Source: an uncultured Monoglobus sp. (GTDB taxonomy: Bacteria > Bacillota > Clostridia > Monoglobales > Monoglobaceae). From it: a stretch of 64,000 bases of DNA. Positions 1 to 64,000 of the stretch are shown here, one piece after another. The notes under the pieces were generated by a model. The model did not search any database and was not told the DNA's origin. It saw only the letters and a list, made by a program, of their open reading frames with translations. The stretch lies in contig CANQMT010000008.1 of assembly GCA_947625055.1 (NCBI GenBank), positions 1 through 64,000 of the forward strand, in the 5' to 3' direction. Numbering within the stretch: position 1 is the stretch's first letter; each line of letters starts with the position of its first letter. The position numbers were made by a program, and so were the translations under genes.

Positions 1-137
1 TGTTAGTTTCATTTTACACAAAAGTTGCTATGTTGTCTATTTTTAATTAGTGTTGCACTTCACATGATAACATGCCCCGTCCCCTACGAAATTGGTGCGC
101 AAAATGCCGTAGGGGTGGATATTATCCGCCCGTTTGC

Positions 138-260
138 CTCGCCCCTTGGGGATAATCAGCAAGCTTGCTTGCGGGTTCAAAGCTATCTTTCAAAATTGCT
201 TGCAATTTTGACTAAGAGCTTCCTTGATGGTGGCGCCGAAGGCGACGGAGAGGGGTCAAC
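138..260 (+). repeat. dispersed intergenic repeat, copy 1
   Basis: The unit begins with CTCGCCCCTTGGGG, runs through an AATCAGCAAGCTTGCTTGCG core with the internal hairpin CAAAATTGCTTGCAATTTTG, and ends GAGAGGGGTCAAC. A clearly related copy lies at 51531-51650, matching over roughly 80 of the central bases. A shorter version lacking the central part lies inverted at 351-407. Such CCCCTTGGGG/GAGGGG-bounded units are common intergenic repeats in gut Firmicutes; what they do is not known to me. Confidence 0.7.
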
Positions 261-350
261 ATAGGTGCCAGAGATTAGTGAATAGGGACTAGGATTGAAG
301 AATCTCAGTGAGATATTCCTAGTACCTAGTTGCTATTTCCTAGTCTCTAC

Positions 351-407
351 GTTAACCCCTCTCAGTCTGCGGACAAGCCGCAGCCAGCTCTCCCCAAGGG
401 GCGAGCC
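351..407 (-). repeat. short inverted copy of the dispersed repeat
   Basis: Read on the minus strand this begins GGCTCGCCCCTTGGGGAGAG and ends GAGAGGGGTTAAC, with a CTGCGGCTTGTCCGCAG hairpin in the middle. The two ends match the ends of the repeat at 138-260 in opposite orientation, but the long central core is absent. The pair could fold into a large cruciform or hairpin. Confidence 0.6.
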
Positions 408-412
408 ACGGA

Positions 413-940
413 TTATGGGCGAGCGCCGTAGGGCGCGCAGGGATCGGCGACGACGCGGCGGGCCGCGGTGGCGGCATCGCGGAAGGTTTGGTTTTCGTAT
501 ACGCCGGTGGGGGAGTCGAGCGAGGTTTCGCGAACGCCGGAGCGGGTCGCGTGGATAATGTTCCCGTTTCCCGAATATACGGCGGCGTGGTCGGTCACGC
601 CGTCGTTTTCATAGTCAAAAAATATTAAATCGCCGGGCATGAGCTCCGATATATCTATCGGTTTGCCGTATTCAAGCTGGCTGTCGGTGCCGCCGTTTGA
701 CATTTCGATCCCGACATTTGAGCAGGCGTACCAAATCAGGCCAGAGCAGTCAAAGCTTTCGGGCCCGAGACGGTTTTCGGATGAATACGGCCTGCCCATG
801 CAGTTTGCGCGGATAAACCCGACCAAGATATTATCGCTCTCCGGCATCGGAGGCGGCGCGGCGTTTTTCGGAAAAAGCGCGGGCGCCGAAAAAACCGCGC
901 ACAACAAAACGCATACCGCCGAGATAACAAATTTCTTCAT
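413..940 (-). CDS. secreted NlpC/P60 cell-wall hydrolase
   Basis: The 175-residue protein has an N-terminal signal peptide (about 1-19) and one NlpC/P60 papain-like domain. The catalytic triad is visible: Cys65 in FDCSGLIW, His118 in TDHAAVY and His130 in NIIHA. The family hydrolyses peptidoglycan stem peptides, typically gamma-D-Glu-DAP bonds, outside the membrane. There is no separate wall-binding domain, so it is a minimal secreted endopeptidase. It lies 38 nt downstream of radC on the same strand and may be read with it; the ribosome site before the ATG is weak. The last 15 or so residues (ARRVVADPCAPYGARP) fall in repeat-like GC-rich DNA, so the native C-terminus may have been altered by repeat insertion. 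Confidence 0.85.
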   Translation of the reverse strand: MKKFVISAVCVLLCAVFSAPALFPKNAAPPPMPESDNILVGFIRANCMGRPYSSENRLGPESFDCSGLIWYACSNVGIEMSNGGTDSQLEYGKPIDISELMPGDLIFFDYENDGVTDHAAVYSGNGNIIHATRSGVRETSLDSPTGVYENQTFRDAATAARRVVADPCAPYGARP

Positions 941-978
941 TATTTAACGATATGCGTAAAAAATTCTTTTATTCGCTG

Positions 979-1704
979 TTATAGAATATTGGCCTCGCGG
1001 AAGCTGTAATATTCGTCTCCTGCGTAGATTATGTGATCCAAAAGCTTTATGTCCGCCTCGCCGAGAGCCGACTCGATGCTGCCCGTCACCCGTCTGTCGG
1101 CCTCGCTGGGGAACGCTATGCCGCTTGGATGGTTGTGGCTCAGGATGACATATACAGCGCCGCAAAGCACCGCCTCTCTTATAATTTTGGCTTTGTCGAA
1201 GGTCAGATAGTCCAGAGAGCCTTCGGCTACGCTGTTAAGCTTTATGACTTTAAGGTTTCTATCAAGGTACATCACGTGCATTCGCTCGTAGACAGCGTCA
1301 AGATATTGACTGAGCATATATTCGCGAAGCTCACCAAGAATTTCGGCCTCACTCTTTTTGCCTTTTGAATTAAGGTGCCGCGACTTTGCGGCGGCCTTCA
1401 TAAACTTCGGCATACAGTGCAGAAAACCGGCGGTTCTCTCGCCGACGCCTTTGACTTTTTTAAGCTCGTTCACATCCGCCATAAGCACGCCGTAAAGCGA
1501 GCCGAATTTGTCGATTAGGTTATGGGCTATGGAATTTGTGTTCCCTCTGGAAATAACGGAATAGAGCATGATCTCCAAAAGTTCGTGTTCGGGCAGATTT
1601 TCGTAGCCTATCTTCTCGGCCTTTTCGTACATTCTCCGCCGGTGCCCTTCGTGTATGTTTTCCTTTTTCTTGCCGCTTTCAGCGGCGGATGTCTCTTTTT
1701 TCAT
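979..1704 (-). CDS. radC: RadC/JAB-domain protein
   Basis: This 241-residue protein has the RadC layout. An N-terminal helix-hairpin-helix region (about 60-95, with VKGVGERTA) precedes a C-terminal JAB1/MPN-like metalloprotease domain carrying the zinc motif LSHNHPSG followed by a downstream Asp. The biochemical role of RadC is unsettled: it was named for DNA repair, but the repair phenotype was later questioned and links to recombination or competence have been proposed. The ATG is preceded by a GAGGAAAG ribosome site. It sits 29 nt downstream of the AraC regulator gene and 38 nt upstream of the NlpC/P60 gene, all on the minus strand, so the three may share a transcript. Confidence 0.9.
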   Translation of the reverse strand: MKKETSAAESGKKKENIHEGHRRRMYEKAEKIGYENLPEHELLEIMLYSVISRGNTNSIAHNLIDKFGSLYGVLMADVNELKKVKGVGERTAGFLHCMPKFMKAAAKSRHLNSKGKKSEAEILGELREYMLSQYLDAVYERMHVMYLDRNLKVIKLNSVAEGSLDYLTFDKAKIIREAVLCGAVYVILSHNHPSGIAFPSEADRRVTGSIESALGEADIKLLDHIIYAGDEYYSFREANIL

Positions 1705-1733
1705 TTTTCTGCTTTCCTCGGTGCTGCCGCATA

Positions 1734-2567
1734 TTAAAACGTGTAGTTCGCCTTACGGTATTTGCTGGGCGACACTCCCATGATCTTTTTGAAAACGTCT
1801 CCGAAATAGTTGCTGTCTTTGTATCCGCAGAAGCGGGCGATCTCCGTGACCGAGTACTGCGTCTCAACAAGCATGTTGGTTGCCATCTTTATGCGGACGT
1901 TGTTGAGATACTCGTTAAAACCGAATCCCGTTACCTTTTTGAATTTCTTTGAAAAATAGGTCGGGCTCATATACGCCATCTTTGAAATGTCCGCCAGCGT
2001 GATCTGTTGATTGTAATAATTGATTATGTACTTGCATACCTGCTGTATACGTTCCTCATGAACGCTGATGTCGTCAAACGGCGCAACGCTGTGTCCCGCG
2101 CAGCGGTCGAGAAAGATCATGATCTCCGCCATGTGCGAATGGGCGAGATATTCGGCGTACTCGTCATTTTTTTCGCATTCGGCGCTCAGCTTGTGGAGCA
2201 GAGCCTCAAAAGCGTATCTTTTTGAAATAGGCACATGGACCTTTTTCGCGCCGAAGGCGTTCATAAAAAGGTCGCGGTCAATATTCTCGCAGGCGCGCTC
2301 GACAAATTTTTCGTTGAATGTCATAAGATACCGCTCGTAGTAATTCTCCGACGTGATCATTGTTGTGAGATGCAGATCGCCTTTATTCACAAGTATGACG
2401 TCTCCGGGCTCCAAATTATAAAGTGTGTGATTTATGAAATAACGTCTGGTGCCCGCCATAAGGTAGTACACCTCGTAATAATCGTGCATATGTGAATTCT
2501 TCATAACGTAAGGTTTGCTGTTTTCCTCGCGTTCAATATAAATGTCTCTCCCCTCGGGTAGTCCCAT
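1734..2567 (-). CDS. AraC-family transcriptional regulator, probable pectin/uronate regulator
   Basis: The 277-residue protein has an N-terminal cupin-like ligand-binding domain (about 15-150, including the MHDYYEVYYLMAG region typical of AraC sugar sensors) and a C-terminal double helix-turn-helix (about 180-277). The second helix-turn-helix signature reads ARFCGYKDSNYFGDVFKKIMG. The start ATG has a strong GGAGGTGAT site. The gene is divergent from uxaC across a 315-nt AT-rich gap, the usual position of a local activator, so I infer that it responds to a pectin-derived sugar and controls the locus beginning at 2741. The ligand cannot be read from sequence. Confidence 0.9.
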   Translation of the reverse strand: MGLPEGRDIYIEREENSKPYVMKNSHMHDYYEVYYLMAGTRRYFINHTLYNLEPGDVILVNKGDLHLTTMITSENYYERYLMTFNEKFVERACENIDRDLFMNAFGAKKVHVPISKRYAFEALLHKLSAECEKNDEYAEYLAHSHMAEIMIFLDRCAGHSVAPFDDISVHEERIQQVCKYIINYYNQQITLADISKMAYMSPTYFSKKFKKVTGFGFNEYLNNVRIKMATNMLVETQYSVTEIARFCGYKDSNYFGDVFKKIMGVSPSKYRKANYTF

Positions 2568-2599
2568 ATGAATATCACCTCCAAAAATGTTCCGAGCTT

Positions 2600-2628
2600 A
2601 TTATAACATATTAGTGGCAATAAATCAA
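2600..2628 (-). promoter_or_regulatory. promoter of AraC-family gene
   Basis: On the minus strand TTGATT (2623-2628) and TATAAT (2600-2605) are separated by 17 nt, about 30 nt upstream of the ATG at 2567. Confidence 0.65.
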
Positions 2629-2740
2629 TAGTTTTTTGAAAAAATACTGAATATTTGCGCAGAAAAATAATTATCGGAAATTTTTCTATATTTTTTTATT
2701 TTATTAGTCAAATATTCAGTTAATCTAAACAAAAAAACCT

Positions 2741-2770
2741 TTGCAAAAGAGTTATATAATAGTGTATAAT
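2741..2770 (+). promoter_or_regulatory. promoter candidate for uxaC-led pectin operon
   Basis: TTGCAA at 2741-2746 and TATAAT at 2765-2770 are 18 nt apart; a second TATAAT overlaps at 2755-2760. The leader to the ATG at 2883 is about 105 nt and contains a GCCCCGAA/TTGGGGC hairpin. Confidence 0.5.
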
Positions 2771-2882
2771 AAATAATAATAGGTGTGACATGCCCCGAAT
2801 TTTTGGGGCTTGCGCGGCAAAAAATTTTGGTAAAATAATTAACAATTTTTTATACAGGGCAGATGCCCGGGAGGTAATTATT

Positions 2883-4289
2883 ATGAAGAAATTTATGGAT
2901 AAAGACTTTATGCTGACAAATGATACGGCAAAAAAACTGTATCATGACTTTGCGGCTGATATGCCGATTTTTGATTATCATTGTCATCTGATCCCCCAAA
3001 TGATGTATGAAGACAAACCGTTTGACAATATTACGCAGATCTTTCTCGGCGGCGACCATTACAAGTGGCGCTATATGCGCTCCTGCGGCCTTGATGAGAA
3101 GTATATGACAGGCGACGCGCCTGATCAGGAGAAGTTCAGAGCTTTCTGCTCCGCGCTTCAGTACGGCATAGGCAACCCGCTCTATCACTGGACGCATCTT
3201 GAGCTTCAGAGATATTTCGGCATCGACACGGTCTGCCGCGCCGACACCGCAGACGAGATCTGGGAGAAGGCCAACAAAGTCATAAAAGAGACGCAGATGA
3301 GCCCCGCGAAGCTTATCAACCGGTCAAACGTCGCGGTTATCTGCACGACCGACGATCCTATCGACGATCTTGAGTGGCACAAAAAGATCAAGGAAAAAGG
3401 CCACATCAAGGCGAAGGTCCTGCCCGCTTTCAGACCCGACTTTATGATAAATATTGACAAGCCCACATTTGCGCCCTACATAGAGAAGCTGGCGGCTGTT
3501 TCGGGTGTTGAGATTGACAGCTATGAGGACTTGATCACGGCGATCTACAAGAGGATCGACTACTTCCACGAGGTAGGCAGCCGCGTTTCCGACCACGCGC
3601 TCGACAGCGTTCCCTATGAGGACGTTACAGAGGCCGAGGTCGAGGCTATTTTTAAGAAGGCAATGGCAGGCGAGAAGCTCACTCAGTGTGAGGTTGACGC
3701 TTATAAGAGCATGACGCTTATCAAGCTCGGCGAGAAGTACCACGATCTGGGCTGGGCTTATCAGCTCCACATCGGCGCTCTCCGCAACAACAACACCAGA
3801 ATGTTCGAGAAGCTCGGCGCCGACACAGGCTTTGACTCGATCAGCGACTACTGCATCGCGGCTCCGCTCTCTAAGCTCTTAAACGCGCTTGAGATGAAAA
3901 ACAAGCTGCCCAAGACCATACTCTACACCTTAAATCCCAAGGACAACTACGTTCTCGGAACAATGCTGGGCAACTTCCAGGGCTGCGAGGTCCCGGGCAA
4001 GATCCAGTTCGGTTCCGGCTGGTGGTTCAACGACCAGAGAGACGGCATGACCGAGCAGATGAAGGCTCTGGGCAACCTCGGCGCGCTCAACAAGTTCGTG
4101 GGCATGCTGACCGACTCCAGAAGCTTCCTGTCATACACCCGTCACGAGTATTTCAGAAGAATTATGTGCAACATTCTCGGCGGCTGGGTAGAAGCGGGTG
4201 AGTTCCCTGCGGATATGGACACTCTTGAGACAATAGTCAAGGGCATCTGCTTCAACAACGCCAAGAATTATTTCGGCATAGAGATTTAA
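2883..4289 (+). CDS. uxaC: uronate (glucuronate/galacturonate) isomerase
   Basis: The 468-residue protein belongs to the uronate isomerase family of the amidohydrolase superfamily. It interconverts D-galacturonate and D-tagaturonate (also D-glucuronate and D-fructuronate) in the cytoplasm and is the first step of the isomerase route. The metal-binding motif DYHCHL is near residue 35, and the C-terminal signature DSRSFLSYTRHEYFRR is intact. Length fits the family. I chose the ATG at 2883 because it follows a GGGAGGTAATTATT ribosome site; an upstream in-frame codon would add unrelated residues. It is followed 31 nt later by kdgK, and uxaB and uxaA lie further downstream, so the whole galacturonate-to-KDPG chain is in this locus. 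Confidence 0.96.
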   Translation: MKKFMDKDFMLTNDTAKKLYHDFAADMPIFDYHCHLIPQMMYEDKPFDNITQIFLGGDHYKWRYMRSCGLDEKYMTGDAPDQEKFRAFCSALQYGIGNPLYHWTHLELQRYFGIDTVCRADTADEIWEKANKVIKETQMSPAKLINRSNVAVICTTDDPIDDLEWHKKIKEKGHIKAKVLPAFRPDFMINIDKPTFAPYIEKLAAVSGVEIDSYEDLITAIYKRIDYFHEVGSRVSDHALDSVPYEDVTEAEVEAIFKKAMAGEKLTQCEVDAYKSMTLIKLGEKYHDLGWAYQLHIGALRNNNTRMFEKLGADTGFDSISDYCIAAPLSKLLNALEMKNKLPKTILYTLNPKDNYVLGTMLGNFQGCEVPGKIQFGSGWWFNDQRDGMTEQMKALGNLGALNKFVGMLTDSRSFLSYTRHEYFRRIMCNILGGWVEAGEFPADMDTLETIVKGICFNNAKNYFGIEI

Positions 4290-4320
4290 CCGGCGCATTG
4301 CGCGATAGGAGGTATTCCTT

Positions 4321-5349
4321 ATGAAATTTATTAAAAGAAACAAAAAGTATGATTTGGTGACAATGGGCGAGGTCATGCTCAGACTTTCGCCTCCGGGAAC
4401 GGACAAGATCTCCCAAAGCTACATATTTGACAAAAAGGCGGGCGGCGCCGAGCTCAACGTTGCCAACGGCAGCGCCATTCTCGGCATCGAGACCGGCATC
4501 ATCACCAAGCTGCCCGAAAACAAGATCGGACACTTTGTGCGCAACATGATAAGATACGGCGGCGTCAGCGACGATCTTATCGTTTACGACCATTCGCCCG
4601 AAAAGCGTCTCGGCATCTATTACTACGAAATGGGCGCTTATCCGAGGAAGTCGTCGGTTGTATATGACCGAGCCAATTCCTCGATGACGACGCTTAAAAT
4701 TGAGGAAATTCCCGAGTCGGTATTCGGCGAGACGGCGGTTTTCCATGTCAGCGGAATTACTCTCGCGCTTAACGAGTCCCTGCGCGAGACCACGATCGAG
4801 GTCATAAAGAAGTTCAAGGAAAACGGAACGATAATCTCGTTTGACATAAACTACCGCGCATCTCTGTGGGACGAGGCCACCGCGCGCGAGACGGTGACGT
4901 CGATATTCCCGTATGTGGATATTTTGTTCGTGTCCGAGGAGACCTCGCGGCGCATGCTGCAAAAGACCGGAACGCTCGAGGAGATCATGAAGAGCTACAG
5001 CGACGACTACGGCTGCAAGGTCGTGGCCACCACCCGCCGCGAAGTAATAAGCCCCAAAATACATAATTTTTCGTCGATGATCTATTATGACGGCGAGTTC
5101 TATGAGGAGGAGCCTTACAAGAATATCGAGGTCGTTGACCGCGTGGGCAGCGGCGACGCGTACCTCGCGGGCGCGCTTTACGCGATGATAGTGCATGACG
5201 ATATACGCAAGGCGGTCGAGTACGGCAACGCCATGTCCTCGGTCAAGAACACTGTTCTGGGCGATATGGCCGTCAGCAGCCTGAGCGAGATCAACAGCGT
5301 TATCGACAGCCACAAGTCGATCGGACGGCAGGACGAGATGAACAGATAG
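4321..5349 (+). CDS. kdgK: 2-dehydro-3-deoxygluconate (KDG) kinase, PfkB family
   Basis: The 342-residue PfkB/ribokinase-family sugar kinase shows the N-terminal GGAELNVANG sugar-binding segment and the C-terminal signature DRVGSGDAYLAGAL with the catalytic Asp. In this setting it would phosphorylate KDG, the product of altronate dehydratase, to KDPG. The KDPG aldolase that must follow is not in the window. The ATG has a good AGGAGG site. It follows uxaC by 31 nt with no terminator between them, and a hairpin at 5366-5398 follows it. KDG kinase rather than fructokinase or ribokinase is chosen from context. Confidence 0.9.
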   Translation: MKFIKRNKKYDLVTMGEVMLRLSPPGTDKISQSYIFDKKAGGAELNVANGSAILGIETGIITKLPENKIGHFVRNMIRYGGVSDDLIVYDHSPEKRLGIYYYEMGAYPRKSSVVYDRANSSMTTLKIEEIPESVFGETAVFHVSGITLALNESLRETTIEVIKKFKENGTIISFDINYRASLWDEATARETVTSIFPYVDILFVSEETSRRMLQKTGTLEEIMKSYSDDYGCKVVATTRREVISPKIHNFSSMIYYDGEFYEEEPYKNIEVVDRVGSGDAYLAGALYAMIVHDDIRKAVEYGNAMSSVKNTVLGDMAVSSLSEINSVIDSHKSIGRQDEMNR

Positions 5350-5365
5350 AAACATAACGATCGGT

Positions 5366-5403
5366 GAACAGCGAATAGCGAATAAAAATTCGCTGTTCGC
5401 TTT
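5366..5403 (+). terminator. hairpin after kdgK
   Basis: The arms GAACAGCGAAT (5366-5376) and ATTCGCTGTTC (5388-5398) pair perfectly, with a moderately T-rich tail (GCTTTCAC). It may only attenuate transcription into the lyase genes. The stem is built from an AGCGAATAGCGAATA-type word that recurs elsewhere in the window. Confidence 0.5.
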
Positions 5404-5434
5404 CACAATCTTTGATAAGAAAGGAAGAATGAAT

Positions 5435-8400
5435 ATGAAAACAATGCTTAAAAGAGCGGGCATGATGTTTGTCGCGCTGGCGGTAATACTGAGCTGCGTA
5501 TCGCTTCCCGCGCTCGCGGCCCGGGTAGAGCCCGCGGCGGCCGAAAACCGCGTTCCGGCCTTTCCCGGAGCGGAGGGCGGCGGCATGTGGACGACCGGCG
5601 CCAGAGGCGCCGAGAAGCCCGAGGTCTATCACGTTACCAGCCTTGCCGACAGCGGCGAGGGCTCGTTCCGCGACGCGGTCTCACAGGGGAACCGCATAGT
5701 CGTGTTTGACGTTTCGGGTTATATCGACCTTGACTCAAACGTCAACGTCAGCCACGACAACATGACGATCCTCGGCCAGACGGCGCCCGGCGACGGAATT
5801 TGCTTCCGCGGCAACAACATCAAGATCGGCGGAAACAACGTGATCCTGCGCTATCTGCGCTTCCGCGTGGGCTCAAAGCTCAAGGACGGCTCGGACACCA
5901 AGGCGCAGGACGGACTTGAGGTTCCCGACAACGGCAATAATATCATAATCGACCATTGTTCGGTTTCATGGGGAACGGACGAGAACCTTGCCGCCTACGC
6001 GGTAAAGGACCTGACCGTGCAGTACAGCATAATCTCCGAGGCGCTCAATCAGAGCGTCCATGACAAGGGCGAGCACGGCTACGCGGCGATCTGGGGCGGC
6101 GTCAATATGTCGGTTCATCATAACCTGATCGCCAGTCACAAGAGCCGCAACCCCAAGGTCGGCACATCCGAAACGGTCGCGATGACCGCGGGCTACACCG
6201 ACGCCGAGACGCTTGTTGACATGAAGAACAATGTGTTCTACAACTGGGGCGACAAATGCGGATACGGCACCGAGAACGGAGCAAAGACTTATATTCAGAA
6301 CAATATCTACCGCCCGGGCCCCGCGACGCCCGCGGGCAAGAGAGCGAGAATATTCGAGCTGAGCGTCGGTCAGAAATACGAGACAAACATGCTGGGCAGC
6401 GTGTACGCGGTCGGCAACAGGATCGACGTTGAAGCGAACGACCCCGATTATGCGAATGCTCAAAAGGTAAATGAGAACAACTGGCAGGACGATCTGCACA
6501 CAGGCGTTTATGTTGACAATAAGTTTTACAGCTCTACCGACAAGAGCAAGATGATAATTACCGAGCCCAACGAGCAGTATAAGCAGTACGAGGCGGAGTA
6601 CCCCATAACGCTCGACCCGGTTGACAGCGTTTATGAGGACGTGCTAAGCAACGCGGGCGCGACCCTGCCAAAGCGCGACAAAGTCGACGAGAGAGTTATA
6701 AACGAGGTAAGGACCCGCACCGCGCCGAGCGGCAGCAAGGGCAGCGTGGGCCTTCTGGACGATCCGCTTGACGGCGTTCCCGAGGGCAGCGAGGCCGAGT
6801 ATGACGACCGCGGCTATCCGATTTTCTCAAACGAGACGCGTCCCGCCGATTATGACGCGGACGGCGACGGCATTGCCGACTCGTGGGAGGATAAGATGGG
6901 GCTTAATAAGGAAAACGGGTATGACAGCCTTAAGATCGGCCCCGACGGCTACACATGGCTCGAGATATTCGTTGAGGAGAGCATAGCGGGCGTCAAAGAG
7001 CCCGCGGGCCTTGCGCTCAGCGCCGATGATAAGTATTACAAAACGACCGACACGATCACGGTGACGGCGGCCGAAGGCGGCGCCGCTCCCTCAAACTCGT
7101 GGGTAACGTCCTACGAAAACGGAATTGTGACAGTCGATCCGTCGGCTCAATACGAAAAGGCGGTCGCGGTCGCGGCTTCGTATGACGCGGGCGGCAGTCT
7201 GATCGACAGCAAAAACGCCGAGGTCGACAAAGCCTCGGGCACTGCTAATGTGGGCGAGGTCGCCCAAGGCGCGGTTACAAAGGTTTTCCTGTGGAGCGAT
7301 CTTGACGCGATCGAACCTCTGTGCGAGCCGTACACGGCTGGCGGCGGAGGAAGCGCCGGAGATATAACCGACGTTGAGATCTACTGCAACGACGCTCCCG
7401 CGGCGCAGGCCGAGAATATCGGCGGCGCGTGGACGGCGAATTTGACCGGACTTCCCACAGGCAATAATATACTGACAGCCAAGGCGGAAATGAGCGACGG
7501 CAGCTACAGCTTCAGCCCGATAAAGACCGTTCATGTGATCGGCGCGCAGGAAGCCGAGGGCTGGACAGCCTACGGAGAGGCATCGTATGACGGCGAATGT
7601 TATACTCTGACGTCCGGCTCTGAACTCGACTGTGAAAAGAGCGGAGATTTTAAGCTGGTAGGCAGAATTGATGATATTGACGAGGTCGGCGCGGGTCTCG
7701 GAGCCGACAACAATGATTCGAGCGAAGACGTAATGATCGCTAAAACTCTTAATAAGAATTACGAGCCTACAATAATTTATTATATTGCTACAAGCGGAAC
7801 CGGCGTACCGGAGATCTGGACGCCCACAAGCGGAAGTGCCGAAGATTACTCGCTTTTCGAGATAGAAAAAGCGGGCGGCAAAATCAGATTATACGCCGGC
7901 ACAAGCCTTGCCGACCTTGAAACCAATCTTGTCGCGGAGGGCGATGTCACGAGCGAGACATTCACCGTTTGGGCGTTTATGCTGAAAGAGGGAGGCGTGA
8001 CGGTTGATCCGAACGCGCAGCCGAAAATGTCGGTTTCGAAGTTCAGCATGCTGAAGCTGATCGAGACGGCGACAAATCCCAAGGTTGAGATAACCAATAT
8101 AAACGACAACGACAGGATCGATATAGCGGGATCTGAGCTCAAACTCAATGTCACATCCGACGGCGACACGCCGGTGACCGAGATATGGGTATACTTAAAC
8201 GGCGAGGCTGTCGCCCGCCGCGACGTGAACATAGTCGGTACGCAGGAGGTCACGATACCGCTTGAGTTTGCGGCGCCGACAAAGGGCGCGCTCACGGTTT
8301 ACGCCTTTGACGATAATTTGGGCAGAGGCGAAAAGACGATCAATGTTTCGATCTCGCAGGACGGCTCGCCCTGGCAGCTTGCCGATATAGGCTATGTTCC

Positions 8401-10015
8401 GGGTCAGGCCCAGACCTTCGCCGAGGTGACCGACGATTTCACATTCAAGCTCTATAACTCGTCGACCGGAAATATCGGCGGAACTTCAGACTCGTTCGGC
8501 TACATGTACCAGCAGTTCAGCGGCGACAACAGAGTATATTACAGAAGCCGCCTCAATTCGGGCTCACAGCTCGGACTGTTGATAAAGAGCGATCTTGATC
8601 CCGACGGCGTGACCTATTTCTTCGGCGGCACGTTCGGAGCCGACGGCAAGATCGACTATCAGCTTATGAGAAGAACCGCAAAGGGCGGCAATATGGAGCT
8701 TGTCCAAGATGTTACCGACGTGATTGGCGAGAGCGCGACACAGATGGTGATCGCCGAGAAGATCGGAAACAAGCTCAATATCTATCAGAGCGAGAACAAC
8801 CCCACGGTATACAAGACCAAGACGCTTATAACGAGCGTTGACATTCCCGGTATCGGCGACAGCTACTATATGGGCTTCGGCTTTGTGGGATACGACCCCA
8901 ACGCGTTTATCCCCGATGTGGGCTGGGTATCCACCGAGAAAATAGCCGACGATACCAACAACAGCCTCACTTGGGACTTTGACTACGGTCTTGACTGGCA
9001 GTGGCAGTCGCAGGAGAAGAACGTGCTGCGTCCCTCATGGACACAGAACATGAGCGGCGACAACACAGGCGTTATGGCGATCGAGCCCACCGCCGATTAC
9101 AGCGGCAACCGCTACATCTTCCGCGAGTATATCCCGCAGGACGGCATGACCCCCAACATGAGTGCGGACGTGCTGCTCGCGGGCGACGAACCGTCGCTGA
9201 ATGTCTACTTCCAGACGGGCGACGTTAACAAGGCGTACAAGATAACCTTCTCGGACGACGGAAAGATCTACGCGAACGGAACAGCCGAGGTGGGAGCCTG
9301 GGACGCCGCGGACGGCTGGTACAATGTCAATATAACCACCGATGTGGGCGAAACGGGCGAGACCTCCGCCAAGCTGACTGTCAAGAAGGGCGACACCGTT
9401 GTGGTAGACAACAAGCCTATCGAGATCAGCGCGGGCGGCGAGTTCAGAACTCAGATCAACACCGAAAAGAAGTACGACGTGACAAACGCGGTATACTTCG
9501 AGCCGGTATCGACGGCCAGCGGCAAATATTATATTGACAATGTTAAAATAACCCAGACCAAGCCGAGCGTGACCGTGACAAGAGAGGCGAACTGGTACAC
9601 CTTCAATAAGATAAGCTCGATAAGCGGAGCTTTCACGGTTGACGGAACCACCACTCTTAACGGCGACACAACCACCGGAAAGCAGATCAGCGTAGCTGCG
9701 GGAGCGGAACTCAAGACGGGCGGAAAGAGCCTCGGAACATTGAGCTTCACTAACAGGATACGAATCAAAGGCAACAGCGGAAAGATCACCGTTCCGGTGG
9801 AGAACGGCTCGGTTGTAACGGTCTATGCCGCGTCCGCCAGCTCATCGGAAGCGCGTCCGCTGATAATAGACGGCCAGACTACTAATGTTCAGGGCTTGAC
9901 AGCCGCGACATATGTATATAACGGATCAGGCGGAACTATCGAGATCTCGGGCGGCAACAATATTGAGGTATCCGCGATCTCGGTCGAGAAAGTTACAATA
10001 ACGCCTAACAATTAA
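5435..10015 (+). CDS. very large secreted PL1 pectate lyase, multidomain
   Basis: This 1526-residue exoenzyme has a signal peptide (about 1-28, ending SLPALAA) and a PL1 parallel beta-helix catalytic domain (about 40-455) that opens with the family-typical FPGAEGGG. It contains IIIDHCSVSWG (the counterpart of the vWiDH motif) and a catalytic-Arg motif SRNPK with Arg238. It cleaves polygalacturonate by Ca-dependent beta-elimination. A Ca-binding DADGDGIADSW loop follows near 471, then about 1000 residues of beta-rich Ig-like and carbohydrate-binding-like modules of unassigned family. No SLH repeat, LPXTG motif or dockerin is visible, so how it is retained is unclear. The second ATG was preferred because it is 9 nt from the AAGGA site. 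The partner lyase begins 28 nt after it. Confidence 0.9.
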   Translation: MKTMLKRAGMMFVALAVILSCVSLPALAARVEPAAAENRVPAFPGAEGGGMWTTGARGAEKPEVYHVTSLADSGEGSFRDAVSQGNRIVVFDVSGYIDLDSNVNVSHDNMTILGQTAPGDGICFRGNNIKIGGNNVILRYLRFRVGSKLKDGSDTKAQDGLEVPDNGNNIIIDHCSVSWGTDENLAAYAVKDLTVQYSIISEALNQSVHDKGEHGYAAIWGGVNMSVHHNLIASHKSRNPKVGTSETVAMTAGYTDAETLVDMKNNVFYNWGDKCGYGTENGAKTYIQNNIYRPGPATPAGKRARIFELSVGQKYETNMLGSVYAVGNRIDVEANDPDYANAQKVNENNWQDDLHTGVYVDNKFYSSTDKSKMIITEPNEQYKQYEAEYPITLDPVDSVYEDVLSNAGATLPKRDKVDERVINEVRTRTAPSGSKGSVGLLDDPLDGVPEGSEAEYDDRGYPIFSNETRPADYDADGDGIADSWEDKMGLNKENGYDSLKIGPDGYTWLEIFVEESIAGVKEPAGLALSADDKYYKTTDTITVTAAEGGAAPSNSWVTSYENGIVTVDPSAQYEKAVAVAASYDAGGSLIDSKNAEVDKASGTANVGEVAQGAVTKVFLWSDLDAIEPLCEPYTAGGGGSAGDITDVEIYCNDAPAAQAENIGGAWTANLTGLPTGNNILTAKAEMSDGSYSFSPIKTVHVIGAQEAEGWTAYGEASYDGECYTLTSGSELDCEKSGDFKLVGRIDDIDEVGAGLGADNNDSSEDVMIAKTLNKNYEPTIIYYIATSGTGVPEIWTPTSGSAEDYSLFEIEKAGGKIRLYAGTSLADLETNLVAEGDVTSETFTVWAFMLKEGGVTVDPNAQPKMSVSKFSMLKLIETATNPKVEITNINDNDRIDIAGSELKLNVTSDGDTPVTEIWVYLNGEAVARRDVNIVGTQEVTIPLEFAAPTKGALTVYAFDDNLGRGEKTINVSISQDGSPWQLADIGYVPGQAQTFAEVTDDFTFKLYNSSTGNIGGTSDSFGYMYQQFSGDNRVYYRSRLNSGSQLGLLIKSDLDPDGVTYFFGGTFGADGKIDYQLMRRTAKGGNMELVQDVTDVIGESATQMVIAEKIGNKLNIYQSENNPTVYKTKTLITSVDIPGIGDSYYMGFGFVGYDPNAFIPDVGWVSTEKIADDTNNSLTWDFDYGLDWQWQSQEKNVLRPSWTQNMSGDNTGVMAIEPTADYSGNRYIFREYIPQDGMTPNMSADVLLAGDEPSLNVYFQTGDVNKAYKITFSDDGKIYANGTAEVGAWDAADGWYNVNITTDVGETGETSAKLTVKKGDTVVVDNKPIEISAGGEFRTQINTEKKYDVTNAVYFEPVSTASGKYYIDNVKITQTKPSVTVTREANWYTFNKISSISGAFTVDGTTTLNGDTTTGKQISVAAGAELKTGGKSLGTLSFTNRIRIKGNSGKITVPVENGSVVTVYAASASSSEARPLIIDGQTTNVQGLTAATYVYNGSGGTIEISGGNNIEVSAISVEKVTITPNN

Positions 10016-10042
10016 TCAGAATAAGAAAGAAGGAATTACCGA

Positions 10043-13000
10043 ATGAGAAAGAATTTTAAACGAGTTTCTTCAATAATAATAGCGCTTGCTATGGTATTGA
10101 CCCTCGTCCCCGCCGCTTTCGCGGCAGAGGCGGGGCTGCCCGAAAACGACACGGCGCCGATAGTCTCGCCCGAGCAAGCGAAGGCCGATAATGTCGCCGC
10201 GTTTCCGGGCGCCGAGGGCGGCGGAAAATACACCACAGGCGGCAGAGGCGGCGAGGTGTACCACGTCACCAATTTAAACGACGACGGCCCCGGCTCGCTG
10301 CGCGAGGGCGTCAGCAAGCCCAACCGCACGATCGTGTTCGACGTCGGCGGAACCATACACTTAAAGTCCGACCTGAGGCTTGAGAACCCCAACATCACGA
10401 TCGCGGGACAGACAGCGCCCGGCGACGGTATCTGCCTCGGAGACTACAACCTGATGATCTACACCGACAACGTTATCGTGCGCTATATCCGCGTTCGCCC
10501 CGGCGACATTTCCCAGACCGAGAACGACGCGATATTCGCGAGATATTATAAGGACATAATCATCGACCATTGCTCCACGAGCTGGTCTACCGACGAGACA
10601 ATGTCGCTCTACGGCGTTGCAAACACCACGGTGCAGTGGTGCTATATCACCGAGAGTCTGACGTTGGCGCGCCACGCAAAGGGCCGTCACGGCTACGGCG
10701 GAATCTGGGGCGGCTACAACACGACCTATCATCACAACTTAGTCGCCACCCACACAAGCCGTCTGCCCAGGTACCACGGCGTCAAGGACTCGCACCCCGA
10801 TTATAAGATCAGCGATACCGACGCATTAAGCAGCAACGACGAGGTCAACAACGTTATCTACAACTGGGGCTTCAACAACGGCTACGGCGGCGGCGGAGTC
10901 ACCCTCAACTTCATGAACAACTACTACAAGAGCGGTCCGATAACCAACAAGGACGTGCTCGACAGGATCTGGAACCCCGGCGGCACTACCATGTACTGCG
11001 CGGGCAACGTGCTTGAGGGCAACGAGGAAGTCACAAACGACAACATGAAGGGAATCGACGTTGACGAGAGCGGCGACGAGACGGTATTCCTCGACGCGCC
11101 GACCTATGAAAACGGCCTTATCCCCCTTGACAATATCGACACGGCGGAGGAAGCCTATGAGAAGGTCCTGGCCTCCGCGGGAGCGACCATACCGAGGCGC
11201 GACAGCTATGACGCGAGGATAACCAACGACGTCAAAAACGGCACAGGCCGCTCGATAAACAACGAGGCCGAGGTCGGAGGCTGGCCCGAGCTCAAGTCGG
11301 GCGAGGCGAAGCCCGACACCGACGGCGACGGAATGCCCGACGAGTATGAGGACTCTCACGATCTCGATAAGAATGATCCCTCCGACGGCTCTGTTATAAC
11401 CGAAAACGGCAGGACCAACCTTGAGAATTATCTGAACTCTATCGTTGAGAACGCGGCTGCACCCGCAAATCCCGATGTTGATTTGAATATTGAGAACAAC
11501 GCGATCTATGATTACGGTGAGACTATCAATATGAAGGCCGAGGCAAGCGGCAAAGAGGGCAGAAGCATATCCGAGGTTCGGTTCTACAGAAACGACGAGC
11601 TGCTTTACACCGACGATTCCGCGCCCTATGAGTACAGCTACAGCGGCGCGCCCGAGGGTATCTCGTTCATGTCGGCCAAGGCGGTTGACAGCGCGGGCGA
11701 GTCGACGACTTCGGATATTAAAGTGATAAACGTAAACTACACCGAAGCGCCCAGCGACTGGAACACAATGGACATCGGCGAGGCGACAATGCCCGGCAGC
11801 TATTCGCTGCACGACGGGATTTATACCGTCAAGAGCAGCGGCCTTATCGGCGCGGGCAACGAGTTCAACGTTATGGACGGCGACGAGGGCACCGACGCGT
11901 TCAGCTATATGTACAAAGAGGCGGATACAAACGCGGTGCTGTCGACCAAGATCGACTCGGTTTCAAAGTTCAACAACAACTGCGTCAGCGGAATCATGTT
12001 CCGCGACGAGCTGACCCCAACATCCGACTTCGTTATGGTAAACTATGAGCACGAGAAGGGCGGAGCGGGCCTGTCGTTTAAGTACAGGATCGGCGGCAAG
12101 ATGACCAAGAACTTCATCGTTCTCTCCGAGCTGCCCAGATATATCAAGCTGATAAAGATCGGCAATACCGTCACCGGCTATCACAGCATCAACGGCGTTG
12201 ACTGGGAGTATTTTGACAGCGTGGAAATGAGCTTTGGCGGAACCAACTACGGCGGAATCGCGCAGGACGGCAACAAGGAGACAAACCAAATCTCAACCTA
12301 TGCCTGGGGCAAGTTCACAGACTTAAATCTTGAGAACTACGGCGAGAACAAGCTCCCCGATATCGAGATGCGCACCGGCACGGCGGGCGAGCAGAACGGG
12401 GTCAATCCCAGCACATTATTATGGCAGGATAAATCCCAGTTTAACGTAGGCGACAGAGTGGACCTCAAGATCGCTTCGAGCGAGCTTGAGACGGCCGACA
12501 AGCTTGAGATATACTTGGACGGTAAGCTGTATAAGAGCTCCGACGTGGTTTATGAGCACGAGTCGGTAACGATCGACGAGCCGGGCAACCACTATATCAC
12601 GGCGGTCATCTATGACGCTGACGGCGCGAAGAACAGCGCCACTCAGAATGTGGGCGTTTCAAATGTGAGCGGCGGCTGGCAGACTTCCGAGATACACTAT
12701 CCCAAGGACATTCAGGCTGACGGAACCACGATCAGACACGGCGCGTTCGATTTAGACGGCAGCACACTCAGGATAAACGGCACGGGCTACGGCATTGAGG
12801 GCGTTGAGAATGAGGAATACCCGATGATGTATAAGCAGCTCACCGGCGACTTTGAGGCTTCGTTCAAGGTTGACGAGCAGACCCTCGCCGACTACGACCA
12901 TATGGGCTTTGTTGTCAAGAATTCCCTTGATCCGCAGGAGGACGGCACGTCATACGCGGCGTACCACGAGATCTACTACGGCGAGATGTTCAGAAAAACG

Positions 13001-13891
13001 AGCGAGTACGGTAAGAAGTATGATCTTATCGGTCAGCAGAAGTACAAGAAGCTGCCGGTTTGGATACGCCTCACAAAGACCGGAAAGACGCTCAAAATGG
13101 ACTACTCGCAGAACGGAACCGACTGGATCGACGTTGGAACCGAGGAAAACTGCAATATAAACGACACCTATTACCTTGGCGTGTTCGGAGCGTCGAACGA
13201 GGAGTTTAAGATCTCGAACTTCACGATGAGCGACTTCAGCGTCAGGACGCAGGATGCCTCTTTGAGCAACTATGTCGATCTCGCCGGATATGAGTGGGCG
13301 GAGCCCGCGATAAGCGGACTGACCGCGCGCGGCATAGTAAACGGCGACGTGAACCCTGTGACGGGCGACCGTTACTATTTCCCGGGCGATAATGTGACCC
13401 GCGCCGAGTTTGCCAAGATGGTGGTGTCTGCTGTTGAAAGTGAAATTCCTTCTGTAAAAGGTTTGACGGTTTCGCCTTATTTTAGCGACGTATCACCCGA
13501 TGACTGGTATTATGAATATGTCGGAAAAGCATATTTGCTGGCTTTAATTCGCGGAACAAGTAAGGAAGCCATGATATTTGAACCCGATCGTCCGATCACG
13601 AGAGAAGAAATGGCTGCAATTGTTTCCGCAGCGGATAACTATGAGACCGTTGTTAAGGATGTTGGCAACGTAACGGATGTTTCGGCTTATGTTGCCGGAT
13701 TGATCAATGGCAAAACGCTGACGGATTTGTATACGGATTCGGCAATTGTTTCCGATTGGGCTGAACGCGATGTATTGCAGGCAACCGCTCTCGGCATTAT
13801 GCAAGGTGACGAAAATCATTGCTTTAATCCGCTTGATTTTGCCGATAGAGCCGAAGCGGCGCAGGTAATTTACAATTTCGTAACAAAATAG
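10043..13891 (+). CDS. SLH-anchored PL1 pectate lyase
   Basis: The 1282-residue protein has a signal peptide (about 1-27) and a PL1 catalytic beta-helix (about 50-415) with FPGAEGGG, IIIDHCSTSWS and catalytic Arg240 in SRLPR. A DTDGDGMPDEY Ca-binding loop (about 425-437) and an Ig-like module follow, then two similar laminin-G/DUF1349-like sandwich modules (about 570-770 and 870-1060). The end is a run of SLH repeats (about 1077-1282) that should bind the secondary wall polymer and display the enzyme at the cell surface. It is the anchored companion of the preceding lyase. Base use changes sharply at about 13425: the last 150 codons are clearly more AT-rich than the rest, as if the SLH tail had been exchanged by recombination. 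Confidence 0.93.
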   Translation: MRKNFKRVSSIIIALAMVLTLVPAAFAAEAGLPENDTAPIVSPEQAKADNVAAFPGAEGGGKYTTGGRGGEVYHVTNLNDDGPGSLREGVSKPNRTIVFDVGGTIHLKSDLRLENPNITIAGQTAPGDGICLGDYNLMIYTDNVIVRYIRVRPGDISQTENDAIFARYYKDIIIDHCSTSWSTDETMSLYGVANTTVQWCYITESLTLARHAKGRHGYGGIWGGYNTTYHHNLVATHTSRLPRYHGVKDSHPDYKISDTDALSSNDEVNNVIYNWGFNNGYGGGGVTLNFMNNYYKSGPITNKDVLDRIWNPGGTTMYCAGNVLEGNEEVTNDNMKGIDVDESGDETVFLDAPTYENGLIPLDNIDTAEEAYEKVLASAGATIPRRDSYDARITNDVKNGTGRSINNEAEVGGWPELKSGEAKPDTDGDGMPDEYEDSHDLDKNDPSDGSVITENGRTNLENYLNSIVENAAAPANPDVDLNIENNAIYDYGETINMKAEASGKEGRSISEVRFYRNDELLYTDDSAPYEYSYSGAPEGISFMSAKAVDSAGESTTSDIKVINVNYTEAPSDWNTMDIGEATMPGSYSLHDGIYTVKSSGLIGAGNEFNVMDGDEGTDAFSYMYKEADTNAVLSTKIDSVSKFNNNCVSGIMFRDELTPTSDFVMVNYEHEKGGAGLSFKYRIGGKMTKNFIVLSELPRYIKLIKIGNTVTGYHSINGVDWEYFDSVEMSFGGTNYGGIAQDGNKETNQISTYAWGKFTDLNLENYGENKLPDIEMRTGTAGEQNGVNPSTLLWQDKSQFNVGDRVDLKIASSELETADKLEIYLDGKLYKSSDVVYEHESVTIDEPGNHYITAVIYDADGAKNSATQNVGVSNVSGGWQTSEIHYPKDIQADGTTIRHGAFDLDGSTLRINGTGYGIEGVENEEYPMMYKQLTGDFEASFKVDEQTLADYDHMGFVVKNSLDPQEDGTSYAAYHEIYYGEMFRKTSEYGKKYDLIGQQKYKKLPVWIRLTKTGKTLKMDYSQNGTDWIDVGTEENCNINDTYYLGVFGASNEEFKISNFTMSDFSVRTQDASLSNYVDLAGYEWAEPAISGLTARGIVNGDVNPVTGDRYYFPGDNVTRAEFAKMVVSAVESEIPSVKGLTVSPYFSDVSPDDWYYEYVGKAYLLALIRGTSKEAMIFEPDRPITREEMAAIVSAADNYETVVKDVGNVTDVSAYVAGLINGKTLTDLYTDSAIVSDWAERDVLQATALGIMQGDENHCFNPLDFADRAEAAQVIYNFVTK

Positions 13892-14005
13892 GTGCAAATT
13901 TAATAAGAAACACTATTGATTTTTATGTAAAAAGCACAAAAAATAAGGAAAATATATGCTGATTAAGGTTTTATTGTGATTTTTGCAAAATCCATAGATT
14001 TTTTC

Positions 14006-14034
14006 TTGATTTTTTTGTGCAAATCTTATATAAT
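14006..14034 (+). promoter_or_regulatory. promoter of oligogalacturonide ABC importer genes
   Basis: TTGATT (14006-14011) and TATAAT (14029-14034) are separated by 17 nt in a very AT-rich gap that follows the SLH lyase gene. Confidence 0.7.
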
Positions 14035-14050
14035 ATATACAGCAAAATAA

Positions 14051-14064
14051 TTAGGGCACCCTAA
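14051..14064 (+). promoter_or_regulatory. possible operator palindrome downstream of importer promoter
   Basis: TTAGGGCACCCTAA has perfect 6-nt arms around a CA centre and begins about 16 nt after the -10 box, so it would overlap the start of the transcript. That position suits a repressor site, but no binding protein can be named. Confidence 0.35.
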
Positions 14065-14100
14065 GCCCAAAACAAATATATAGTAGGGGAGGAAAATGCT

Positions 14101-15099
14101 TTGAGTAATCAAACAAAAAAGGAAAGCAGGGGCATCATCGGATACTTTAAGAACGAGTTCTCCAAGTTCAGCAGAGGAAAATTCTTGATGGTTCTCATGA
14201 TCCCCGGCGTTGTATTCTTTTTACTGTTCCACTACTGGCCGTTTTACGGACTGCTGGCGGCGTTTAAAGATTACAAGCCGAAACTCGGTATCCTGGGAAG
14301 TCCCTGGGCCGATCAATACGGTATGGCTGAGTTCATCAGATTCTTTACCATACCGGACGTATGGAATTACGTTTGGAACACCATAGCGCTGAGTATTCTG
14401 CACATTCTGTGGCTGTTCCCGCTGGCTATCCTGCTGGCGCTGTTCATCAACGAACTGAGATCGCAGAAGTTCAAGAAGATCGTTCAGACGGTTTCTTATC
14501 TGCCTCACTTCGTATCGGTTGCCGCTGTCTGCGGTATGCTGACACTGTTCTTATCTTCACAGCAGACTTCCGCTGACGCGTCAAGTTTCGCAAACGAAGG
14601 TATCATCAACATGCTTTTGCTGAAACTCGGACTTATCAAGCAGGGTATTCCGTTCCTTGACAGAGCCAACTGGTTCAGAACGGTTTACATCGCTTCCGAT
14701 GTTTGGCAGAGCATAGGCTGGAGCGCCATTGTTTACATCGCCGCTCTGTCCGCTGTTGACCAGGAACTGTACGAGGCCGCCACTATCGACGGCGCGAGCA
14801 GAGTTCAGAAGATGTGGCACATTTCAGTTCAACTGATCAGACCCACGATCGTTATTCTTCTGGTTATGCAGATCGGTAAGATCATGTCCCTGGGCGCCGA
14901 CAAGGCCCTGCTTCTGCAGCGTCCCGCGACATACACAAAGTCACAGATCCTGAGTACATACATTTACAATCAGGGTCTTACGCAAGGTGAGCTGTCGTTC
15001 TCGACCGCGGTTGGTTTGTTCAACTCGATAATCAATATTATCCTCGTTGTTATAGCAAACTTCATCTCGAATAAGCTTACCGACACCGGATTATGGTAA
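14101..15099 (+). CDS. ABC sugar permease, LplB type
   Basis: The 332-residue integral membrane protein has about six transmembrane helices and the cytoplasmic EAA loop YEAATIDGAS-(6)-W near residue 220, the docking site for the ATPase. It resembles LplB/YteP-type permeases (CUT1 group), which in Bacillus carry rhamnogalacturonan or oligogalacturonide fragments. It starts with TTG, supported by the GGGGAGGAAAATGC ribosome site and the charged N-terminus MSNQTKKESRG. The second permease follows 18 nt later and the binding lipoprotein after that, giving a three-gene importer. No ATPase gene is present; such systems usually borrow a general MsmX-like ATPase. Confidence 0.93.
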   Translation: MSNQTKKESRGIIGYFKNEFSKFSRGKFLMVLMIPGVVFFLLFHYWPFYGLLAAFKDYKPKLGILGSPWADQYGMAEFIRFFTIPDVWNYVWNTIALSILHILWLFPLAILLALFINELRSQKFKKIVQTVSYLPHFVSVAAVCGMLTLFLSSQQTSADASSFANEGIINMLLLKLGLIKQGIPFLDRANWFRTVYIASDVWQSIGWSAIVYIAALSAVDQELYEAATIDGASRVQKMWHISVQLIRPTIVILLVMQIGKIMSLGADKALLLQRPATYTKSQILSTYIYNQGLTQGELSFSTAVGLFNSIINIILVVIANFISNKLTDTGLW

Positions 15100-15117
15100 G
15101 AGAGGGGGATAATATAA

Positions 15118-16011
15118 ATGGTAAAAGATAATTCATTGTCATCAATCATTCTGGATATAGTAATATACATATTCCTGATTTTACTCATGATTGTTATCCT
15201 GTATCCGATTATATACATCTTCTCGGTTTCGCTGTCCAGCTCCGCGGCGTTTGACGCCGGTGAAGTTTGGCTCTGGCCCGTTCAGCCCAACCTTGATGCG
15301 TATAAAGAAATCGTTACAGGCAAGACGGTTCCCATGTCCTTCCTGCAGGCGGTCATCAACACGATACTCTATACGGTATTGTCGCTGGCATTTACAACAA
15401 CGCTGGCTTATCCGCTTTCAAGATCAAAAGACAGAGTTCCGTTCCACGGCCTTATCACCAAGCTGGTCGTATTCACGATGTTCTTCTCAGCAGGTATGAT
15501 CCCTGTATACTTGATAGTGCAGAAGATGCATCTTTTAAACACAAGGTGGGCGCTTATCCTGCCGGCGGTTATTTCGACCTACAACCTGGTTGTTATGCGT
15601 TCCTTCTTTGAGGGCGTTCCGGTTGAACTTGAGGAAGCCGCGTTTATCGACGGCGCGAACGAGCTGACTATCTTCTATAAGATAATTCTTCCGCTGTCAA
15701 AGGCTGCGCTTGCAACAGTCGGCCTGTTCTACGGCGTATACATGTGGAACCAGTGGTTCAGCGCTATGCTTTATCTGAGCGATCGTGTTAAGAACCTCTA
15801 TCCTCTGCAGTACATCATCAGACAGATCGTTATGGAGAACCAGCTTGCCGCTGAGGCCGCCGCTGCCGGCGAGCTCAACACGGTTCAGGTAAGCACCGCC
15901 TCGCTGAAGTATGCGACGCTGTTCATCTCTATCGTTCCGATGCTGTGCGTATATCCGTTCATCCAGAAGTACTTCGTAAAGGGAGTTATGGTAGGTTCCG
16001 TAAAGGGTTAA
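15118..16011 (+). CDS. ABC sugar permease, LplC/YtcP type
   Basis: The 297-residue membrane protein has about six helices and the EAA loop LEEAAFIDGANELTIFYK near residue 180. It is the partner of the permease encoded just upstream, and together they form the channel of a CUT1 carbohydrate importer. The ATG follows a GAGGGGGAT ribosome site. From context it should import oligogalacturonides released by the two PL1 lyases; the substrate is inferred from neighbours only. Confidence 0.93.
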   Translation: MVKDNSLSSIILDIVIYIFLILLMIVILYPIIYIFSVSLSSSAAFDAGEVWLWPVQPNLDAYKEIVTGKTVPMSFLQAVINTILYTVLSLAFTTTLAYPLSRSKDRVPFHGLITKLVVFTMFFSAGMIPVYLIVQKMHLLNTRWALILPAVISTYNLVVMRSFFEGVPVELEEAAFIDGANELTIFYKIILPLSKAALATVGLFYGVYMWNQWFSAMLYLSDRVKNLYPLQYIIRQIVMENQLAAEAAAAGELNTVQVSTASLKYATLFISIVPMLCVYPFIQKYFVKGVMVGSVKG

Positions 16012-16061
16012 TATTTATTGATCCGCTATGTAAACTATCAGTATTATAAGGAGGAATTTAC

Positions 16062-17843
16062 ATGAAATTAAAGAAGATTGTTGCGCTGGCAACATCCGCC
16101 GTTATGGCGGTATCACTTCTCGCCTCCTGCGGCACGAGTTCGACTCAGGGCCATATTGAGCAGGACGGCAGAACGATCTACACGTACTACCTCAACATGT
16201 ACACCCAGGACAGCAAGGGTTACGCAGAGGGACAGGACGCGAACTTCGCTCAGCTCATCAGAGAGAAGTTCAACGTTCAGCTTGAGTACGACAGAATTCC
16301 CAGAGGCGACTGGGAGACCAAGACAAATCTGTCATACGCGGTCGGCAACGAGGCCGACGTTACTACAGGCGGTAAGGAGCCTCAGTATAAGAAGTGGGCT
16401 ACAGAAGGATACTTAGCTCCCATTCCGCAGGAAGCCTATACGGGCGATGACTGTATCTTAAAGGACTGGAAGGCTCTCTGGAGCGAGGAAGACTTTAATG
16501 ACGTTCTGGCTCTGGCTAAGAGCTCCGACGGTGAGCTTTACTATCTGCCCACACTGAGACAGGAAAAGGCTCAGATGTGCTGGGACTACAGAAAAGATGT
16601 ATTTGATCAGTTGGGCATCAAAGAGTTCCCCAAGACTATTGATGAGCTCTATGACGTATGCGCCAAGCTGAAGGCCGCTTATCCCGATAAGATCATCATT
16701 TCTTGTAACGGCATGGGCACAACTTCTCCCGGTTCGGCTATCACGGGCTTTTTCCAGGCTTACTGGATCCCCGAACTTATCCTGACTCAGCATTCGTATG
16801 TTGATCCGGTAACGGAAGAGTATGTTCCCTACGCTCTCACAACCGACGCGGCTCGTGAGATGTTCAAGACTCTTAAGAGATTTAATGACGCCGGCTTCAT
16901 CGACAAGGAAATCTTCTCGATCGATAAGGACACATTCTCTTCAAGACTCGCGCAGGATAACTGCTTCATCACCTATAACTACGTTTACAACATTGAGGAC
17001 TTCACAAAGAAGACCAAGGGCACAAACGCCGACAAGAATGCCGAGTGGGCTTGGACAGCCAACATGGTTACGGCGTATCCCGAGAAGGGCACGATCTTTA
17101 AGAGAGACCCCCTGTACTCTAACTGGGGCCCCGCGTTCAGCGACGGCATTCAGGAGGATCCCGACAGATTTAACGCTCTGCTCAGTATGTTCAACTGGTT
17201 CGCGACCGAAGAAGGCCAGCTCTATAACACCTATGGTGTAAAAGAGGATGATCCCGAAGAGATCAAGGCGGGCGTTGAACCCGGCAACTACAGCTATACA
17301 ATGGTAAACGGCGAGCCGCAGTTCAATCCCGGCTGGTATGATGAGAGTAATCCCGAGACCGATAAGGATGAGGATAAGCTCCTGACAGTTGAGTACGGCT
17401 CAATGGGTTCGCAGTTCAAGAAAGAGCAGCACATGTTCGACAGCATCCGCGGTAAGGATGTTGAGGCTCTGTATCAGGCGTTTATGGCGCAGCCCAACTA
17501 CTACTACTTCGACCAGATTCCTATGAGATATACAGAGGATGAAGAGCAGAGATTTGCAGACCTCGAGATCGCTCTTAACGCTAAGAGAGACGAGTATATC
17601 CAGAGATTTTTCACCGGCGACGTTGATCCTAACAACGATGCTGACTGGAACATGTACATCTCCGATATGAACAAGGTTGGTTTGCAGGAGTTCATCGAGC
17701 TGCAGAAGACTGTTTATGAGAGAACAAAGGCTGAAGTTGAAAACGAAGAGGCTGAGCTGGCCGCTGCCGAGGCTGCGGCTGACGGCGAGGCTGCTCCCGC
17801 TGACGCCGCCGCTCCCGCTGCGGAGGCTCCCGCGGCTGAGTGA
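16062..17843 (+). CDS. ABC importer substrate-binding lipoprotein, LplA type
   Basis: The 593-residue protein begins with a lipoprotein signal peptide; the lipobox LLASC places the lipidated Cys at residue 23. The body is a large type-1 extracellular solute-binding protein like LplA/YtcQ, about 540 residues, the size used for long oligosaccharides. The C-terminus is an Ala/Glu/Pro-rich tail (about 560-593) that looks like a flexible or wall-spanning extension. It has a GGAGG ribosome site and follows the two permease genes. It should capture oligogalacturonides at the outer face of the membrane and pass them to the permeases. Confidence 0.93.
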   Translation: MKLKKIVALATSAVMAVSLLASCGTSSTQGHIEQDGRTIYTYYLNMYTQDSKGYAEGQDANFAQLIREKFNVQLEYDRIPRGDWETKTNLSYAVGNEADVTTGGKEPQYKKWATEGYLAPIPQEAYTGDDCILKDWKALWSEEDFNDVLALAKSSDGELYYLPTLRQEKAQMCWDYRKDVFDQLGIKEFPKTIDELYDVCAKLKAAYPDKIIISCNGMGTTSPGSAITGFFQAYWIPELILTQHSYVDPVTEEYVPYALTTDAAREMFKTLKRFNDAGFIDKEIFSIDKDTFSSRLAQDNCFITYNYVYNIEDFTKKTKGTNADKNAEWAWTANMVTAYPEKGTIFKRDPLYSNWGPAFSDGIQEDPDRFNALLSMFNWFATEEGQLYNTYGVKEDDPEEIKAGVEPGNYSYTMVNGEPQFNPGWYDESNPETDKDEDKLLTVEYGSMGSQFKKEQHMFDSIRGKDVEALYQAFMAQPNYYYFDQIPMRYTEDEEQRFADLEIALNAKRDEYIQRFFTGDVDPNNDADWNMYISDMNKVGLQEFIELQKTVYERTKAEVENEEAELAAAEAAADGEAAPADAAAPAAEAPAAE

Positions 17844-17944
17844 TCCGGCTTAACGGTTCATTGCCGAAAAGTCTGAGGCAGCAGAACGGTAAACAGCGAA
17901 AGCCCGAACCGGATAATTGCCGAGACTTGAGGATTTGAAAATCA

Positions 17945-17977
17945 GACAACTGCCAATCATTTGGCAGTTGTCTTTTT
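17945..17977 (+). terminator. terminator after importer operon
   Basis: The perfect arms GACAACTGCCAA (17945-17956) and TTGGCAGTTGTC (17961-17972) are followed by TTTTTC. The next ribosome site (CGGAGGATAAG) comes directly after the T-run, so partial read-through into the methylesterase gene is likely. Confidence 0.85.
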
Positions 17978-17995
17978 CTGTACGGAGGATAAGAT

Positions 17996-18934
17996 ATGAA
18001 CATAATTGTAAGAAAAGATCACAAAACGATCATGTCGGCGCTTGCGGCGGCGCAGCCCGGAGACGCGCTGATCCTGCCGTCGGGGATATACCGTGAGAAG
18101 GTGTATGTCGATAAGCCGGACATTTCGTTTATAGGCGACGGCCATGTTACGATAACCTATGACGCCGCGAGCGGCGAGCCCGCGCCGGACGGAGGAAAAT
18201 ATGACACGTTTTCCTCCGCGGCATTGACGATAGAAAAAAGCGCGAAAAACTTTAAGGCCGACAACATAACGATCGAGAACTCATATAACCGCCGGGAGCG
18301 CGACAAAGAGGTCACGCAGGCCGTCGCGGTGAGCTGCGGTGCTGACGGCGCGGCGTTTTATGACTGCAATATTCTCGGATGGCAGGACACTCTCTATCTG
18401 AGCGGCGGCAGGCAGTTTTTCCTCGATTGTTACATAGAGGGCAGCGTGGATTTTATCTTCGGTGACGCTCAAGTTTTGTTTGAGGACTGCGATATAAACT
18501 GTGTGCGCGAGAGGTCGTATATTTCGGCTGCGAACACGTCGAAGCGCGATCCCGCGGGCTTTGTGTTCTATCACTGCTATATCAGCGCCTGCGAGGGCTG
18601 CGGCGAAATATATCTTGGCCGCCCGTGGCGGGCCGAGCGCGAGGGAATTAATTCCGCCACCGCCTTTATCGAGTGCGCGTATAACTGCGATATAGCGCCC
18701 GCCGGCTGGCTGCCGTGGCACCTTGAACCCGGCGAGGAAGCTCTTAACACGAGATATTTTGAGTACAAAAACACAAACGGCCACGGCGGGCCTGCGGACA
18801 CGAGCGGCAGGGCGGAATGGAGCCGTCAGCTCACCCGCGCGGAGGCGGAGGAGCTTATGTCATACATAGGAAAATGTGCCAAATATCCCGACGGGGACGC
18901 GCATGAGCATCATGAACATAATAATGATGCCTGA
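17996..18934 (+). CDS. cytoplasmic pectin methylesterase (CE8)
   Basis: The 312-residue carbohydrate esterase family 8 protein removes methyl esters from homogalacturonan. The family motifs are complete: GWQDTLY with Asp131, SVDFIFGD with Asp152, and LGRPWR with Arg209 and Trp211. There is no signal peptide; the sequence starts MNIIVRKDHKTI, directly at the first strand of the helix, so the enzyme should act on imported methylated oligogalacturonides in the cytoplasm, as described for some Gram-negative and Clostridia oligomer-type esterases. The extreme C-terminus is His-rich (HEHHEH). It sits between the importer genes and the GH28 gene. Confidence 0.93.
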   Translation: MNIIVRKDHKTIMSALAAAQPGDALILPSGIYREKVYVDKPDISFIGDGHVTITYDAASGEPAPDGGKYDTFSSAALTIEKSAKNFKADNITIENSYNRRERDKEVTQAVAVSCGADGAAFYDCNILGWQDTLYLSGGRQFFLDCYIEGSVDFIFGDAQVLFEDCDINCVRERSYISAANTSKRDPAGFVFYHCYISACEGCGEIYLGRPWRAEREGINSATAFIECAYNCDIAPAGWLPWHLEPGEEALNTRYFEYKNTNGHGGPADTSGRAEWSRQLTRAEAEELMSYIGKCAKYPDGDAHEHHEHNNDA

Positions 18935-18971
18935 TTTTATTAATATTGTGACAATATTTCCTCAAAAGGGA

Positions 18972-19000
18972 TTGACTTTATTTGCCTAAAGATATATAAT
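18972..19000 (+). promoter_or_regulatory. promoter of GH28-uxaB-uxaA operon
   Basis: TTGACT (18972-18977) and TATAAT (18995-19000) are separated by 17 nt, 45 nt before the ATG at 19046. Confidence 0.75.
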
Positions 19001-19045
19001 ATTTTTGAATAATTAATTATAATAAGTGTCAAACGGAGGTTTATT

Positions 19046-20527
19046 ATGAGCACTTTATCATCTGTTCTTGACGTCACTCAATACGGCGTGATCGGGGACG
19101 GCAAAACCAACAATACAAAAGCGATAGCCGGAGTTATCGAGAAGCTTAAGGAACTGGGCGGCGGCACGCTGTACTTCCCTCCCGGAGAGTATGTGACAGG
19201 CTCGATCATGCTCGGCGATTTTATGACGCTCTACCTTGAGGGCGGCGCCGTAATTCTGGGCAGCGAAAATCCCGACGATTATCCCATGCTCACCAACAAG
19301 GAGATCGAGGGTTACAACAGAGGCGGACACGCGGGTTTGGTGTGCGCTGTTAAGGCAAAGCGCGTGACCGTTACAGGCCGCGGTATTATCGACGGCAGAG
19401 GCTATTACTGGTGGGATGATCCCGAGAACCAGCACAGACCCAGAGCTTTCCAGCCCATTTTGTGCAACAATGTTCGCTTAGAGGGTATAACCATCAGAAA
19501 CTCGGCGATGTGGACTGTTCACCCCATCTGCTGCCTCAACGTTGTAATTGACGGCATTTCGGTGCGCAACCCCGCGGACTCGCCGAACACTGACGGCATT
19601 AACCCCGAGAGCTGCCGTAACGTTCGTATTTCCAACTGCTCTATCACCGTCGGAGACGACTGCGTAACGCTCAAGTCGGGCACCGAGGACGATGATCTTC
19701 AGAAGCAGCACGCCTGCGAGAACATCACGATCACCAACTGCACAATGAACGACGGCCACGGCGGTGTTGTTATCGGCAGCGAGATGTCGGGCGGAGTAAG
19801 AAACGTTACCATATCCAACTGCGTGTTCAACGGCACCGACAGAGGCATCAGAATCAAGACGCGCCGCAAGAGAGGCGGATTTGTTAAGGACGTCAGAATT
19901 GACAATATCATCATGTATGACGTGTTCTCGCCTCTGACGATCAACGGATATTATCAGTGCGGCGGCACCGATCCCAACGATGAGGAGCTGTTCAGCCTGA
20001 AGGCCAGACCGGTCGAGGACAACACTCCCGTGTTCAAGAACATTTACATAAGCAACGTAACGGCCCGCGAGGTAAAGTGCGCGGCGGGATATATCTACGG
20101 TCTGCCCGAGATGCCTGTTAAGGGTCTGCATATCGACAACTTTGTTTGCACAATGACAAAGGGCGAGCACAATGTTGCCAGCGAGCCTATCATGGCATGG
20201 CACGTTGACCCCGTAAGCCATTACGGTTTCTATTGCGCCAACATGAAGGACGTGTGCTTCAACAACATTCACATCACAGCCGAGCAGTCGCCCTCGATCA
20301 TAATCGAGCAGTCCGACTCGGTAAAGATCAGCGGCATGACATCTCCCGGAGACAACACCGCGGTCCGCATCAGAAAGTCGACCGACATTCTGCTCAGCAA
20401 CTCGCTTATCTCGCCGACCGCCGAGACATTCCTTGAGGTTGACGAGGAGTCCAAAAAATCCCTTGCGATAAACGGCGTTGCCGTCACCGACAAGGAGAGA
20501 CAGACAGTAATGACAATTATTGATTAA
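19046..20527 (+). CDS. cytoplasmic GH28 polygalacturonase
   Basis: The 493-residue right-handed beta-helix hydrolase of family GH28 carries the expected catalytic set: Asp183 in NTDG, Asp204-Asp205 in GDDC, His238 in GHGG and Arg269/Lys271 in RIKT. It hydrolyses alpha-1,4 galacturonosyl bonds. No signal peptide is present, so like the methylesterase it should act on imported oligomers, probably as an exo-acting enzyme releasing galacturonate. The ATG has a GGAGG site. It is followed after 18 nt by uxaB and then uxaA, directly linking depolymerisation with catabolism. Confidence 0.94.
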   Translation: MSTLSSVLDVTQYGVIGDGKTNNTKAIAGVIEKLKELGGGTLYFPPGEYVTGSIMLGDFMTLYLEGGAVILGSENPDDYPMLTNKEIEGYNRGGHAGLVCAVKAKRVTVTGRGIIDGRGYYWWDDPENQHRPRAFQPILCNNVRLEGITIRNSAMWTVHPICCLNVVIDGISVRNPADSPNTDGINPESCRNVRISNCSITVGDDCVTLKSGTEDDDLQKQHACENITITNCTMNDGHGGVVIGSEMSGGVRNVTISNCVFNGTDRGIRIKTRRKRGGFVKDVRIDNIIMYDVFSPLTINGYYQCGGTDPNDEELFSLKARPVEDNTPVFKNIYISNVTAREVKCAAGYIYGLPEMPVKGLHIDNFVCTMTKGEHNVASEPIMAWHVDPVSHYGFYCANMKDVCFNNIHITAEQSPSIIIEQSDSVKISGMTSPGDNTAVRIRKSTDILLSNSLISPTAETFLEVDEESKKSLAINGVAVTDKERQTVMTIID

Positions 20528-20545
20528 TAAATAGGAGGGTTTAAA

Positions 20546-21919
20546 ATGGAAAGGTTAAAAAGAAAAGAACAATGTCAGCTTAAAGAGCGGTTCCTGCAGT
20601 TCGGCGAGGGCAACTTCCTCCGCGGATTTGTGGATTGGATGATCGACCGCCTGAACAAGGAAAACGGCTATGACGGCGGAGTGGTTGTGGTTCAGCCCGT
20701 GAACGTGGGCCCCGTTGTGAAGTTCCTCAACGAGCAGGACGGACTTTACACTCTGTATCTGCGCGGCCTCTTAAACGGCGAAAAGGTAGAGGAGACAAGA
20801 GTGGTTGAGTGTATCACAAGAGGCATCAATCCCTTCGAGGATACCGACGCGTTTTACGCCTGCGCCGAAAATCCCGACCTGCGCTACATAATCTCGAACA
20901 CCACCGAGGCGGGCATAGAGTACAAGCCCGATCAGGATCCGAACGACTTCGAGGCGCTCACATTCCCCGGCAAGCTCACAACCTTTATGAAAAAGAGATA
21001 CGACGCGGGCCTGCCCGGATTTTTGCTGCTGCCCTGCGAGCTTATCGACAAGAACGGCGACGAGCTCAAAAAGTGCATCAAAAAGCATGCCGCGGACTTC
21101 GGCTACGGCGACGATTTCATCAAGTGGGTCGATGAGGAGAACTACTTCACCAACACGCTGGTTGACAGAATTGTTACGGGCTATCCGCGCGACACGGCTG
21201 CCGAGATGGAGAAGGAGTACGGTTATCTTGACAACGTTATCGACACGGCCGAGATATTCCACCTCTGGGTTATCCAGGGCGACAAGAAGTACGCCGAGGA
21301 GCTGCCCTTTGACAAGCTGGGCATGAACGTTCTGTGGACTGACGACGTTACTCCCTACAAGAAGAGAAAGGTAAGGATCTTAAACGGCGCTCACACTATG
21401 ATGGTTCTGGCCGCGCACCTCGCGGGCATCGAGACCGTCAAAGAGGCTATGGATGATGAGCTTATTTATAACTTCATGCACAAGGGCCTGTTTGAGGAGA
21501 TAATCCCCACGCTTGACCTGCCCAAGGACGAGCTGACCCAGTTCGCGAACGACGTTATCGAGCGTTTCAAGAACCCGTTCATCAAGCACTATCTGCTGAG
21601 CATCGCTCTTAATTCTGTATCAAAATATCAGGTAAGAGTTCTGCCCTCGGTTCTTGAGTACATAAAGGCGAACAACAAGGAGCCTGATTGTCTGGTATTC
21701 TCGCTGGCCGCGCTTATCGCGTTTTACAGAACCGACGCCGCCAACGACAACGCCGACGTTATGGCGTTTATGAAAGACGCGTCCGTTGCCGATATTCTGG
21801 CAAAGACCGAGTATTGGGGACAGGATCTGAGCTTCCTCAAGTCCTCGATTGACAAATATCTCGCCGCGATCGACGCAAAAGGCATCAGAGGTGCGATGCA
21901 GGACGTTGTAAACGGCTGA
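20546..21919 (+). CDS. uxaB: tagaturonate reductase (altronate oxidoreductase)
   Basis: The 457-residue member of the mannitol dehydrogenase family has an N-terminal Rossmann NAD-binding domain beginning FGEGNFLRGFVDW and a helical C-terminal domain with the signature ILNGAHTMM and the conserved KNPFIKHY stretch. It reduces D-tagaturonate to D-altronate with NADH. Fructuronate reductase (UxuB) is the close alternative; the next gene being altronate rather than mannonate dehydratase supports UxaB. It has an AGGAGGG ribosome site and lies 18 nt after the GH28 gene and 16 nt before uxaA. Confidence 0.94.
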   Translation: MERLKRKEQCQLKERFLQFGEGNFLRGFVDWMIDRLNKENGYDGGVVVVQPVNVGPVVKFLNEQDGLYTLYLRGLLNGEKVEETRVVECITRGINPFEDTDAFYACAENPDLRYIISNTTEAGIEYKPDQDPNDFEALTFPGKLTTFMKKRYDAGLPGFLLLPCELIDKNGDELKKCIKKHAADFGYGDDFIKWVDEENYFTNTLVDRIVTGYPRDTAAEMEKEYGYLDNVIDTAEIFHLWVIQGDKKYAEELPFDKLGMNVLWTDDVTPYKKRKVRILNGAHTMMVLAAHLAGIETVKEAMDDELIYNFMHKGLFEEIIPTLDLPKDELTQFANDVIERFKNPFIKHYLLSIALNSVSKYQVRVLPSVLEYIKANNKEPDCLVFSLAALIAFYRTDAANDNADVMAFMKDASVADILAKTEYWGQDLSFLKSSIDKYLAAIDAKGIRGAMQDVVNG

Positions 21920-21935
21920 TCGGGAGGGCAAAAAC

Positions 21936-23351
21936 ATGGCAAAAATCAAGATAAGCCCTCTTGACAACGTGGAGGTTAACGTGGGCGGCGAGTACGACGG
22001 CCACAAAACTGCCATCCGCGACATCAAAAAGGGCGAGAATATTATAAAATACGGTTATCCGATAGGCCACGCCTTGGAGGACATCAAGGCGGGCGAGCAT
22101 GTGCACACCCACAACATCAAGACCAATTTAAGCGGAATACTTGAGTATAAGTATGAGCCCGTTGACTGCGCTGTAAAAAAGGCGGACGATAAGCTGACGT
22201 TTAACGGCTATGTCCGCGACGACGGCAGCGTGGGCATCCGCAACGAGATCTGGATAGTCAACACCGTGGGCTGCATCAACAAGACCTCCGAAAAGCTGGC
22301 GAAGCTCGCGAACGAGAAGTATGCGGGCAGGACCGACGGCGTGTTTACCTTCGTTCACCCCTTCGGCTGCTCACAGCTCGGCGACGACCAGAAAACCACG
22401 CAGGCGATATTAAAGGGGTTGGTCAACCACCCCAACGCCGCGGGTGTGCTGGTTATGGGCCTCGGCTGCGAGAACAATAATATTCCGGTGTTCAAAGAGG
22501 TGCTCGGCGAGTATAACCCCGACAGAGTAAAGTTTATGTCAACTCAGGAGTACGACGACGAGCTTGAGCAGGGCTTAAAGCTCATCGGCGAGCTGGTTGA
22601 GTACGCGCAGAAGTTTGAGAGAACGCCCTGCGACATCTTAAAGCTGGTTGTCGGCCTCAAGTGCGGCGGCAGCGACGGATTTTCGGGCCTCACGGCAAAT
22701 CCGCTGGTCGGTCAGTTCTCCGATCTGCTCATCGCTCACGGAGGCAGCACGATACTGACCGAGGTGCCCGAGATGTTCGGTGCCGAGACTCTGCTGATGA
22801 ACAGATGCCGCGACGAGGAGACATTCCACAAGGTTGTCGATCTTATCAACAACTTTAAGGAATATTTCATGCGCCACAATCAGGTCGTTTATGAAAACCC
22901 CTCGCCCGGCAACAAAAAGGGCGGAATTACCACTCTTGAGGATAAGTCGCTCGGCTGCGTTCAGAAAAGCGGCACAGGCGAGGTCGTTGACGTTATCCAG
23001 ATCGGCGAGCATGTCAAGAAGCAGGGCCTTAACCTGCTGACCGGCCCCGGCAACGATATCGTGGCCGTGACCAATCTGACGGCCTCGGGCTGCCATATGG
23101 TTCTGTTCACGACGGGCCGCGGCACTCCGGTGGGCGCTCCGGTTCCCACGATAAAGATCTCGTCGAATTCGGGTCTTGCCGAGCGCAAGCCTCACTGGAT
23201 CGACTTCAACGCGGGCCCAATCGTGGAGGGCGAAGTCCTCACGCAGGATCTGCTGAACTTTGTTATCGACATCGCGAATGGACAGCAGACCAACAACGAG
23301 AAGAACGGCTACCGCGAGATCTCGATCTTCAAAGACGGAGTAGTACTTTAA
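21936..23351 (+). CDS. uxaA: altronate dehydratase
   Basis: The 471-residue protein has the full UxaA architecture: an N-terminal SAF domain (about 1-90, with IKKGENIIKYGYPIG) and a large catalytic domain containing CGGSDGFSG and TGRGTPVG motifs and conserved cysteines for metal binding. It dehydrates D-altronate to 2-keto-3-deoxygluconate, which KdgK from the start of this locus phosphorylates. The ATG follows a GGGAGGG site. A GC-rich hairpin follows at 23369-23397. Confidence 0.95.
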   Translation: MAKIKISPLDNVEVNVGGEYDGHKTAIRDIKKGENIIKYGYPIGHALEDIKAGEHVHTHNIKTNLSGILEYKYEPVDCAVKKADDKLTFNGYVRDDGSVGIRNEIWIVNTVGCINKTSEKLAKLANEKYAGRTDGVFTFVHPFGCSQLGDDQKTTQAILKGLVNHPNAAGVLVMGLGCENNNIPVFKEVLGEYNPDRVKFMSTQEYDDELEQGLKLIGELVEYAQKFERTPCDILKLVVGLKCGGSDGFSGLTANPLVGQFSDLLIAHGGSTILTEVPEMFGAETLLMNRCRDEETFHKVVDLINNFKEYFMRHNQVVYENPSPGNKKGGITTLEDKSLGCVQKSGTGEVVDVIQIGEHVKKQGLNLLTGPGNDIVAVTNLTASGCHMVLFTTGRGTPVGAPVPTIKISSNSGLAERKPHWIDFNAGPIVEGEVLTQDLLNFVIDIANGQQTNNEKNGYREISIFKDGVVL

Positions 23352-23368
23352 AAAATAATATGTTGTTT

Positions 23369-23399
23369 CCCCTTCCCGATTTGTTATCGGGAAGGGGAT
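23369..23399 (+). terminator. hairpin after uxaA
   Basis: The perfect 12-nt arms at 23369-23380 and 23386-23397 (CCCCTTCCCGAT type) enclose a TTGTT loop. There is no T-run behind it, so it may stabilise the 3' end rather than terminate. Confidence 0.5.
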
Positions 23400-23455
23400 T
23401 GCGACAATTCTAATCGCTATTCGCTAATCACTAATCACTATGTTAGGAGGACATT

Positions 23456-24991
23456 ATGAACAGAGTTGAAGGAAAATGGATCGCTGATCTGGGCGACGGA
23501 ACCTTTAAAAATCCCATTCTTTACGCCGACTATTCCGATCCGGATGTTATAAGGGTCGGCGAGGATTTCTATATGACCGCGTCCAGCTTTACATACACTC
23601 CCGGTCTGCCGGTGCTTCATTCAAAGGACCTGATCAACTGGGAGATCATCAATTACGCGGTCAAAAAACAGCCCGACCGCTATAACAAGCCGGTCCACGG
23701 CTGCGGCGTGTGGGCTCCCGCGATACGTTATCATGAGGGCAAGTTCTATATCTACTACGGCGACCCGGATCTGGGAATATTCATGACCTGTACCGACGAT
23801 CCTTACGGCGAATGGTCTGATCTGGTCCTGGTCAAAGAGGGCGTCGGCCTCATTGACACCTGCCCGCTGTGGGACGATGACGGCAAGGCCTACATCGTTC
23901 ACGGCTACGCCAACAGCCGCTGCGGCATCAAGAGCCATCTGGCGGTCTGCGAAATGTCATGGGACGGCACCAAGGTGATCGGCGAGGACAAGATCATATT
24001 TAACGGCACGGTCAGCCAGCCCGTTATTGAGGGCCCCAAGTTCTATAAGCGCGACGGCATGTACTATGTTCTGTCTCCGGCGGGCGGCGTTCCCACCGGC
24101 TGGCAGGTGGCGCTGCGCAGCAAGAACGTTTACGGCCCGTATGAGGACCATATCGTTTTGCGTCAGGGTAAGACCGACATCAACGGCCCGCACCAGGGCG
24201 GCCTTGTGGAGCTTGAAAACGGCGAGAGCTGGTTCATGCATTTCCAGGATCTTGAGGTTATCGGCAGGATCATACATCTTCAGCCGGTCAAGTGGATCGA
24301 CGGATGGCCGGTTATGGGCGAGAATATCGACAGCGGCCTGTGCGGCCAGCCCGTGATGCGCTGCAAAAAGCCCGACGTCGGCAAGACCTATCCGATAAGC
24401 ACTATCCCGACCTCGGATGATTTCAAGGGCGGCAAGCTCGGCCTTCAGTGGCAGTGGCAGTGCAACCCGCGCGAGGAGTGGTACTCCCTCGAAAACGAGG
24501 GCAGGCTGAGACTGTTCAGCGAGGATCTGCATACCGAGGAGGATAAATACCTTTGGAACGTTCCCAACCTGCTGACGCAGCTTTGGCAGGCGCCGTCGAT
24601 GGTTGTGACGGCCAAGGTTTCGCTTCCCAAGGGCGTCGGCAAAAACAAGGCGGCGCTGGGCGTTATCGGCTATAAGTACGGCTATGTCGCACTGACCGAC
24701 GAGGGAATGATCGAGTTCCGCACGGGCGACTTTAAAGGCCCCAAGTGCGAAAAACTGATCGTTGACAAGTGCGCCGGAACCACAGAGGCTTATTTGAGAT
24801 GCGAGATCATTTCGCGCACCAACAGCAAAGAGGCCAAGGGCCGCGTGTCATACAGCATAGACGGCAGCGACTTCATCACGCTCGGCGAGTTTGAGATCGT
24901 TCAGGGCAGATGGGTCGGAGCCAAGACCTGTATCGCCTGCGTGGGCGAAAAGGGCGGCTATGCCGACTTTGAGGACTTTTTGGTGGTATAA
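23456..24991 (+). CDS. cytoplasmic GH43 glycosidase (xylosidase/arabinofuranosidase type)
   Basis: The 511-residue protein opens with the GH43 five-blade beta-propeller signature NPILYADYSDPDVIR, whose Asp is the general base. The DTCPLWDDDG segment and the Glu in VIEGPKFYKRDG fit the other catalytic carboxylates. A C-terminal concanavalin-like sandwich (about 320-511), common in beta-xylosidase-type GH43 enzymes, follows. There is no signal peptide, so it should act on imported oligosaccharides, probably removing arabinose or xylose side chains from pectin fragments. Its own AGGAGG site is present; upstream lies a word repeat of the ATTCGCTAATCACTAATC type. Confidence 0.92.
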   Translation: MNRVEGKWIADLGDGTFKNPILYADYSDPDVIRVGEDFYMTASSFTYTPGLPVLHSKDLINWEIINYAVKKQPDRYNKPVHGCGVWAPAIRYHEGKFYIYYGDPDLGIFMTCTDDPYGEWSDLVLVKEGVGLIDTCPLWDDDGKAYIVHGYANSRCGIKSHLAVCEMSWDGTKVIGEDKIIFNGTVSQPVIEGPKFYKRDGMYYVLSPAGGVPTGWQVALRSKNVYGPYEDHIVLRQGKTDINGPHQGGLVELENGESWFMHFQDLEVIGRIIHLQPVKWIDGWPVMGENIDSGLCGQPVMRCKKPDVGKTYPISTIPTSDDFKGGKLGLQWQWQCNPREEWYSLENEGRLRLFSEDLHTEEDKYLWNVPNLLTQLWQAPSMVVTAKVSLPKGVGKNKAALGVIGYKYGYVALTDEGMIEFRTGDFKGPKCEKLIVDKCAGTTEAYLRCEIISRTNSKEAKGRVSYSIDGSDFITLGEFEIVQGRWVGAKTCIACVGEKGGYADFEDFLVV

Positions 24992-25003
24992 AAGCATAAA
25001 AAT

Positions 25004-25039
25004 AAAGGAAGTATTGACCGATCGGTCAATACTTCCTTT
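25004..25039. terminator. bidirectional terminator, perfect 36-nt palindrome
   Basis: The palindrome is centred on GATC at 25021/25022, with 18-nt arms ending AAAGG and CCTTT, so it has a T-run on both strands. It serves the GH43 gene on plus and the CLC gene on minus, whose stop codon and last codons lie inside the hairpin. Confidence 0.85.
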
Positions 25040-26297
25040 TTGCATGTATGTCGATCTGCTCGGTGTCAAGCTTTGAATACTCGATTATCTGGCTGCTGTA
25101 AAGCCCGTAATAGCCCGACATCATGTAACTCACTGCGGCCGCCGTCGCGAACAGCACGATCCCGCCCGAGCCGAACATCTCGACCCCGAAAAATATCGAG
25201 GCTATCGGGCAGTTAACGACTCCGCAGAACATTGAGATCATTCCGAGCGCCGCGGCGAAGCCGGGATCGATTTTAAGCAGCCCGCCCAAAACGCAGCCCA
25301 GCGTGGCGCCGATGAAAAGCGTCGGCAGTATCTCGCCGCCTTTAAATCCCGCGCCGATCGTGATGACCGTGAACAGAATTTTAAGAGCGAAGGCGTAGGG
25401 AACGGCCGTTCCGTTTTCAACCGCAGCGACGATAACCTGCGAGCCGGTTCCGTTATAGTCGGTCGTGCCGAGGATAAAGGTGAGCGCGGCGATAACCGCG
25501 CCGCCCGTGAACACGCGGATATACGGATTTTTAAATATCCGCCGCATCGTTTTTTCGGAGCCGTAGATCCCGACGCAGAATATTATGCTGACCGCCGCGC
25601 ATATCATCGCGAGGGCTATTGTCTTAAAGAATATCACAAGGTGAAGCTCGGGAACGCTGCCGAGAGCGTAAAACGCGGGCTCAATTCCGAAAAGCAGCGT
25701 GATCTTGTAGGCCAGAACCGAGGCCAGAAGGCACGGAATAAAGGCGGAATACTGGATAACGCCCACGGTTATGACCTCAAGCACAAAAAAGGTCGCGGCG
25801 AGAGGCGTTCCGAACAGCGCCGAGAACACGGCGCTCATGCTGCACATGATTATGATGTGCGCCTCTTTCTCGCCTGGGCGCAGGATTTTTTTCGTGAGCT
25901 CGCCTATGCTGCCTCCGATCTGAAGCGCGGCTCCGGTGCGGCCGACGCTTCCGCCAAAGAGGTGGGTCAGGACCGTCGCGATAAAGATCAGCGGCGCTAA
26001 GCGGAACGGAACCTTTTCCTCGTTTCTGGCAGCCTTTATAACGCTGTTGGTTCCCGCGCTGCTTTCCATTTTGCAGAGGCGGTATATGAACACGATCAAA
26101 AGACCCGCCGCGGGCAGCAGCAGAATTATCAGCTTGTGCGCGTCCCTGAAATCCGTCACATAGGTTATGCAGATGCGGAACAGCGAGATCGCCGCGCCGC
26201 CCAAACCGCCGGTCAGAACGGCGAGAATGAGCCATTTGGCGAACACGCGTATGTACGCGCAGGCCGAAAGGGTTTTCTGTTTGAGCTTTTCCGACAT
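25026..26297 (-). CDS. CLC-family anion channel/antiporter, unusual filter (possible fluoride type)
   Basis: The 423-residue polytopic membrane protein has the CLC fold with about ten to twelve helices. The usual motifs are altered: the first selectivity segment reads SAGTNSVI instead of GSGIP, the GREGP counterpart reads GRTGAALQIG with no gating glutamate at the usual place, and the third reads GAGFKGGEILPTLFIG. Fluoride-exporting CLC proteins are known to depart from GSGIP, so a fluoride/proton role is possible, but I cannot decide from motifs alone. No fluoride riboswitch was recognised upstream. The start at 26297 (MSEKLKQK) was chosen because further upstream codons would read into the tRNA-Gln gene. 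The last codons overlap the shared terminator. Confidence 0.85.
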   Translation of the reverse strand: MSEKLKQKTLSACAYIRVFAKWLILAVLTGGLGGAAISLFRICITYVTDFRDAHKLIILLLPAAGLLIVFIYRLCKMESSAGTNSVIKAARNEEKVPFRLAPLIFIATVLTHLFGGSVGRTGAALQIGGSIGELTKKILRPGEKEAHIIIMCSMSAVFSALFGTPLAATFFVLEVITVGVIQYSAFIPCLLASVLAYKITLLFGIEPAFYALGSVPELHLVIFFKTIALAMICAAVSIIFCVGIYGSEKTMRRIFKNPYIRVFTGGAVIAALTFILGTTDYNGTGSQVIVAAVENGTAVPYAFALKILFTVITIGAGFKGGEILPTLFIGATLGCVLGGLLKIDPGFAAALGMISMFCGVVNCPIASIFFGVEMFGSGGIVLFATAAAVSYMMSGYYGLYSSQIIEYSKLDTEQIDIHAKRKY

Positions 26298-26320
26298 AAT
26301 ATCACCCGAAAATAAATAAT

Positions 26321-26345
26321 AAAAACGCCCGGCGAACCGCCGGGC
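26321..26345 (-). terminator. terminator after tRNA-Leu/tRNA-Gln
   Basis: On the minus strand GCCCGGCG-GTT-CGCCGGGC is followed by GTTTTTATTATTT. It ends the tRNA transcript before the CLC gene. Confidence 0.8.
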
Positions 26346-26350
26346 ATTTG

Positions 26351-26424
26351 TGGCTGCCTGACTAGGATTCGAACCCAGACAAAGTGAGTCAGAGTCACTC
26401 GTGCTACCCTTACACAATCAGGCA
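26351..26424 (-). tRNA. tRNA-Gln (CTG anticodon)
   Basis: The cloverleaf was read on the minus strand: acceptor TGCCTGA/TCAGGCA, D-arm GTG/CAC, anticodon stem AGTGA/TCACT with loop CTCTGAC (anticodon CTG), T-arm with TTCGAAT and an encoded CCA end (26351-26353). Confidence 0.93.
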
Positions 26425-26429
26425 ATAAA

Positions 26430-26514
26430 TGGTGCGAGCAGTGGGACTTGAACCCACACGCCATAAGCACACGCCCCTCAAACGTGCCTGTCTGCCGGTT
26501 CCAGCATGCTCGCA
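26430..26514 (-). tRNA. tRNA-Leu (GAG anticodon)
   Basis: A class II tRNA on the minus strand: acceptor TGCGAGC/GCTCGCA, anticodon stem CACGT/GCGTG with loop TTGAGGG (anticodon GAG), an extended variable arm, T-loop TTCAAGT and an encoded CCA. It lies 5 nt upstream of tRNA-Gln and is cotranscribed with it. Confidence 0.92.
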
Positions 26515-26542
26515 AGTCACTGTTTCATCAAGCAACTCTAAT

Positions 26543-26571
26543 AGTATAATACCTTTTTAATATTTTGTCAA
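26543..26571 (-). promoter_or_regulatory. promoter of tRNA-Leu/tRNA-Gln
   Basis: On minus, TTGACA (26566-26571), a 17-nt spacer, and TATACT (26543-26548), about 29 nt before the tRNA-Leu 5' end. Confidence 0.8.
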
Positions 26572-26637
26572 GGGTTTTTTCAAACTTTTTTTAAACTTTT
26601 TCTTGCAGGAAATTTGAACCGAAAGACTTAATAATAC

Positions 26638-26666
26638 TTGAATTTTCGGCTGAAGTATGTTATACT
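26638..26666 (+). promoter_or_regulatory. promoter of antitoxin/toxin-remnant pair
   Basis: TTGAAT (26638-26643), a 17-nt spacer, and TATACT (26661-26666). The imperfect symmetry AAGTATGTTATACTT overlapping the -10 box could be the autorepressor site usual for such modules. Confidence 0.6.
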
Positions 26667-26689
26667 TTATATGTAGGAGAGTGATTATT

Positions 26690-26911
26690 ATGTCAAACAG
26701 GGAAATAGCTCAAAGTATTATAGATTCTATTCCGGATTCACAAATGGGATATATTGTAAACTTGCTTCAGAATTGGTATATGACATTAGAAGAAGCAACA
26801 GATGATGCTTTTTGTGAAAAATTATATGAGGATTACTTAAATGATGATCCGGAAAAAGATAACGGAATTCAAATAGAGCAGTATGCGCAAAGTTTGGGAA
26901 TAACATTATGA
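26690..26911 (+). CDS. putative type II antitoxin of a RelE-type module
   Basis: The 73-residue acidic protein has a helical N-terminal half (SNREIAQSIIDSIPDSQM) and a C-terminal acidic tail ending in EQYAQSLGITL, a layout seen in clostridial antitoxins partnered with RelE/ParE toxins. The ATG at 26690 was chosen for its AGGAGAG site. Its stop codon overlaps the ATG of the next reading frame (ATGA), the typical translational coupling of a toxin-antitoxin pair. The partner is drastically shortened, so this antitoxin may be an orphan kept after toxin loss. AT content is higher than in the neighbours, as is common for mobile modules. Confidence 0.65.
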   Translation: MSNREIAQSIIDSIPDSQMGYIVNLLQNWYMTLEEATDDAFCEKLYEDYLNDDPEKDNGIQIEQYAQSLGITL

Positions 26912-27036
26912 AATATAAAATGTTATATCGTTTGCGTATTGGTAATGTACGCGTAATATACACGGTTGATAACCAAACAGTTATAATAAAAGTGATAGAT
27001 GCCGGTAACAGAGGACAGATTTATAATAAATATTAA
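26908..27036 (+). pseudogene. internally deleted RelE/ParE-type toxin remnant
   Basis: The open frame encodes only 42 residues. It begins MKYK like a RelE-family toxin, then jumps directly to the family's C-terminal half: YRLRIGNVRVIYTVDN followed by VIDAGNRGQIYNKY, the usual RLRVGdYRviYtvd...v...GhRgdIY pattern. Full toxins are about 85-95 residues, so about 45 residues covering the first helices are missing without breaking the frame. The ATGA overlap with the antitoxin gene is intact. It is probably inactive as a ribosome-dependent nuclease but could still bind the antitoxin. A terminator follows at 27059-27085. Confidence 0.8.
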
Positions 27037-27058
27037 GCAAGCGGAGAGACATATGGAG

Positions 27059-27085
27059 CTGTTGTAAAATTTGCAACAGATCTTT
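27059..27085 (+). terminator. terminator after toxin remnant
   Basis: The stem CTGTTGTAA/TTGCAACAG (27059-27067, 27071-27079) is followed by TCTTTTTG. Confidence 0.75.
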
Positions 27086-27183
27086 TTGCGTTTACAAAAC
27101 TTTAAAATAAAAATTGTTGCCATTTTTTCTCAAATATGTTATTCTATATATGTTGATTTACAATTTTTGAAAAGAGGAATATT

Positions 27184-28026
27184 ATGCAGGGCTTGGTTTT
27201 AGAGGGCGGAACGTTCCGTCCGATATTTTCGTGCGGCGTTATGGACGCGCTGCTTGAGATGGACATTCACTTCCCTTATGTCATAGGAGTGTCGGCGGGG
27301 ATCGCGGACGGCGTTTCATACGTTTCAAGGCAGAAGGGGCGCAATCTTGAGATCATAACCAACTACCGCCATGACAAGCGGTATATCGGAATGAGAAATT
27401 TTTTAAAGGAGCGCAGTATGTTCGGGCTTGAGTTTATCTATGAGACGGTGCCCAACGAACTGATACCTTTTGACTATGATACATATTATAACAGCCCGGG
27501 CGTAGTCAAGGCGGGCGTGACTGACGCGGAGCTCGGCAGGCCTTTTTATCTTGACGCGAAGAATCCCGAGACAAACTGCGAGCTTTTAAAGGCGACCTGC
27601 GCGCTGCCTCTGGCGTTCCCGCCGATCAAGGTTGAGGGCAGGGAGTATTTCGACGGCGGGATATGCGACCCGATACCCGCGCGTCAGGCAGAGCGCGACG
27701 GCTGCGACAGGCTGCTTATCGTGCTGACGAGACCCGCGAGCTACCGCAAAACTCCGTCGAACGCGAACAAGTTCGCGGCGAGGCTCTACCGCAAAAAATA
27801 TCCAAATCTCACGGAGCCGCTGCTGACGAGGCACGAGGTTTACAACAGGCAGCTTGAGTACTGCGCGTTTCTTGAAAAGCGGGGCAGGGCGGTGATCCTG
27901 CGCCCGAGCGAGGAGGCGCAGATCGACTCGTTTGAGAAGGATATGGACAGGATCAAGGGAGTGTACCGATACGGCTATGACCTGGCGCTTGAAAACGGCG
28001 AAAAAATCAAAAAACTGTTTTACTGA
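27184..28026 (+). CDS. patatin-like phospholipase
   Basis: The 280-residue cytoplasmic patatin has a Ser-Asp dyad: oxyanion loop GGTFRP near 9-13, nucleophile Ser37 in IGVSAG and Asp157 in FDGGICDP. It belongs to the RssA/YjjU-like bacterial group that hydrolyses acyl esters of phospholipids; the physiological substrate is unknown. The ATG follows an AAGAGGAAT site. The AEC transporter gene starts 12 nt downstream, so the two are probably cotranscribed, up to the terminator at 28967. Confidence 0.92.
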   Translation: MQGLVLEGGTFRPIFSCGVMDALLEMDIHFPYVIGVSAGIADGVSYVSRQKGRNLEIITNYRHDKRYIGMRNFLKERSMFGLEFIYETVPNELIPFDYDTYYNSPGVVKAGVTDAELGRPFYLDAKNPETNCELLKATCALPLAFPPIKVEGREYFDGGICDPIPARQAERDGCDRLLIVLTRPASYRKTPSNANKFAARLYRKKYPNLTEPLLTRHEVYNRQLEYCAFLEKRGRAVILRPSEEAQIDSFEKDMDRIKGVYRYGYDLALENGEKIKKLFY

Positions 28027-28037
28027 GAGGGATAGAA

Positions 28038-28955
28038 TTGACTGAAAATATATTTATAGTCGGCACGCAGGTCGTTATACTGTTCGTGCTTATTGCAGTT
28101 GGCTTCGGCTGCGCCAAGGCGAAGATACTGAACGACGGCGCGGTGAAAAGCATAATCGATTTCATGCTTTACATAGTGACGCCGTGCGTTATCGTGAACT
28201 CGTATCAGCGGGATTTCGACCCCGCGATGCTCAAGGGATTGGGGATAACGTTCGCCGCCTCGCTGCTGTCTCATATAGCGACGATCATTATCGCGCACAT
28301 TGCCGTTCATGATAAAGACAAGCGGCGCGAGAACGTGCTGCGCTTCGGCGCGGTGTTCTCAAACTGCGGCTACATGTCGCTGCCGCTCCAGAACGCGCTG
28401 CTGGGCGCGGACGGAGTTTTTTACGGCGCGACCTATATCGCGGTGTTCAACATTGTGATGTGGACCTACGGCGTGTTCCTGATGGACGGCGGGATCAAGA
28501 GCATCTCGCTCAAAAAAGCGTTTATAAACCCCGGCATTATCGGCACGGCAGCGGGACTTTTGGTGTTTGTGCTGTCGATCAAGCTGCCGCAGATTATATC
28601 CGAGCCTATCGGCTATATCGCCGCGCTCAACACGCCGCTGCCCATGGTGGTCATCGGTTATCATCTGGCGTCGGCTAAGTTTAACATAAAGGGTACGGGA
28701 ACGTATATATCAATGTTGGTGCGAATGATAATATCGCCGCTTATAATGCTCGGTGGGCTTTACTTATGCGGGATCCGCGGCACGATCCTGGTGGCCTGCG
28801 TGATCGCGGCCTCGGCGCCCTGCGCGGCGGCCACCACAATGTTTGCCGAGAAGTTCGGCGGCGACACCACGCTGTCCGCGGCCTGCGTGTCGATCACCAC
28901 GCTGCTGTCGGTCATAACCATGCCGATAATCGTGGCTCTCGCCGCGGCGCTTTAA
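28038..28955 (+). CDS. AEC-family (auxin efflux carrier type) transporter
   Basis: The 305-residue hydrophobic protein has about ten transmembrane helices in the five-plus-five arrangement of the auxin-efflux-carrier/malonate transporter family. Conserved features include the NCGYMSLPL segment in the first half and the ASAPCAAATTMFAEKFGGD region near the C-terminus, the latter typical of the family. It starts with TTG after a GAGAGGG site. Bacterial AEC members move organic acids or related anions; the substrate here is unknown. Confidence 0.92.
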   Translation: MTENIFIVGTQVVILFVLIAVGFGCAKAKILNDGAVKSIIDFMLYIVTPCVIVNSYQRDFDPAMLKGLGITFAASLLSHIATIIIAHIAVHDKDKRRENVLRFGAVFSNCGYMSLPLQNALLGADGVFYGATYIAVFNIVMWTYGVFLMDGGIKSISLKKAFINPGIIGTAAGLLVFVLSIKLPQIISEPIGYIAALNTPLPMVVIGYHLASAKFNIKGTGTYISMLVRMIISPLIMLGGLYLCGIRGTILVACVIAASAPCAAATTMFAEKFGGDTTLSAACVSITTLLSVITMPIIVALAAAL

Positions 28956-28966
28956 AACCGAAAATA

Positions 28967-28988
28967 AAAAAGGCCGAAAGGCCTTTTT
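28967..28988. terminator. bidirectional terminator
   Basis: AAAAAGGCC-GAAA-GGCCTTTTT is a compact hairpin with T-runs on both strands between the convergent AEC and lipoprotein genes. Confidence 0.9.
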
Positions 28989-29792
28989 TTAATCGTTGAT
29001 CGCGATATAAATGTCAACCCGGTCAAACTCGCCGTAGAATTCCGACGGGAACGTAGCGTTTTCGCCCGGGCCGATCGTCGCAACGTCGTTGGAGTCAAAA
29101 CCGGCCAATTTTTCGCCGCTGAAAAACAAAGTCAGATACTTGAGGTCATCGGCAGACTCGCTGCCGTTGTTCGCAACGGTAATATTCGCGCCGCCTTGGG
29201 CTCTTGAGGCACGCGCTCTTATATCGTCAAGAGAGGGGCCGCCTCCGCGGTTCTCGGTGTAATTCACGGTGCGGACAATCGTCTCGGTGTTAGGTTCAAG
29301 CTTGAAGGCCGCGTAGGAACGGTTGCCGCTCGTTAAGCCGAGAAGGGTCTTATCCTCTGTGTCAAGTACCTTGCCGTCTATGTCGCGGCACTCGATTTCA
29401 ACGTCCGCATCAACATCGAATTTTGAATTGTTTTCAAAGGTAAAGAACGCGTATTTTTCGCCGCCGTTGTCAATGTAGTCATATTCTTCTACATTAATAT
29501 CATCGCCGACGGTTTCGGGGTCGAACTCCTCATTCGAGGAGCTGTCGTTTTTGTCCGAGTTGCTGTTCTTATCTTTGTCGTTTTCGGGCTTGGCCGTAGC
29601 GCGTGAAGAAGAGTTTTCGCGGCTTGAGCCTGATCCGCTCGGATCGTCCGAGCCGTACATTTCCTCAAGTGCGGCAACGCGCTCCTTGAGGCTTTCAAAT
29701 TCCGAGTCGGACACGCAGCCCGAGAGCGGAACCGCCATGACAGCCGCGCAGATAAACGGCGCGAGCGATTTAACAATTTTCTTAAAATTCAT
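28989..29792 (-). CDS. lipoprotein of unknown function with coiled coil and acidic linker
   Basis: The 267-residue lipoprotein has lipobox VPLSGC (lipidated Cys near residue 26). Visible regions are a short coiled coil just after the Cys (SEFESLKERVAALEEMYG), a low-complexity Ser/Asp/Asn/Lys linker (about 50-95) and a C-terminal beta-rich domain (about 100-267) with a FENNSKFDVDADVEIECRD pattern resembling FxLYD/DUF-type beta-sandwiches that carry extracellular decoration domains. I do not recognise a function. It follows the nitroreductase gene by 22 nt with a GGAGGGATG site, so they may be coexpressed. Confidence 0.75.
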   Translation of the reverse strand: MNFKKIVKSLAPFICAAVMAVPLSGCVSDSEFESLKERVAALEEMYGSDDPSGSGSSRENSSSRATAKPENDKDKNSNSDKNDSSSNEEFDPETVGDDINVEEYDYIDNGGEKYAFFTFENNSKFDVDADVEIECRDIDGKVLDTEDKTLLGLTSGNRSYAAFKLEPNTETIVRTVNYTENRGGGPSLDDIRARASRAQGGANITVANNGSESADDLKYLTLFFSGEKLAGFDSNDVATIGPGENATFPSEFYGEFDRVDIYIAIND

Positions 29793-29814
29793 AATATCAT
29801 CCCTCCGTGCGGGT

Positions 29815-30336
29815 TTAGTCCCAAATTATATAGTTATCCTTGCGCGGCTTTGGCTCGGGATAGTCGCAGTCGCGATAGCCCAGGATACAGTTGCCCACGC
29901 CCACATATTTTTCGTCAAGTCCCCATTTTTTCATGATCTCAAGGCCCTCCGGAGTTTTGAAGCTCTCGGTGGCGCGGTTGATCCAGCACGAGTCAATGTC
30001 CAGCGAGTGCGCCGCGAGCATCAGGTTGCCCATAACAAGGCTGCCGTCCTGCATCGCGTTGGCGCCCGAAAGCTCGGTGTCGGCAAACACCACGATCACG
30101 GTTTTCGCGCCGTAGAACGGGTGGTCGTTTGCGGTGAAGCGCGCGTTGATCTCCTCAAGCTTGTCAACCATATCGGGATCGGTCACAACGACCATTACCG
30201 GAGCCTGTCTGCCCATTGCCGTGGGAGCGTATGTCCCCGCCTCAAGGATCAGGTCGAGCTTTTCCCTCTCGATCGGGTCGGGTTTAAACTTGCGCACGCT
30301 GCGGCGGCTTATTATCGTCTTGATCGTTTCGTTCAT
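29815..30336 (-). CDS. nitroreductase-family flavoprotein
   Basis: The 173-residue FMN-dependent nitroreductase-family protein opens TIISRRSVRKFKPDPIE, the FMN-phosphate-binding Arg signature, and contains the GNLMLAAHSLDIDSCWI segment and a C-terminal GYRDCDYPEPKPRK tail. Such enzymes reduce nitroaromatics, quinones or flavins with NAD(P)H; the natural substrate is not predictable. The ATG at 30336 was chosen because the GGAG site is 8 nt before it, whereas an upstream GTG overlaps the site. Confidence 0.92.
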   Translation of the reverse strand: MNETIKTIISRRSVRKFKPDPIEREKLDLILEAGTYAPTAMGRQAPVMVVVTDPDMVDKLEEINARFTANDHPFYGAKTVIVVFADTELSGANAMQDGSLVMGNLMLAAHSLDIDSCWINRATESFKTPEGLEIMKKWGLDEKYVGVGNCILGYRDCDYPEPKPRKDNYIIWD

Positions 30337-30466
30337 ATTTATCACTCCAATTCAGAATAATTGCAATAATTATAACATATATATCGCTGATTTTCAAGAG
30401 ATTTAGGGAAATTATTCCGCCATATTTCGGCAGAACGCGCCGAGAAACAGCCCGTGCCGTTATAAA

Positions 30467-30492
30467 ATAAAAAGAGCGGCCTCGCCGCTCTT
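30467..30492 (-). terminator. terminator of rpsT
   Basis: On minus, AAGAGCGGC-GAG-GCCGCTCTT is followed by TTTATTTTAT. It lies about 100 nt after the rpsT stop; the interval between them holds another GC-rich hairpin-prone stretch (30525-30580). Confidence 0.8.
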
Positions 30493-30594
30493 GTATTGTA
30501 GAGTTTTTGTCTTCAAGTGTCAGATGCCGCCGTTTCGCCGCGGCGGCCATGAATACAAAGTGTTTCCGCCCGTGGCGGATCGTGTGAACAGCCC

Positions 30595-30855
30595 TTATGA
30601 AAGCTTGTTCATCATATTAGCGTACTGGCTCTTTCTGCGGGCGGCGGTGTTCTTGTGCAGTATACCCTTCGCCACAGCCTGATCGGTCTTCTTGACCACA
30701 GCCTTATAAGCTTCGGAGGCAGCGTCCTTGCCCTGCTTTAAAGACTCCTCAAACTTCTTGACAGCGGTCTTGAGCTGTGATTTGTTCATCTTATTCCTGA
30801 GAGTCTTTGTTGCAATAACCTTAACTCTTTTCTTAGCTGATTTGATGTTAGGCAT
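30595..30855 (-). CDS. rpsT: 30S ribosomal protein S20
   Basis: The 86-residue basic protein begins MPNIKSAKKRVKV, the hallmark of bacterial S20, and contains the conserved AVKKTDQAVAKGILHKNTAARRKS C-terminal half. It binds 16S rRNA early in 30S assembly. The ATG at 30855 follows a GGAGGTGAAATC site; further upstream codons add non-family residues. It is a single gene with its own promoter (30906-30934) and terminator. Confidence 0.97.
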   Translation of the reverse strand: MPNIKSAKKRVKVIATKTLRNKMNKSQLKTAVKKFEESLKQGKDAASEAYKAVVKKTDQAVAKGILHKNTAARRKSQYANMMNKLS

Positions 30856-30905
30856 GATTTCACCTCCAGACAAATTTCAATTTGATTTTTACATCAGTAA
30901 AAAAT

Positions 30906-30934
30906 ATTATATCACTATATTTAAAAGAATGCAA
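30906..30934 (-). promoter_or_regulatory. rpsT promoter
   Basis: On minus, TTGCAT (30929-30934), a 17-nt spacer, and TATAAT (30906-30911) in the extended form TGATATAAT. Confidence 0.8.
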
Positions 30935-31053
30935 GAGTTTTTTGAAAAAATTTTGTAATAATTTTCAAATCCCGGGCTGCGGTTTTAGAATATTATGTAT
31001 AAAAATAGGAGCGCGGCGCCCCTAAAAATTTACGCTTAACATGAAAAAACCGA

Positions 31054-31082
31054 TTGACATAATAAGGATATTGTCATATAAT
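31054..31082 (+). promoter_or_regulatory. promoter of asd-dap operon
   Basis: TTGACA (31054-31059), a 17-nt spacer, and TATAAT (31077-31082): a full consensus pair 35 nt before the TTG start. The leader is too short for a lysine riboswitch. Confidence 0.85.
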
Positions 31083-31117
31083 TATATATACGAATGAATT
31101 CAAGGAGGAACAACAAA

Positions 31118-32218
31118 TTGAGACAGTTTAACGTTGGAATTATCGGCGCCACGGGCATGGTCGGACAGCGTTTTATCACGCTGCTGCATGACCATCCGTG
31201 GTTTAACATAAAGCTGCTGGCCGCTTCGCCCAGAAGCGCCGGCAAAAAATACAGCGAGGCGGTCGGCAGCCGCTGGTCAATGTCCGTTGACATTCCCGAG
31301 TCGGTGCGAGACATGGTCGTGTATGACGCGGCGGCTGATGTGGAAAAAATCGCCGCGGAGGTTGACTTTGTGTTCTGCGCGGTCGACATGAAAAAGGACG
31401 AGATCAAGGCTCTTGAGGAAAAATACGCCAAGGCCGAGTGTCCGGTCGTTTCAAACAATTCGGCCCACCGCCACACCCCAGACGTGCCCATGATCATTCC
31501 CGAGATCAATCCCGAGCATGCCGAGATCATCGAGGCCCAGAAAAAGCGCCTCGGCACAAAGCGCGGATTTATCGCGGTCAAGTCAAACTGCTCGCTGCAG
31601 TCGTATCTGCCCGCCTTGGCGGTCATAAACGAGAAATACCCGATCGACAAAGCGCTTGTCACCACCTATCAGGCAATATCGGGCGCGGGCAAGACGTTTG
31701 AGAGCTGGCCCGAGATGGTTGACAACCTGATCCCCTATATCGGCGGCGAGGAGATGAAGTCCGAGGTCGAGCCCAACAAGATCTTGGGCGAGATCAAGGG
31801 CGGTGAGATCGTGCCGTCAGACAAGCTGAGCATTGAGTGCCAGACTTACAGAGTCCCGGTTTCGGACGGACATACCGCCGCGATATTTTTCAGCTTTAAG
31901 GATAGAAAGAACAAGCCCTCGGTCGAGGAGATCGAGAATATGTGGCGCGAATTTGAGGGCGAGCCTCAAAAGCTCGGTCTGCCCCACGCGCCCAAACAGT
32001 TCATATATGTTTACACCGAGAGCGAGCAGCCCGACAAGCCTCAGATCAAAGAGGCCCGCGAGATAGACGGCGGAATGGCCATATCCTGCGGCAGGCTGAG
32101 AGAGTCGGCGCAGTATGACTATAAAATGGTATCAATGAGCCACAACACTCTGCGCGGCGCGGCCGGCGGAGCGGTGCTCATGGCGGAGCTTCTTGCCGCC
32201 AAGGGTTATTTGGATTAA
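31118..32218 (+). CDS. asd: aspartate-semialdehyde dehydrogenase
   Basis: The 366-residue protein has an N-terminal NADP-binding fold with GIIGATGMVGQRF and the catalytic Cys158 in VKSNCSLQ, followed by the substrate-binding region SGAGKTFESWPEM. The length and the SNCS active site match the archaeal/fungal-like Asd group rather than the E. coli type. It reduces aspartyl phosphate to the semialdehyde, the branch-point precursor of DAP/lysine, threonine and methionine. I chose the TTG at 31118 because it lies 8 nt after AGGAGG; an upstream ATG would place the ribosome site inside the gene. It is the first gene of asd-dapA-dapB-ACT. Confidence 0.95.
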   Translation: MRQFNVGIIGATGMVGQRFITLLHDHPWFNIKLLAASPRSAGKKYSEAVGSRWSMSVDIPESVRDMVVYDAAADVEKIAAEVDFVFCAVDMKKDEIKALEEKYAKAECPVVSNNSAHRHTPDVPMIIPEINPEHAEIIEAQKKRLGTKRGFIAVKSNCSLQSYLPALAVINEKYPIDKALVTTYQAISGAGKTFESWPEMVDNLIPYIGGEEMKSEVEPNKILGEIKGGEIVPSDKLSIECQTYRVPVSDGHTAAIFFSFKDRKNKPSVEEIENMWREFEGEPQKLGLPHAPKQFIYVYTESEQPDKPQIKEAREIDGGMAISCGRLRESAQYDYKMVSMSHNTLRGAAGGAVLMAELLAAKGYLD

Positions 32219-32243
32219 TATATTTAAGAAAGGATTTTCGGAT

Positions 32244-33137
32244 ATGAAAAAGCCTATTTTTACCGGAAGCGGCGTTGCGATCATTACGCCGTTTACCGAA
32301 GACGGAGTTAATTATAACAAGATGAGCGAGCTGATCGAGATGCACATCGCTCAGGGGACCGACGCGATAATCGTGTGCGGCACCACGGGCGAATCGGCGA
32401 CGATGCCCGACGAGGAGCATAAGGAGGTCATCCGCTTCACCGTTGAGAAGGCGGCCGGCAGAATTCCCGTTATCGCGGGAACCGGCAGTAACGACACGGC
32501 CCACGCGGTCGAGCTCAGCAAATACGCCGAGAGCGTAGGGGCCGACGGTTTGCTTATTGTGACTCCGTATTATAACAAAACGACGCAGAAGGGATTGTAC
32601 GCGCACACAAAGCTGATCGCCGACAGTGTGAAGATCCCGATCATCCTATACAACATCCCGAGCAGAACGGGCGGCCTCGGCTTTAAGATCGAGACGCTCA
32701 AAAAGCTGGCGGAGCTGCCGAACGTAAACGCCATCAAGGAAGCCACGGGCGACCTCGCGTTTGTTGCCGAGATCGCCGCCGAGACCGACCTTAACATTTA
32801 CGCCGGAAACGACGATATAATCGTTCCGGTCATGTCGCTGGGAGGCAAGGGCGTTATCTCGGTTCTGGCCAACATTCTGCCCAAAGAGACGCACGATATT
32901 TGCGCCATGTTTGAGAGCGGTGAGCTTGACGGATCGCGCGAGCTGTTCCTAAAGCACCTGGATCTTATCCACAAGCTGTTCATCGAGGTCAATCCAATTC
33001 CGATAAAGATCGCCATGAACATGCTGGGCTATGACGCGGGTCCGCTCAGAATGCCCCTTTGCGATATGGAGGACGGCAACAAGGCCGTGCTTGAGGCGGC
33101 GCTTAAAAAGATGAATGTCGGCTGCAAATTAAACTGA
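32244..33137 (+). CDS. dapA: 4-hydroxy-tetrahydrodipicolinate synthase
   Basis: The 297-residue TIM-barrel aldolase condenses pyruvate with aspartate semialdehyde. Visible signatures are CGTTGESATM, YNIPSRTG with the catalytic Tyr, and the Schiff-base Lys165 in AIKEATGD. The ATG follows AAGAAAGGA. It lies 25 nt after asd and 17 nt before dapB, forming the committed steps to diaminopimelate for peptidoglycan and lysine. Confidence 0.97.
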   Translation: MKKPIFTGSGVAIITPFTEDGVNYNKMSELIEMHIAQGTDAIIVCGTTGESATMPDEEHKEVIRFTVEKAAGRIPVIAGTGSNDTAHAVELSKYAESVGADGLLIVTPYYNKTTQKGLYAHTKLIADSVKIPIILYNIPSRTGGLGFKIETLKKLAELPNVNAIKEATGDLAFVAEIAAETDLNIYAGNDDIIVPVMSLGGKGVISVLANILPKETHDICAMFESGELDGSRELFLKHLDLIHKLFIEVNPIPIKIAMNMLGYDAGPLRMPLCDMEDGNKAVLEAALKKMNVGCKLN

Positions 33138-33154
33138 TTTTCGGGGTGATACGA

Positions 33155-33913
33155 ATGACAAAGATTTTACTTAGCGGAGCGGGCGGCCACATGGGCAAAG
33201 CGGTGGCGAGAGTCTGCGAGAAAACCCCGGGCGCCGAGATCGCCGCGGGATATGATATACATACCGACGGAAGCGAGAAGTTCCCGGTTTACAGTGATTT
33301 GAGCGAGGTCAAAGAGGAGTTTGACGTTATCATCGACTTTTCACACCCGTCGGCCTTTGACAGCCTGATCGATCATGTCGAAAAAACAAAGACCCCCGCG
33401 GTCATATGCACCACGGGCCTCTCGGACGGGCAAAGGGCGAGAATGAACGAGGCGGCAAAGTCCGCGCCGATATTCTTTTCGGCCAACATGTCGATCGGAA
33501 TAAATCTGATTATTGATCTGGCCGTGCGAGCCGCGAAGCTGCTTGAGAATAACTTTGATATTGAAATAATAGAAAAGCATCACAATCAAAAGCTTGACGC
33601 GCCCAGCGGCACCGCGCTTGCGATCGCAGACGCGGTCTCCGAGGCGGTGAGCTATGAGCCCGAGTATACCTATGACAGACATTCGGTGCGGAGGAAGCGC
33701 GGCAAGACCGAGATCGGCCTCCACGCGGTCCGCGGCGGCACAATAGTCGGCGAGCACGACGTTATCTTCGCGGGCACCGACGAGGTCATAGAGCTTAAAC
33801 ATTCGGCGGCTTCAAAAGAGGTGTTCGCGGTGGGCGCCGTGAAAGCGGCTGTCTTTATGAAAGGCAAGGGCGCCGGAATGTACAGCATGAAGGATTTGAT
33901 TGAAAACTCATAA
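33155..33913 (+). CDS. dapB: 4-hydroxy-tetrahydrodipicolinate reductase
   Basis: The 252-residue protein has the nucleotide-binding GAGGHMGKAVAR motif at the N-terminus and the family signature EKHHNQKLDAPSGTAL with the catalytic His/Lys near 140-150. It reduces the DapA product using NAD(P)H. The ATG at 33155 is placed 8 nt after a GGGGTGAT site; an alternative GTG three codons upstream overlaps that site. It is the third gene of the operon. Confidence 0.97.
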   Translation: MTKILLSGAGGHMGKAVARVCEKTPGAEIAAGYDIHTDGSEKFPVYSDLSEVKEEFDVIIDFSHPSAFDSLIDHVEKTKTPAVICTTGLSDGQRARMNEAAKSAPIFFSANMSIGINLIIDLAVRAAKLLENNFDIEIIEKHHNQKLDAPSGTALAIADAVSEAVSYEPEYTYDRHSVRRKRGKTEIGLHAVRGGTIVGEHDVIFAGTDEVIELKHSAASKEVFAVGAVKAAVFMKGKGAGMYSMKDLIENS

Positions 33914-33931
33914 TAAACAGGAGGTTATGAT

Positions 33932-34387
33932 ATGATTAAGACCATTACCGACATAAAATTTTTCAGCGGGATAGCGATCGTTACGATAAACAATATTCCC
34001 AATGATCCCGGCAGCGTGGCGCGCATTCTCGGAATTATTTCCGAGAACGACATAAGCATTGACATGATAAGCCAGACCGCGCCGTATAAGGACAGCATAA
34101 ATCTGTCGTTCACCTTGTCGGAGGACGATCTCGCGGCGGTTATAGGCCTCACGGGAAAGTTTAAGTCGCTGTCGCCCAAAGTTTCCGCCGACATTAACGG
34201 CAACAACACCAAGATCCTGCTCAGCGGCGAGGGTATGCGCTATGAGGCGGGCGTCGCGGCGGAGCTGTTCGCGCTGCTGGCAGAGGAGGACATACGCGTC
34301 AAGCTGATAACCACGGCCGAGACCGAGATCTCCTGCCTTATCGACATCAAGGACACGCAGGCGGCCAGGAAAATTCTTGAAAAATAA
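33932..34387 (+). CDS. stand-alone double ACT-domain protein, aspartokinase-like
   Basis: The 151-residue protein consists of two ACT domains resembling the C-terminal regulatory half of aspartokinase (GIAIVTINNIPNDPGSVARIL and the second half with IRVKLITTAETEISCLID). No kinase domain is present. As the last gene of asd-dapA-dapB it could be a lysine- or threonine-sensing regulatory subunit comparable to the beta subunit of alpha2beta2 aspartokinases, but it has no kinase partner in the window. It has an AGGAGGTTATGAT site, and a strong terminator follows at 34394. Confidence 0.85.
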   Translation: MIKTITDIKFFSGIAIVTINNIPNDPGSVARILGIISENDISIDMISQTAPYKDSINLSFTLSEDDLAAVIGLTGKFKSLSPKVSADINGNNTKILLSGEGMRYEAGVAAELFALLAEEDIRVKLITTAETEISCLIDIKDTQAARKILEK

Positions 34388-34393
34388 CAACAG

Positions 34394-34416
34394 GCGGCGG
34401 ATTTTCCGCCGTTTTT
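34394..34416 (+). terminator. terminator of asd-dap operon
   Basis: CGGCGGA-TTT-TCCGCCG followed by six T residues. Confidence 0.93.
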
Positions 34417-34489
34417 TGTTGGCAATAATGGGTATAATTACCTTGCGGCGGGCAATACTATCATAAAATAAACTTTATGAGGTACGCAT

Positions 34490-34783
34490 ATGATTTTAAA
34501 AGACAAACGTCAGGTAGTAATTATCAATGACATACGCTCGGACAAGATCGAGCAGGCGATCTTCATTCTGCGCGACAAGAACGACAGAAACAAGCCTGTC
34601 TCGTGCGACAGCGATCTGGTGATCGAGGCGCACAAGATAATCAACAGCTTTTTGTATCCGGGCACATACGGCCGTGGCGGCAGGCGCAGGAGCATGATGT
34701 CGCGCGGAGCTTTGTGGCTGGTTTCGGCGGCGTTCATAGTCGCTGTCTCGGCCATGCTGATAAGGCTGATCGCTCCGATTTGA
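34490..34783 (+). CDS. small tail-anchored membrane protein, unknown
   Basis: The 97-residue protein has a soluble, highly charged N-terminal part (about 1-70, including IRSDKIEQAIFILRDK and an Arg/Gly-rich GRGGRRRS patch) and one C-terminal transmembrane helix (about 73-95). The start is supported by a TGAGGTACGC site. I do not recognise the family. It lies alone between the dap terminator and the SLOG gene promoter. Confidence 0.6.
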   Translation: MILKDKRQVVIINDIRSDKIEQAIFILRDKNDRNKPVSCDSDLVIEAHKIINSFLYPGTYGRGGRRRSMMSRGALWLVSAAFIVAVSAMLIRLIAPI

Positions 34784-34791
34784 GAAAACGC

Positions 34792-34820
34792 TTGTAAAAC
34801 CGCGGGAATTATGATATAAT
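34792..34820 (+). promoter_or_regulatory. promoter immediately upstream of SLOG gene
   Basis: TTGTAA (34792-34797), a 17-nt spacer, and TATAAT (34815-34820) in the extended form TGATATAAT. The GTG start at 34828 is only 8 nt after the -10 box, so the message may have no leader. Confidence 0.65.
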
Positions 34821-34827
34821 TTTCGCG

Positions 34828-35349
34828 GTGATTTTTTTGACTGATTTTAAAAGAAACGAAACCTGCTGCTTCACGGGCCACCGGATCATAAGGAGCGAGG
34901 ATATCGACACGATAAAGAACAATCTCAAGCGAGCGGTCGCCTCGCTGTACAAAGGTGGCATACGCCGCTTTATTTCGGGCGGCGCGATAGGCTTTGACAC
35001 TCTTGCATCGAGGGCGGTGCTGAGCGCGAGAGAGGAATTTCCCGATATACTGCTCGTGCTCGCCCTGCCGTGCAGAGAGCAGGACAGGCTTTGGAACGCC
35101 GCGCAAAAGGCGGAGTATGCCGAGATCCTCGGCTCCGCCGACGAGGTGATCTATGTTTCCGAAAACTACAGCCCAGAGTGCATGCTGAGGCGCAACCGGT
35201 ATATGGTCGACCGCAGCTCGGCCGCGGTCGTCTATATCCAATATCCGCGCGGCGGCACGGTTTATACCGTTAATTACGCTTTGGACAGCGGGCTTAAGGT
35301 CATAAATATTCTTGATAATACGGAGGCGGATAAAAATTATGGAGCTTGA
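34828..35349 (+). CDS. SLOG-superfamily (DUF1273/YpsA-like) protein
   Basis: The 173-residue protein begins with the TCCFTGHRI motif and has SGGAIGFDTLA in the middle and RNRYMVDRSSAAVVYI with a downstream GGT near the end, the nucleotide-binding pattern of YpsA-type SLOG proteins related to DprA. YpsA in Bacillus influences cell division; the ligand is unknown, with ADP-ribose-like nucleotides proposed. The GTG start sits where transcription from the TGATATAAT box should begin and has no ribosome site; an in-frame TTG at 34837 is an alternative. The next gene overlaps its end by 11 nt. Confidence 0.85.
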   Translation: MIFLTDFKRNETCCFTGHRIIRSEDIDTIKNNLKRAVASLYKGGIRRFISGGAIGFDTLASRAVLSAREEFPDILLVLALPCREQDRLWNAAQKAEYAEILGSADEVIYVSENYSPECMLRRNRYMVDRSSAAVVYIQYPRGGTVYTVNYALDSGLKVINILDNTEADKNYGA

Positions 35350-36079
35350 AAAAATCAAGTGGAACGACGAGGGCTACAAGGCGTTTGTCGATTATCTCAA
35401 CGGAGAGGCCGAAAGCGGGTACGCGGAGTTTAACAAAAAAATAACTCCGCGATCGGGCTGCCCGATAATCGGTGTGCGCGTGCCTGAGCTGCGCAGGATC
35501 GCCAAGCGGATCGCGAAGGGAGACGGCAGAGCCTATCTTGATTATCTTACATATGAGCATAAAGGCGAAATGACGCAGGAGGAAATAATAGTATCCGGTT
35601 TGGTCGTCGGCGCTCTGTCATTGCCGTTCGGCGAGATGTGCCAAAGGATACGCTTTTTCGCTGCCTCGGTCAAAAACTGGGCCTGCTGCGATGTGGCGGT
35701 GAGCTCGTTTAAGGGAATTAAAAAATTTATCGAGGAATACAAGATCGAGATCTATCGGTTTTTAAGGAGCGATGATCCGTGGGAACAGAGAGTCGGGCTG
35801 ATCATCCTGCTTGACTATTATCTGAATGACGAGCAAAGCGCCGCCTATGCGCTCAAGTGCGCAAACGGAGTGAAAAGCGGGGAATATTATGTCAACATGG
35901 CGCAGGCGTGGCTGATAGCGACCGCCTTTGTGAAACACAGAGAGCTGACAAAAAATTATCTCGAAAACGAATTTGATTTAAGCGAAAAGGTGCTGAAAAT
36001 GACGGTCCGCAAGCTGCGGGACTCCTACCGCGTGTCCGACGGGGACAAAGCGTGGGCCGCCGCACTGCGTCTCAGATGA
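35339..36079 (+). CDS. AlkD-like DNA alkylation repair protein
   Basis: The 246-residue all-helical protein is of the HEAT-like-repeat DNA glycosylase family (AlkC/AlkD). The N-terminal segment GVRVPELRRIAKRIAK and the central VKNWACCDVAVSSFKG (compare the NWDLvD region of AlkD) and DDPWEQRVGLIILLDYY stretches are family-typical. AlkD removes bulky or charged alkylated bases such as N7-alkylguanine. This clostridial subgroup is divergent, so activity is inferred. The ATG at 35339 follows CGGAGGCGG and overlaps the SLOG gene, indicating translational coupling. Confidence 0.88.
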   Translation: MELEKIKWNDEGYKAFVDYLNGEAESGYAEFNKKITPRSGCPIIGVRVPELRRIAKRIAKGDGRAYLDYLTYEHKGEMTQEEIIVSGLVVGALSLPFGEMCQRIRFFAASVKNWACCDVAVSSFKGIKKFIEEYKIEIYRFLRSDDPWEQRVGLIILLDYYLNDEQSAAYALKCANGVKSGEYYVNMAQAWLIATAFVKHRELTKNYLENEFDLSEKVLKMTVRKLRDSYRVSDGDKAWAAALRLR

Positions 36080-36085
36080 AAAAGC

Positions 36086-36122
36086 GGCTCCGTTTCCGGC
36101 CGGAAACGGAGCCTTAAATTTT
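36086..36122. terminator. bidirectional terminator, perfect 28-nt palindrome
   Basis: Arms 36086-36099 and 36100-36113 (GGCTCCGTTTCCGG type) are flanked by AAAAA on the left and TTAAATTTTT on the right. It lies between the convergent alkD-like and vanX-like genes. Confidence 0.85.
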
Positions 36123-36127
36123 TGACG

Positions 36128-36886
36128 TTAAACCGCGGGGACCGAGTCCTCGCTGACCGGGAAATCAAAATATGTGTCGGGGTACGGCTCGTTCTCAAGC
36201 GTGAAGTGCCACCATTCGGTGTCAAGAGGTTTGAAGCCGTTCTCGACCATTATGTTCCTTAGAATGTTCCTGTTGTTTATCTGCTCCTCGGTCAGGTCCC
36301 CGACGTAGTCCGGATGCGAGCGCTCTCCGAAATAATCGAATGTTCCGCCCATGTCAACGTCTTTGCCGGTCCTCATGTCGAAAATGGTCAAATCAACGGT
36401 GCTTCCGCGGCTGTGGCCCGATTTTTCGGCGATGTAGCCTTGGTCGAACAACACCGATTTGTCAAGCTCGGGATAGAAATAATCCTTCATGCGCGTGTCG
36501 CTCGTATCCTCGGCCCATTCGATAAAATCGTTGACCGCGGTCTGCGGACGATACGCGTCATAGATCTTTAGCATATATCCCTGCTCTTCGGCGTCTTTCG
36601 CGGCTTCGCCAAGAGCGGCGGCCGCCTCTTTTGAGATCAGGGCGCACGGCTCTTCATAGCCGTCTATTCTGTCACCCACAAAATTGTACTCTGAATAGTA
36701 TCTTATTTCGAGTATCACATCGGGCACCGCCTCTGCGAGCGAAACAAAGCCCGAAGCGTCTTTTTCGGCTGCGCTTTCCGTTTGGGACGGAGCCTCGGCC
36801 GGCGCGGGACCTCCCGCGGAACAGGCCGACAGCAGCCCTGCCGACAAAATTGCGGCGGTGATCAGTTTGAAAAATTTTTTACACAT
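36128..36886 (-). CDS. VanX-type D-alanyl-D-alanine dipeptidase lipoprotein
   Basis: The 252-residue peptidase of family M15D has a lipoprotein signal (LLSACSAGG, Cys near 22) and an Ala/Pro/Glu linker before the catalytic domain (about 45-252). The zinc site is visible: His and Asp in SGHSRGSTVDLTI, and EWWHF supplies the catalytic Glu and third ligand. The family splits D-Ala-D-Ala. Being extracellular and lipid-anchored with no vanH/vanA/vanRS genes nearby, it is more likely a DdpX-like wall-turnover enzyme than a vancomycin-resistance component. It has a GGAG site and its own promoter. Confidence 0.9.
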   Translation of the reverse strand: MCKKFFKLITAAILSAGLLSACSAGGPAPAEAPSQTESAAEKDASGFVSLAEAVPDVILEIRYYSEYNFVGDRIDGYEEPCALISKEAAAALGEAAKDAEEQGYMLKIYDAYRPQTAVNDFIEWAEDTSDTRMKDYFYPELDKSVLFDQGYIAEKSGHSRGSTVDLTIFDMRTGKDVDMGGTFDYFGERSHPDYVGDLTEEQINNRNILRNIMVENGFKPLDTEWWHFTLENEPYPDTYFDFPVSEDSVPAV

Positions 36887-36935
36887 GAGATCAACTCCTT
36901 TTTAGTTTTAGATAACCGAAACTGTTGTTATATGT

Positions 36936-36964
36936 ATTATACCATATCCGCCGCAAATTGTAAA
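36936..36964 (-). promoter_or_regulatory. promoter of vanX-like gene
   Basis: On minus, TTTACA (36959-36964), a 17-nt spacer, and TATAAT (36936-36941). Confidence 0.7.
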
Positions 36965-37010
36965 TAACCATAAATTTTTTTACTTTTTATAAAATTTTTC
37001 TTGCATTAAT

Positions 37011-37038
37011 CGGATATTTATGTTAATATAAGTATACT
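37011..37038 (+). promoter_or_regulatory. promoter of T-box leader
   Basis: TTGCAT (37011-37016), a 16-nt spacer, and TATACT (37033-37038), placing the transcript start just before the T-box stem I. Confidence 0.65.
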
Positions 37039-37044
37039 TACATA

Positions 37045-37318
37045 TAAATGCGTTTGAGCGGAAACAAGTAGATGCGTGAAAGTCTCAAGAGAGTTGCCGG
37101 GAGCTGCGAGGCAATGACGGAAGCGTCTTCGAATACATTCCGCGAGCAGTGCACCGAAAGGGTTTGAGCCGTCCGAGTAGGCTGCAACGGGAGTTCCCGT
37201 CACAGAACTTAGGTATTGATGATACCTTCTGAGGCCGCGGCCGTGAGGGCGCGGTGAATTGAGGTGGTACCACGGGTGAAACTCGTCCTCTGCTTAAAAA
37301 GAGAGCGGGTTTTTTGTT
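37045..37318 (+). promoter_or_regulatory. T-box riboswitch, tyrosine (UAC) specifier
   Basis: The leader has all T-box landmarks. These are the stem I distal part AGAGAGTTGCCGGGAGCTGC, the specifier loop TTCGAATACATTCC in which GAA-TAC-A presents the codon UAC (37134-37136), a small stem III-like hairpin AGGTATTGATGATACCT (about 37210-37226), and the conserved antiterminator box GAGGTGGTACCACGGG (37261-37276) whose TGGT bulge would pair with the uncharged tRNA CCA end. A competing terminator follows (37280-37318). Uncharged tRNA-Tyr should therefore turn on the downstream symporter gene. Confidence 0.92.
37280..37318 (+). terminator. T-box terminator hairpin
   Basis: ACTCGTCCTCT pairs with AGAGAGCGGGT (one mismatch and G-U pairs) and is followed by a TTTTTTGTTTT run; it is exclusive with the antiterminator. 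Confidence 0.85.
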
Positions 37319-37346
37319 TTGCCCGCAAAAGAAAGGATGATTTAAA

Positions 37347-38894
37347 ATGGTTTTGAAAATCGGACTGTTGATTGTTTTCTTCGCGGTTATGGTCTCGGTG
37401 GGACTCTACTGCAGAAAACATTCGACTGACGTGAGCGGATTTGTCCTCGGCGGACGCGCTGTCGGCCCGTGGCTCACCGCTTTCGCTTACGGCACATCGT
37501 ATTTCTCGGCGGTTATTTTCGTCGGATATGCCGGTCAGTTTGGCTGGAAGTACGGCATTGCCTCGTCTTGGATAGGAATTGGAAACGCGGTTATAGGCTC
37601 GCTTCTCGCGTGGATAATTCTCGGAAGGCGTACAAGGCTCATGACGCAGCACCTCCACAGCGCGACCATGCCCGAGTATTTCGGCAAAAGGTATCAGAGT
37701 ACGGCTCTCAAGATAGCGGCTTCCGTTATCGTATTCATTTTCCTGATCCCTTATACAGCGTCGCTCTATAACGGTCTGTCGAGACTTTTCTCGATGGCGT
37801 TCCCGCGGATCGATTATTCGGTTTGCGTTATCGTAATGGCGGTGCTCACCGGTATTTATGTAATCGCCGGCGGTTATATGGCGACGGCTGTCAACGACTT
37901 TATTCAGGGAATTATCATGCTGTTCGGCATAGTGGCGGTCATCGCCGCGGTGCTCGTGCAGAACGGCGGCTTTATCGAGGCTCTCAACGGCCTCGCCGCG
38001 ATCGAGGCTCCGGGCAACGCGCCGGGCGCGTTCAACTCGTTCTTCGGCCCCGATCCGCTCGGACTGCTGTTTGTCGTGCTGCTCACCTCGCTGGGAACAT
38101 GGGGACTGCCCCAGATGGTTCAGAAGTTTTACGCTATCAAGAGTGAGAACGACATTCAAAAGGGAACGATTATTTCCACATTCTTCGCTCTGGTCGTTGC
38201 GGGCGGCTGCTATTTCCTCGGCGGATTCGGCAGACTGTTCACCGACAAGCTCACATTTTTGGCCGACGGCTCGATCGAGGGCGGATTTGACGCGATCATT
38301 CCCACGATGCTCTCCGGCCTTCCCGACATTCTGATCGCGGTCGTTATCGTGCTGGTGCTCTCGGCGTCAATGTCAACGCTCTCGTCGCTGGTTCTGGCGT
38401 CAAGCTCAACGCTGACACTCGACCTTCTCAAGGGCCATGTTATCAAGAACATGGACGAGAAAAAGCAGGTCCTCATTATGAGAATACTTATCGTCGCGTT
38501 TATCGCGATCTCGGCGATCATCGCGCTCAACAAGGATAAGCTCAGCGCGATTGCCCAGATGATGGGCATCTCGTGGGGCGCTCTCGCGGGCGCGTTCCTC
38601 GCTCCGTTCATGTACGGCCTCTATTGGAAGAGGACGAACAAGATCTCGGTTTGGGCGAGCTTTATATTCGGCGCGGGCATTATGATACTCAATATACTTA
38701 CGCCCGGAATCTTCCCCGCGATTTTGAAGTCGCCTATAAACTGCGGCGTTATCGCGATGCTGGCCGGCCTTGTTATCGTTCCGGTCGTAAGCCTGCTTAC
38801 CGGCAAGCCCAAGGACCTCGGAGCGGTGGACGATATGTTCAGTTGCTACAACAAAGAGGTTGTGGTTCCCGCGAAGGAATCGCTCGGCAAATAA
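37347..38894 (+). CDS. sodium:solute symporter (SSS family), tyrosine-regulated
   Basis: The 515-residue protein has about 13 transmembrane helices and the SSS pattern: GLYCRKHSTDVSGFVLGGR near the N-terminus, the YGTSYFSAVIFVGYAGQFGWKYG region in helix 2, and the central ATAVNDFIQGIIMLFG signature. The family imports amino acids, sugars or vitamins with sodium. The T-box specifier upstream reads tyrosine, so I infer uptake of tyrosine or a tyrosine source. An AAAGGATG site precedes the ATG. A perfect hairpin follows the gene. Confidence 0.9.
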   Translation: MVLKIGLLIVFFAVMVSVGLYCRKHSTDVSGFVLGGRAVGPWLTAFAYGTSYFSAVIFVGYAGQFGWKYGIASSWIGIGNAVIGSLLAWIILGRRTRLMTQHLHSATMPEYFGKRYQSTALKIAASVIVFIFLIPYTASLYNGLSRLFSMAFPRIDYSVCVIVMAVLTGIYVIAGGYMATAVNDFIQGIIMLFGIVAVIAAVLVQNGGFIEALNGLAAIEAPGNAPGAFNSFFGPDPLGLLFVVLLTSLGTWGLPQMVQKFYAIKSENDIQKGTIISTFFALVVAGGCYFLGGFGRLFTDKLTFLADGSIEGGFDAIIPTMLSGLPDILIAVVIVLVLSASMSTLSSLVLASSSTLTLDLLKGHVIKNMDEKKQVLIMRILIVAFIAISAIIALNKDKLSAIAQMMGISWGALAGAFLAPFMYGLYWKRTNKISVWASFIFGAGIMILNILTPGIFPAILKSPINCGVIAMLAGLVIVPVVSLLTGKPKDLGAVDDMFSCYNKEVVVPAKESLGK

Positions 38895-38918
38895 ACATAA
38901 AAAATCTTTATTAATGTA

Positions 38919-38958
38919 ACATAACAAAACCCGCGCAAATGCGCGGGTTTTGTTATGT
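38919..38958 (+). terminator. terminator after symporter
   Basis: Perfect 18-nt arms (38919-38936 and 38941-38958, CAAAACCCGCGC type) enclose an AAAT loop. GGGTTTTG on one strand and the mirror on the other make it usable for the oncoming tRNA-Ser gene as well. Confidence 0.88.
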
Positions 38959-38959
38959 T

Positions 38960-39052
38960 TGGCGGAGTTGGTGGGATTTGAACCCACGTGCCCGGTTTGA
39001 CGGACAACACGATTTCCAATCGTGCTCGTTATGACCACTTCGATACAACTCC
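38960..39052 (-). tRNA. tRNA-Ser (GGA anticodon)
   Basis: A class II tRNA on minus: acceptor GGAGTTG/CAACTCC, anticodon stem CACGA/TCGTG with loop TTGGAAA (anticodon GGA), a long variable arm, T-loop TTCAAAT and an encoded CCA end. Confidence 0.95.
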
Positions 39053-39101
39053 ATAATCATAGCAGCGATATTAAATTGTTTGGCTGATCACAGCAAAATC
39101 T

Positions 39102-39129
39102 ATTATATCATACTTTTTTAAAAATGCAA
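39102..39129 (-). promoter_or_regulatory. promoter of tRNA-Ser
   Basis: On minus, TTGCAT (39124-39129), a 16-nt spacer, and TATAAT (39102-39107) preceded by TGA (extended -10). Confidence 0.75.
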
Positions 39130-39208
39130 GTGTTTTTTTCAAATATTTTATTTATGTAACAATTTTATGTAAGATCATATACAATTAATTGAAAATCAAA
39201 GAATTGTA

Positions 39209-39237
39209 TTGACAAAATTCAAAATTTATTATACAAT
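39209..39237 (+). promoter_or_regulatory. promoter of SLH-GT80 gene
   Basis: TTGACA (39209-39214), a 17-nt spacer, and TACAAT (39232-39237), leaving an 80-nt AT-rich leader before the ATG. Confidence 0.75.
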
Positions 39238-39317
39238 TACAATCGTATGTAGAAGCTGCGCTTTCATTTTATTTAAGGAAAAAATAATAAAATATAAATA
39301 ATTACAGGGGGATTATT

Positions 39318-42300
39318 ATGAAAACTACCAAAAGAATAATCGCAGTATTTCTCGCGGTGATAATGACGGTTGGCGCGTTTGGCGCGATAACCGTTTTTGC
39401 CGCGGATTTTAGTGATGTCGGCGGACATTGGGCGGAAGCCGGGATCGACAAATGGTCCGACCGCGGCGTTTTGAGCGGATACGGCGACGGAACGTTCAAA
39501 CCCGACAATAATATCACAAGGGCGGAACTCGCAAAGGTGATCGTCTCTGTCAAGGGCGTGAATGATATTGTTGAAAATGTTTTTTCTGATGTTGCGCAGG
39601 GTGAATGGTATTATGAGTCTGTGTCCAAAGCTGCTGCGGCAGGATATGTCACCGGAGACGCCGACGGCGCGTTCAGACCGAATGATTACATAACCCGTGA
39701 GGAAGCAGCCGCTGTTTTGGCCAGAGCCTATAATATTTCCGGCGGCGGCAGCATCGGAGAGTTTGCGGACGCGGCTTCTGTGAGCAACTGGGCTGTGGCT
39801 TATATCTCGGGTTTGCTCGAGAGCGGCGTTATTAACGGCTATGAGGACGGAACTTTCAGACCCAAAAGCAATATAAGCAGAGCGGAAGTTGTCGTTATGC
39901 TTGACAGATTGGAAGGCGGAAGTGAGGCGGCTCCCGGATCCACCTCCGGAACCGAACCGTCTGTCACCGCGGCGCCGACTGTTGAGTCCTCTCCCGCGCC
40001 TACCGCAGCGTCCACAGCCGCGCCGATGTTCGGCGGCGGAAGCGGCGGTGGCGGCGGTGGCGGCGGATATCGCTCCGAAACATATACTGTTACGTTTAAG
40101 GACGGCGCTGAGACCGTTTCAACATTAAACGTTTCCAAAAACGCGGTCATATCATCTTCTCGTCTTCCTAAAACGGAAAAAGAGGGATATGATTTTGTCG
40201 GCTGGTACACCGACGCGGAGTTCAGCGGCACTGCTGTTAATTTTGAGTCATTTAACGTTAAAAGCAATACAACTCTCTATGGCCGCTGGCTTAAAGACGG
40301 CGAGACGGTTTATCAGACCGTGACATTCAATTACGGTTATATGCTGCCGTTTGTGAACAGTGAGGTTCCGCTTAACGCGGTAATTGATTTCGAGCCCGCC
40401 GAGCGCCCACACCATACTTTTGTAGGCTGGAACACCAAGCCGGACGGAAGCGGCGAGACAATAAAGTTCCCGTATACCGTTACGGGCGATGTGACGATCT
40501 GCGGAATATACAAGGCCGATGAGGGAACCGCGGTAATATCCGATGTAAAGACAGAAGATGTTGATATTGACGGCGTTATGGTAACATCCGAAGCGATTAC
40601 CGGCATGACTGACATAACCGAAGACGAAATTTTTGAGGTACGAGTAAAATCCGGTATATCCGGTTATAGATTTACCGGCGTGAGCGGCATTAAGCTTGAA
40701 ATGAAATCCGGGAATGAGACAAATACATATGAATTTGTTAAATCCGATGATTATGAAGTGACATACGGCGCGTTTAACGGTACTCAGCTCTTTATCAAAA
40801 TGCCATCTGCCGAGAAAATCGGCATGACCGTTGATACGATAAATACGTTGATAATAACTCCGGAGTTTGAATATGTAGCTCCCGAACCGTCGATCGAGCC
40901 TACGACGGAGCCTTCAGCGGAGCCGTCGATTGAGCCCACGACTGAGCCTACGACTGAGCCTACGACGGAGCCCACGATCAAGCCCACGGCGGAGCCTTCG
41001 GCAGAGCCGTCGATTGAGCCTACGACTGAGCCTTCGACGGAACCGTCGACTGAGCCTACGACAGAGCCCACGATTGAGCCCACAACGGAGCCTACGGCGG
41101 AACCGTCGAGTGAGCCGTCAAGTGAACCCACGGCGGAGCCGTCGATTGAGCCTACGATCGAGCCTACGGCGGAACCGTCGAGTGAGCCGTCAAGTGAACC
41201 CACGGCGGAGCCGTCGATTGAGCCTACGATCGAGCCTACGACGGAACCTTCAAGCGAGCCCACGATTGAGCCTACGACGGAGCCTTCAACCGCGCCCACG
41301 ACTGAGCCCACGGCGGAACCCGGACCTTCGCTTTCGCCTGAGGACGCGGCCCTGCTTGAGGAAATAGAGACGATAGCGGCAAACACAAATGTCGGTGAGA
41401 AAGATGAAAGCTTCACCGGAAATATCAATGTGTACATGAACTGGGGCACGGTAAGTCCGCTCTATTCACTGCTTAACATATATACCGACATAGACGAGGC
41501 GAAGAAAGAAGGCAGAGAGCCCACAAAGAGCTTTATGTGGTACGAGCGCGCCGCCACGGCGAACGAGAAGCTGCTGCCCGATAACGTCACGCTTATGAAT
41601 CAGATCGACCCTAAATATAACAACGGCGCGAACAACGCCGAGAACACAAAACAGTGCATGGGCTTTTTCAGGAAGGTATTTGAGACCTATCCCAACGCGC
41701 ACTACACATTGTTCACGGACGACTTGAGAGCGCAGTACGAATTTCTGATGATGAACTATAACGGAGTTCCCAAAGAACAGTATAACGTGGTGCTGGGAAC
41801 GGACGGAACGGCTACATATTCGATGATAAAGAATTATCTGTACAAGAATTCCGATCCGACGGATGTTGACCGGGTAATGGGAGACGTTAACAGCAATTGG
41901 GATCTATACGCGTATTGGTACCACGAGTATCAGAGAAGAATAACAAATCATCAGGTTGATCAGGGCAGATTTATTAATAACTTTATGGGCGCATGCTTCG
42001 TAATGTGGGAGCAGGCGTCTCAGGACAATGTTGAATACTGGATCCAGTGGCCGCAGCTTATGGTATCGGATGTTGAGGGACTTAATGAGATAATGCGAGA
42101 CAAAATGCACCTTGTGGAAAAGCACCATAACGACATGTATGCCGCGCTTACGCCCGAATCGAAAAAAGCGTTCCTGAATCTGGTGCTTGCGGGCTCGTTC
42201 AGAGACACGGAATACCCGGTAGACACGGATTTTAAGGCAATGTATGATGAGCAGTATTTCCCGGGATACAGCGAAGGCAAGAAATATATGATAATTTCGG

Positions 42301-42701
42301 GAACGTCTAAGTCGGGAGAGAACTCCGCGTTTGAAAAGAGCGTTGAGGCGGTAATGAACTACTTCGGAGATGAGTACACATATCTTTATAAGCCGCATCC
42401 GGCTTGGCCCGCGAAGAACGTGGAGGGTCGCGAGGAATACCTTGAATCCAAGGGAATAGTTGAGCTGCCGGCGCAGACGCCTATGGAAGTAATACTGTGG
42501 ACGTATCCGAACGTGAATGTCGGAGGATACAACAGCTCGCTGTACATGTCGGCAACAACGCCCGGACAGGTGAAATTCTTCTTGGCGTCGGGGCCCGAGG
42601 CGCTGTCGGCGCCGCTGCCAGACCTCTATGATTTGGGATATTACGACGACGCGATATTCTTTAACCCCGATCCGATCCTTCCGGATCCGTCACACTCATA
42701 G
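39318..42701 (+). CDS. surface-anchored protein: SLH + InlB repeats + mucin-like tract + GT80 sialyltransferase-like domain
   Basis: The 1127-residue exported protein has a signal peptide (1-28), three SLH repeats (about 30-200), a Pro/Thr/Ser and Gly-rich linker, two InlB B-type repeats (about 255-400, ending GRW and CGIYK), a beta domain (about 400-520), a P-T/S-x-E-P repeat tract (about 522-671) and a C-terminal domain of about 450 residues. The last domain matches GT80 bacterial sialyltransferases: GTDGTATY with Asp829 (compare DDGSMEY), [29 protein letters not shown] with His1027, Glu1057 in PMEVILW, and VGGYNSSLY with Ser1073-Ser1074. In Pasteurella PmST1 the counterparts are, from memory, Asp141, His311, Glu338 and Ser355-356. 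It would sit on the outer surface; activity and donor are unproven. Confidence 0.85.
40885..41330 (+). repeat. tandem repeat tract encoding P-T/S-x-E-P
   Basis: The region encodes about 150 residues of EPTTEPS/EPSIEPT-type hexa- and tripeptide repeats, a low-complexity, O-glycosylation-prone linker. It includes a perfect 72-nt tandem duplication (41088-41159 and 41160-41231), so its length probably changes by slippage or recombination. The antisense frame encodes a Gly/Ser-rich shadow that is not a gene. Confidence 0.95.
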
Positions 42702-42727
42702 GGTCTATCGGTTTGATATAAAAAATA

Positions 42728-42752
42728 CGGACGGCGTTTAAAAAACGCCGTC
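42728..42752 (+). terminator. hairpin after SLH-GT80 gene
   Basis: GGACGGCGTTT (42728-42738) pairs with AAACGCCGTCC (42742-42752). The T-run behind it is weak (TTAGTCT). Confidence 0.6.
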
Positions 42753-43008
42753 CTTAGTCTATCGAAAAAGTGTTATTAATATAGCTGTAATCAAGCTGCG
42801 AGCTAAAAATAGCTCTGATATAATCGCCGGACCCGGTTCCGTCATGCCCCGCCCGGACGGCAAAGAAACTATTTTTAGCTCGCAGATTTTGCCGCTTGCG
42901 GCAAAACAAGCTAAGAGGCGTGACGCGACGAACCCGCCCGGGTGTGGCGGGCGGAACCGGGCTTGGGCTATTTAAATTTTTGAAAAACGGAGTTTTTCTA
43001 CACGTAAT

Positions 43009-43032
43009 GGACGGCGTTTTTAAACGCCGTCC
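43009..43032 (+). terminator. second copy of the same hairpin
   Basis: The same 11-nt stem GGACGGCGTTT/AAACGCCGTCC recurs with a TT loop and a TGTTTTAATGTTTT tail on plus. It lies 12 nt beyond the PL9 stop codon on the other strand. Confidence 0.65.
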
Positions 43033-43044
43033 TGTTTTAATGTT

Positions 43045-45396
43045 TTACTTTTGAAGGGAAACCGCCGGAGTGAGCGGGAGCAGACCGTCAATATCCTTCC
43101 ACGCGAAGACTTTTATATAATCGTATTCGCCGTCGGGGACCGGAGCTGTCAGCTCGGAATATGAGTTTTTCCCGATCGTCACGGTTTCGTCGTTAAAATC
43201 AACGAGAACATCGGCGCCGTCAATATTTTTATACGCCGCGATAATGATATAAGGCTCCGCGGGCTCGCTTGTGTTGTTGTCAAAGCGGATATTGATCAGC
43301 CCTTCGGCCTCGTCGTCAAACGCGGCGGCCAAAGCGTACCCTTCCGCGGGTTTGGGCGCCTCGCTCGGTTCGGGCGTCGGTGTCGGAACAGGCATATCGC
43401 TCGGTTCCGGAGAAGAAGTCGGATCACCGCTCGGCGCGGACGTTTCGTCCGGTTCGGGCGAAGATGTCGTAACGGGCATATCACTCGGCTCGGGAGAAGA
43501 AGTCGCGGCGGGCTCATCCGTCGCCGCAGGAGGCGGAGTAACATCCGGAGGAACAAGGCTGTCCGAGAGGTTCGCGCCTATGTTTTTTTCTTTGAAAACG
43601 GTGCCGTCAGCCACTTTGAGGAAATCGCCCATGTTGATCGAGCCGTCAGGATTCCTCCAGAGAGTGTGCACGTCGGCGCCGAGCTCGGGAGGCTCAACCG
43701 AGACGAACGTCGCTTCCGAGACGGTTTCCATTGTGTCCGTGGGAAGGACCTCGCCCAGCTTGTCGTTCCAGTTGGTGATCGGCGGGAAGTCCTCGTAATA
43801 GTAATACGCGCCTTTGCTGTTGTTGTAAACGACAGAGTTCTTTATCGTGCCAAGAAACTTGTCCGCCGCGATCTTCTGCGAGGTGTATGACAGGCAGTTT
43901 TCGATCGTGTTGTTTGAATTTTCGCTGTCGCGCGCGAAGTCGAAATTGCTCTTTTTTGTGCCGCCCTTGAGCGAGTTGTTAAAAGCGGTGCAGTTATAAA
44001 GATAGATCGGGCCGGGGTTCGAGTTGTCGGTAAAGCCGTGGTTTGCGTTCTCGAACGAGACGCAGTTATACATATAATGCGTCACCGCGATCTTGGAGCC
44101 GCCCATTTTGAAGCCGTTGCCGTCGCTGTTGTCGGTGAACGCGCCATCGGTGGTCTGACCGTTGCGGAACGAGACGCAGTTGCGGAACACGAGAGTTCCG
44201 ATCGGGCCGGTCTCGGATTTGGTGAAGCAGTCCCAGCCGTCGTCACAGTTGTTGTAGGCGATGCAGCCGTCAAACACGTTGCCGTTTCCGCAGGTCAGCT
44301 TTGCGGCAAAGCCGTCGGCGTTTTCGCCCGTGTCGGGGTCAAAGCTGTTGCAGGACGTGCAGTTTAAAATCAGATTGTCGCTCGGCCAGTCGTTAAAATC
44401 AGATTGGGTCGACGAGCGGCGGCTGATCTGTATTCCGGTGTCGCGGTTGGCGTCGGCGCGGCACAGCTCAAGAGTGTTGTGCTTGCCCGTGATGTAAAAT
44501 CCGTTGTCCGCGGCCATATACACCTCAAGCCCTTTCACATACCAATAGTCGCCGTCCATCTGAAGGCCGCGGGCGCTGCCGTTGCCGCTGTATGGCTCAT
44601 AGGAAAAGTCAAACACCGTTCCGTCGGGGCATTCAATATGTTTTTCCGCGCCCTCTTCGCCGTTGTTGCCAAACGGGATATAAAGGCAGTCGTTAAACAT
44701 GTATCTGCCTTCGCAGTGAATAACTCCGCCGGGCGCGACGTTGGCGATCGCCGACGCGACGCTCATCGGGGCTTCTTTTGTTCCCGCGCCGTCCGCGGGC
44801 GCGAGCGGAGCGGTGTAGATCTCACTCATCGGCTCTTTTGTCACAGGGGTCAGGTTTTCAAAATCCGGGTCGGGCTCGGGCAGATCATAGGACAGCTTCA
44901 GATAGTATATATTGATGCCGCCGCCCTCGCTTACAAAGGCGTAATCTCCGGCTTCCTGCACAAAGAATTTGTAGTAGGACAGGCCGGGTTTGACTTCCCG
45001 CGACTCAATAACATTGTTATTGCTGTCGATAATTTTTCCGGTGCGGCTGTCTGTGCTGTTGGCCGAGCCGCAGTCGAGATAGAGCACCGCGGGGCCCTCG
45101 GCCGAGAAGCGCACCGCGCGGTTGGTATAGCTGCCGGTTGCGCCGGTCTTGAGCCGCTTGGTGTATTTTATCTTTGTCACCGAGCCGGTCTTATTGCTCT
45201 TGTCGATCTTGACGGCTTCTTTGCCGCCGTCCGTGGCGGGAATTATCGTGAAATCCCCCATTGGCGTTTCGGCGGTTATGCTGGCGGACACCATGTCCGA
45301 CACGTTGTATTCCGAGTCGGGTGGATACGCCGCCGCGGAGAGCGGCGGAATAATCATCGCGAGACACAGAACTGTTATAAGAAACAGACGTTTCAT
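43045..45396 (-). CDS. secreted PL9 pectate lyase
   Basis: The 783-residue exoenzyme has a signal peptide (about 1-21), an N-terminal beta-sandwich (about 25-190), a PL9 parallel beta-helix (about 195-590), a Pro/Ser/Glu linker (about 610-690) and a small C-terminal domain (about 690-783). The active site matches Dickeya Pel9A in spacing. Calcium ligands are Asp361, Asp385, Asp386 and Asp389 (ADGFAAKL ... CDDGWD), and the Bronsted base is Lys430 in GNGFKMGG. It cleaves unmethylated polygalacturonate by beta-elimination. No SLH repeats are present. The ATG at 45396 follows AAGGAG by 8 nt; a GTG two codons upstream is less likely. It complements the PL1 enzymes at 5435-13891. Confidence 0.95.
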   Translation of the reverse strand: MKRLFLITVLCLAMIIPPLSAAAYPPDSEYNVSDMVSASITAETPMGDFTIIPATDGGKEAVKIDKSNKTGSVTKIKYTKRLKTGATGSYTNRAVRFSAEGPAVLYLDCGSANSTDSRTGKIIDSNNNVIESREVKPGLSYYKFFVQEAGDYAFVSEGGGINIYYLKLSYDLPEPDPDFENLTPVTKEPMSEIYTAPLAPADGAGTKEAPMSVASAIANVAPGGVIHCEGRYMFNDCLYIPFGNNGEEGAEKHIECPDGTVFDFSYEPYSGNGSARGLQMDGDYWYVKGLEVYMAADNGFYITGKHNTLELCRADANRDTGIQISRRSSTQSDFNDWPSDNLILNCTSCNSFDPDTGENADGFAAKLTCGNGNVFDGCIAYNNCDDGWDCFTKSETGPIGTLVFRNCVSFRNGQTTDGAFTDNSDGNGFKMGGSKIAVTHYMYNCVSFENANHGFTDNSNPGPIYLYNCTAFNNSLKGGTKKSNFDFARDSENSNNTIENCLSYTSQKIAADKFLGTIKNSVVYNNSKGAYYYYEDFPPITNWNDKLGEVLPTDTMETVSEATFVSVEPPELGADVHTLWRNPDGSINMGDFLKVADGTVFKEKNIGANLSDSLVPPDVTPPPAATDEPAATSSPEPSDMPVTTSSPEPDETSAPSGDPTSSPEPSDMPVPTPTPEPSEAPKPAEGYALAAAFDDEAEGLINIRFDNNTSEPAEPYIIIAAYKNIDGADVLVDFNDETVTIGKNSYSELTAPVPDGEYDYIKVFAWKDIDGLLPLTPAVSLQK

Positions 45397-45501
45397 AAAC
45401 ACATCTCCTTAAAATAAATTATCATTATCAATTATTATACCACCGCTCAACACACACCGCAAGGTGCAGACAGACAAAATTTTCATGGTAGCAGATAGGC
45501 G

Positions 45502-45777
45502 TTAAAACAAGTCGCTGTGCGTTCCGGTACGCGTCAAAGTAAGCGTTAATATATCCTGCTCGATTTTATATATCAACAGCCAATCGGGAGTTATATGACA
45601 TTCCCGATGCCCGACGTATTCGCCTTTTAAAGCGTGATCATGATATTTTTTCGGCAGGGGAGTTTGAGTTCGCAGCAGCATAACAACATCTCTGAATAGA
45701 TCTTGGTCATAGCCGCGTTTAATGACCGCCAGTTTATAATCTTTTTTAAATTTGGTTGAAAATCTGATTTTAAGCAT
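45502..45777 (-). CDS. yafQ: YafQ-family mRNA interferase toxin
   Basis: The 91-residue RelE-superfamily toxin is of the YafQ type, with the conserved DHALKGEYVGHRECHITPDWLLIY region and the C-terminal catalytic TGTHSDLF, whose His is essential in YafQ. These toxins cut mRNA on the ribosome. The start overlaps the last 8 nt of the antitoxin gene. Unlike the remnant at 26908, this toxin is full length. The promoter and likely autoregulation lie upstream of the antitoxin. Confidence 0.93.
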   Translation of the reverse strand: MLKIRFSTKFKKDYKLAVIKRGYDQDLFRDVVMLLRTQTPLPKKYHDHALKGEYVGHRECHITPDWLLIYKIEQDILTLTLTRTGTHSDLF

Positions 45778-46036
45778 TTAGATCCCTCATTAACTCGTCA
45801 ATATCGTCATAGGCCTTACTGAGATTTCTGTGGTTGTTTACATCGTCGATCGCGGCGAGGGTTTCCGCGTTGGGCTTTTCGGCTGAAAGCTCGAAGGGAA
45901 TTTTGCCGCGCATCACCGCCTGGCGGCAGAACACGCCGACAGCCGTTGAAAAACTCAGCCCGAGCACCGTGAACAATTCATCCGCCTGCTTTTTTAAGTC
46001 CTTATCCATTCTGATTGTGACATTTGTCGATGCCAT
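45770..46036 (-). CDS. dinJ: DinJ/RelB-family antitoxin
   Basis: The 88-residue protein opens with the ribbon-helix-helix sequence ASTNVTIRMDKDLKKQADELF, followed by LGLSFSTAVGVFCRQAVMRGKIPFEL, the DinJ signature, and a C-terminal toxin-binding tail. The ATG at 46036 was chosen for its AAAGGAGTTGA site. It should neutralise the YafQ toxin encoded by the overlapping next gene and repress their promoter. Confidence 0.94.
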   Translation of the reverse strand: MASTNVTIRMDKDLKKQADELFTVLGLSFSTAVGVFCRQAVMRGKIPFELSAEKPNAETLAAIDDVNNHRNLSKAYDDIDELMRDLNA

Positions 46037-46067
46037 AAAAATCAACTCCTTTAAAATTAGTATTTAT

Positions 46068-46096
46068 ATTATAATACATATTATGCGCAATGTCAA
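46068..46096 (-). promoter_or_regulatory. promoter of dinJ-yafQ
   Basis: On minus, TTGACA (46091-46096), a 17-nt spacer, and TATAAT (46068-46073). The symmetric ATAATATGTATTATAATAT stretch over the -10 box could be the antitoxin operator. Confidence 0.8.
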
Positions 46097-46160
46097 TAGG
46101 CTGCAAATAAAATTATCGCCCGGCAGCCTGTTTAGTTTGAAAAATTAAATGATTTATAAT

Positions 46161-46189
46161 CTTGACAATTACAGCAAAATATGATAAAG
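46161..46189 (+). promoter_or_regulatory. promoter firing into the inverted-repeat element
   Basis: TTGACA (46161-46166), a 17-nt spacer, and TAAAGT (46184-46189). The predicted start coincides with the left end of the inverted repeat at 46194. Confidence 0.45.
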
Positions 46190-46193
46190 TGAT

Positions 46194-46371
46194 ATTGCCA
46201 CATTAAATTAAATAATACACATTGAATAATGTAAGTGCTTTTTGTTGCAAAAAATGCTTGCTCTTTATAATGTTGGTTTAGTGCTTATTTATTCAATGTT
46301 AAATTCGGTTTAGTGTGGCAACTACCGGAGCGAAGCGTTTTTTGGCGCGGCGCTTCGGCGGCGCGCTTTTT
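46194..46371 (+). ncRNA. possible structured small RNA or MITE-like inverted-repeat element
   Basis: The ends are imperfect inverted repeats of about 33 nt: left 46194-46228 starts TTGCCACATTAAA and ends CATTGAATAA; right 46288-46320 is TTATTCAATG ... GTGTGGCAA. The interior contains a smaller hairpin (GCTTTTTG/CAAAAAATGC). A promoter begins it and a GC-rich hairpin with TTTTTT (46343-46371) ends it, so a ~175-nt hairpin RNA could be made. No flanking target duplication is obvious, which weakens the transposon reading. Confidence 0.4.
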
Positions 46372-46410
46372 TAGTTTGAAGCTCCATTTGCCGCACAAGT
46401 TAAATAAAAT

Positions 46411-46432
46411 GCCGGCCCCCTAAGGGGCCGGC
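46411..46432 (-). terminator. terminator of hpf
   Basis: GCCGGCCCC pairs with GGGGCCGGC around CTAA; on minus it is followed by ATTTTATTT. Confidence 0.8.
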
Positions 46433-46451
46433 GGTTTGTATTTCAAAGCAG

Positions 46452-46991
46452 TTATTCGTCAAGCTCGATCAGGGCGTAGTTTCCGTCCTTTCTCTTATAG
46501 ACGATATTGGGCGTCATGGTGTCGGGATTGTTAAAGATAAAGAACGAGTGGCCCAGCATGTTCATCTGAAGAATGGCTTCCTCGGGCATCATGGGCTTCG
46601 CGGAGATCGTCTTGGTCTTGATGATCTTGAACTCGGTCTCCTCCTCAATGGGCTCGGGCTCGGGCGTGATCGCCACATATTGGTCAAATCCGCCGCCGCG
46701 GAGACGCTTTGAGAGCTTGGTCTTGTTTTTCCTTATCTGTCTGTCAATGGCGCTGAGGCAGTTGTCGACCGCGGTAAGCAAATCGCGGTTCTTGTCCTCC
46801 GCGCGAATGATAAAGCCCTTGTAACGGAAGGTGATCTCAACAATTATATCGTCCTTGAACTCCGAAACAATGATCTTACACTCGTTTGAATTATCGTCAA
46901 AAAACTTGTCCAGCCTTTTTACTTTTGATAAAATCTTGTTTTTGCTGGAATCCGACAAACTGAATTTTTTTGTAATAATGTTGTAAGTCAT
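46452..46991 (-). CDS. hpf: long-form ribosome hibernation promoting factor
   Basis: The 179-residue protein has an N-terminal S30AE/YfiA ribosome-binding domain (about 1-100, NIITKKFSLSDSSKNKILSK and the ALDRQ/SAIDRQIRKNK helix) and a C-terminal dimerisation domain (about 120-179) with the conserved PMMPEEAILQMNMLGHSFF stretch. The long form pairs 70S ribosomes into 100S dimers in stationary phase or under stress. GGAGGTAATATT precedes the ATG. It is monocistronic with its own promoter (47061-47089) and terminator. Confidence 0.96.
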   Translation of the reverse strand: MTYNIITKKFSLSDSSKNKILSKVKRLDKFFDDNSNECKIIVSEFKDDIIVEITFRYKGFIIRAEDKNRDLLTAVDNCLSAIDRQIRKNKTKLSKRLRGGGFDQYVAITPEPEPIEEETEFKIIKTKTISAKPMMPEEAILQMNMLGHSFFIFNNPDTMTPNIVYKRKDGNYALIELDE

Positions 46992-47060
46992 AATATTACC
47001 TCCGGTCGATTGTATAAATTAAACTAATAAGTTTTTTTCAAAAGCTTATCTTATGTTCAC

Positions 47061-47089
47061 ATTATATAATATTTTTACGAAAATAGCAA
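47061..47089 (-). promoter_or_regulatory. hpf promoter
   Basis: On minus, TTGCTA (47084-47089), a 17-nt spacer, and TATAAT (47061-47066). Confidence 0.65.
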
Positions 47090-47136
47090 TAGTAAATTAG
47101 AAATTTTTTGAAATTTTTTAAAAATCCGGTTTTTTC

Positions 47137-47165
47137 TTGCAAGCCGCGCGGGGTTATGGTATAAT
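47137..47165 (+). promoter_or_regulatory. plus-strand promoter facing the 3' end of the DUF4830 gene
   Basis: TTGCAA (47137-47142), a 17-nt spacer, and TATAAT (47160-47165) with extended TGG before it. Transcription would start within a few bases of the minus-strand gene's stop codon and run antisense to it. Confidence 0.45.
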
Positions 47166-47169
47166 TATT

Positions 47170-47622
47170 TTAATCGGCGCTCGGAGCGGATATTTGCGAA
47201 ATGTCCGAAATCGGATTTGTAGTTCCGTTTTTTGAGATGTCCGTGATGTCCGCGGCAATGATCTCGGACTTATAGACAAACACATCGGCGCGGATCTTGC
47301 CGCTTCCCGACAGGCTGTGGTTTAAGACCTTGTAGGAATAGCGGGTTATGTTCTTTCCGCGGTAATCCGTCATTGACGAGCCGTCTATGGCGGAGATCTG
47401 CGAGTGGACCAGGAACACGCCGCTCAGATCTTCGGGGATAGTAAGGTGCGAGATGTCGGCGGGCGATTCCTCGACCTGCCAGCCGAAGGAGTTTATGAAG
47501 TCAATGTTTTTGCGGTTCGCCGCGCTGTCAACCGAAAACAACGCGAAAATAACCGCGATGACCACGGCGGCCGCGGCGATGAACATTAATTTGTACTTGT
47601 ATTTTTTAATAAAACTTTTCAT
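47170..47622 (-). CDS. DUF4830-type membrane-anchored protein
   Basis: The 150-residue protein has one N-terminal transmembrane anchor (about 9-29), after a basic KKYKYKL start, and an extracytoplasmic domain. The FINSFGWQVEESPADISHLTIPEDLS and DYRGKNITRYSYKVLN stretches and the following VFVYKSEIIAADI fit DUF4830, a Clostridia family of unknown role. An AAAGGAG site precedes the ATG. It is divergent from the pseudouridine synthase gene at 47701. Confidence 0.78.
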   Translation of the reverse strand: MKSFIKKYKYKLMFIAAAAVVIAVIFALFSVDSAANRKNIDFINSFGWQVEESPADISHLTIPEDLSGVFLVHSQISAIDGSSMTDYRGKNITRYSYKVLNHSLSGSGKIRADVFVYKSEIIAADITDISKNGTTNPISDISQISAPSAD

Positions 47623-47700
47623 GGCCCGGGCTCCTTTGAGGGGTGTTATGATTATTATATTAAATTAATATGAGATTTATGAACGGCACGGGAAAATAAA

Positions 47701-48432
47701 ATGAGAATTGACAAATATTTGTCCGGTCTGGGCCTCGGCTCTCGCAAGGACGTTAAAAAAATGATAAAGCAGGGCAGAGTCAGCGTTGACGGAGTGACTG
47801 CCGCCGCGCCTGAAACCGCGGTCGACCCGGACCGCAGCCGCGTCTGCGTTGACGGGAAAGAGACGCTCTACCGCGAGTTCGCCTATGTGATGCTCAACAA
47901 GCCGAAGGGCTACGTTTCCGCCACCGAGGACGGCAGATATCCCACGGTGTGCGATCTCGCGCCCGCGGAGCTTGCGCATATGAGCCTTTTCCCGGTTGGC
48001 AGGCTTGACGTTGACACCGAGGGTCTGTGCCTGCTGACCAACGACGGGGCGCTCGCCCACAGGCTGCTCAGTCCCAAAAAGCATGTGCCGAAAACGTATA
48101 TAGCGGAGCTCAGCGCGCCCGCGGATGAGGAAGACGTTAAAATGTTCGCCTCGGGCGTTAAGCTTGACGACGGATATGTCTGCAAACCGGCGGAGCTTGA
48201 AATTCTTGAAAACAACTCGGCCCGCGTGGTTATATACGAGGGTAAATATCATCAGGTAAAGCGCATGTTCGCGGCGGTCGGAAAGAGGGTAACGGCATTG
48301 AAACGCGTTAAGATCGGAGGTCTCGCTCTTGACGAGAGTCTTGCCGTCGGCGAGGCGCGCGAGCTTACCGGCGACGAGATCGCGCTGCTTGAGAATTTTG
48401 AAAACGAGACGGGAGACAATATAAATGCTTAA
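47701..48432 (+). CDS. rsuA: RsuA-type 16S rRNA pseudouridine synthase
   Basis: The 243-residue enzyme has an N-terminal S4 RNA-binding domain (RIDKYLSGLGLGSRKDVKKMI ... GRVSVDG) and a RsuA/RluB-type synthase domain with the catalytic motif VGRLDVDTEGLCLLTNDG, whose Asp attacks uridine. It would modify a uridine in the small-subunit rRNA (U516 in E. coli). The next gene's ATG overlaps its end by 8 nt. Confidence 0.92.
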   Translation: MRIDKYLSGLGLGSRKDVKKMIKQGRVSVDGVTAAAPETAVDPDRSRVCVDGKETLYREFAYVMLNKPKGYVSATEDGRYPTVCDLAPAELAHMSLFPVGRLDVDTEGLCLLTNDGALAHRLLSPKKHVPKTYIAELSAPADEEDVKMFASGVKLDDGYVCKPAELEILENNSARVVIYEGKYHQVKRMFAAVGKRVTALKRVKIGGLALDESLAVGEARELTGDEIALLENFENETGDNINA

Positions 48433-49330
48433 AGAGAACGAGATAAAAAACGCGATACCCAAGGTGTGCGCGGTGCACGACCTTTCGGGCTTCGGAAAGG
48501 TCTCGCTGACTGAGGTCATACCTATCATTTCCGCAATGGGTATAGAGGTCTGTCCTCTGCCGACGGCGGTTCTTTCCACCCACACCTATGAATTTAAGGG
48601 ATATACATTTTGCGACCTGACCGATCAGATGCGCGGAATAATCAGGCACTGGGACGATCTGGGGCTCAAGTTTGACGCTGTATACAGCGGGTATATGGGA
48701 AGCACCGAGCAGTTGGAAATATTAAAAGAGTTTATGATCAGGGCCAAGGGCTACGGCGCTTTGACGGTCGTCGATCCCGTTATGGGCGACAGCGATCTTG
48801 TGGAAAACGGGTTTTATTCCGATAAAGTCATCGGAATGCTTGACGGAATGCGCGAGCTTTGCGGGATCGCCGAGGTCATCACGCCCAACGTCACCGAGAC
48901 CTGCATGCTGATCGGCGAGAAGCCGAGAAAGCGGCCCGTCAGCAACAATATGATAAAACGCTACCTCAAAAAGCTGGCCGCGCTCGGAGCGAGATATGTC
49001 GCCATAACAAGCGTTATGGACTCCGAAAATTCCATGTGCGTGGCTGTCTATGACGGCGACACCGGCAAGTGCTACAAGGTGGACTGCGGATATGTAAACC
49101 GACTGTTCCACGGCACGGGCGATATTTACACCTCGGTGCTGACCGGAGCTCTGCTTAAAGGAGAAAGCATGATCGAGGCGGCGAACCTCGCCGCGGGCTT
49201 TGTGTATAAGGCGATCCAGGCAACGATACGCCACCCGGAGATAAGAATCCGCGAGGGTGTGCTGTTTGAGCCCGTGCTTGCGAGCTATTTTAATAAAACC
49301 GATTACGATAAAAGATACGTGGAGATCTAA
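48425..49330 (+). CDS. pdxK: pyridoxal/pyridoxamine kinase
   Basis: The 301-residue ribokinase-fold kinase has an N-terminal segment VCAVHDLSGFGKVSLTEVIPI typical of clostridial pyridoxal kinases, the VVDPVMGD phosphate region, and the ATP/catalytic motif HGTGDIYTSVLTGALL. It phosphorylates B6 vitamers to maintain pyridoxal phosphate. It starts at the ATG overlapping the rsuA 3' end after a GGGAGAC site, indicating translational coupling. Confidence 0.92.
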   Translation: MLKENEIKNAIPKVCAVHDLSGFGKVSLTEVIPIISAMGIEVCPLPTAVLSTHTYEFKGYTFCDLTDQMRGIIRHWDDLGLKFDAVYSGYMGSTEQLEILKEFMIRAKGYGALTVVDPVMGDSDLVENGFYSDKVIGMLDGMRELCGIAEVITPNVTETCMLIGEKPRKRPVSNNMIKRYLKKLAALGARYVAITSVMDSENSMCVAVYDGDTGKCYKVDCGYVNRLFHGTGDIYTSVLTGALLKGESMIEAANLAAGFVYKAIQATIRHPEIRIREGVLFEPVLASYFNKTDYDKRYVEI

Positions 49331-49395
49331 AGCGGCGGCCGGCGGATGTTATCCGTACGCAATGAACGGGACAATCATTCAAGGATGGTGAAATC

Positions 49396-50928
49396 ATGAT
49401 CACAAAAATCAATAGCTGCGGTTTAAGAGGCATTGACGGCTATATAATCAGCGTGGAGACCGGCGTCAGCGGCGGCTTCCCCGCGTGGGAGATAGTCGGC
49501 CTTCCGGACGCTTCGGTGCGCGAGTCAAAAGAGCGCATAAGAAGCGCCCTCAACAACACCGGATACGTGGTTCCGGGCAGGAGGATCGTAATAAACCTTG
49601 CTCCCGCGGACGTAAAAAAGGAGGGCGCGTATCTTGATCTGCCCATAACCGTGGGTCTGCTCACGGCCTCGGAACAGATCTTCTGCGGCGATCTCTCAAA
49701 AGCCGCCTTTATGGGCGAGCTTTCGCTGGACGGCGCGGTGCGGCGGATCGACGGCGTGCTGCCAATGGTCATCAAGGCCTATCAGTCGGGCATGACCGAA
49801 ATATTTGTGCCGTTTGACAACGCCGAGGAAGCGGCGGTCGTCAGCGGGGCGAACGTTTACGGCGTGCGCTCTCTTAAACAGCTTATATATCATCTGACCG
49901 GAAAAAGAAAGATAGCGCCCACAAAGGTCAATATAGACGAGATCTTCGGAAAGGCCGCGAAATATACATATGATTTTTCCGAGGTCAAGGGTCAGGAAAA
50001 CGTGAAGCGCGCCATGGAAGTCGCTGCGGCGGGCGGTCATAACGTTCTGCTTATCGGCCCTCCCGGCTCGGGCAAGACGATGCTCGCTCAAAGGCTTCCG
50101 ACCATACTTCCGGATCTGACGTTTGACGAGGCTCTGGAGTCCACAAAGATCCACAGCATTGCCGGAAAGATGCCTAAGGGCGCGCCGATGATACTGACCC
50201 GGCCGTTCAGGAGCCCGCACCACACGGTGTCGGCGGTGGCGCTTTCGGGCGGAGGCACAAACCCCAAGCCCGGCGAGATCAGCCTGTCGCACAACGGAGT
50301 GCTGTTCCTTGACGAGCTGCCCGAGTTCCGCAAGGACGCGCTTGAGGTGATGCGCCAGCCGCTTGAGGACGGGGTCGTAACTATCACGAGGGTACAGGGC
50401 TCGTATTCCTATCCGTGCAACGTGATGCTTGTGGCGTCGATGAACCCCTGCCCCTGCGGATATTACGGAGACAGAAAGCACGACTGCACCTGCACCCCGA
50501 AAAAGATAGCCGCGTATCTCGGCAAGGTCAGCGGGCCTCTGCTCGACAGGATCGATCTGCATATCGAGGTCCCCGCGGTTGAGTACGACGAGCTTGACAG
50601 CAAGGAAAAGCCCGAGTCCTCGGCGGATATAAAGAAAAGAGTCGACCGCGCGCGGAAGATACAGACCGAGCGCTACAAGGGAACGGGCGTGTATTCAAAC
50701 AGCGGCCTGACCCCGAGCCTGGTAGAGAAATACTGCGTCCTCAGCGATTCGGCCAATGTGATGCTCAAGGCGGCTTTTGAGAATTTGGGCATGAGCGGCA
50801 GGGCGTACAACAGAGTGCTCAAGGTGGCGCGCACGATCGCGGATCTTGACGGCAGCGATATAATAGGAGAGAGCCATATTGCGGAGGCGATCCAGTACCG
50901 CTCGCTTGACCGCAAATTCTGGGCATAA
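49396..50928 (+). CDS. comM: ComM/YifB-family AAA+ ATPase
   Basis: The 510-residue protein has an N-terminal Lon-substrate-like ChlI domain (about 1-170, GLPDASVRESKERIRSAL) and a Mg-chelatase-type AAA+ core with Walker A GPPGSGKTMLAQRLP, Walker B VLFLDELPEF, the PCPCGYYGD zinc-binding-like cysteine cluster and a sensor region. ComM is a hexameric helicase that promotes branch migration during natural transformation; many non-competent species also have it. AAGGATGGTG precedes the ATG. Confidence 0.95.
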   Translation: MITKINSCGLRGIDGYIISVETGVSGGFPAWEIVGLPDASVRESKERIRSALNNTGYVVPGRRIVINLAPADVKKEGAYLDLPITVGLLTASEQIFCGDLSKAAFMGELSLDGAVRRIDGVLPMVIKAYQSGMTEIFVPFDNAEEAAVVSGANVYGVRSLKQLIYHLTGKRKIAPTKVNIDEIFGKAAKYTYDFSEVKGQENVKRAMEVAAAGGHNVLLIGPPGSGKTMLAQRLPTILPDLTFDEALESTKIHSIAGKMPKGAPMILTRPFRSPHHTVSAVALSGGGTNPKPGEISLSHNGVLFLDELPEFRKDALEVMRQPLEDGVVTITRVQGSYSYPCNVMLVASMNPCPCGYYGDRKHDCTCTPKKIAAYLGKVSGPLLDRIDLHIEVPAVEYDELDSKEKPESSADIKKRVDRARKIQTERYKGTGVYSNSGLTPSLVEKYCVLSDSANVMLKAAFENLGMSGRAYNRVLKVARTIADLDGSDIIGESHIAEAIQYRSLDRKFWA

Positions 50929-50950
50929 TTTTAAATCGGAGATGTGAAAC

Positions 50951-51457
50951 TTGAAGTTAAACATAGTTTTGGTGGAGCCGGAGATCCCGTCAAACACCGG
51001 CAATATATCACGGACTTGCAGCGTTATCGGAGCCGCGCTGCATCTTGTGCATCCGTTGGGCTTTGACATAAGCGAAAAGCGGGTGCGCCGCGCGGGGCTC
51101 GATTATTGGTCGGAGCTTGAGCTGTATGAATACGGCTCGTTCGACGAGGTGCTCAAAAAATATAAGGACGGCGAGTTTTTCTATTGCACAACTAAGGGGA
51201 AAAATATTTACTCGGACGTTGATTATAAGAAATTTACTGATCGGGGCCGTGAGATCTTTCTGGTGTTCGGCAAGGAAACGAAGGGCCTTCCCGAGCCGCT
51301 GCTTAAAGAGAATTACGACCGCTGCGTAAGAATCCCGATGCGAAGCGACATGCGTTCGCTCAATCTTTCAAACGCGGTCGCGGTAATCGCCTATGAGGTA
51401 CTGCGCAGCCACAATTTCGAGAACCTTCAGACCGAGGGAAAGCTCCGCGAGTGCTGA
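50951..51457 (+). CDS. trmL: tRNA (cytidine/uridine-34 2'-O)-methyltransferase
   Basis: The 168-residue SPOUT-class methyltransferase opens LNIVLVEPEIPSNTGNISRTC, the SpoU motif 1, and ends with the knot motifs FGKETKGLPE and IPMRSDMRSLNLSNAVAV. It methylates the wobble ribose of tRNA-Leu isoacceptors using SAM. It starts with TTG after a GGAGATGTG site, 22 nt downstream of comM. Confidence 0.94.
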   Translation: MKLNIVLVEPEIPSNTGNISRTCSVIGAALHLVHPLGFDISEKRVRRAGLDYWSELELYEYGSFDEVLKKYKDGEFFYCTTKGKNIYSDVDYKKFTDRGREIFLVFGKETKGLPEPLLKENYDRCVRIPMRSDMRSLNLSNAVAVIAYEVLRSHNFENLQTEGKLREC

Positions 51458-51530
51458 TCACTACGTTCCCACCTCCGTCTTTTCGCCAAAGGCGAAAATC
51501 CACATCCTCCCGGGAGGAGGCTTTAAATAG

Positions 51531-51650
51531 GCTCCCCCTTGGGGGTAATCAGCAAGCTTTGCTTGCGGGTTCAAGGCTATCTTTCAAAATCGCTTGCGAT
51601 TTTGACCAAGAGCTTCCTTAATGCTGTCAGCGGAGCTGACTGAGGGGGAG
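51531..51650 (+). repeat. dispersed intergenic repeat, copy 2
   Basis: The unit starts GGCTCCCCCTTGGGGG, continues AATCAGCAAGCTTTGCTTGCG and CAAAATCGCTTGCGATTTTG, and ends GCTGTCAGCGGAGCTGACTG AGGGGGAG. It matches 138-260 over most of its length. Several substitutions in the hairpin arms are compensatory (for example ATTGC..GCAAT versus ATCGC..GCGAT), suggesting that the structure is conserved. Preceding sequence (51463-51530) contains two further hairpins. Confidence 0.75.
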
Positions 51651-51679
51651 AAAATAAAATATATAAAAGGAGAAAGACA

Positions 51680-52546
51680 ATGATCAAATTTATGATTGAC
51701 AGAGGGGCGGACATACCCGTTGAGCTTCTGAAAAAATACGATATTAGCGTGCTGCCGTTCACGGTAAACTTGGACGGCAAAAGCATAACCGCGGGCGGCG
51801 ATTTTGACGCGGACGAGTTTTACAAAATGGTGGAGAGCAGCGAGAATGTTCCGACCACCAGCCAGATGTCGCCCGAGGATATGGAGGCCATGTTCCGCGA
51901 AATAGGCAAAGAGAACCAAATAATATATATCTCGATCTCCGCGAACGGCAGCGGCATTAACAACACCGCGCACATGATCGCCGACAGTCTCAAGGACGAG
52001 GGCTTTGACATCACGATCGTAAATTCCGAAATGTACACCATGGCGATCGGCAGGCCGGTGCTTGACGCGGCCGAAATGGCTGCCGCCGGAGCGTCAAAGG
52101 ACGAGGTCGTCGATTACCTCGAAACGACATACAAGCGCGACACGGCGTATTTTGTGGTTGACGATCTGACCTTCCTCAAAAAGGGCGGCAGGATCAAGGC
52201 CACGACAATGGCGATCAGCGCCCTGCTCGACATTAAGCCGATACTCATGATCACGGACGGTCTGGTTGAGGCCTGCCGAAAGGTCCGCGGACTCAAAAAG
52301 GCTATGGCGAGCCTTGTGGGATATGCCGAGGAGAGAATGGAAAACCCCCAGGAAAACGAGGTTATAGTTATGGACACCGGCGCGCCCGACAAGGTGGAGA
52401 TCGTTGAAAATCTGCTGCGCGAGCGCGTGAAGCCTAAAAAGATCACCCGCTACAAGATAGGCCCGGTAATCACTTCACACGCGGGTCTGGGCCTTGTGGG
52501 GATATATTTTAAGCACAAAAAGCCCTATACCGAATATGAAAAATAA
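51680..52546 (+). CDS. DegV-family fatty-acid-binding protein
   Basis: The 288-residue DegV protein starts IKFMIDRGADIPVELLKKYDISVLPFTVNLDGK and has a TSQMSPEDM segment where the conserved Thr-Ser binds a fatty acid carboxylate, and VDDLTFLKKGGRIKAT in the second half. Family members present fatty acids to the FakA kinase (FakB subunits); FakA is not in the window. AAAAGGAG precedes the ATG. The DUF4364 gene follows by 23 nt. Confidence 0.92.
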   Translation: MIKFMIDRGADIPVELLKKYDISVLPFTVNLDGKSITAGGDFDADEFYKMVESSENVPTTSQMSPEDMEAMFREIGKENQIIYISISANGSGINNTAHMIADSLKDEGFDITIVNSEMYTMAIGRPVLDAAEMAAAGASKDEVVDYLETTYKRDTAYFVVDDLTFLKKGGRIKATTMAISALLDIKPILMITDGLVEACRKVRGLKKAMASLVGYAEERMENPQENEVIVMDTGAPDKVEIVENLLRERVKPKKITRYKIGPVITSHAGLGLVGIYFKHKKPYTEYEK

Positions 52547-52569
52547 AATTTAATTGTTTGGAGATAAGT

Positions 52570-53103
52570 ATGTTTCTGGAAAAAGACGAAATGAAATTTG
52601 CGATCCTCTATGCTCTGAGGCAGTATCCGCACCCATTGTCGCTGACGAGAATAACCGAGCTTATGACGTGGGACGAGAATGTTATGAGCTATTTTGACCT
52701 GACGATAATGCTCAGCGAGCTTATCGAGGACGGGTTTATCGAAAGGCTGTATTACCGCGACGAGGAATGTGTCAGACTGACCGGAAAAGGCGTGGACGCC
52801 GACGGATTTTTCAGCGGAAGGGTGCCGCCCAGCATAAGGGCGCGCATAAGGTCGGTGGCGAGCCGAGAGGACTTTGATGAGAAAACAAATCCCAACAGCG
52901 TCACCGCAGTGACCGAACCGCTTGGAGAGGGGCGTTACGCGGCGGCTCTGACCATGCTCGACAGGGGCGAGCCCATGCTCGAACTCAAGATAGATGCGGG
53001 CAACAGGGTGCAGGCGGGCAGAACGGCGCGGCTGCTCAAGAAAAACGCCGCCGAAATATATAAGTATATTTGCAAAACACTTGACGAAAACGGGCAAGAT
53101 TGA
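52570..53103 (+). CDS. DUF4364 family protein, winged-helix-like
   Basis: The 177-residue protein begins FLEKDEMKFAILYALRQYPHPLSLTRITELM, a winged-helix-like segment found in the Firmicutes DUF4364 family, and has a C-terminal mixed domain. A transcriptional role is plausible but untested. The ATG at 52570 follows TTTGGAGAT. The alaS promoter lies within its last 25 bases, so the two neighbours are only partly cotranscribed. Confidence 0.85.
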   Translation: MFLEKDEMKFAILYALRQYPHPLSLTRITELMTWDENVMSYFDLTIMLSELIEDGFIERLYYRDEECVRLTGKGVDADGFFSGRVPPSIRARIRSVASREDFDEKTNPNSVTAVTEPLGEGRYAAALTMLDRGEPMLELKIDAGNRVQAGRTARLLKKNAAEIYKYICKTLDENGQD

Positions 53104-53109
53104 TATAAT
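53081..53109 (+). promoter_or_regulatory. alaS promoter inside the DUF4364 3' end
   Basis: TTGACG (53081-53086), a 17-nt spacer, and TATAAT (53104-53109) in extended form TGATATAAT, 45 nt before the alaS ATG. Confidence 0.75.
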
Positions 53110-53153
53110 ATTTATTTAGTGAAATTTATTATTTGAAGCAAGAGGTAGATAAA

Positions 53154-55796
53154 ATGGAAAAATTAGGATTAAACGAAATACGCGAAAAGTTTTTGAGCTT
53201 TTTTGAGAGCAAGGGTCATCTGCGCCTGCCCTCGTTTCCGCTGGTACCGCAGAACGACGCGAGCCTGCTGCTCATCAACGCGGGCATGGCGCCGCTTAAA
53301 CCGTATTTTACCGGTAAGGAAGTCCCGCCCGCGAAGCGCGTGACAACCTGCCAGAAGTGCATAAGGACCCCGGATATTGAGCAGGTGGGCCTCACCTCGC
53401 GCCACGGCACATTTTTTGAGATGCTTGGCAACTTCTCGTTCGGCGATTACTTCAAAATGGACGCAACCAAATGGGCGTGGGAGTTTATCACTGAGGTTCT
53501 GGAGATCCCCAAGGACCGCCTTTGGGTCAGCGTCTATGAGGACGATTATGAGGCGGAGGACATCTGGGTCAACCATGTGGGAGTCTCAAAGGACAGGATA
53601 GTTCATCTCGGCAAGGACGACAACTTCTGGGAGATAGGCACCGGCCCATGCGGTCCATGCTCAGAGATATATTATGACCGCGGCGAGGAATACGGCTGCG
53701 GCAGCCCCGACTGCGCGGTAGGCTGTGACTGCGACAGATACGTCGAGTTCTGGAACCTGGTGTTCACTCAGTTCGACAAGGACGAGAACGGCACATACAA
53801 CAAGCTGGCTCACCCGAACATCGACACCGGCATGGGTCTTGAGAGAATAGCCTGCATCATGCAGGGCACGACCTCGATCTTTGAGGTCGACACCATAAGG
53901 CGCGTGCTCGACGCGGCGGCTGAAATGGCCGGAGTGACATACGGCGAGGACAAGCATGCTGACACGTCGCTTAGAGTCATCACCGACCATATCCGCAGCA
54001 CCGTGTTCATGACGGCCGACGGTGTGCTTCCCTCAAACGAGGGCAGAGGCTATGTGCTGCGCAGACTGCTCCGCAGAGCCGCGCGTCACGGCAGACTGCT
54101 CGGAATAAAGGGAACGTTCCTCTATAAACTGGCGAGAGTTGTCGCCGACGAGTCAATGAGCGCCTATCCCGAGCTTGACACCAACTTTGAGTATATCGAG
54201 AGCGTTATCAAGAGCGAGGAAGAGCGTTTCAACAACACGATCGATCAGGGTATGCAGATAATCAAAAGCTATATCGCCGATATGAAGGAAAGCGGCATAA
54301 GCGAGCTGGACGGCGAGAAGGCCTTTAAGCTCTATGACACATACGGATTTCCGATCGACCTCACGCGCGAGATCATGGGCGAGAACGGCTTTGTGGTTGC
54401 CGAGACGCTGTTTAAAGAGCTGCTCAACAAGCAGCGCGCGACATCAAAGACCGCCCGCGGCAATAATGACGACACCGCGTGGGAGGACGATATATTTATC
54501 GACATAAAAGACGCCACGATCTTTGAGGGCTATCAAAAATTCAACGGCAAGTCAAAGGTCATGGCGATCGCCAAGGGAGATCAAAGAGTTGACAAGGCGG
54601 ACGAGGGCGATGAGGTCGTTATCGTGCTTGACCGCTCGGTGCTTTACGCCGAGAGCGGCGGCCAGGTCGGCGACAGCGGATATATAAACACCGACGCCGC
54701 TTCGGTTCGCGTTAAGGACGTGACCAAAAAGAACGGAAAGTTCCATCATCACTGCGTTGTCCAGAACGGCGAAATCTCGGTCGGCGAGACGGTCAGCGTC
54801 AGCGTTGACGCCGAGCGCCGCAGGGCTATTATGCGCAACCACTCGGCAGTGCATCTGCTTCAGGCGGCATTAAGACAGGTTCTGGGCAAGCATGTCGCCC
54901 AGGCGGGCTCATATGTCGATGAGCACAGGTTCCGCTTCGACTTTTCGCACTATCAGGCGATGACGATCGACGAACAGCTCAAGGTCGGAACCATTGTCAA
55001 TGACAAAATAATGGAGTGTATCAAAATAGAGTGCTTTGAGGAGGATATCGCCAACGCCAGAACAATGGGCGCAATGGCGCTGTTCAGTGAGAAGTACGGC
55101 AAGCGCGTGCGCGTGGTGCGCATGGGCGATTTCAGCATCGAGCTGTGCGGAGGAACCCACGCGGCCAACACCGGAAACCTCGGTATTATGAGAATTCTCA
55201 GCGAGTCCGGAGTTTCGGCGGGAGTAAGACGCATAGAGGGAACCACAGGACATAACGTTATCGAGCTGTGCCGCAACCAGTCGCTGCTGCTTTATGATGT
55301 GTCGAAGGCTTTGAAGACGAGCCAGGCCGACGTGCTCAGCCGCGCCGAGAGCGTGATGAACGAGCTCCGCGACCAGAAGCACGAGATCGAAAGCTTAAAG
55401 AGCAAGCTTGCCAAAAACAGCCTTGGAGACGCTTTGGAGGGCGCCGAAGAGGTTGACGGGATCAAGATCGTGACGCGGGTGCTTGACGACGGAGTTGATA
55501 TGAACACCATGCGCGAGATCGGCGACAACCTCAAGGCCAAGCTGCCGAATTCGCTGATAGTTCTGGCCTCGAAAGCCGGCGAGAAGGTCAACCTTATCTC
55601 AATGACCACAAAAGAGGCTATGGAGAAGGGCGCCCACGCCGGAAAGGTAATTTCCGAGGTCGCCAAGGAGCTTGGCGGCGGAGGAGGCGGAAGACCCGAC
55701 AGCGCTCAGGCCGGAGGCCGCCTGCCCGAAAAGGTCGAGGAAGCCCTGAAAAACGTCAGAGGCATACTTGAAAAGCATATCAAAAAGGAGAAATAA
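53154..55796 (+). CDS. alaS: alanyl-tRNA synthetase
   Basis: The 880-residue class II synthetase has its aminoacylation domain at the N-terminus (about 1-250, RVTTCQKCIRT and GNFSFGDYFK), the editing domain with the zinc/catalytic motifs NHSAVHLLQAAL and CGGTHAANTG, and a C-terminal oligomerisation/C-Ala domain ending GGGGGGRPDSAQAGG. Length is normal. The ATG at 53154 follows AGAGGTAGAT. No T-box precedes it. The HIT gene starts 2 nt after its stop. Confidence 0.98.
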   Translation: MEKLGLNEIREKFLSFFESKGHLRLPSFPLVPQNDASLLLINAGMAPLKPYFTGKEVPPAKRVTTCQKCIRTPDIEQVGLTSRHGTFFEMLGNFSFGDYFKMDATKWAWEFITEVLEIPKDRLWVSVYEDDYEAEDIWVNHVGVSKDRIVHLGKDDNFWEIGTGPCGPCSEIYYDRGEEYGCGSPDCAVGCDCDRYVEFWNLVFTQFDKDENGTYNKLAHPNIDTGMGLERIACIMQGTTSIFEVDTIRRVLDAAAEMAGVTYGEDKHADTSLRVITDHIRSTVFMTADGVLPSNEGRGYVLRRLLRRAARHGRLLGIKGTFLYKLARVVADESMSAYPELDTNFEYIESVIKSEEERFNNTIDQGMQIIKSYIADMKESGISELDGEKAFKLYDTYGFPIDLTREIMGENGFVVAETLFKELLNKQRATSKTARGNNDDTAWEDDIFIDIKDATIFEGYQKFNGKSKVMAIAKGDQRVDKADEGDEVVIVLDRSVLYAESGGQVGDSGYINTDAASVRVKDVTKKNGKFHHHCVVQNGEISVGETVSVSVDAERRRAIMRNHSAVHLLQAALRQVLGKHVAQAGSYVDEHRFRFDFSHYQAMTIDEQLKVGTIVNDKIMECIKIECFEEDIANARTMGAMALFSEKYGKRVRVVRMGDFSIELCGGTHAANTGNLGIMRILSESGVSAGVRRIEGTTGHNVIELCRNQSLLLYDVSKALKTSQADVLSRAESVMNELRDQKHEIESLKSKLAKNSLGDALEGAEEVDGIKIVTRVLDDGVDMNTMREIGDNLKAKLPNSLIVLASKAGEKVNLISMTTKEAMEKGAHAGKVISEVAKELGGGGGGRPDSAQAGGRLPEKVEEALKNVRGILEKHIKKEK

Positions 55797-55798
55797 TT

Positions 55799-56143
55799 AT
55801 GTCTGATTGCTTATTTTGCAAAATAGTGGCGGGCGAGGTCCCGTCCACAAAGGTGTATGAGGACGACAGCGTTTACGCATTTTTGGATATCGCGCCTCAG
55901 GCGCCGGAGCACATTGTGATCGTGCCGAAAAATCACTTGGGCTCAACTAATGAGATCGATTCCGAAAACTCGGCGGTTGTCGGAAAGGTTTTCGAAGCCG
56001 CGGCCAAGATCGCGGCCGAACGCGGCTTTGCCGAAAAGGGCTACAGAATTGTGAATAACTGCGGCGAGGACGGAGGCCAGACCGTGGGTCATCTGCATTT
56101 CCATCTGCTGGCCGGAAGGAATCTGCAGTGGCCCCCTGGATAA
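55799..56143 (+). CDS. HIT-family nucleotide hydrolase
   Basis: The 114-residue HinT-like protein begins CLFCKIVAGEVPSTKVYEDD, with a CxxC zinc-type pair, and ends with the histidine triad VGHLHFHLLAG. These enzymes hydrolyse purine nucleoside phosphoramidates or AMP-linked compounds. An AGGAG site is carried in the end of alaS, so translation is coupled; prmA follows 1 nt after the stop. Confidence 0.95.
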   Translation: MSDCLFCKIVAGEVPSTKVYEDDSVYAFLDIAPQAPEHIVIVPKNHLGSTNEIDSENSAVVGKVFEAAAKIAAERGFAEKGYRIVNNCGEDGGQTVGHLHFHLLAGRNLQWPPG

Positions 56144-56144
56144 A

Positions 56145-57104
56145 ATGAACTGGATCAAAATCAATATCATAACAACGTCCGCGGGGATCGATCCGGTTTG
56201 CTCGGCGCTCGGCGATCTGGGCATAACCGGGGTTGAGATCTCCGACAAGGACGATTTCAAGGAATTTCTTGAAAATAACCGAAAATATTGGGACTATGTT
56301 GATGAGGAACTTGAAAAACTCAAGACCGCAGACACAAAAATAACCGCCTATGTCGCTGATGACAGAGACGGTCTTTTGACCTTGTCGCAAATCGAAAAAT
56401 CAATAGCCGCAATGAGATCCGCCGATCCCGGACAAAAATTCGGCGCTTTGAAAATTCTCACATCGCAGATCAAGGACGAGGACTGGACAGAAAACTGGAA
56501 GCAGTATTTCAAACCTCTTGAGATCGGCGAAAAAGTGCTCGTTCAGCCCGAGTGGCTGCCGCTTGAGGGCGAGACAGAGCGCGTCGTGTTCCGCGTGAAC
56601 CCCGGAATGACTTTCGGCACGGGCTCGCATGACAGCACCAGATTCTGCATCGAGGAAATCGAAAAGCATATAAAGCCGGGCTGCGATATGCTGGATCTCG
56701 GCTGCGGCAGCGGTATACTGTCGATAATCGCGCTTCTGCTGGGAGCGGGTCATTGCGACGCGGCGGACATAGATCCGGCGGCGGTCGATGTCGCGTATTC
56801 CAATCTTGAGATCAACGGACTGAGCCGCGAGCGTCTTGATGTGACGTGCGGCGATATAATTTCAAGCCCGTCGGTCCGCGCCCGCTTCGGAAAATATGAT
56901 TTAGTGGCCGCCAATATAGTTGCCGATGTTATAATCGCGCTCGCTCCCATTGTCCGCAGTTTCATGAAGGACGGCGCGGTGTTTGTGTGCTCGGGAATTA
57001 TAAACGAGCGCGCCGCCGAGGTAAAGGAAGCGCTTGAAAGTTCGGGCCTTAAAATAATAAATGAAAAACGTTCCGACGAGTGGACGGCATTTACTTGTGA
57101 GTGA
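56145..57104 (+). CDS. prmA: ribosomal protein L11 methyltransferase
   Basis: The 319-residue protein has the PrmA N-terminal domain and a SAM-binding Rossmann domain with DLGCGSGILSIIALLLGA and AANIVADVIIAL, plus the substrate-loop signature NPGMTFGTGSHDSTR. It trimethylates L11. The ATG follows directly on the HIT stop codon. It is the last gene of an alaS-HIT-prmA unit. Confidence 0.96.
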   Translation: MNWIKINIITTSAGIDPVCSALGDLGITGVEISDKDDFKEFLENNRKYWDYVDEELEKLKTADTKITAYVADDRDGLLTLSQIEKSIAAMRSADPGQKFGALKILTSQIKDEDWTENWKQYFKPLEIGEKVLVQPEWLPLEGETERVVFRVNPGMTFGTGSHDSTRFCIEEIEKHIKPGCDMLDLGCGSGILSIIALLLGAGHCDAADIDPAAVDVAYSNLEINGLSRERLDVTCGDIISSPSVRARFGKYDLVAANIVADVIIALAPIVRSFMKDGAVFVCSGIINERAAEVKEALESSGLKIINEKRSDEWTAFTCE

Positions 57105-57150
57105 TACGAAAATTAAGCTGTAAAATTGTTAACAAAATAACAAATTTTTG

Positions 57151-57179
57151 TTGACAATTTGTGTTTGGTGTTATATAAT
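57151..57179 (+). promoter_or_regulatory. promoter of L,D-transpeptidase gene
   Basis: TTGACA (57151-57156), a 17-nt spacer, and TATAAT (57174-57179): perfect consensus. It leaves a leader of about 100 nt, in which no known riboswitch was recognised. Confidence 0.88.
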
Positions 57180-57288
57180 ATATGTACGATACAAAGGTTG
57201 AATGAGACGATTTGATTAACAGAGCAAAATTTATATCTGCTCGTAGTGTTAAGCAGCGGTGCGTAAGCAATGTTCGGAGGGTAATGAT

Positions 57289-58734
57289 ATGAAAAAGTTT
57301 TTGGCCGCGGTCTGCGCGGCAAGTATGATCACAGGCATCTTTGGCGGCGCCGCTGTTTTTGCAGATGAGACGGAAAATACTGTTCCGGCGGTTGTTGAGA
57401 CTGCGGAACCGTTGACAGGCGGCGCGGAGAGCGATATTGCCGCGCCCGATGAAGTCCCATCCGCGGAAGAAACAACGGATGAGATCCCTGCCGCTGAGCC
57501 AGCGCCGGAAACTGCGGCGCCCGACGAAGAATCGGATGAAGTATCGGAGGCGCCTGCTGTTCCCGAAGACTCTGCTCCCGTTGAAACGGAGGCCGTCTCG
57601 GTTACGGGCTATACTTTGAATTTTAACTGCGTTTTGGACGGTTGGCCGAGATATGACAGCGCGGTGTTCAATATATATTCCGCCGCGGATGAGCTGCTCG
57701 GCTCTCACACGGTCTACATAGGCGGCACAGACGGGTTCAGTCTCGATTACGATCTGCCCGCCGCTCCGGTTGGAACGATTTATTATCTTGAGGTCTCCGG
57801 AGTTGACTCTATAGATTATTATACCGAGAATTATCCGCTGCCGCTTACCGAAAAGCTTCCGCTTTACACATATATCAACGAAGCGGACGGCACCCTTTCG
57901 AGCAGCGCGGACATGACGCTCCACATAAGGACTCAGGACGACATAAATATCTATGTTGACGGCAAATATATCGGCCTTTCGTCCCCAGCGATATTCGAAG
58001 GCTCTTCGATCATCGCGCCGCTTTCGGAAATTGCCGAGGCAATAGGAATATCAGACTGCACATATTTTCCCGAATATGACAGCGTTAAGGTAAAGACCGG
58101 CGACAGCGAGATGCTCGTGAACATCGGCTTCAGCTACATAACGGTATTCGGTGAGGATAAGCAGCTCAATGTTCCGGTCAAAAATATAAACAGCCTTACG
58201 TATATTGAACTTCGCCCGTTTGTGGAAAGCTTCGGAAGCAGCTTGGAATTTTTTGACTCCGGCGAGTATATTGACATTCATCTCACCAAGTCTCCGATCG
58301 CTCTTGAGTCGATCGCGGCGCTCGAGCAGCGTATCAATGAGAGCGGAGTGGGAAGCTCCACAGATTATCTGATATGGGTAAACAAGCAAAAGTTCAGATG
58401 CACCGTTTTTGAAGGCTCGAGGGGCAACTGGAAGCGGCTTAAAGATTTCACGGTGGGCATAGGCGCGCCGTCGAGCGAGACGATAACGGGTACGTTTGAA
58501 TATTCTCAGGCTCAGAACATGTGGCCGTATGAGCATTACTATGTGGGTCCGGTCATGATATTCTACGGAAACTATGCGCTGCATTCGACCCTGCTCCGGT
58601 ATGACGGAACGCCTTACAACAACAATGTCGGCGTGAAGCTGTCGCTGGGTTGTGTGCGCTGTCAGGCAAAATATATAAATTGGATGTCGCAAACCGTTCC
58701 GCTCGGCACGCGCGTGTATATCACGGAATCATAA
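57289..58734 (+). CDS. exported L,D-transpeptidase (YkuD) with copper-amine-oxidase-like N-domain
   Basis: The 481-residue protein has a signal peptide (about 1-25), an acidic Pro/Glu/Thr-rich linker (about 28-105), an Ig-like segment, a copper amine oxidase N-terminal-like domain (about 220-345; IYVDGKYIGLSSPAIFEGSS and the matching LNVPVKNINSLTYIELRPF) and a C-terminal YkuD domain (about 360-481). The catalytic Cys455 is in SLGCVRC and a His lies upstream in LHSTLLRYDG. The usual SHGC reads SLGC, which is frequent in clostridial members. It should form 3-3 peptidoglycan crosslinks or attach proteins to the wall. GGAGGG precedes the ATG. Confidence 0.9.
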   Translation: MKKFLAAVCAASMITGIFGGAAVFADETENTVPAVVETAEPLTGGAESDIAAPDEVPSAEETTDEIPAAEPAPETAAPDEESDEVSEAPAVPEDSAPVETEAVSVTGYTLNFNCVLDGWPRYDSAVFNIYSAADELLGSHTVYIGGTDGFSLDYDLPAAPVGTIYYLEVSGVDSIDYYTENYPLPLTEKLPLYTYINEADGTLSSSADMTLHIRTQDDINIYVDGKYIGLSSPAIFEGSSIIAPLSEIAEAIGISDCTYFPEYDSVKVKTGDSEMLVNIGFSYITVFGEDKQLNVPVKNINSLTYIELRPFVESFGSSLEFFDSGEYIDIHLTKSPIALESIAALEQRINESGVGSSTDYLIWVNKQKFRCTVFEGSRGNWKRLKDFTVGIGAPSSETITGTFEYSQAQNMWPYEHYYVGPVMIFYGNYALHSTLLRYDGTPYNNNVGVKLSLGCVRCQAKYINWMSQTVPLGTRVYITES

Positions 58735-58769
58735 AATTAGCAAAAAGAAAAATTTTTAACATAAAACTA

Positions 58770-58798
58770 TTGACAAATAGTTCATAATTTGATAAACT
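58770..58798 (+). promoter_or_regulatory. promoter of first HTH gene
   Basis: TTGACA (58770-58775), a 17-nt spacer, and TAAACT (58793-58798). Confidence 0.6.
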
Positions 58799-58830
58799 TA
58801 TCGTATACGAAAATTCGGTAGGTGCAAATT

Positions 58831-59145
58831 ATGATAACACTAAATAAACAAATCGGCGCGGCTATTCTATCGGAATACGGTACAATCGCCGCCTTTGTTC
58901 AAAAAACGGGAATACCATACTCAACATTGAGCAGTATAATTAAAAACGGTGCCGGTAATAGTAAATTTTCGATGATCATGAAAATATGCCGTTATTTGAA
59001 TATAGATATTTTCAATAATTCCGAATACGGATTGTCGGATGAAGAAATCGAGTTTGTGCGCAAACTGTCGTTTATAGATAAAGACGGCGCGGATCTGCTT
59101 ACAATGGTTTTAGAAACTGAATATAAACGAAGTAATAAATTTTAA
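58831..59145 (+). CDS. helix-turn-helix (Cro/CI-like) regulator A
   Basis: The 104-residue protein has an N-terminal HTH (about 8-60) reading TIAAFVQKTGIPYSTLSSIIKNG with KFSMIMKICRYLNIDIF after it, the typical XRE fold, and a short helical C-terminal part (DEEIEFVRKLSFIDKDGADLL). It is a paralogue of the next gene, which has the same layout. The ATG at 58831 was chosen because it follows GGTAGGTGC; upstream codons are not supported. Targets are unknown; autoregulation through its own promoter is plausible. Confidence 0.85.
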   Translation: MITLNKQIGAAILSEYGTIAAFVQKTGIPYSTLSSIIKNGAGNSKFSMIMKICRYLNIDIFNNSEYGLSDEEIEFVRKLSFIDKDGADLLTMVLETEYKRSNKF

Positions 59146-59153
59146 TGCGAATA

Positions 59154-59182
59154 TTGACAATAGCGTGTGATTATGGTATAAT
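59154..59182 (+). promoter_or_regulatory. promoter of second HTH gene
   Basis: TTGACA (59154-59159), a 17-nt spacer, and TATAAT (59177-59182), only 9 nt after the stop of the first HTH gene. Confidence 0.88.
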
Positions 59183-59211
59183 GAAAGAGGTTTAGTAGAG
59201 GAGGTGTTTCA

Positions 59212-59550
59212 GTGGATGAGTTGACATTGCTTATTAAGCAAGAAATTAAGAAACAGTATCGCAGTGTACGTCAGTTCGCGTTCAGTGTAGGTATCGCGCA
59301 GACAACTGTGGTAAGCGCTTTAAAAAACGGCGTTTCCGGAACCGGATTTAATACCGTTATGAAGATGTGCAAGGCTCTTGACATTCAGGTATTCAATTAT
59401 GAGGTTCCGCTGGTTATTAACGAAAGCGTTATCTCACTTCTGCAAAAGTACAATTCCCTGGACAAGCTTGCTGAGCATACGGTTCAGACTGTGCTCAATG
59501 TTGAGTACGAAAGGTGCAAGGCTGACGCTCTTAAAAGCACTAAGCGCTGA
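59212..59550 (+). CDS. helix-turn-helix (Cro/CI-like) regulator B
   Basis: The 112-residue protein has an N-terminal XRE-type HTH (SVRQFAFSVGIAQTTVVSALKNG followed by GFNTVMKMCKALDIQVF) and a C-terminal helical segment like its neighbour's. It starts with GTG after a GAGGAGGTGTTTCA site. It is similar in order and length to the preceding regulator but has its own consensus promoter, which suggests a duplicated pair that regulates separately. Confidence 0.87.
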   Translation: MDELTLLIKQEIKKQYRSVRQFAFSVGIAQTTVVSALKNGVSGTGFNTVMKMCKALDIQVFNYEVPLVINESVISLLQKYNSLDKLAEHTVQTVLNVEYERCKADALKSTKR

Positions 59551-59657
59551 GGGTACTTAAAGTCCCGCGTCCGCGGGCGTCATAGTATGTCTTTTTTGAT
59601 TATTGTAGCATACTAAATAAAATGATTAAAAATAATTAAAGACTCACCAAAGAAACG

Positions 59658-59683
59658 GCGGCGGAAGCATTTGCTTCCGCCGC
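59658..59683. terminator. bidirectional terminator
   Basis: GCGGCGGAAGC (59658-59668) pairs with GCTTCCGCCGC (59673-59683) and is followed by TAACTTTTT. It separates the HTH pair from the convergent malic enzyme gene. Confidence 0.8.
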
Positions 59684-59701
59684 TAACTTTTTGCCGTCCG
59701 C

Positions 59702-60859
59702 TTATTCTGCGTTCGCCGCCTTGGCAACGGCGGCTGCAACGGTGCCCGCGATCCTTGGGTCAAAAGCCTTGGGGATTATGTATTCTTCGCTCAGCTCCTC
59801 ATCGGATATGAGCGACGCGATCGCGCCGCAGGCGGCTACCTTCATTTCCTCGGTAATAGCCTTGGCTTTGGCGTCAAGGGCTCCGCGGAAAATTCCCGGA
59901 AAAGCGATAACGTTGTTTATTTGATTGGGAAAATCAGATCGGCCGGTTCCGACTATCCGCGCACCCGCCGCTTTGGCGAGGTCGGGCATGATCTCGGGCG
60001 TCGGGTTTGCCATCGCGAAAACTATCGAATTTTCGGCCATGGAGCTGACCATTTCGGGACTCACGATGTTGGGGGCCGAAACTCCGATAAACACGTCCGC
60101 TCCCTTCATAACATCGGCGAGGCTGCCGGTCATTTTTTCTCTGTTGGTTATTTTCGACATTTTTTCCTGTTCGGGATTGAGACCGTCCATGCCCTCGCAG
60201 ATCGCGCCGATCTTGTCAGCCAGTATAATATTTTTCGCGCCCATGTTCATCAGCATTTTGCATATCGCGATCCCCGCGCTGCCCGCGCCGTTTATGACGA
60301 TGCGGACGTTTTCGATCTTCTTTTCCACAACTCTGAGCGCATTGATGATCCCCGCCGACACTACAATGGCGGTGCCGTGCTGGTCGTCGTGGAAAACGGG
60401 TATGTCGAGTTCTTCCTTGAGCCTGCGTTCCACTTCAAAACAGCGGGGCGCGGCGATATCCTCAAGGTTTATTCCGCCGAAGCCCGGAGCAATATTTTTG
60501 ACGGTATTTACTATCTCGTCAACGTCTTGGGTCGCGAGGCAGATAGGGAAGGCGTCGATATCCGCGAAGTTTTTAAACAGCACGCACTTGCCCTCCATAA
60601 CCGGCATTCCGGCCTCGGGGCCGATGTTGCCGAGGCCCAGGACCGCGCTGCCGTCCGTCACGACCGCGACCAGATTTCCCTTTCTTGTGTAGTCATAGAC
60701 CTTGCGTTTGTCTTTGGCGATAACGCGGCAAGGCTCCGCGACTCCGGGCGTATATGCCACCGAAAGCTCGTCCTTATTCGCGGTCGATGCGCGCGACGCG
60801 ACTTCAATCTTTCCTTTAAGTTCCTTGTGCAGTTTGAGCGCTTGTTTGTTGTAGTCCAT
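59702..60859 (-). CDS. NAD-dependent malic enzyme
   Basis: The 385-residue short-form malic enzyme has the N-terminal ELSVAYTPGVAEPCR motif with the catalytic Tyr, the VVTDGSAVLGLGNIGPEAGMPVMEGK region with catalytic Lys, metal-binding FHDDQHGTA and nucleotide fold VINGAGSAG. It oxidatively decarboxylates malate to pyruvate. Its AGGGGA ribosome site lies in the end of coaX, whose stop codon is 2 nt upstream of the ATG, so it is the third gene of yfcE-coaX-malic enzyme. Confidence 0.96.
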   Translation of the reverse strand: MDYNKQALKLHKELKGKIEVASRASTANKDELSVAYTPGVAEPCRVIAKDKRKVYDYTRKGNLVAVVTDGSAVLGLGNIGPEAGMPVMEGKCVLFKNFADIDAFPICLATQDVDEIVNTVKNIAPGFGGINLEDIAAPRCFEVERRLKEELDIPVFHDDQHGTAIVVSAGIINALRVVEKKIENVRIVINGAGSAGIAICKMLMNMGAKNIILADKIGAICEGMDGLNPEQEKMSKITNREKMTGSLADVMKGADVFIGVSAPNIVSPEMVSSMAENSIVFAMANPTPEIMPDLAKAAGARIVGTGRSDFPNQINNVIAFPGIFRGALDAKAKAITEEMKVAACGAIASLISDEELSEEYIIPKAFDPRIAGTVAAAVAKAANAE

Positions 60860-60861
60860 TT

Positions 60862-61644
60862 TTATTCCCCTTTTTTAGTATCTTTGTTTTTATCGTACAG
60901 TATTTTAAGACCGTCGACAGTCAGCATGCTGTCAACAATGTCGATCTCCTCGGATTCGCGGGAGATCATTTTCGCCAGTCCGCCGGTCGCCACAACCGTG
61001 GCGTCTCCGCCGATCTCGCGTTTTATCCTTCGCGCTAAGCTGTCGGTCATTCCCGCGTGGCCGTAGAGCGCGCCGCTCTGGATCGAGTTGACCGTGTTTT
61101 TGCCGATTGGCGAAGGCGGTTTGACGATCTCTACCTTTGGCAGCTTGGCGGTGCGCTCAAAGAGAGCGTCCATTGAAATTTTCATGCCCGCAGTGATGAT
61201 CCCGCCCACATAGCAGCCGTTTTTGTCAATGGCGCAGAACGTGGTCGCGGTGCCGAAGTCGACTATGATAAGCGGCGGCTTGTATTTGTTTATTGCGGCC
61301 ACAGCGTTCACAATGCGGTCGGCGCCAAGCTCCCGCGGGTTGTCCATTTTGATGTTCATTCCGGTCTTTATCCCCGGGCCGACGATCATGGGCGAGCAGC
61401 CCAGATAGCGCCGCACCGCGTTTGTCAGCGAGTGCATGACCGTGGGCACGACCGAGGCGATCATAACGTCCTCTATTTGTTCGGGTCTAACCCCTTCGCT
61501 CAACAAAAGCTGAGCCAGAAGTATTCCGTATTCATCACTGGCCTTGTTAATATCGGTGGCGACGCGCCAGCTCCGCAAAAAAGCGTCTCCGTCATAGAGC
61601 GCGGCAACTATATTTGTGTTTCCAACATCTATCGCAAGCAACAT
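60862..61644 (-). CDS. coaX: type III pantothenate kinase
   Basis: The 260-residue ASKHA-fold kinase begins MLLAIDVGNTNIVAALYDG, the phosphate-binding motif of CoaX, and contains GADRIVNAVAA and DFGTATTFCAID. It catalyses the first step of CoA synthesis and is insensitive to CoA feedback. AAAGAGGGAAAAGAT precedes the ATG. It lies 22 nt after yfcE and 2 nt before the malic enzyme gene. Confidence 0.97.
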   Translation of the reverse strand: MLLAIDVGNTNIVAALYDGDAFLRSWRVATDINKASDEYGILLAQLLLSEGVRPEQIEDVMIASVVPTVMHSLTNAVRRYLGCSPMIVGPGIKTGMNIKMDNPRELGADRIVNAVAAINKYKPPLIIVDFGTATTFCAIDKNGCYVGGIITAGMKISMDALFERTAKLPKVEIVKPPSPIGKNTVNSIQSGALYGHAGMTDSLARRIKREIGGDATVVATGGLAKMISRESEEIDIVDSMLTVDGLKILYDKNKDTKKGE

Positions 61645-61666
61645 ATCTTTTCCCTCTTTAATATTT

Positions 61667-62131
61667 TTACGGTGTTTCTTTTATCTCGGCGGTTATTTTT
61701 CCGCATTCGTCAACCTCAAGCACGGCGTAAGTCATCCAGGCCGAGCCGGGGTTCAGCATGAACACGCCCGATACCTCTTCGCAATACGCCCTGTGGGTAT
61801 GGCCGAAAACGCAGATGTCCGCGTTCTCTTCCCGCGCTTTAAGCAGCAGGGTGTTGAGGCCGTACTTCACATGATATTTGTGGCCGTGGGTCAGAAAGAC
61901 CCGCTTGCCGGCAAAGGTGAACGTACGGTCAAACGGAACGTCCCTCACCGACCAGTCGTTGTTGCCGAGAACCACCGCCGCGGGCAGCCGCGGATAAGCG
62001 CGCACAAGCTTGTCGGCGTCCCTTTGCACGTCTCCGGCGAACATTATCATGGAAATACCGCTTTCGTTTTCAATAGCCTTGACCAGATTGTTGAAGCTTC
62101 CGTGAGAGTCACTCAGCACAACCGCCTTCAT
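61667..62131 (-). CDS. YfcE/MJ0936-family metallophosphodiesterase
   Basis: The 154-residue calcineurin-like phosphoesterase has the metal motifs in order: VLSDSHGS, FAGDVQRD, LGNNDW, LTHGHKYHV and FGHTHRA. The length fits the YfcE/YsnB group, which cleaves phosphodiesters in vitro; the physiological substrate is unclear. GGGGGG precedes the ATG. It is the first gene of the three-gene minus-strand unit. Confidence 0.93.
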   Translation of the reverse strand: MKAVVLSDSHGSFNNLVKAIENESGISMIMFAGDVQRDADKLVRAYPRLPAAVVLGNNDWSVRDVPFDRTFTFAGKRVFLTHGHKYHVKYGLNTLLLKAREENADICVFGHTHRAYCEEVSGVFMLNPGSAWMTYAVLEVDECGKITAEIKETP

Positions 62132-62162
62132 AAAAATCCCCCCAATATATTATGACTTTGCT

Positions 62163-62191
62163 ATTATATCACACAAAAATTTTTTTGTCAC
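62163..62191 (-). promoter_or_regulatory. promoter of yfcE-coaX-malic enzyme unit
   Basis: On minus, GTGACA (62186-62191), a 17-nt spacer, and TATAAT (62163-62168) in extended form TGATATAAT. Confidence 0.65.
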
Positions 62192-62252
62192 TATTTTTAT
62201 AAAAATACATAGAATAATAATGCGAAAAACTTTTTTGAAAGGCGGGACGCGT

Positions 62253-62513
62253 ATGAATTTAAACGATATGGCAAAGAACCTTGACAAAAAGAAGCTGGAC
62301 CGGGCGCTGAGCAGTCTCGGCGGAGTAATGTCGCGCGAAGAGCTTAACGCCGTGAAAAACGCCCTCGGCAGCCCGGATCTCGGCAAAAAACTCAGCGGAA
62401 TAAGCGCCGCGGACATTAACGGCGCGCTGAACGGAAACGACGGACTTAAAAAGGCGCTGAACGGAAATCCGGAGCTGATGAAAAACCTGAACGCATTTTT
62501 GAAGAATAAATAA
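62253..62513 (+). CDS. small unknown protein 1 of a three-gene cluster
   Basis: The 86-residue charged helical protein (NLNDMAKNLDKKKLDRALSS ... repeated LNGN/LKKALNGNPE words) has no signal peptide or membrane segment. The ATG at 62253 follows GAAAGGCGGG. The next gene begins 13 nt after its stop. I do not recognise its function; sets of small adjacent proteins like these are seen in Clostridia. Confidence 0.65.
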   Translation: MNLNDMAKNLDKKKLDRALSSLGGVMSREELNAVKNALGSPDLGKKLSGISAADINGALNGNDGLKKALNGNPELMKNLNAFLKNK

Positions 62514-62526
62514 AGGCGGTGATCGT

Positions 62527-62898
62527 ATGAGCGGCGGGCAGAATTCCGAGCTTGACCTGAGCGCGGCGATCGAAAAAATCGGCGAGATGTTCGGCGGAGA
62601 AGGCGGGCAGGAAAAGCTCGGCGGCATACTCGACGCGCTCTCCGGCGGCGCAAAGCCCGGCGGTCCCGCGCAGGGGATCGCCGAGGACGCGGCGGATTTT
62701 GAGATGATGATGAAAATGGGAAAGGCGGTATCAAAAATGAAGTCACAGGAAAAGAGCCGCGAGGCGGCGCTCCTCTATGCTTTAAAGCCGTATCTCGGCG
62801 AATCGCGGCGCGAGAAAACCGACAGCGCGGTTAAGATCATGGGCATGATCAAAGCTTTTTCGGCTCTTAAAGAGAGCGGATTTGATTTCGGTATTTAG
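62527..62898 (+). CDS. small unknown protein 2 of a three-gene cluster
   Basis: The 123-residue protein has a Gly-rich first half and a helical second half reading MKSQEKSREAALLYALKPYL then SRREKTDSAVKIMGMIKAF, an ALKPyL-x-RR pattern that recurs in clostridial hypothetical proteins next to a partner such as the following gene. No signal peptide. AAAGGCGGTGATC precedes the ATG. Function unknown. Confidence 0.7.
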   Translation: MSGGQNSELDLSAAIEKIGEMFGGEGGQEKLGGILDALSGGAKPGGPAQGIAEDAADFEMMMKMGKAVSKMKSQEKSREAALLYALKPYLGESRREKTDSAVKIMGMIKAFSALKESGFDFGI

Positions 62899-62909
62899 GA
62901 GGCCGGATT

Positions 62910-63314
62910 ATGTACAGACGCTATAATTCAAACCGCCAGACAGGCGGCGCCCGCCGACAGCCGCCCCCGCGCGAGGCTGAACAGCGGGATCGGGGAGCGG
63001 CGCACGAGCAGCCGGCTCCAAAACCGTCGGGCGGCGATTTCGCGGCCGCCGCCCGGGAACATGAGCGCAAAGCGGAAAATTACATAAGCCGTGTGCCGGA
63101 GCGCGCTCCCGGCGGCTCCGCCGAGACGGGGTTTTTGGATTCGATACTTAACATGCTTCCGAACGAGCTCTATAACCGGAACACCAAAAAGATCCTCGGG
63201 CTTGTCACCGCCGAGGATCTGCTTCTGATCTCGCTGATACTGCTCGTCGCCGACAGCGGAGAAAATGACAACAAGGCTCTTGTCCTCGCGCTTTTGTACA
63301 TTTTGGCAGCATAG
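62910..63314 (+). CDS. small unknown protein 3, Arg/Pro-rich with hydrophobic tail
   Basis: The 134-residue protein has a low-complexity Arg/Pro/Gln/Ala N-terminal half (about 1-65) and a C-terminal hydrophobic segment reading AEDLLLISLILLVADSGEND then a second apolar stretch LVLALLYILAA. This DLLLIsLILL-x-D tail is recurrent in small clostridial proteins and may be membrane-associated. AGGAGG precedes the ATG, 11 nt after the previous gene. Function unknown. Confidence 0.68.
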   Translation: MYRRYNSNRQTGGARRQPPPREAEQRDRGAAHEQPAPKPSGGDFAAAAREHERKAENYISRVPERAPGGSAETGFLDSILNMLPNELYNRNTKKILGLVTAEDLLLISLILLVADSGENDNKALVLALLYILAA

Positions 63315-63355
63315 GCGCCCTTGCGAAAATGTAAGAATTTTGTAATATTATTGTG

Positions 63356-63384
63356 TTGACACAAGGGGATATTATGTTTATAAT
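63356..63384 (+). promoter_or_regulatory. promoter of polysaccharide deacetylase gene, with adjacent inverted repeat
   Basis: TTGACA (63356-63361), a 17-nt spacer, and TATAAT (63379-63384): perfect consensus. The inverted repeat ATTAATAAG (63388-63396) with CTTATTAAT (63402-63410) sits at the predicted transcript start and could be an operator or a 5' hairpin. Confidence 0.85.
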
Positions 63385-63458
63385 CATATTAATAAGATAT
63401 GCTTATTAATATGGCGTTTCATATACTTACCAATGATAAACTATGGAGGGGTTTTCTT

Positions 63459-64000
63459 ATGAAAAAGGTGCTGGTGTGCGTTTTGTTGGCCGCAGTGCTG
63501 GTGATATGTATGGGAATGAAAGGCATCGTTCCGGTCGATGTTGACGATTCGGGTGATCAGGAGATGGTCACTATGTACAGCGAGGACGGACGCTCGGAGC
63601 AGTTCACGCCGAGCGAGGTCGAGGAGCAGAAAACCGTTGGCTGGTATAATAACTTCAGCGATGTGCTGACCACTATGTGGAAAGAGGACGGAAGCAGCAT
63701 CGTGGTGTATAAGGCCGACGAGGGAAAATATGAGAGAGAGGGTTACACCACAAACTACTCGTCGATCTTCGCGAAGGTCTTTAACCCCGAAACCGAGGAG
63801 GTCAAGGATGTTTTGAAAAGCGAGGTACAAACATACGTTGACAGCGGCTGGAAGCGCGGCAACGGAAAGCTTGACCCCGACGAGCCCATGATCGCGCTGA
63901 CGTTTGACGACGGCCCGGGAGCGAAAACAACGCCGCGTCTGCTCGACGCGCTTGAGGAGAATAATGCCCGCGCCACATTCTTTATGCTGGGCGACCACAT
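63459..64000 (+). CDS. polysaccharide deacetylase (CE4), 3' truncated by window end
   Basis: The visible 180 residues start with a signal peptide or anchor (about 1-20, MKKVLVCVLLAAVLVICMG), then about 120 residues of extracellular region (GWYNNFSDVLTTMWKEDGSS), and then the start of a NodB domain: IALTFDDGPGAKTTPRLLDA, with the catalytic Asp-Asp, followed by NARATFFMLGDH. The frame is open at 64000. CE4 enzymes deacetylate peptidoglycan or other wall polymers. GGAGGG precedes the ATG at 63459. Confidence 0.92.
   Translation, partial: MKKVLVCVLLAAVLVICMGMKGIVPVDVDDSGDQEMVTMYSEDGRSEQFTPSEVEEQKTVGWYNNFSDVLTTMWKEDGSSIVVYKADEGKYEREGYTTNYSSIFAKVFNPETEEVKDVLKSEVQTYVDSGWKRGNGKLDPDEPMIALTFDDGPGAKTTPRLLDALEENNARATFFMLGDH

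Follow-up and report, generated by a model that had tools for sequence, protein, structure and literature searches.

Part of the cell-wall anchor of a pectate-lyase-like gene has most likely been exchanged by recombination in an uncultured Monoglobus sp. We analysed a window of 64,000 nucleotides (the whole stretch of DNA, positions 1 to 64,000 of contig CANQMT010000008.1), in which positions 10043-13891 of the forward strand form an open reading frame for a secreted product of 1282 amino acids. The best explanation for the 3' part of this gene is an in-frame recombinational replacement of positions 13421-13792 by a homologous, non-orthologous SLH block, with native flanks on both sides and an inherited AT-richness of the 3' end. 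Against it count the facts that none of our searches found a donor and that a single assembled genome is the source of the block.

Composition and orthology of the SLH tail

The product comprises a catalytic part, an Ig-like domain, a DUF1349-like region and a C-terminal SLH trimer. Pfam recognizes three SLH domains and a Big_7 domain, the DUF1349-like region falling under the Pfam cut-off, and the closest solved structure for the catalytic part is the pectate lyase 9buj (phmmer, E 1.5e-62). The PF00395 scores of the three SLH domains are 27.6, 38.1 and 34.3 bits (curated cut-off 20.8). All parts described here lie on the forward strand. SLH1 (13271-13414, delimited by PF00395, motif position and ortholog identity) is native; its TRAE motif occupies 13397-13408 and is followed by FAKM up to 13420. 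The replaced block (13421-13792, 124 codons, 372 bases), delimited by an interval scan against orthologs and by GC3, contains the entire SLH2 (13481-13615), the long linker that connects SLH2 to SLH3, and helix 1 of SLH3. The end of SLH3 (13793-13891), native by its nucleotide identity to orthologs, holds the GIIxG motif GIMQG (13793-13807), DRAE (13844-13855) and the stop codon. The 3' flank preceding an ABC permease gene (13892-14100), aligned to orthologs, is native as well.

The first-pass annotation placed an abrupt change in composition at about position 13425, and a GC3 profile confirms it: the single best change point falls at codon 1128 (base 13427), with a GC3 of 0.759 upstream and 0.383 downstream, and its likelihood gain of 42.0 was reached in none of 1000 permutations (permuted maximum 11.3). 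Amino-acid content is not the cause of this drop, as the tail has a GC3 of 0.371 against 0.738 expected from its amino acids (151 codons, z -10.7). The 1100 preceding codons had been described as uniform, which is nearly right: 155-codon windows within the first ~1127 codons range from z -2.74 to +2.39, with a mild GC3 dip near codons 440-480. We also rejected two general causes by using 57 SLH frames from the same genome. SLH regions are not AT-rich in general, nor are all SLH tails alike in composition, as the difference in GC3 between SLH region and rest of the frame is lowest in the lyase (-0.28), followed by -0.08. Gene ends are not AT-rich in general either (in GC3, the last 33 codons differ from the rest by a mean of -0.024, SD 0.091, over the 57 frames including the lyase, and by -0.33 in the lyase).

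Our search set contained 60 genomes, namely the genome carrying the lyase (G000) and 59 related ones. Long matches heading the list led us to accept 13 orthologs, from the same genus (G001-G009 and G011) and from other genera of the family (G013, G015 and G021); in this search, G010, of the same genus, had no long ortholog match to the lyase. Seven are close orthologs (G002, G003, G004, G005, G006, G009 and G011), with a DNA identity to G000 of 0.84-0.95 in the segments as far as residue 1127 (0.86-0.92 for residues 1061-1127). Against all seven, the interval scan finds a block of divergence that starts at residue 1127 and stops at 1247 or 1250, with edges at 13421-13792 (against G003, G004, G006 and G002) or 13421-13783 (against G005, G009 and G011). 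Likelihood gains are 106-167, compared with at most 19.5 in 100 shuffles each, and nucleotide identity is 0.47-0.52 inside the block and 0.87-0.94 outside. For the nearest ortholog, G003, identity is 0.52 inside and 0.94 outside (gain 167, compared with at most 16 in 100 shuffles).

The block has a GC3 of 0.395 over its 124 codons. It is extremely unlikely that the AT-richness of the tail is entirely ancestral, with no exchange in G000: the last 39 codons are indeed AT-rich in all seven close orthologs (GC3 0.41-0.49), but residues 1128-1243 have a GC3 of 0.59-0.64 in every one of them, against 0.38 in G000, where this segment is non-orthologous. The outgroups G013 and G021 carry a short form, which is GC-rich and 0.69-0.70 identical to G005 over residues 1128-1195. 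Over the same residues G013 is just 0.49 identical to G000, while body identities are equal. As the outgroups carry the short GC-rich form, the state of G000 is derived.

Rapid in-place divergence under relaxed or positive selection, together with local composition drift and no recombination, is a very improbable alternative. Synonymous composition shifts abruptly at the edge, and within a few codons identity drops to the level of unrelated SLH repeats and recovers likewise. The SLH2-SLH3 linker region does vary between all distant orthologs, as would suit such divergence, but the block also includes SLH2, whose nucleotide identity to G005 is 0.81-0.96 in the other seven close orthologs. Part of the contrast on the 3' side could still be fast divergence, since segment 1196-1250 is variable across the whole group.

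These comparisons show that, as judged from its sequence, the replaced block is homologous but non-orthologous, AT-rich and in frame, and that both flanks are native. Recombination is strongly supported because the block is non-orthologous, its flanks are orthologous and the outgroups carry the other form. The first-pass annotation had proposed that the anchor module was replaced by recombination with another SLH gene; the recombination stands, but the exchange does not cover the whole module, as SLH1 through TRAE and SLH3 from GIIxG are native. Replacement of the whole tail was likewise rejected, the last 32 codons and the 3' flank being native.

Two side observations concern neighbouring sequences. 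The intergenic segment 13961-14040 is 0.95-0.99 identical across G000 and seven relatives. Positions 14006-14034 read TTGATT-17-TATAAT, which we take, by eye and against the consensus, to be a predicted sigma-70-like promoter preceding the ABC transporter genes. In the upstream lyase-like gene (5429-10015), identity over the last ~490 residues is 88-89% to G003 and G009, but only 45% to G005 and 54% to G013, and this gene looks mosaic as well.

The inherited 3' end and the source of the block

Positions 13793-13888 are 0.91-0.96 identical to six of the seven close orthologs at the nucleotide level, and 0.84 identical to G006; over the last 39 codons, G000 is 0.74-0.87 identical to the seven. 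This identity marks the AT-rich codons between 13793 and the stop as inherited. The tail had been described as AT-rich to the stop codon, but the description merges two causes, the last 32-39 codons being orthologous and AT-rich in all seven close orthologs. The gene body may have been joined to this AT-rich end in an older exchange, one edge of which lay close to the same 3' motif. In the body (residues 50-1060), G000 and the seven close orthologs are 0.80-0.87 identical to G013, which belongs to another genus, and 0.63-0.70 identical to the congener G001; in the last 32 codons this order is reversed (0.62-0.69 to G013, 0.78-0.82 to G001), with G001 and G013 just 0.60 identical to each other. 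The reversal suggests the older exchange, without proving it. We also weighed a G004-like origin of the 3' end, which has the support of three sites in two adjacent codons.

At the DNA level, the block has no near match in its own genome or in 51 genomes of the order, and 391 genomes of the class gave short matches of 24-49 bases only. Pattern scans of viral contigs and of GTDB yielded no donor (GTDB gave one distant relative), and neither did plasmids searched by DNA or phages searched by protein. The near-identical SLH tail that might have been expected elsewhere was thus not found in the genome itself or in its relatives. Conversion from a present-day paralog in the same genome was rejected, as that genome holds no near match.

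At the protein level, the best match to the block without its flanks among 38 family genomes is the G008 ortholog (51.6 bits), with several other orthologs near the top, and the same ortholog is also the best match among the 391 class genomes. In the plasmid collection, the best protein match is the syntenic gene of Monoglobus pectinilyticus. Moreover, the block retains 18 of the 21 columns that are invariant among the 13 orthologs, and AT-rich orthologs do exist (G001 and G008, GC3 about 0.36-0.44). All this argues that the donor was not a different SLH gene but a divergent ortholog of the lyase, carried by an AT-rich relative outside the sampled genomes, so that alleles were exchanged between species. 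We regard such a donor as a serious possibility without favouring it. A profile built from the 13 orthologs ranks the block beneath 36 non-ortholog rows among the matches listed, some of which are repeat loci of one gene; non-orthologous SLH genes of G060, G009, G002 and G016 reach scores equal to those of most orthologs, and the block is only ~45-55% identical to any ortholog. A tree of 50 columns leaves the block unplaced, and a clade with the orthologs is not rejected (p-AU 0.27).

The M. pectinilyticus locus lies on NZ_OY725728.1 (L189), labelled plasmid 4, and is syntenic (SLH lyase, ABC permeases, binding protein, pectinesterase and GH28). Several M. pectinilyticus records of 78-518 kb match the lyase, and the plasmid label may be doubtful.

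The hybrid anchor and known systems

The hybrid tail is predicted to keep the three-domain SLH fold. Its structural model has a mean pLDDT of 83.6 and drops under 50 only in model residues 1-7 and, within the long linker, 136-146; in a structure search against the PDB all 15 matches with E <0.001 are SLH structures of Sap or SpaA. Each SLH domain carries a TRAE-type motif with its arginine (TRAE, TREE and DRAE at residues 1119, 1186 and 1268). The GIIxG-type loops of SLH1 to SLH3 are GIVNG, ALIRG and GIMQG, the second glycine being present in all three and the first absent in SLH2. We infer that the product is still a working three-domain anchor.

The lyase resembles the SLH trimer anchors (PF00395) described in PMC6081394, Sap of Bacillus anthracis and SpaA of Paenibacillus alvei, in having three domains, a TRAE-type and a GIIxG-type motif in each, and the same fold. 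It differs from both in its SLH2 loop ALIRG (first glycine lost), in its long, low-confidence SLH2-SLH3 linker and in its two sources. According to PMC6081394, the arginine of TRAE in SLH1, the loop of SLH2 and the tryptophan of SLH3 together form G2, the main groove of SpaA. In the lyase, the SLH1 TRAE arginine is native, while the SLH2 loop and the SLH3 tryptophan come from the block. By analogy with SpaA, the swap would renew most of the polymer-binding groove around the retained arginine, and binding to the polymer of the cell wall (for SLH anchors, pyruvylated secondary cell wall polymer) may be retuned by it. Where G000 has ALIRG in its SLH2 loop, G006 has GLVRG and the other six close orthologs have GLVQG.

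Intragenic homologous recombination in bacteria leaves mosaics with sharp steps in identity and composition between native flanks. Unlike such mosaics in general, the exchanged part here is the cell-wall-binding pocket, with edges at two SLH motifs. Recombinational switching of the slpA S-layer cassette of Clostridioides difficile was reportedly described by Dingle and co-workers in 2013. As in slpA, according to PMC12680318, a surface-protein locus is varied by block recombination and not by point changes. There, however, the change affects the variable S-layer protein, and the anchor belongs to the CWB2 type (PMC12680318), whereas in the lyase the changed part lies inside the SLH wall-binding trimer of an enzyme and spans 372 bases only. 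The event runs in frame from motif to motif, and the position of its joints is unusual. Among the papers listed on recombination or transfer of SLH domains, in a coverage with few subscription journals, none describes exchange inside SLH domains.

These features suggest that recombination can give surface anchors a new sugar-binding pocket, and that exchange below the domain level, with joints at groove-forming motifs, would be open to the wall anchor of a surface enzyme acting on pectin. The lyase may serve as a natural chimera for probing which parts of SLH domains set specificity. It also calls for caution, as SLH-based trees and domain annotations can blend two histories within one repeat array.

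Joints and comparable changes in relatives

The 5' joint directly follows TRAEFAKM of SLH1 (first differing base 13421), and the 3' joint coincides with the start of the SLH3 GIIxG motif, where G000 and six of the seven close orthologs agree in all 24 bases from 13793 to 13816. According to PMC6081394, TRAE and GIIxG are the SLH motifs of high conservation. Homologous recombination with imported DNA would have used these two most conserved stretches as joints. At the 5' joint, 20 nt are common with a paralog from the same genome (95th percentile of the body: 12), and at the 3' joint only 12 nt are common with such paralogs, a point against recombination there.

The location of the joints in conserved stretches, in a genome assembled into 47 contigs, would also suit an assembly chimera, in which the block belongs to another organism of the sample and was joined via the conserved motifs. 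We nevertheless consider a chimera improbable: within an 86-kb contig, the assembly would have had to cross over twice, 372 bases apart and in frame, and to end up in the gene it had left, and separately assembled relatives show comparable block changes.

The 20 bases shared exactly with the 5' joint lie in SLH1 of a gene on contig C47 of G000 (L127, frame from locus base 4091). The surface protein that it encodes is the reverse of the lyase, being AT-rich in its codons (GC3 0.26) but less so in its N-terminal SLH anchor (GC3 0.52); over residues 2-243 it matches a G002 protein at 71% identity, to which the remainder has no match. We rejected it as the reciprocal product, since its SLH2-3 is not the donor (33% identity), and the GC3 step inside its SLH region (9.1) is no stronger than the shuffled maximum (9.3).

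Compared with G005, G006 carries a block of its own that spans residues 1196-1250 and has the same 3' edge as that of G000; identity is 0.42 within it and 0.85 outside (gain 51.9, maximum of the shuffles 13.9). In sliding windows, G004 shows the same drop at 1196-1250, with identities by segment of 0.96, 0.48 and 0.93, its strongest scan interval being residues 780-842 and not 1196-1250; no donor for the G004 block was found in 38 family genomes. At reference residues 780-842, outside the SLH region, the G004 gene (L040) is 0.54 identical to that of G005 (L035), against 0.92 elsewhere. Residues 1196-1250 thus occur as three block types between species (G005-type, G004 and G006) in addition to that of G000, each species being represented by one genome. 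Since this segment is variable group-wide, a reading as repeated exchange rests mainly on the sharp return of identity at the 3' motif.

We also surveyed SLH genes against G003, using pairs with a rest-of-gene identity >0.85 (22 genes with 35 between-motif blocks, 26 genes with 57 within-motif blocks). The lyase accounts for the three largest drops, and the next two are in one gene on contig C5 (L098), the only other gene with a comparable drop, so that such exchange events are uncommon. In the 867-aa SLH protein encoded by the contig C5 gene, residues ~736-775, between TRAE and GIIxG, are 0.65 identical against 0.93 elsewhere. It is conceivable, if rather doubtful, that the conserved TRAE and GIIxG motifs act as recurrent joints at which the binding pocket is swapped between species as a block; several events (in G000, in G004, in G006 and the older one at the AT-rich end) would then share the 3' edge, with one more in the contig C5 gene. 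Elsewhere in G000, contigs C3 and C1 encode very large surface proteins, their open frames with SLH matches measuring 10245 and 6649 aa.
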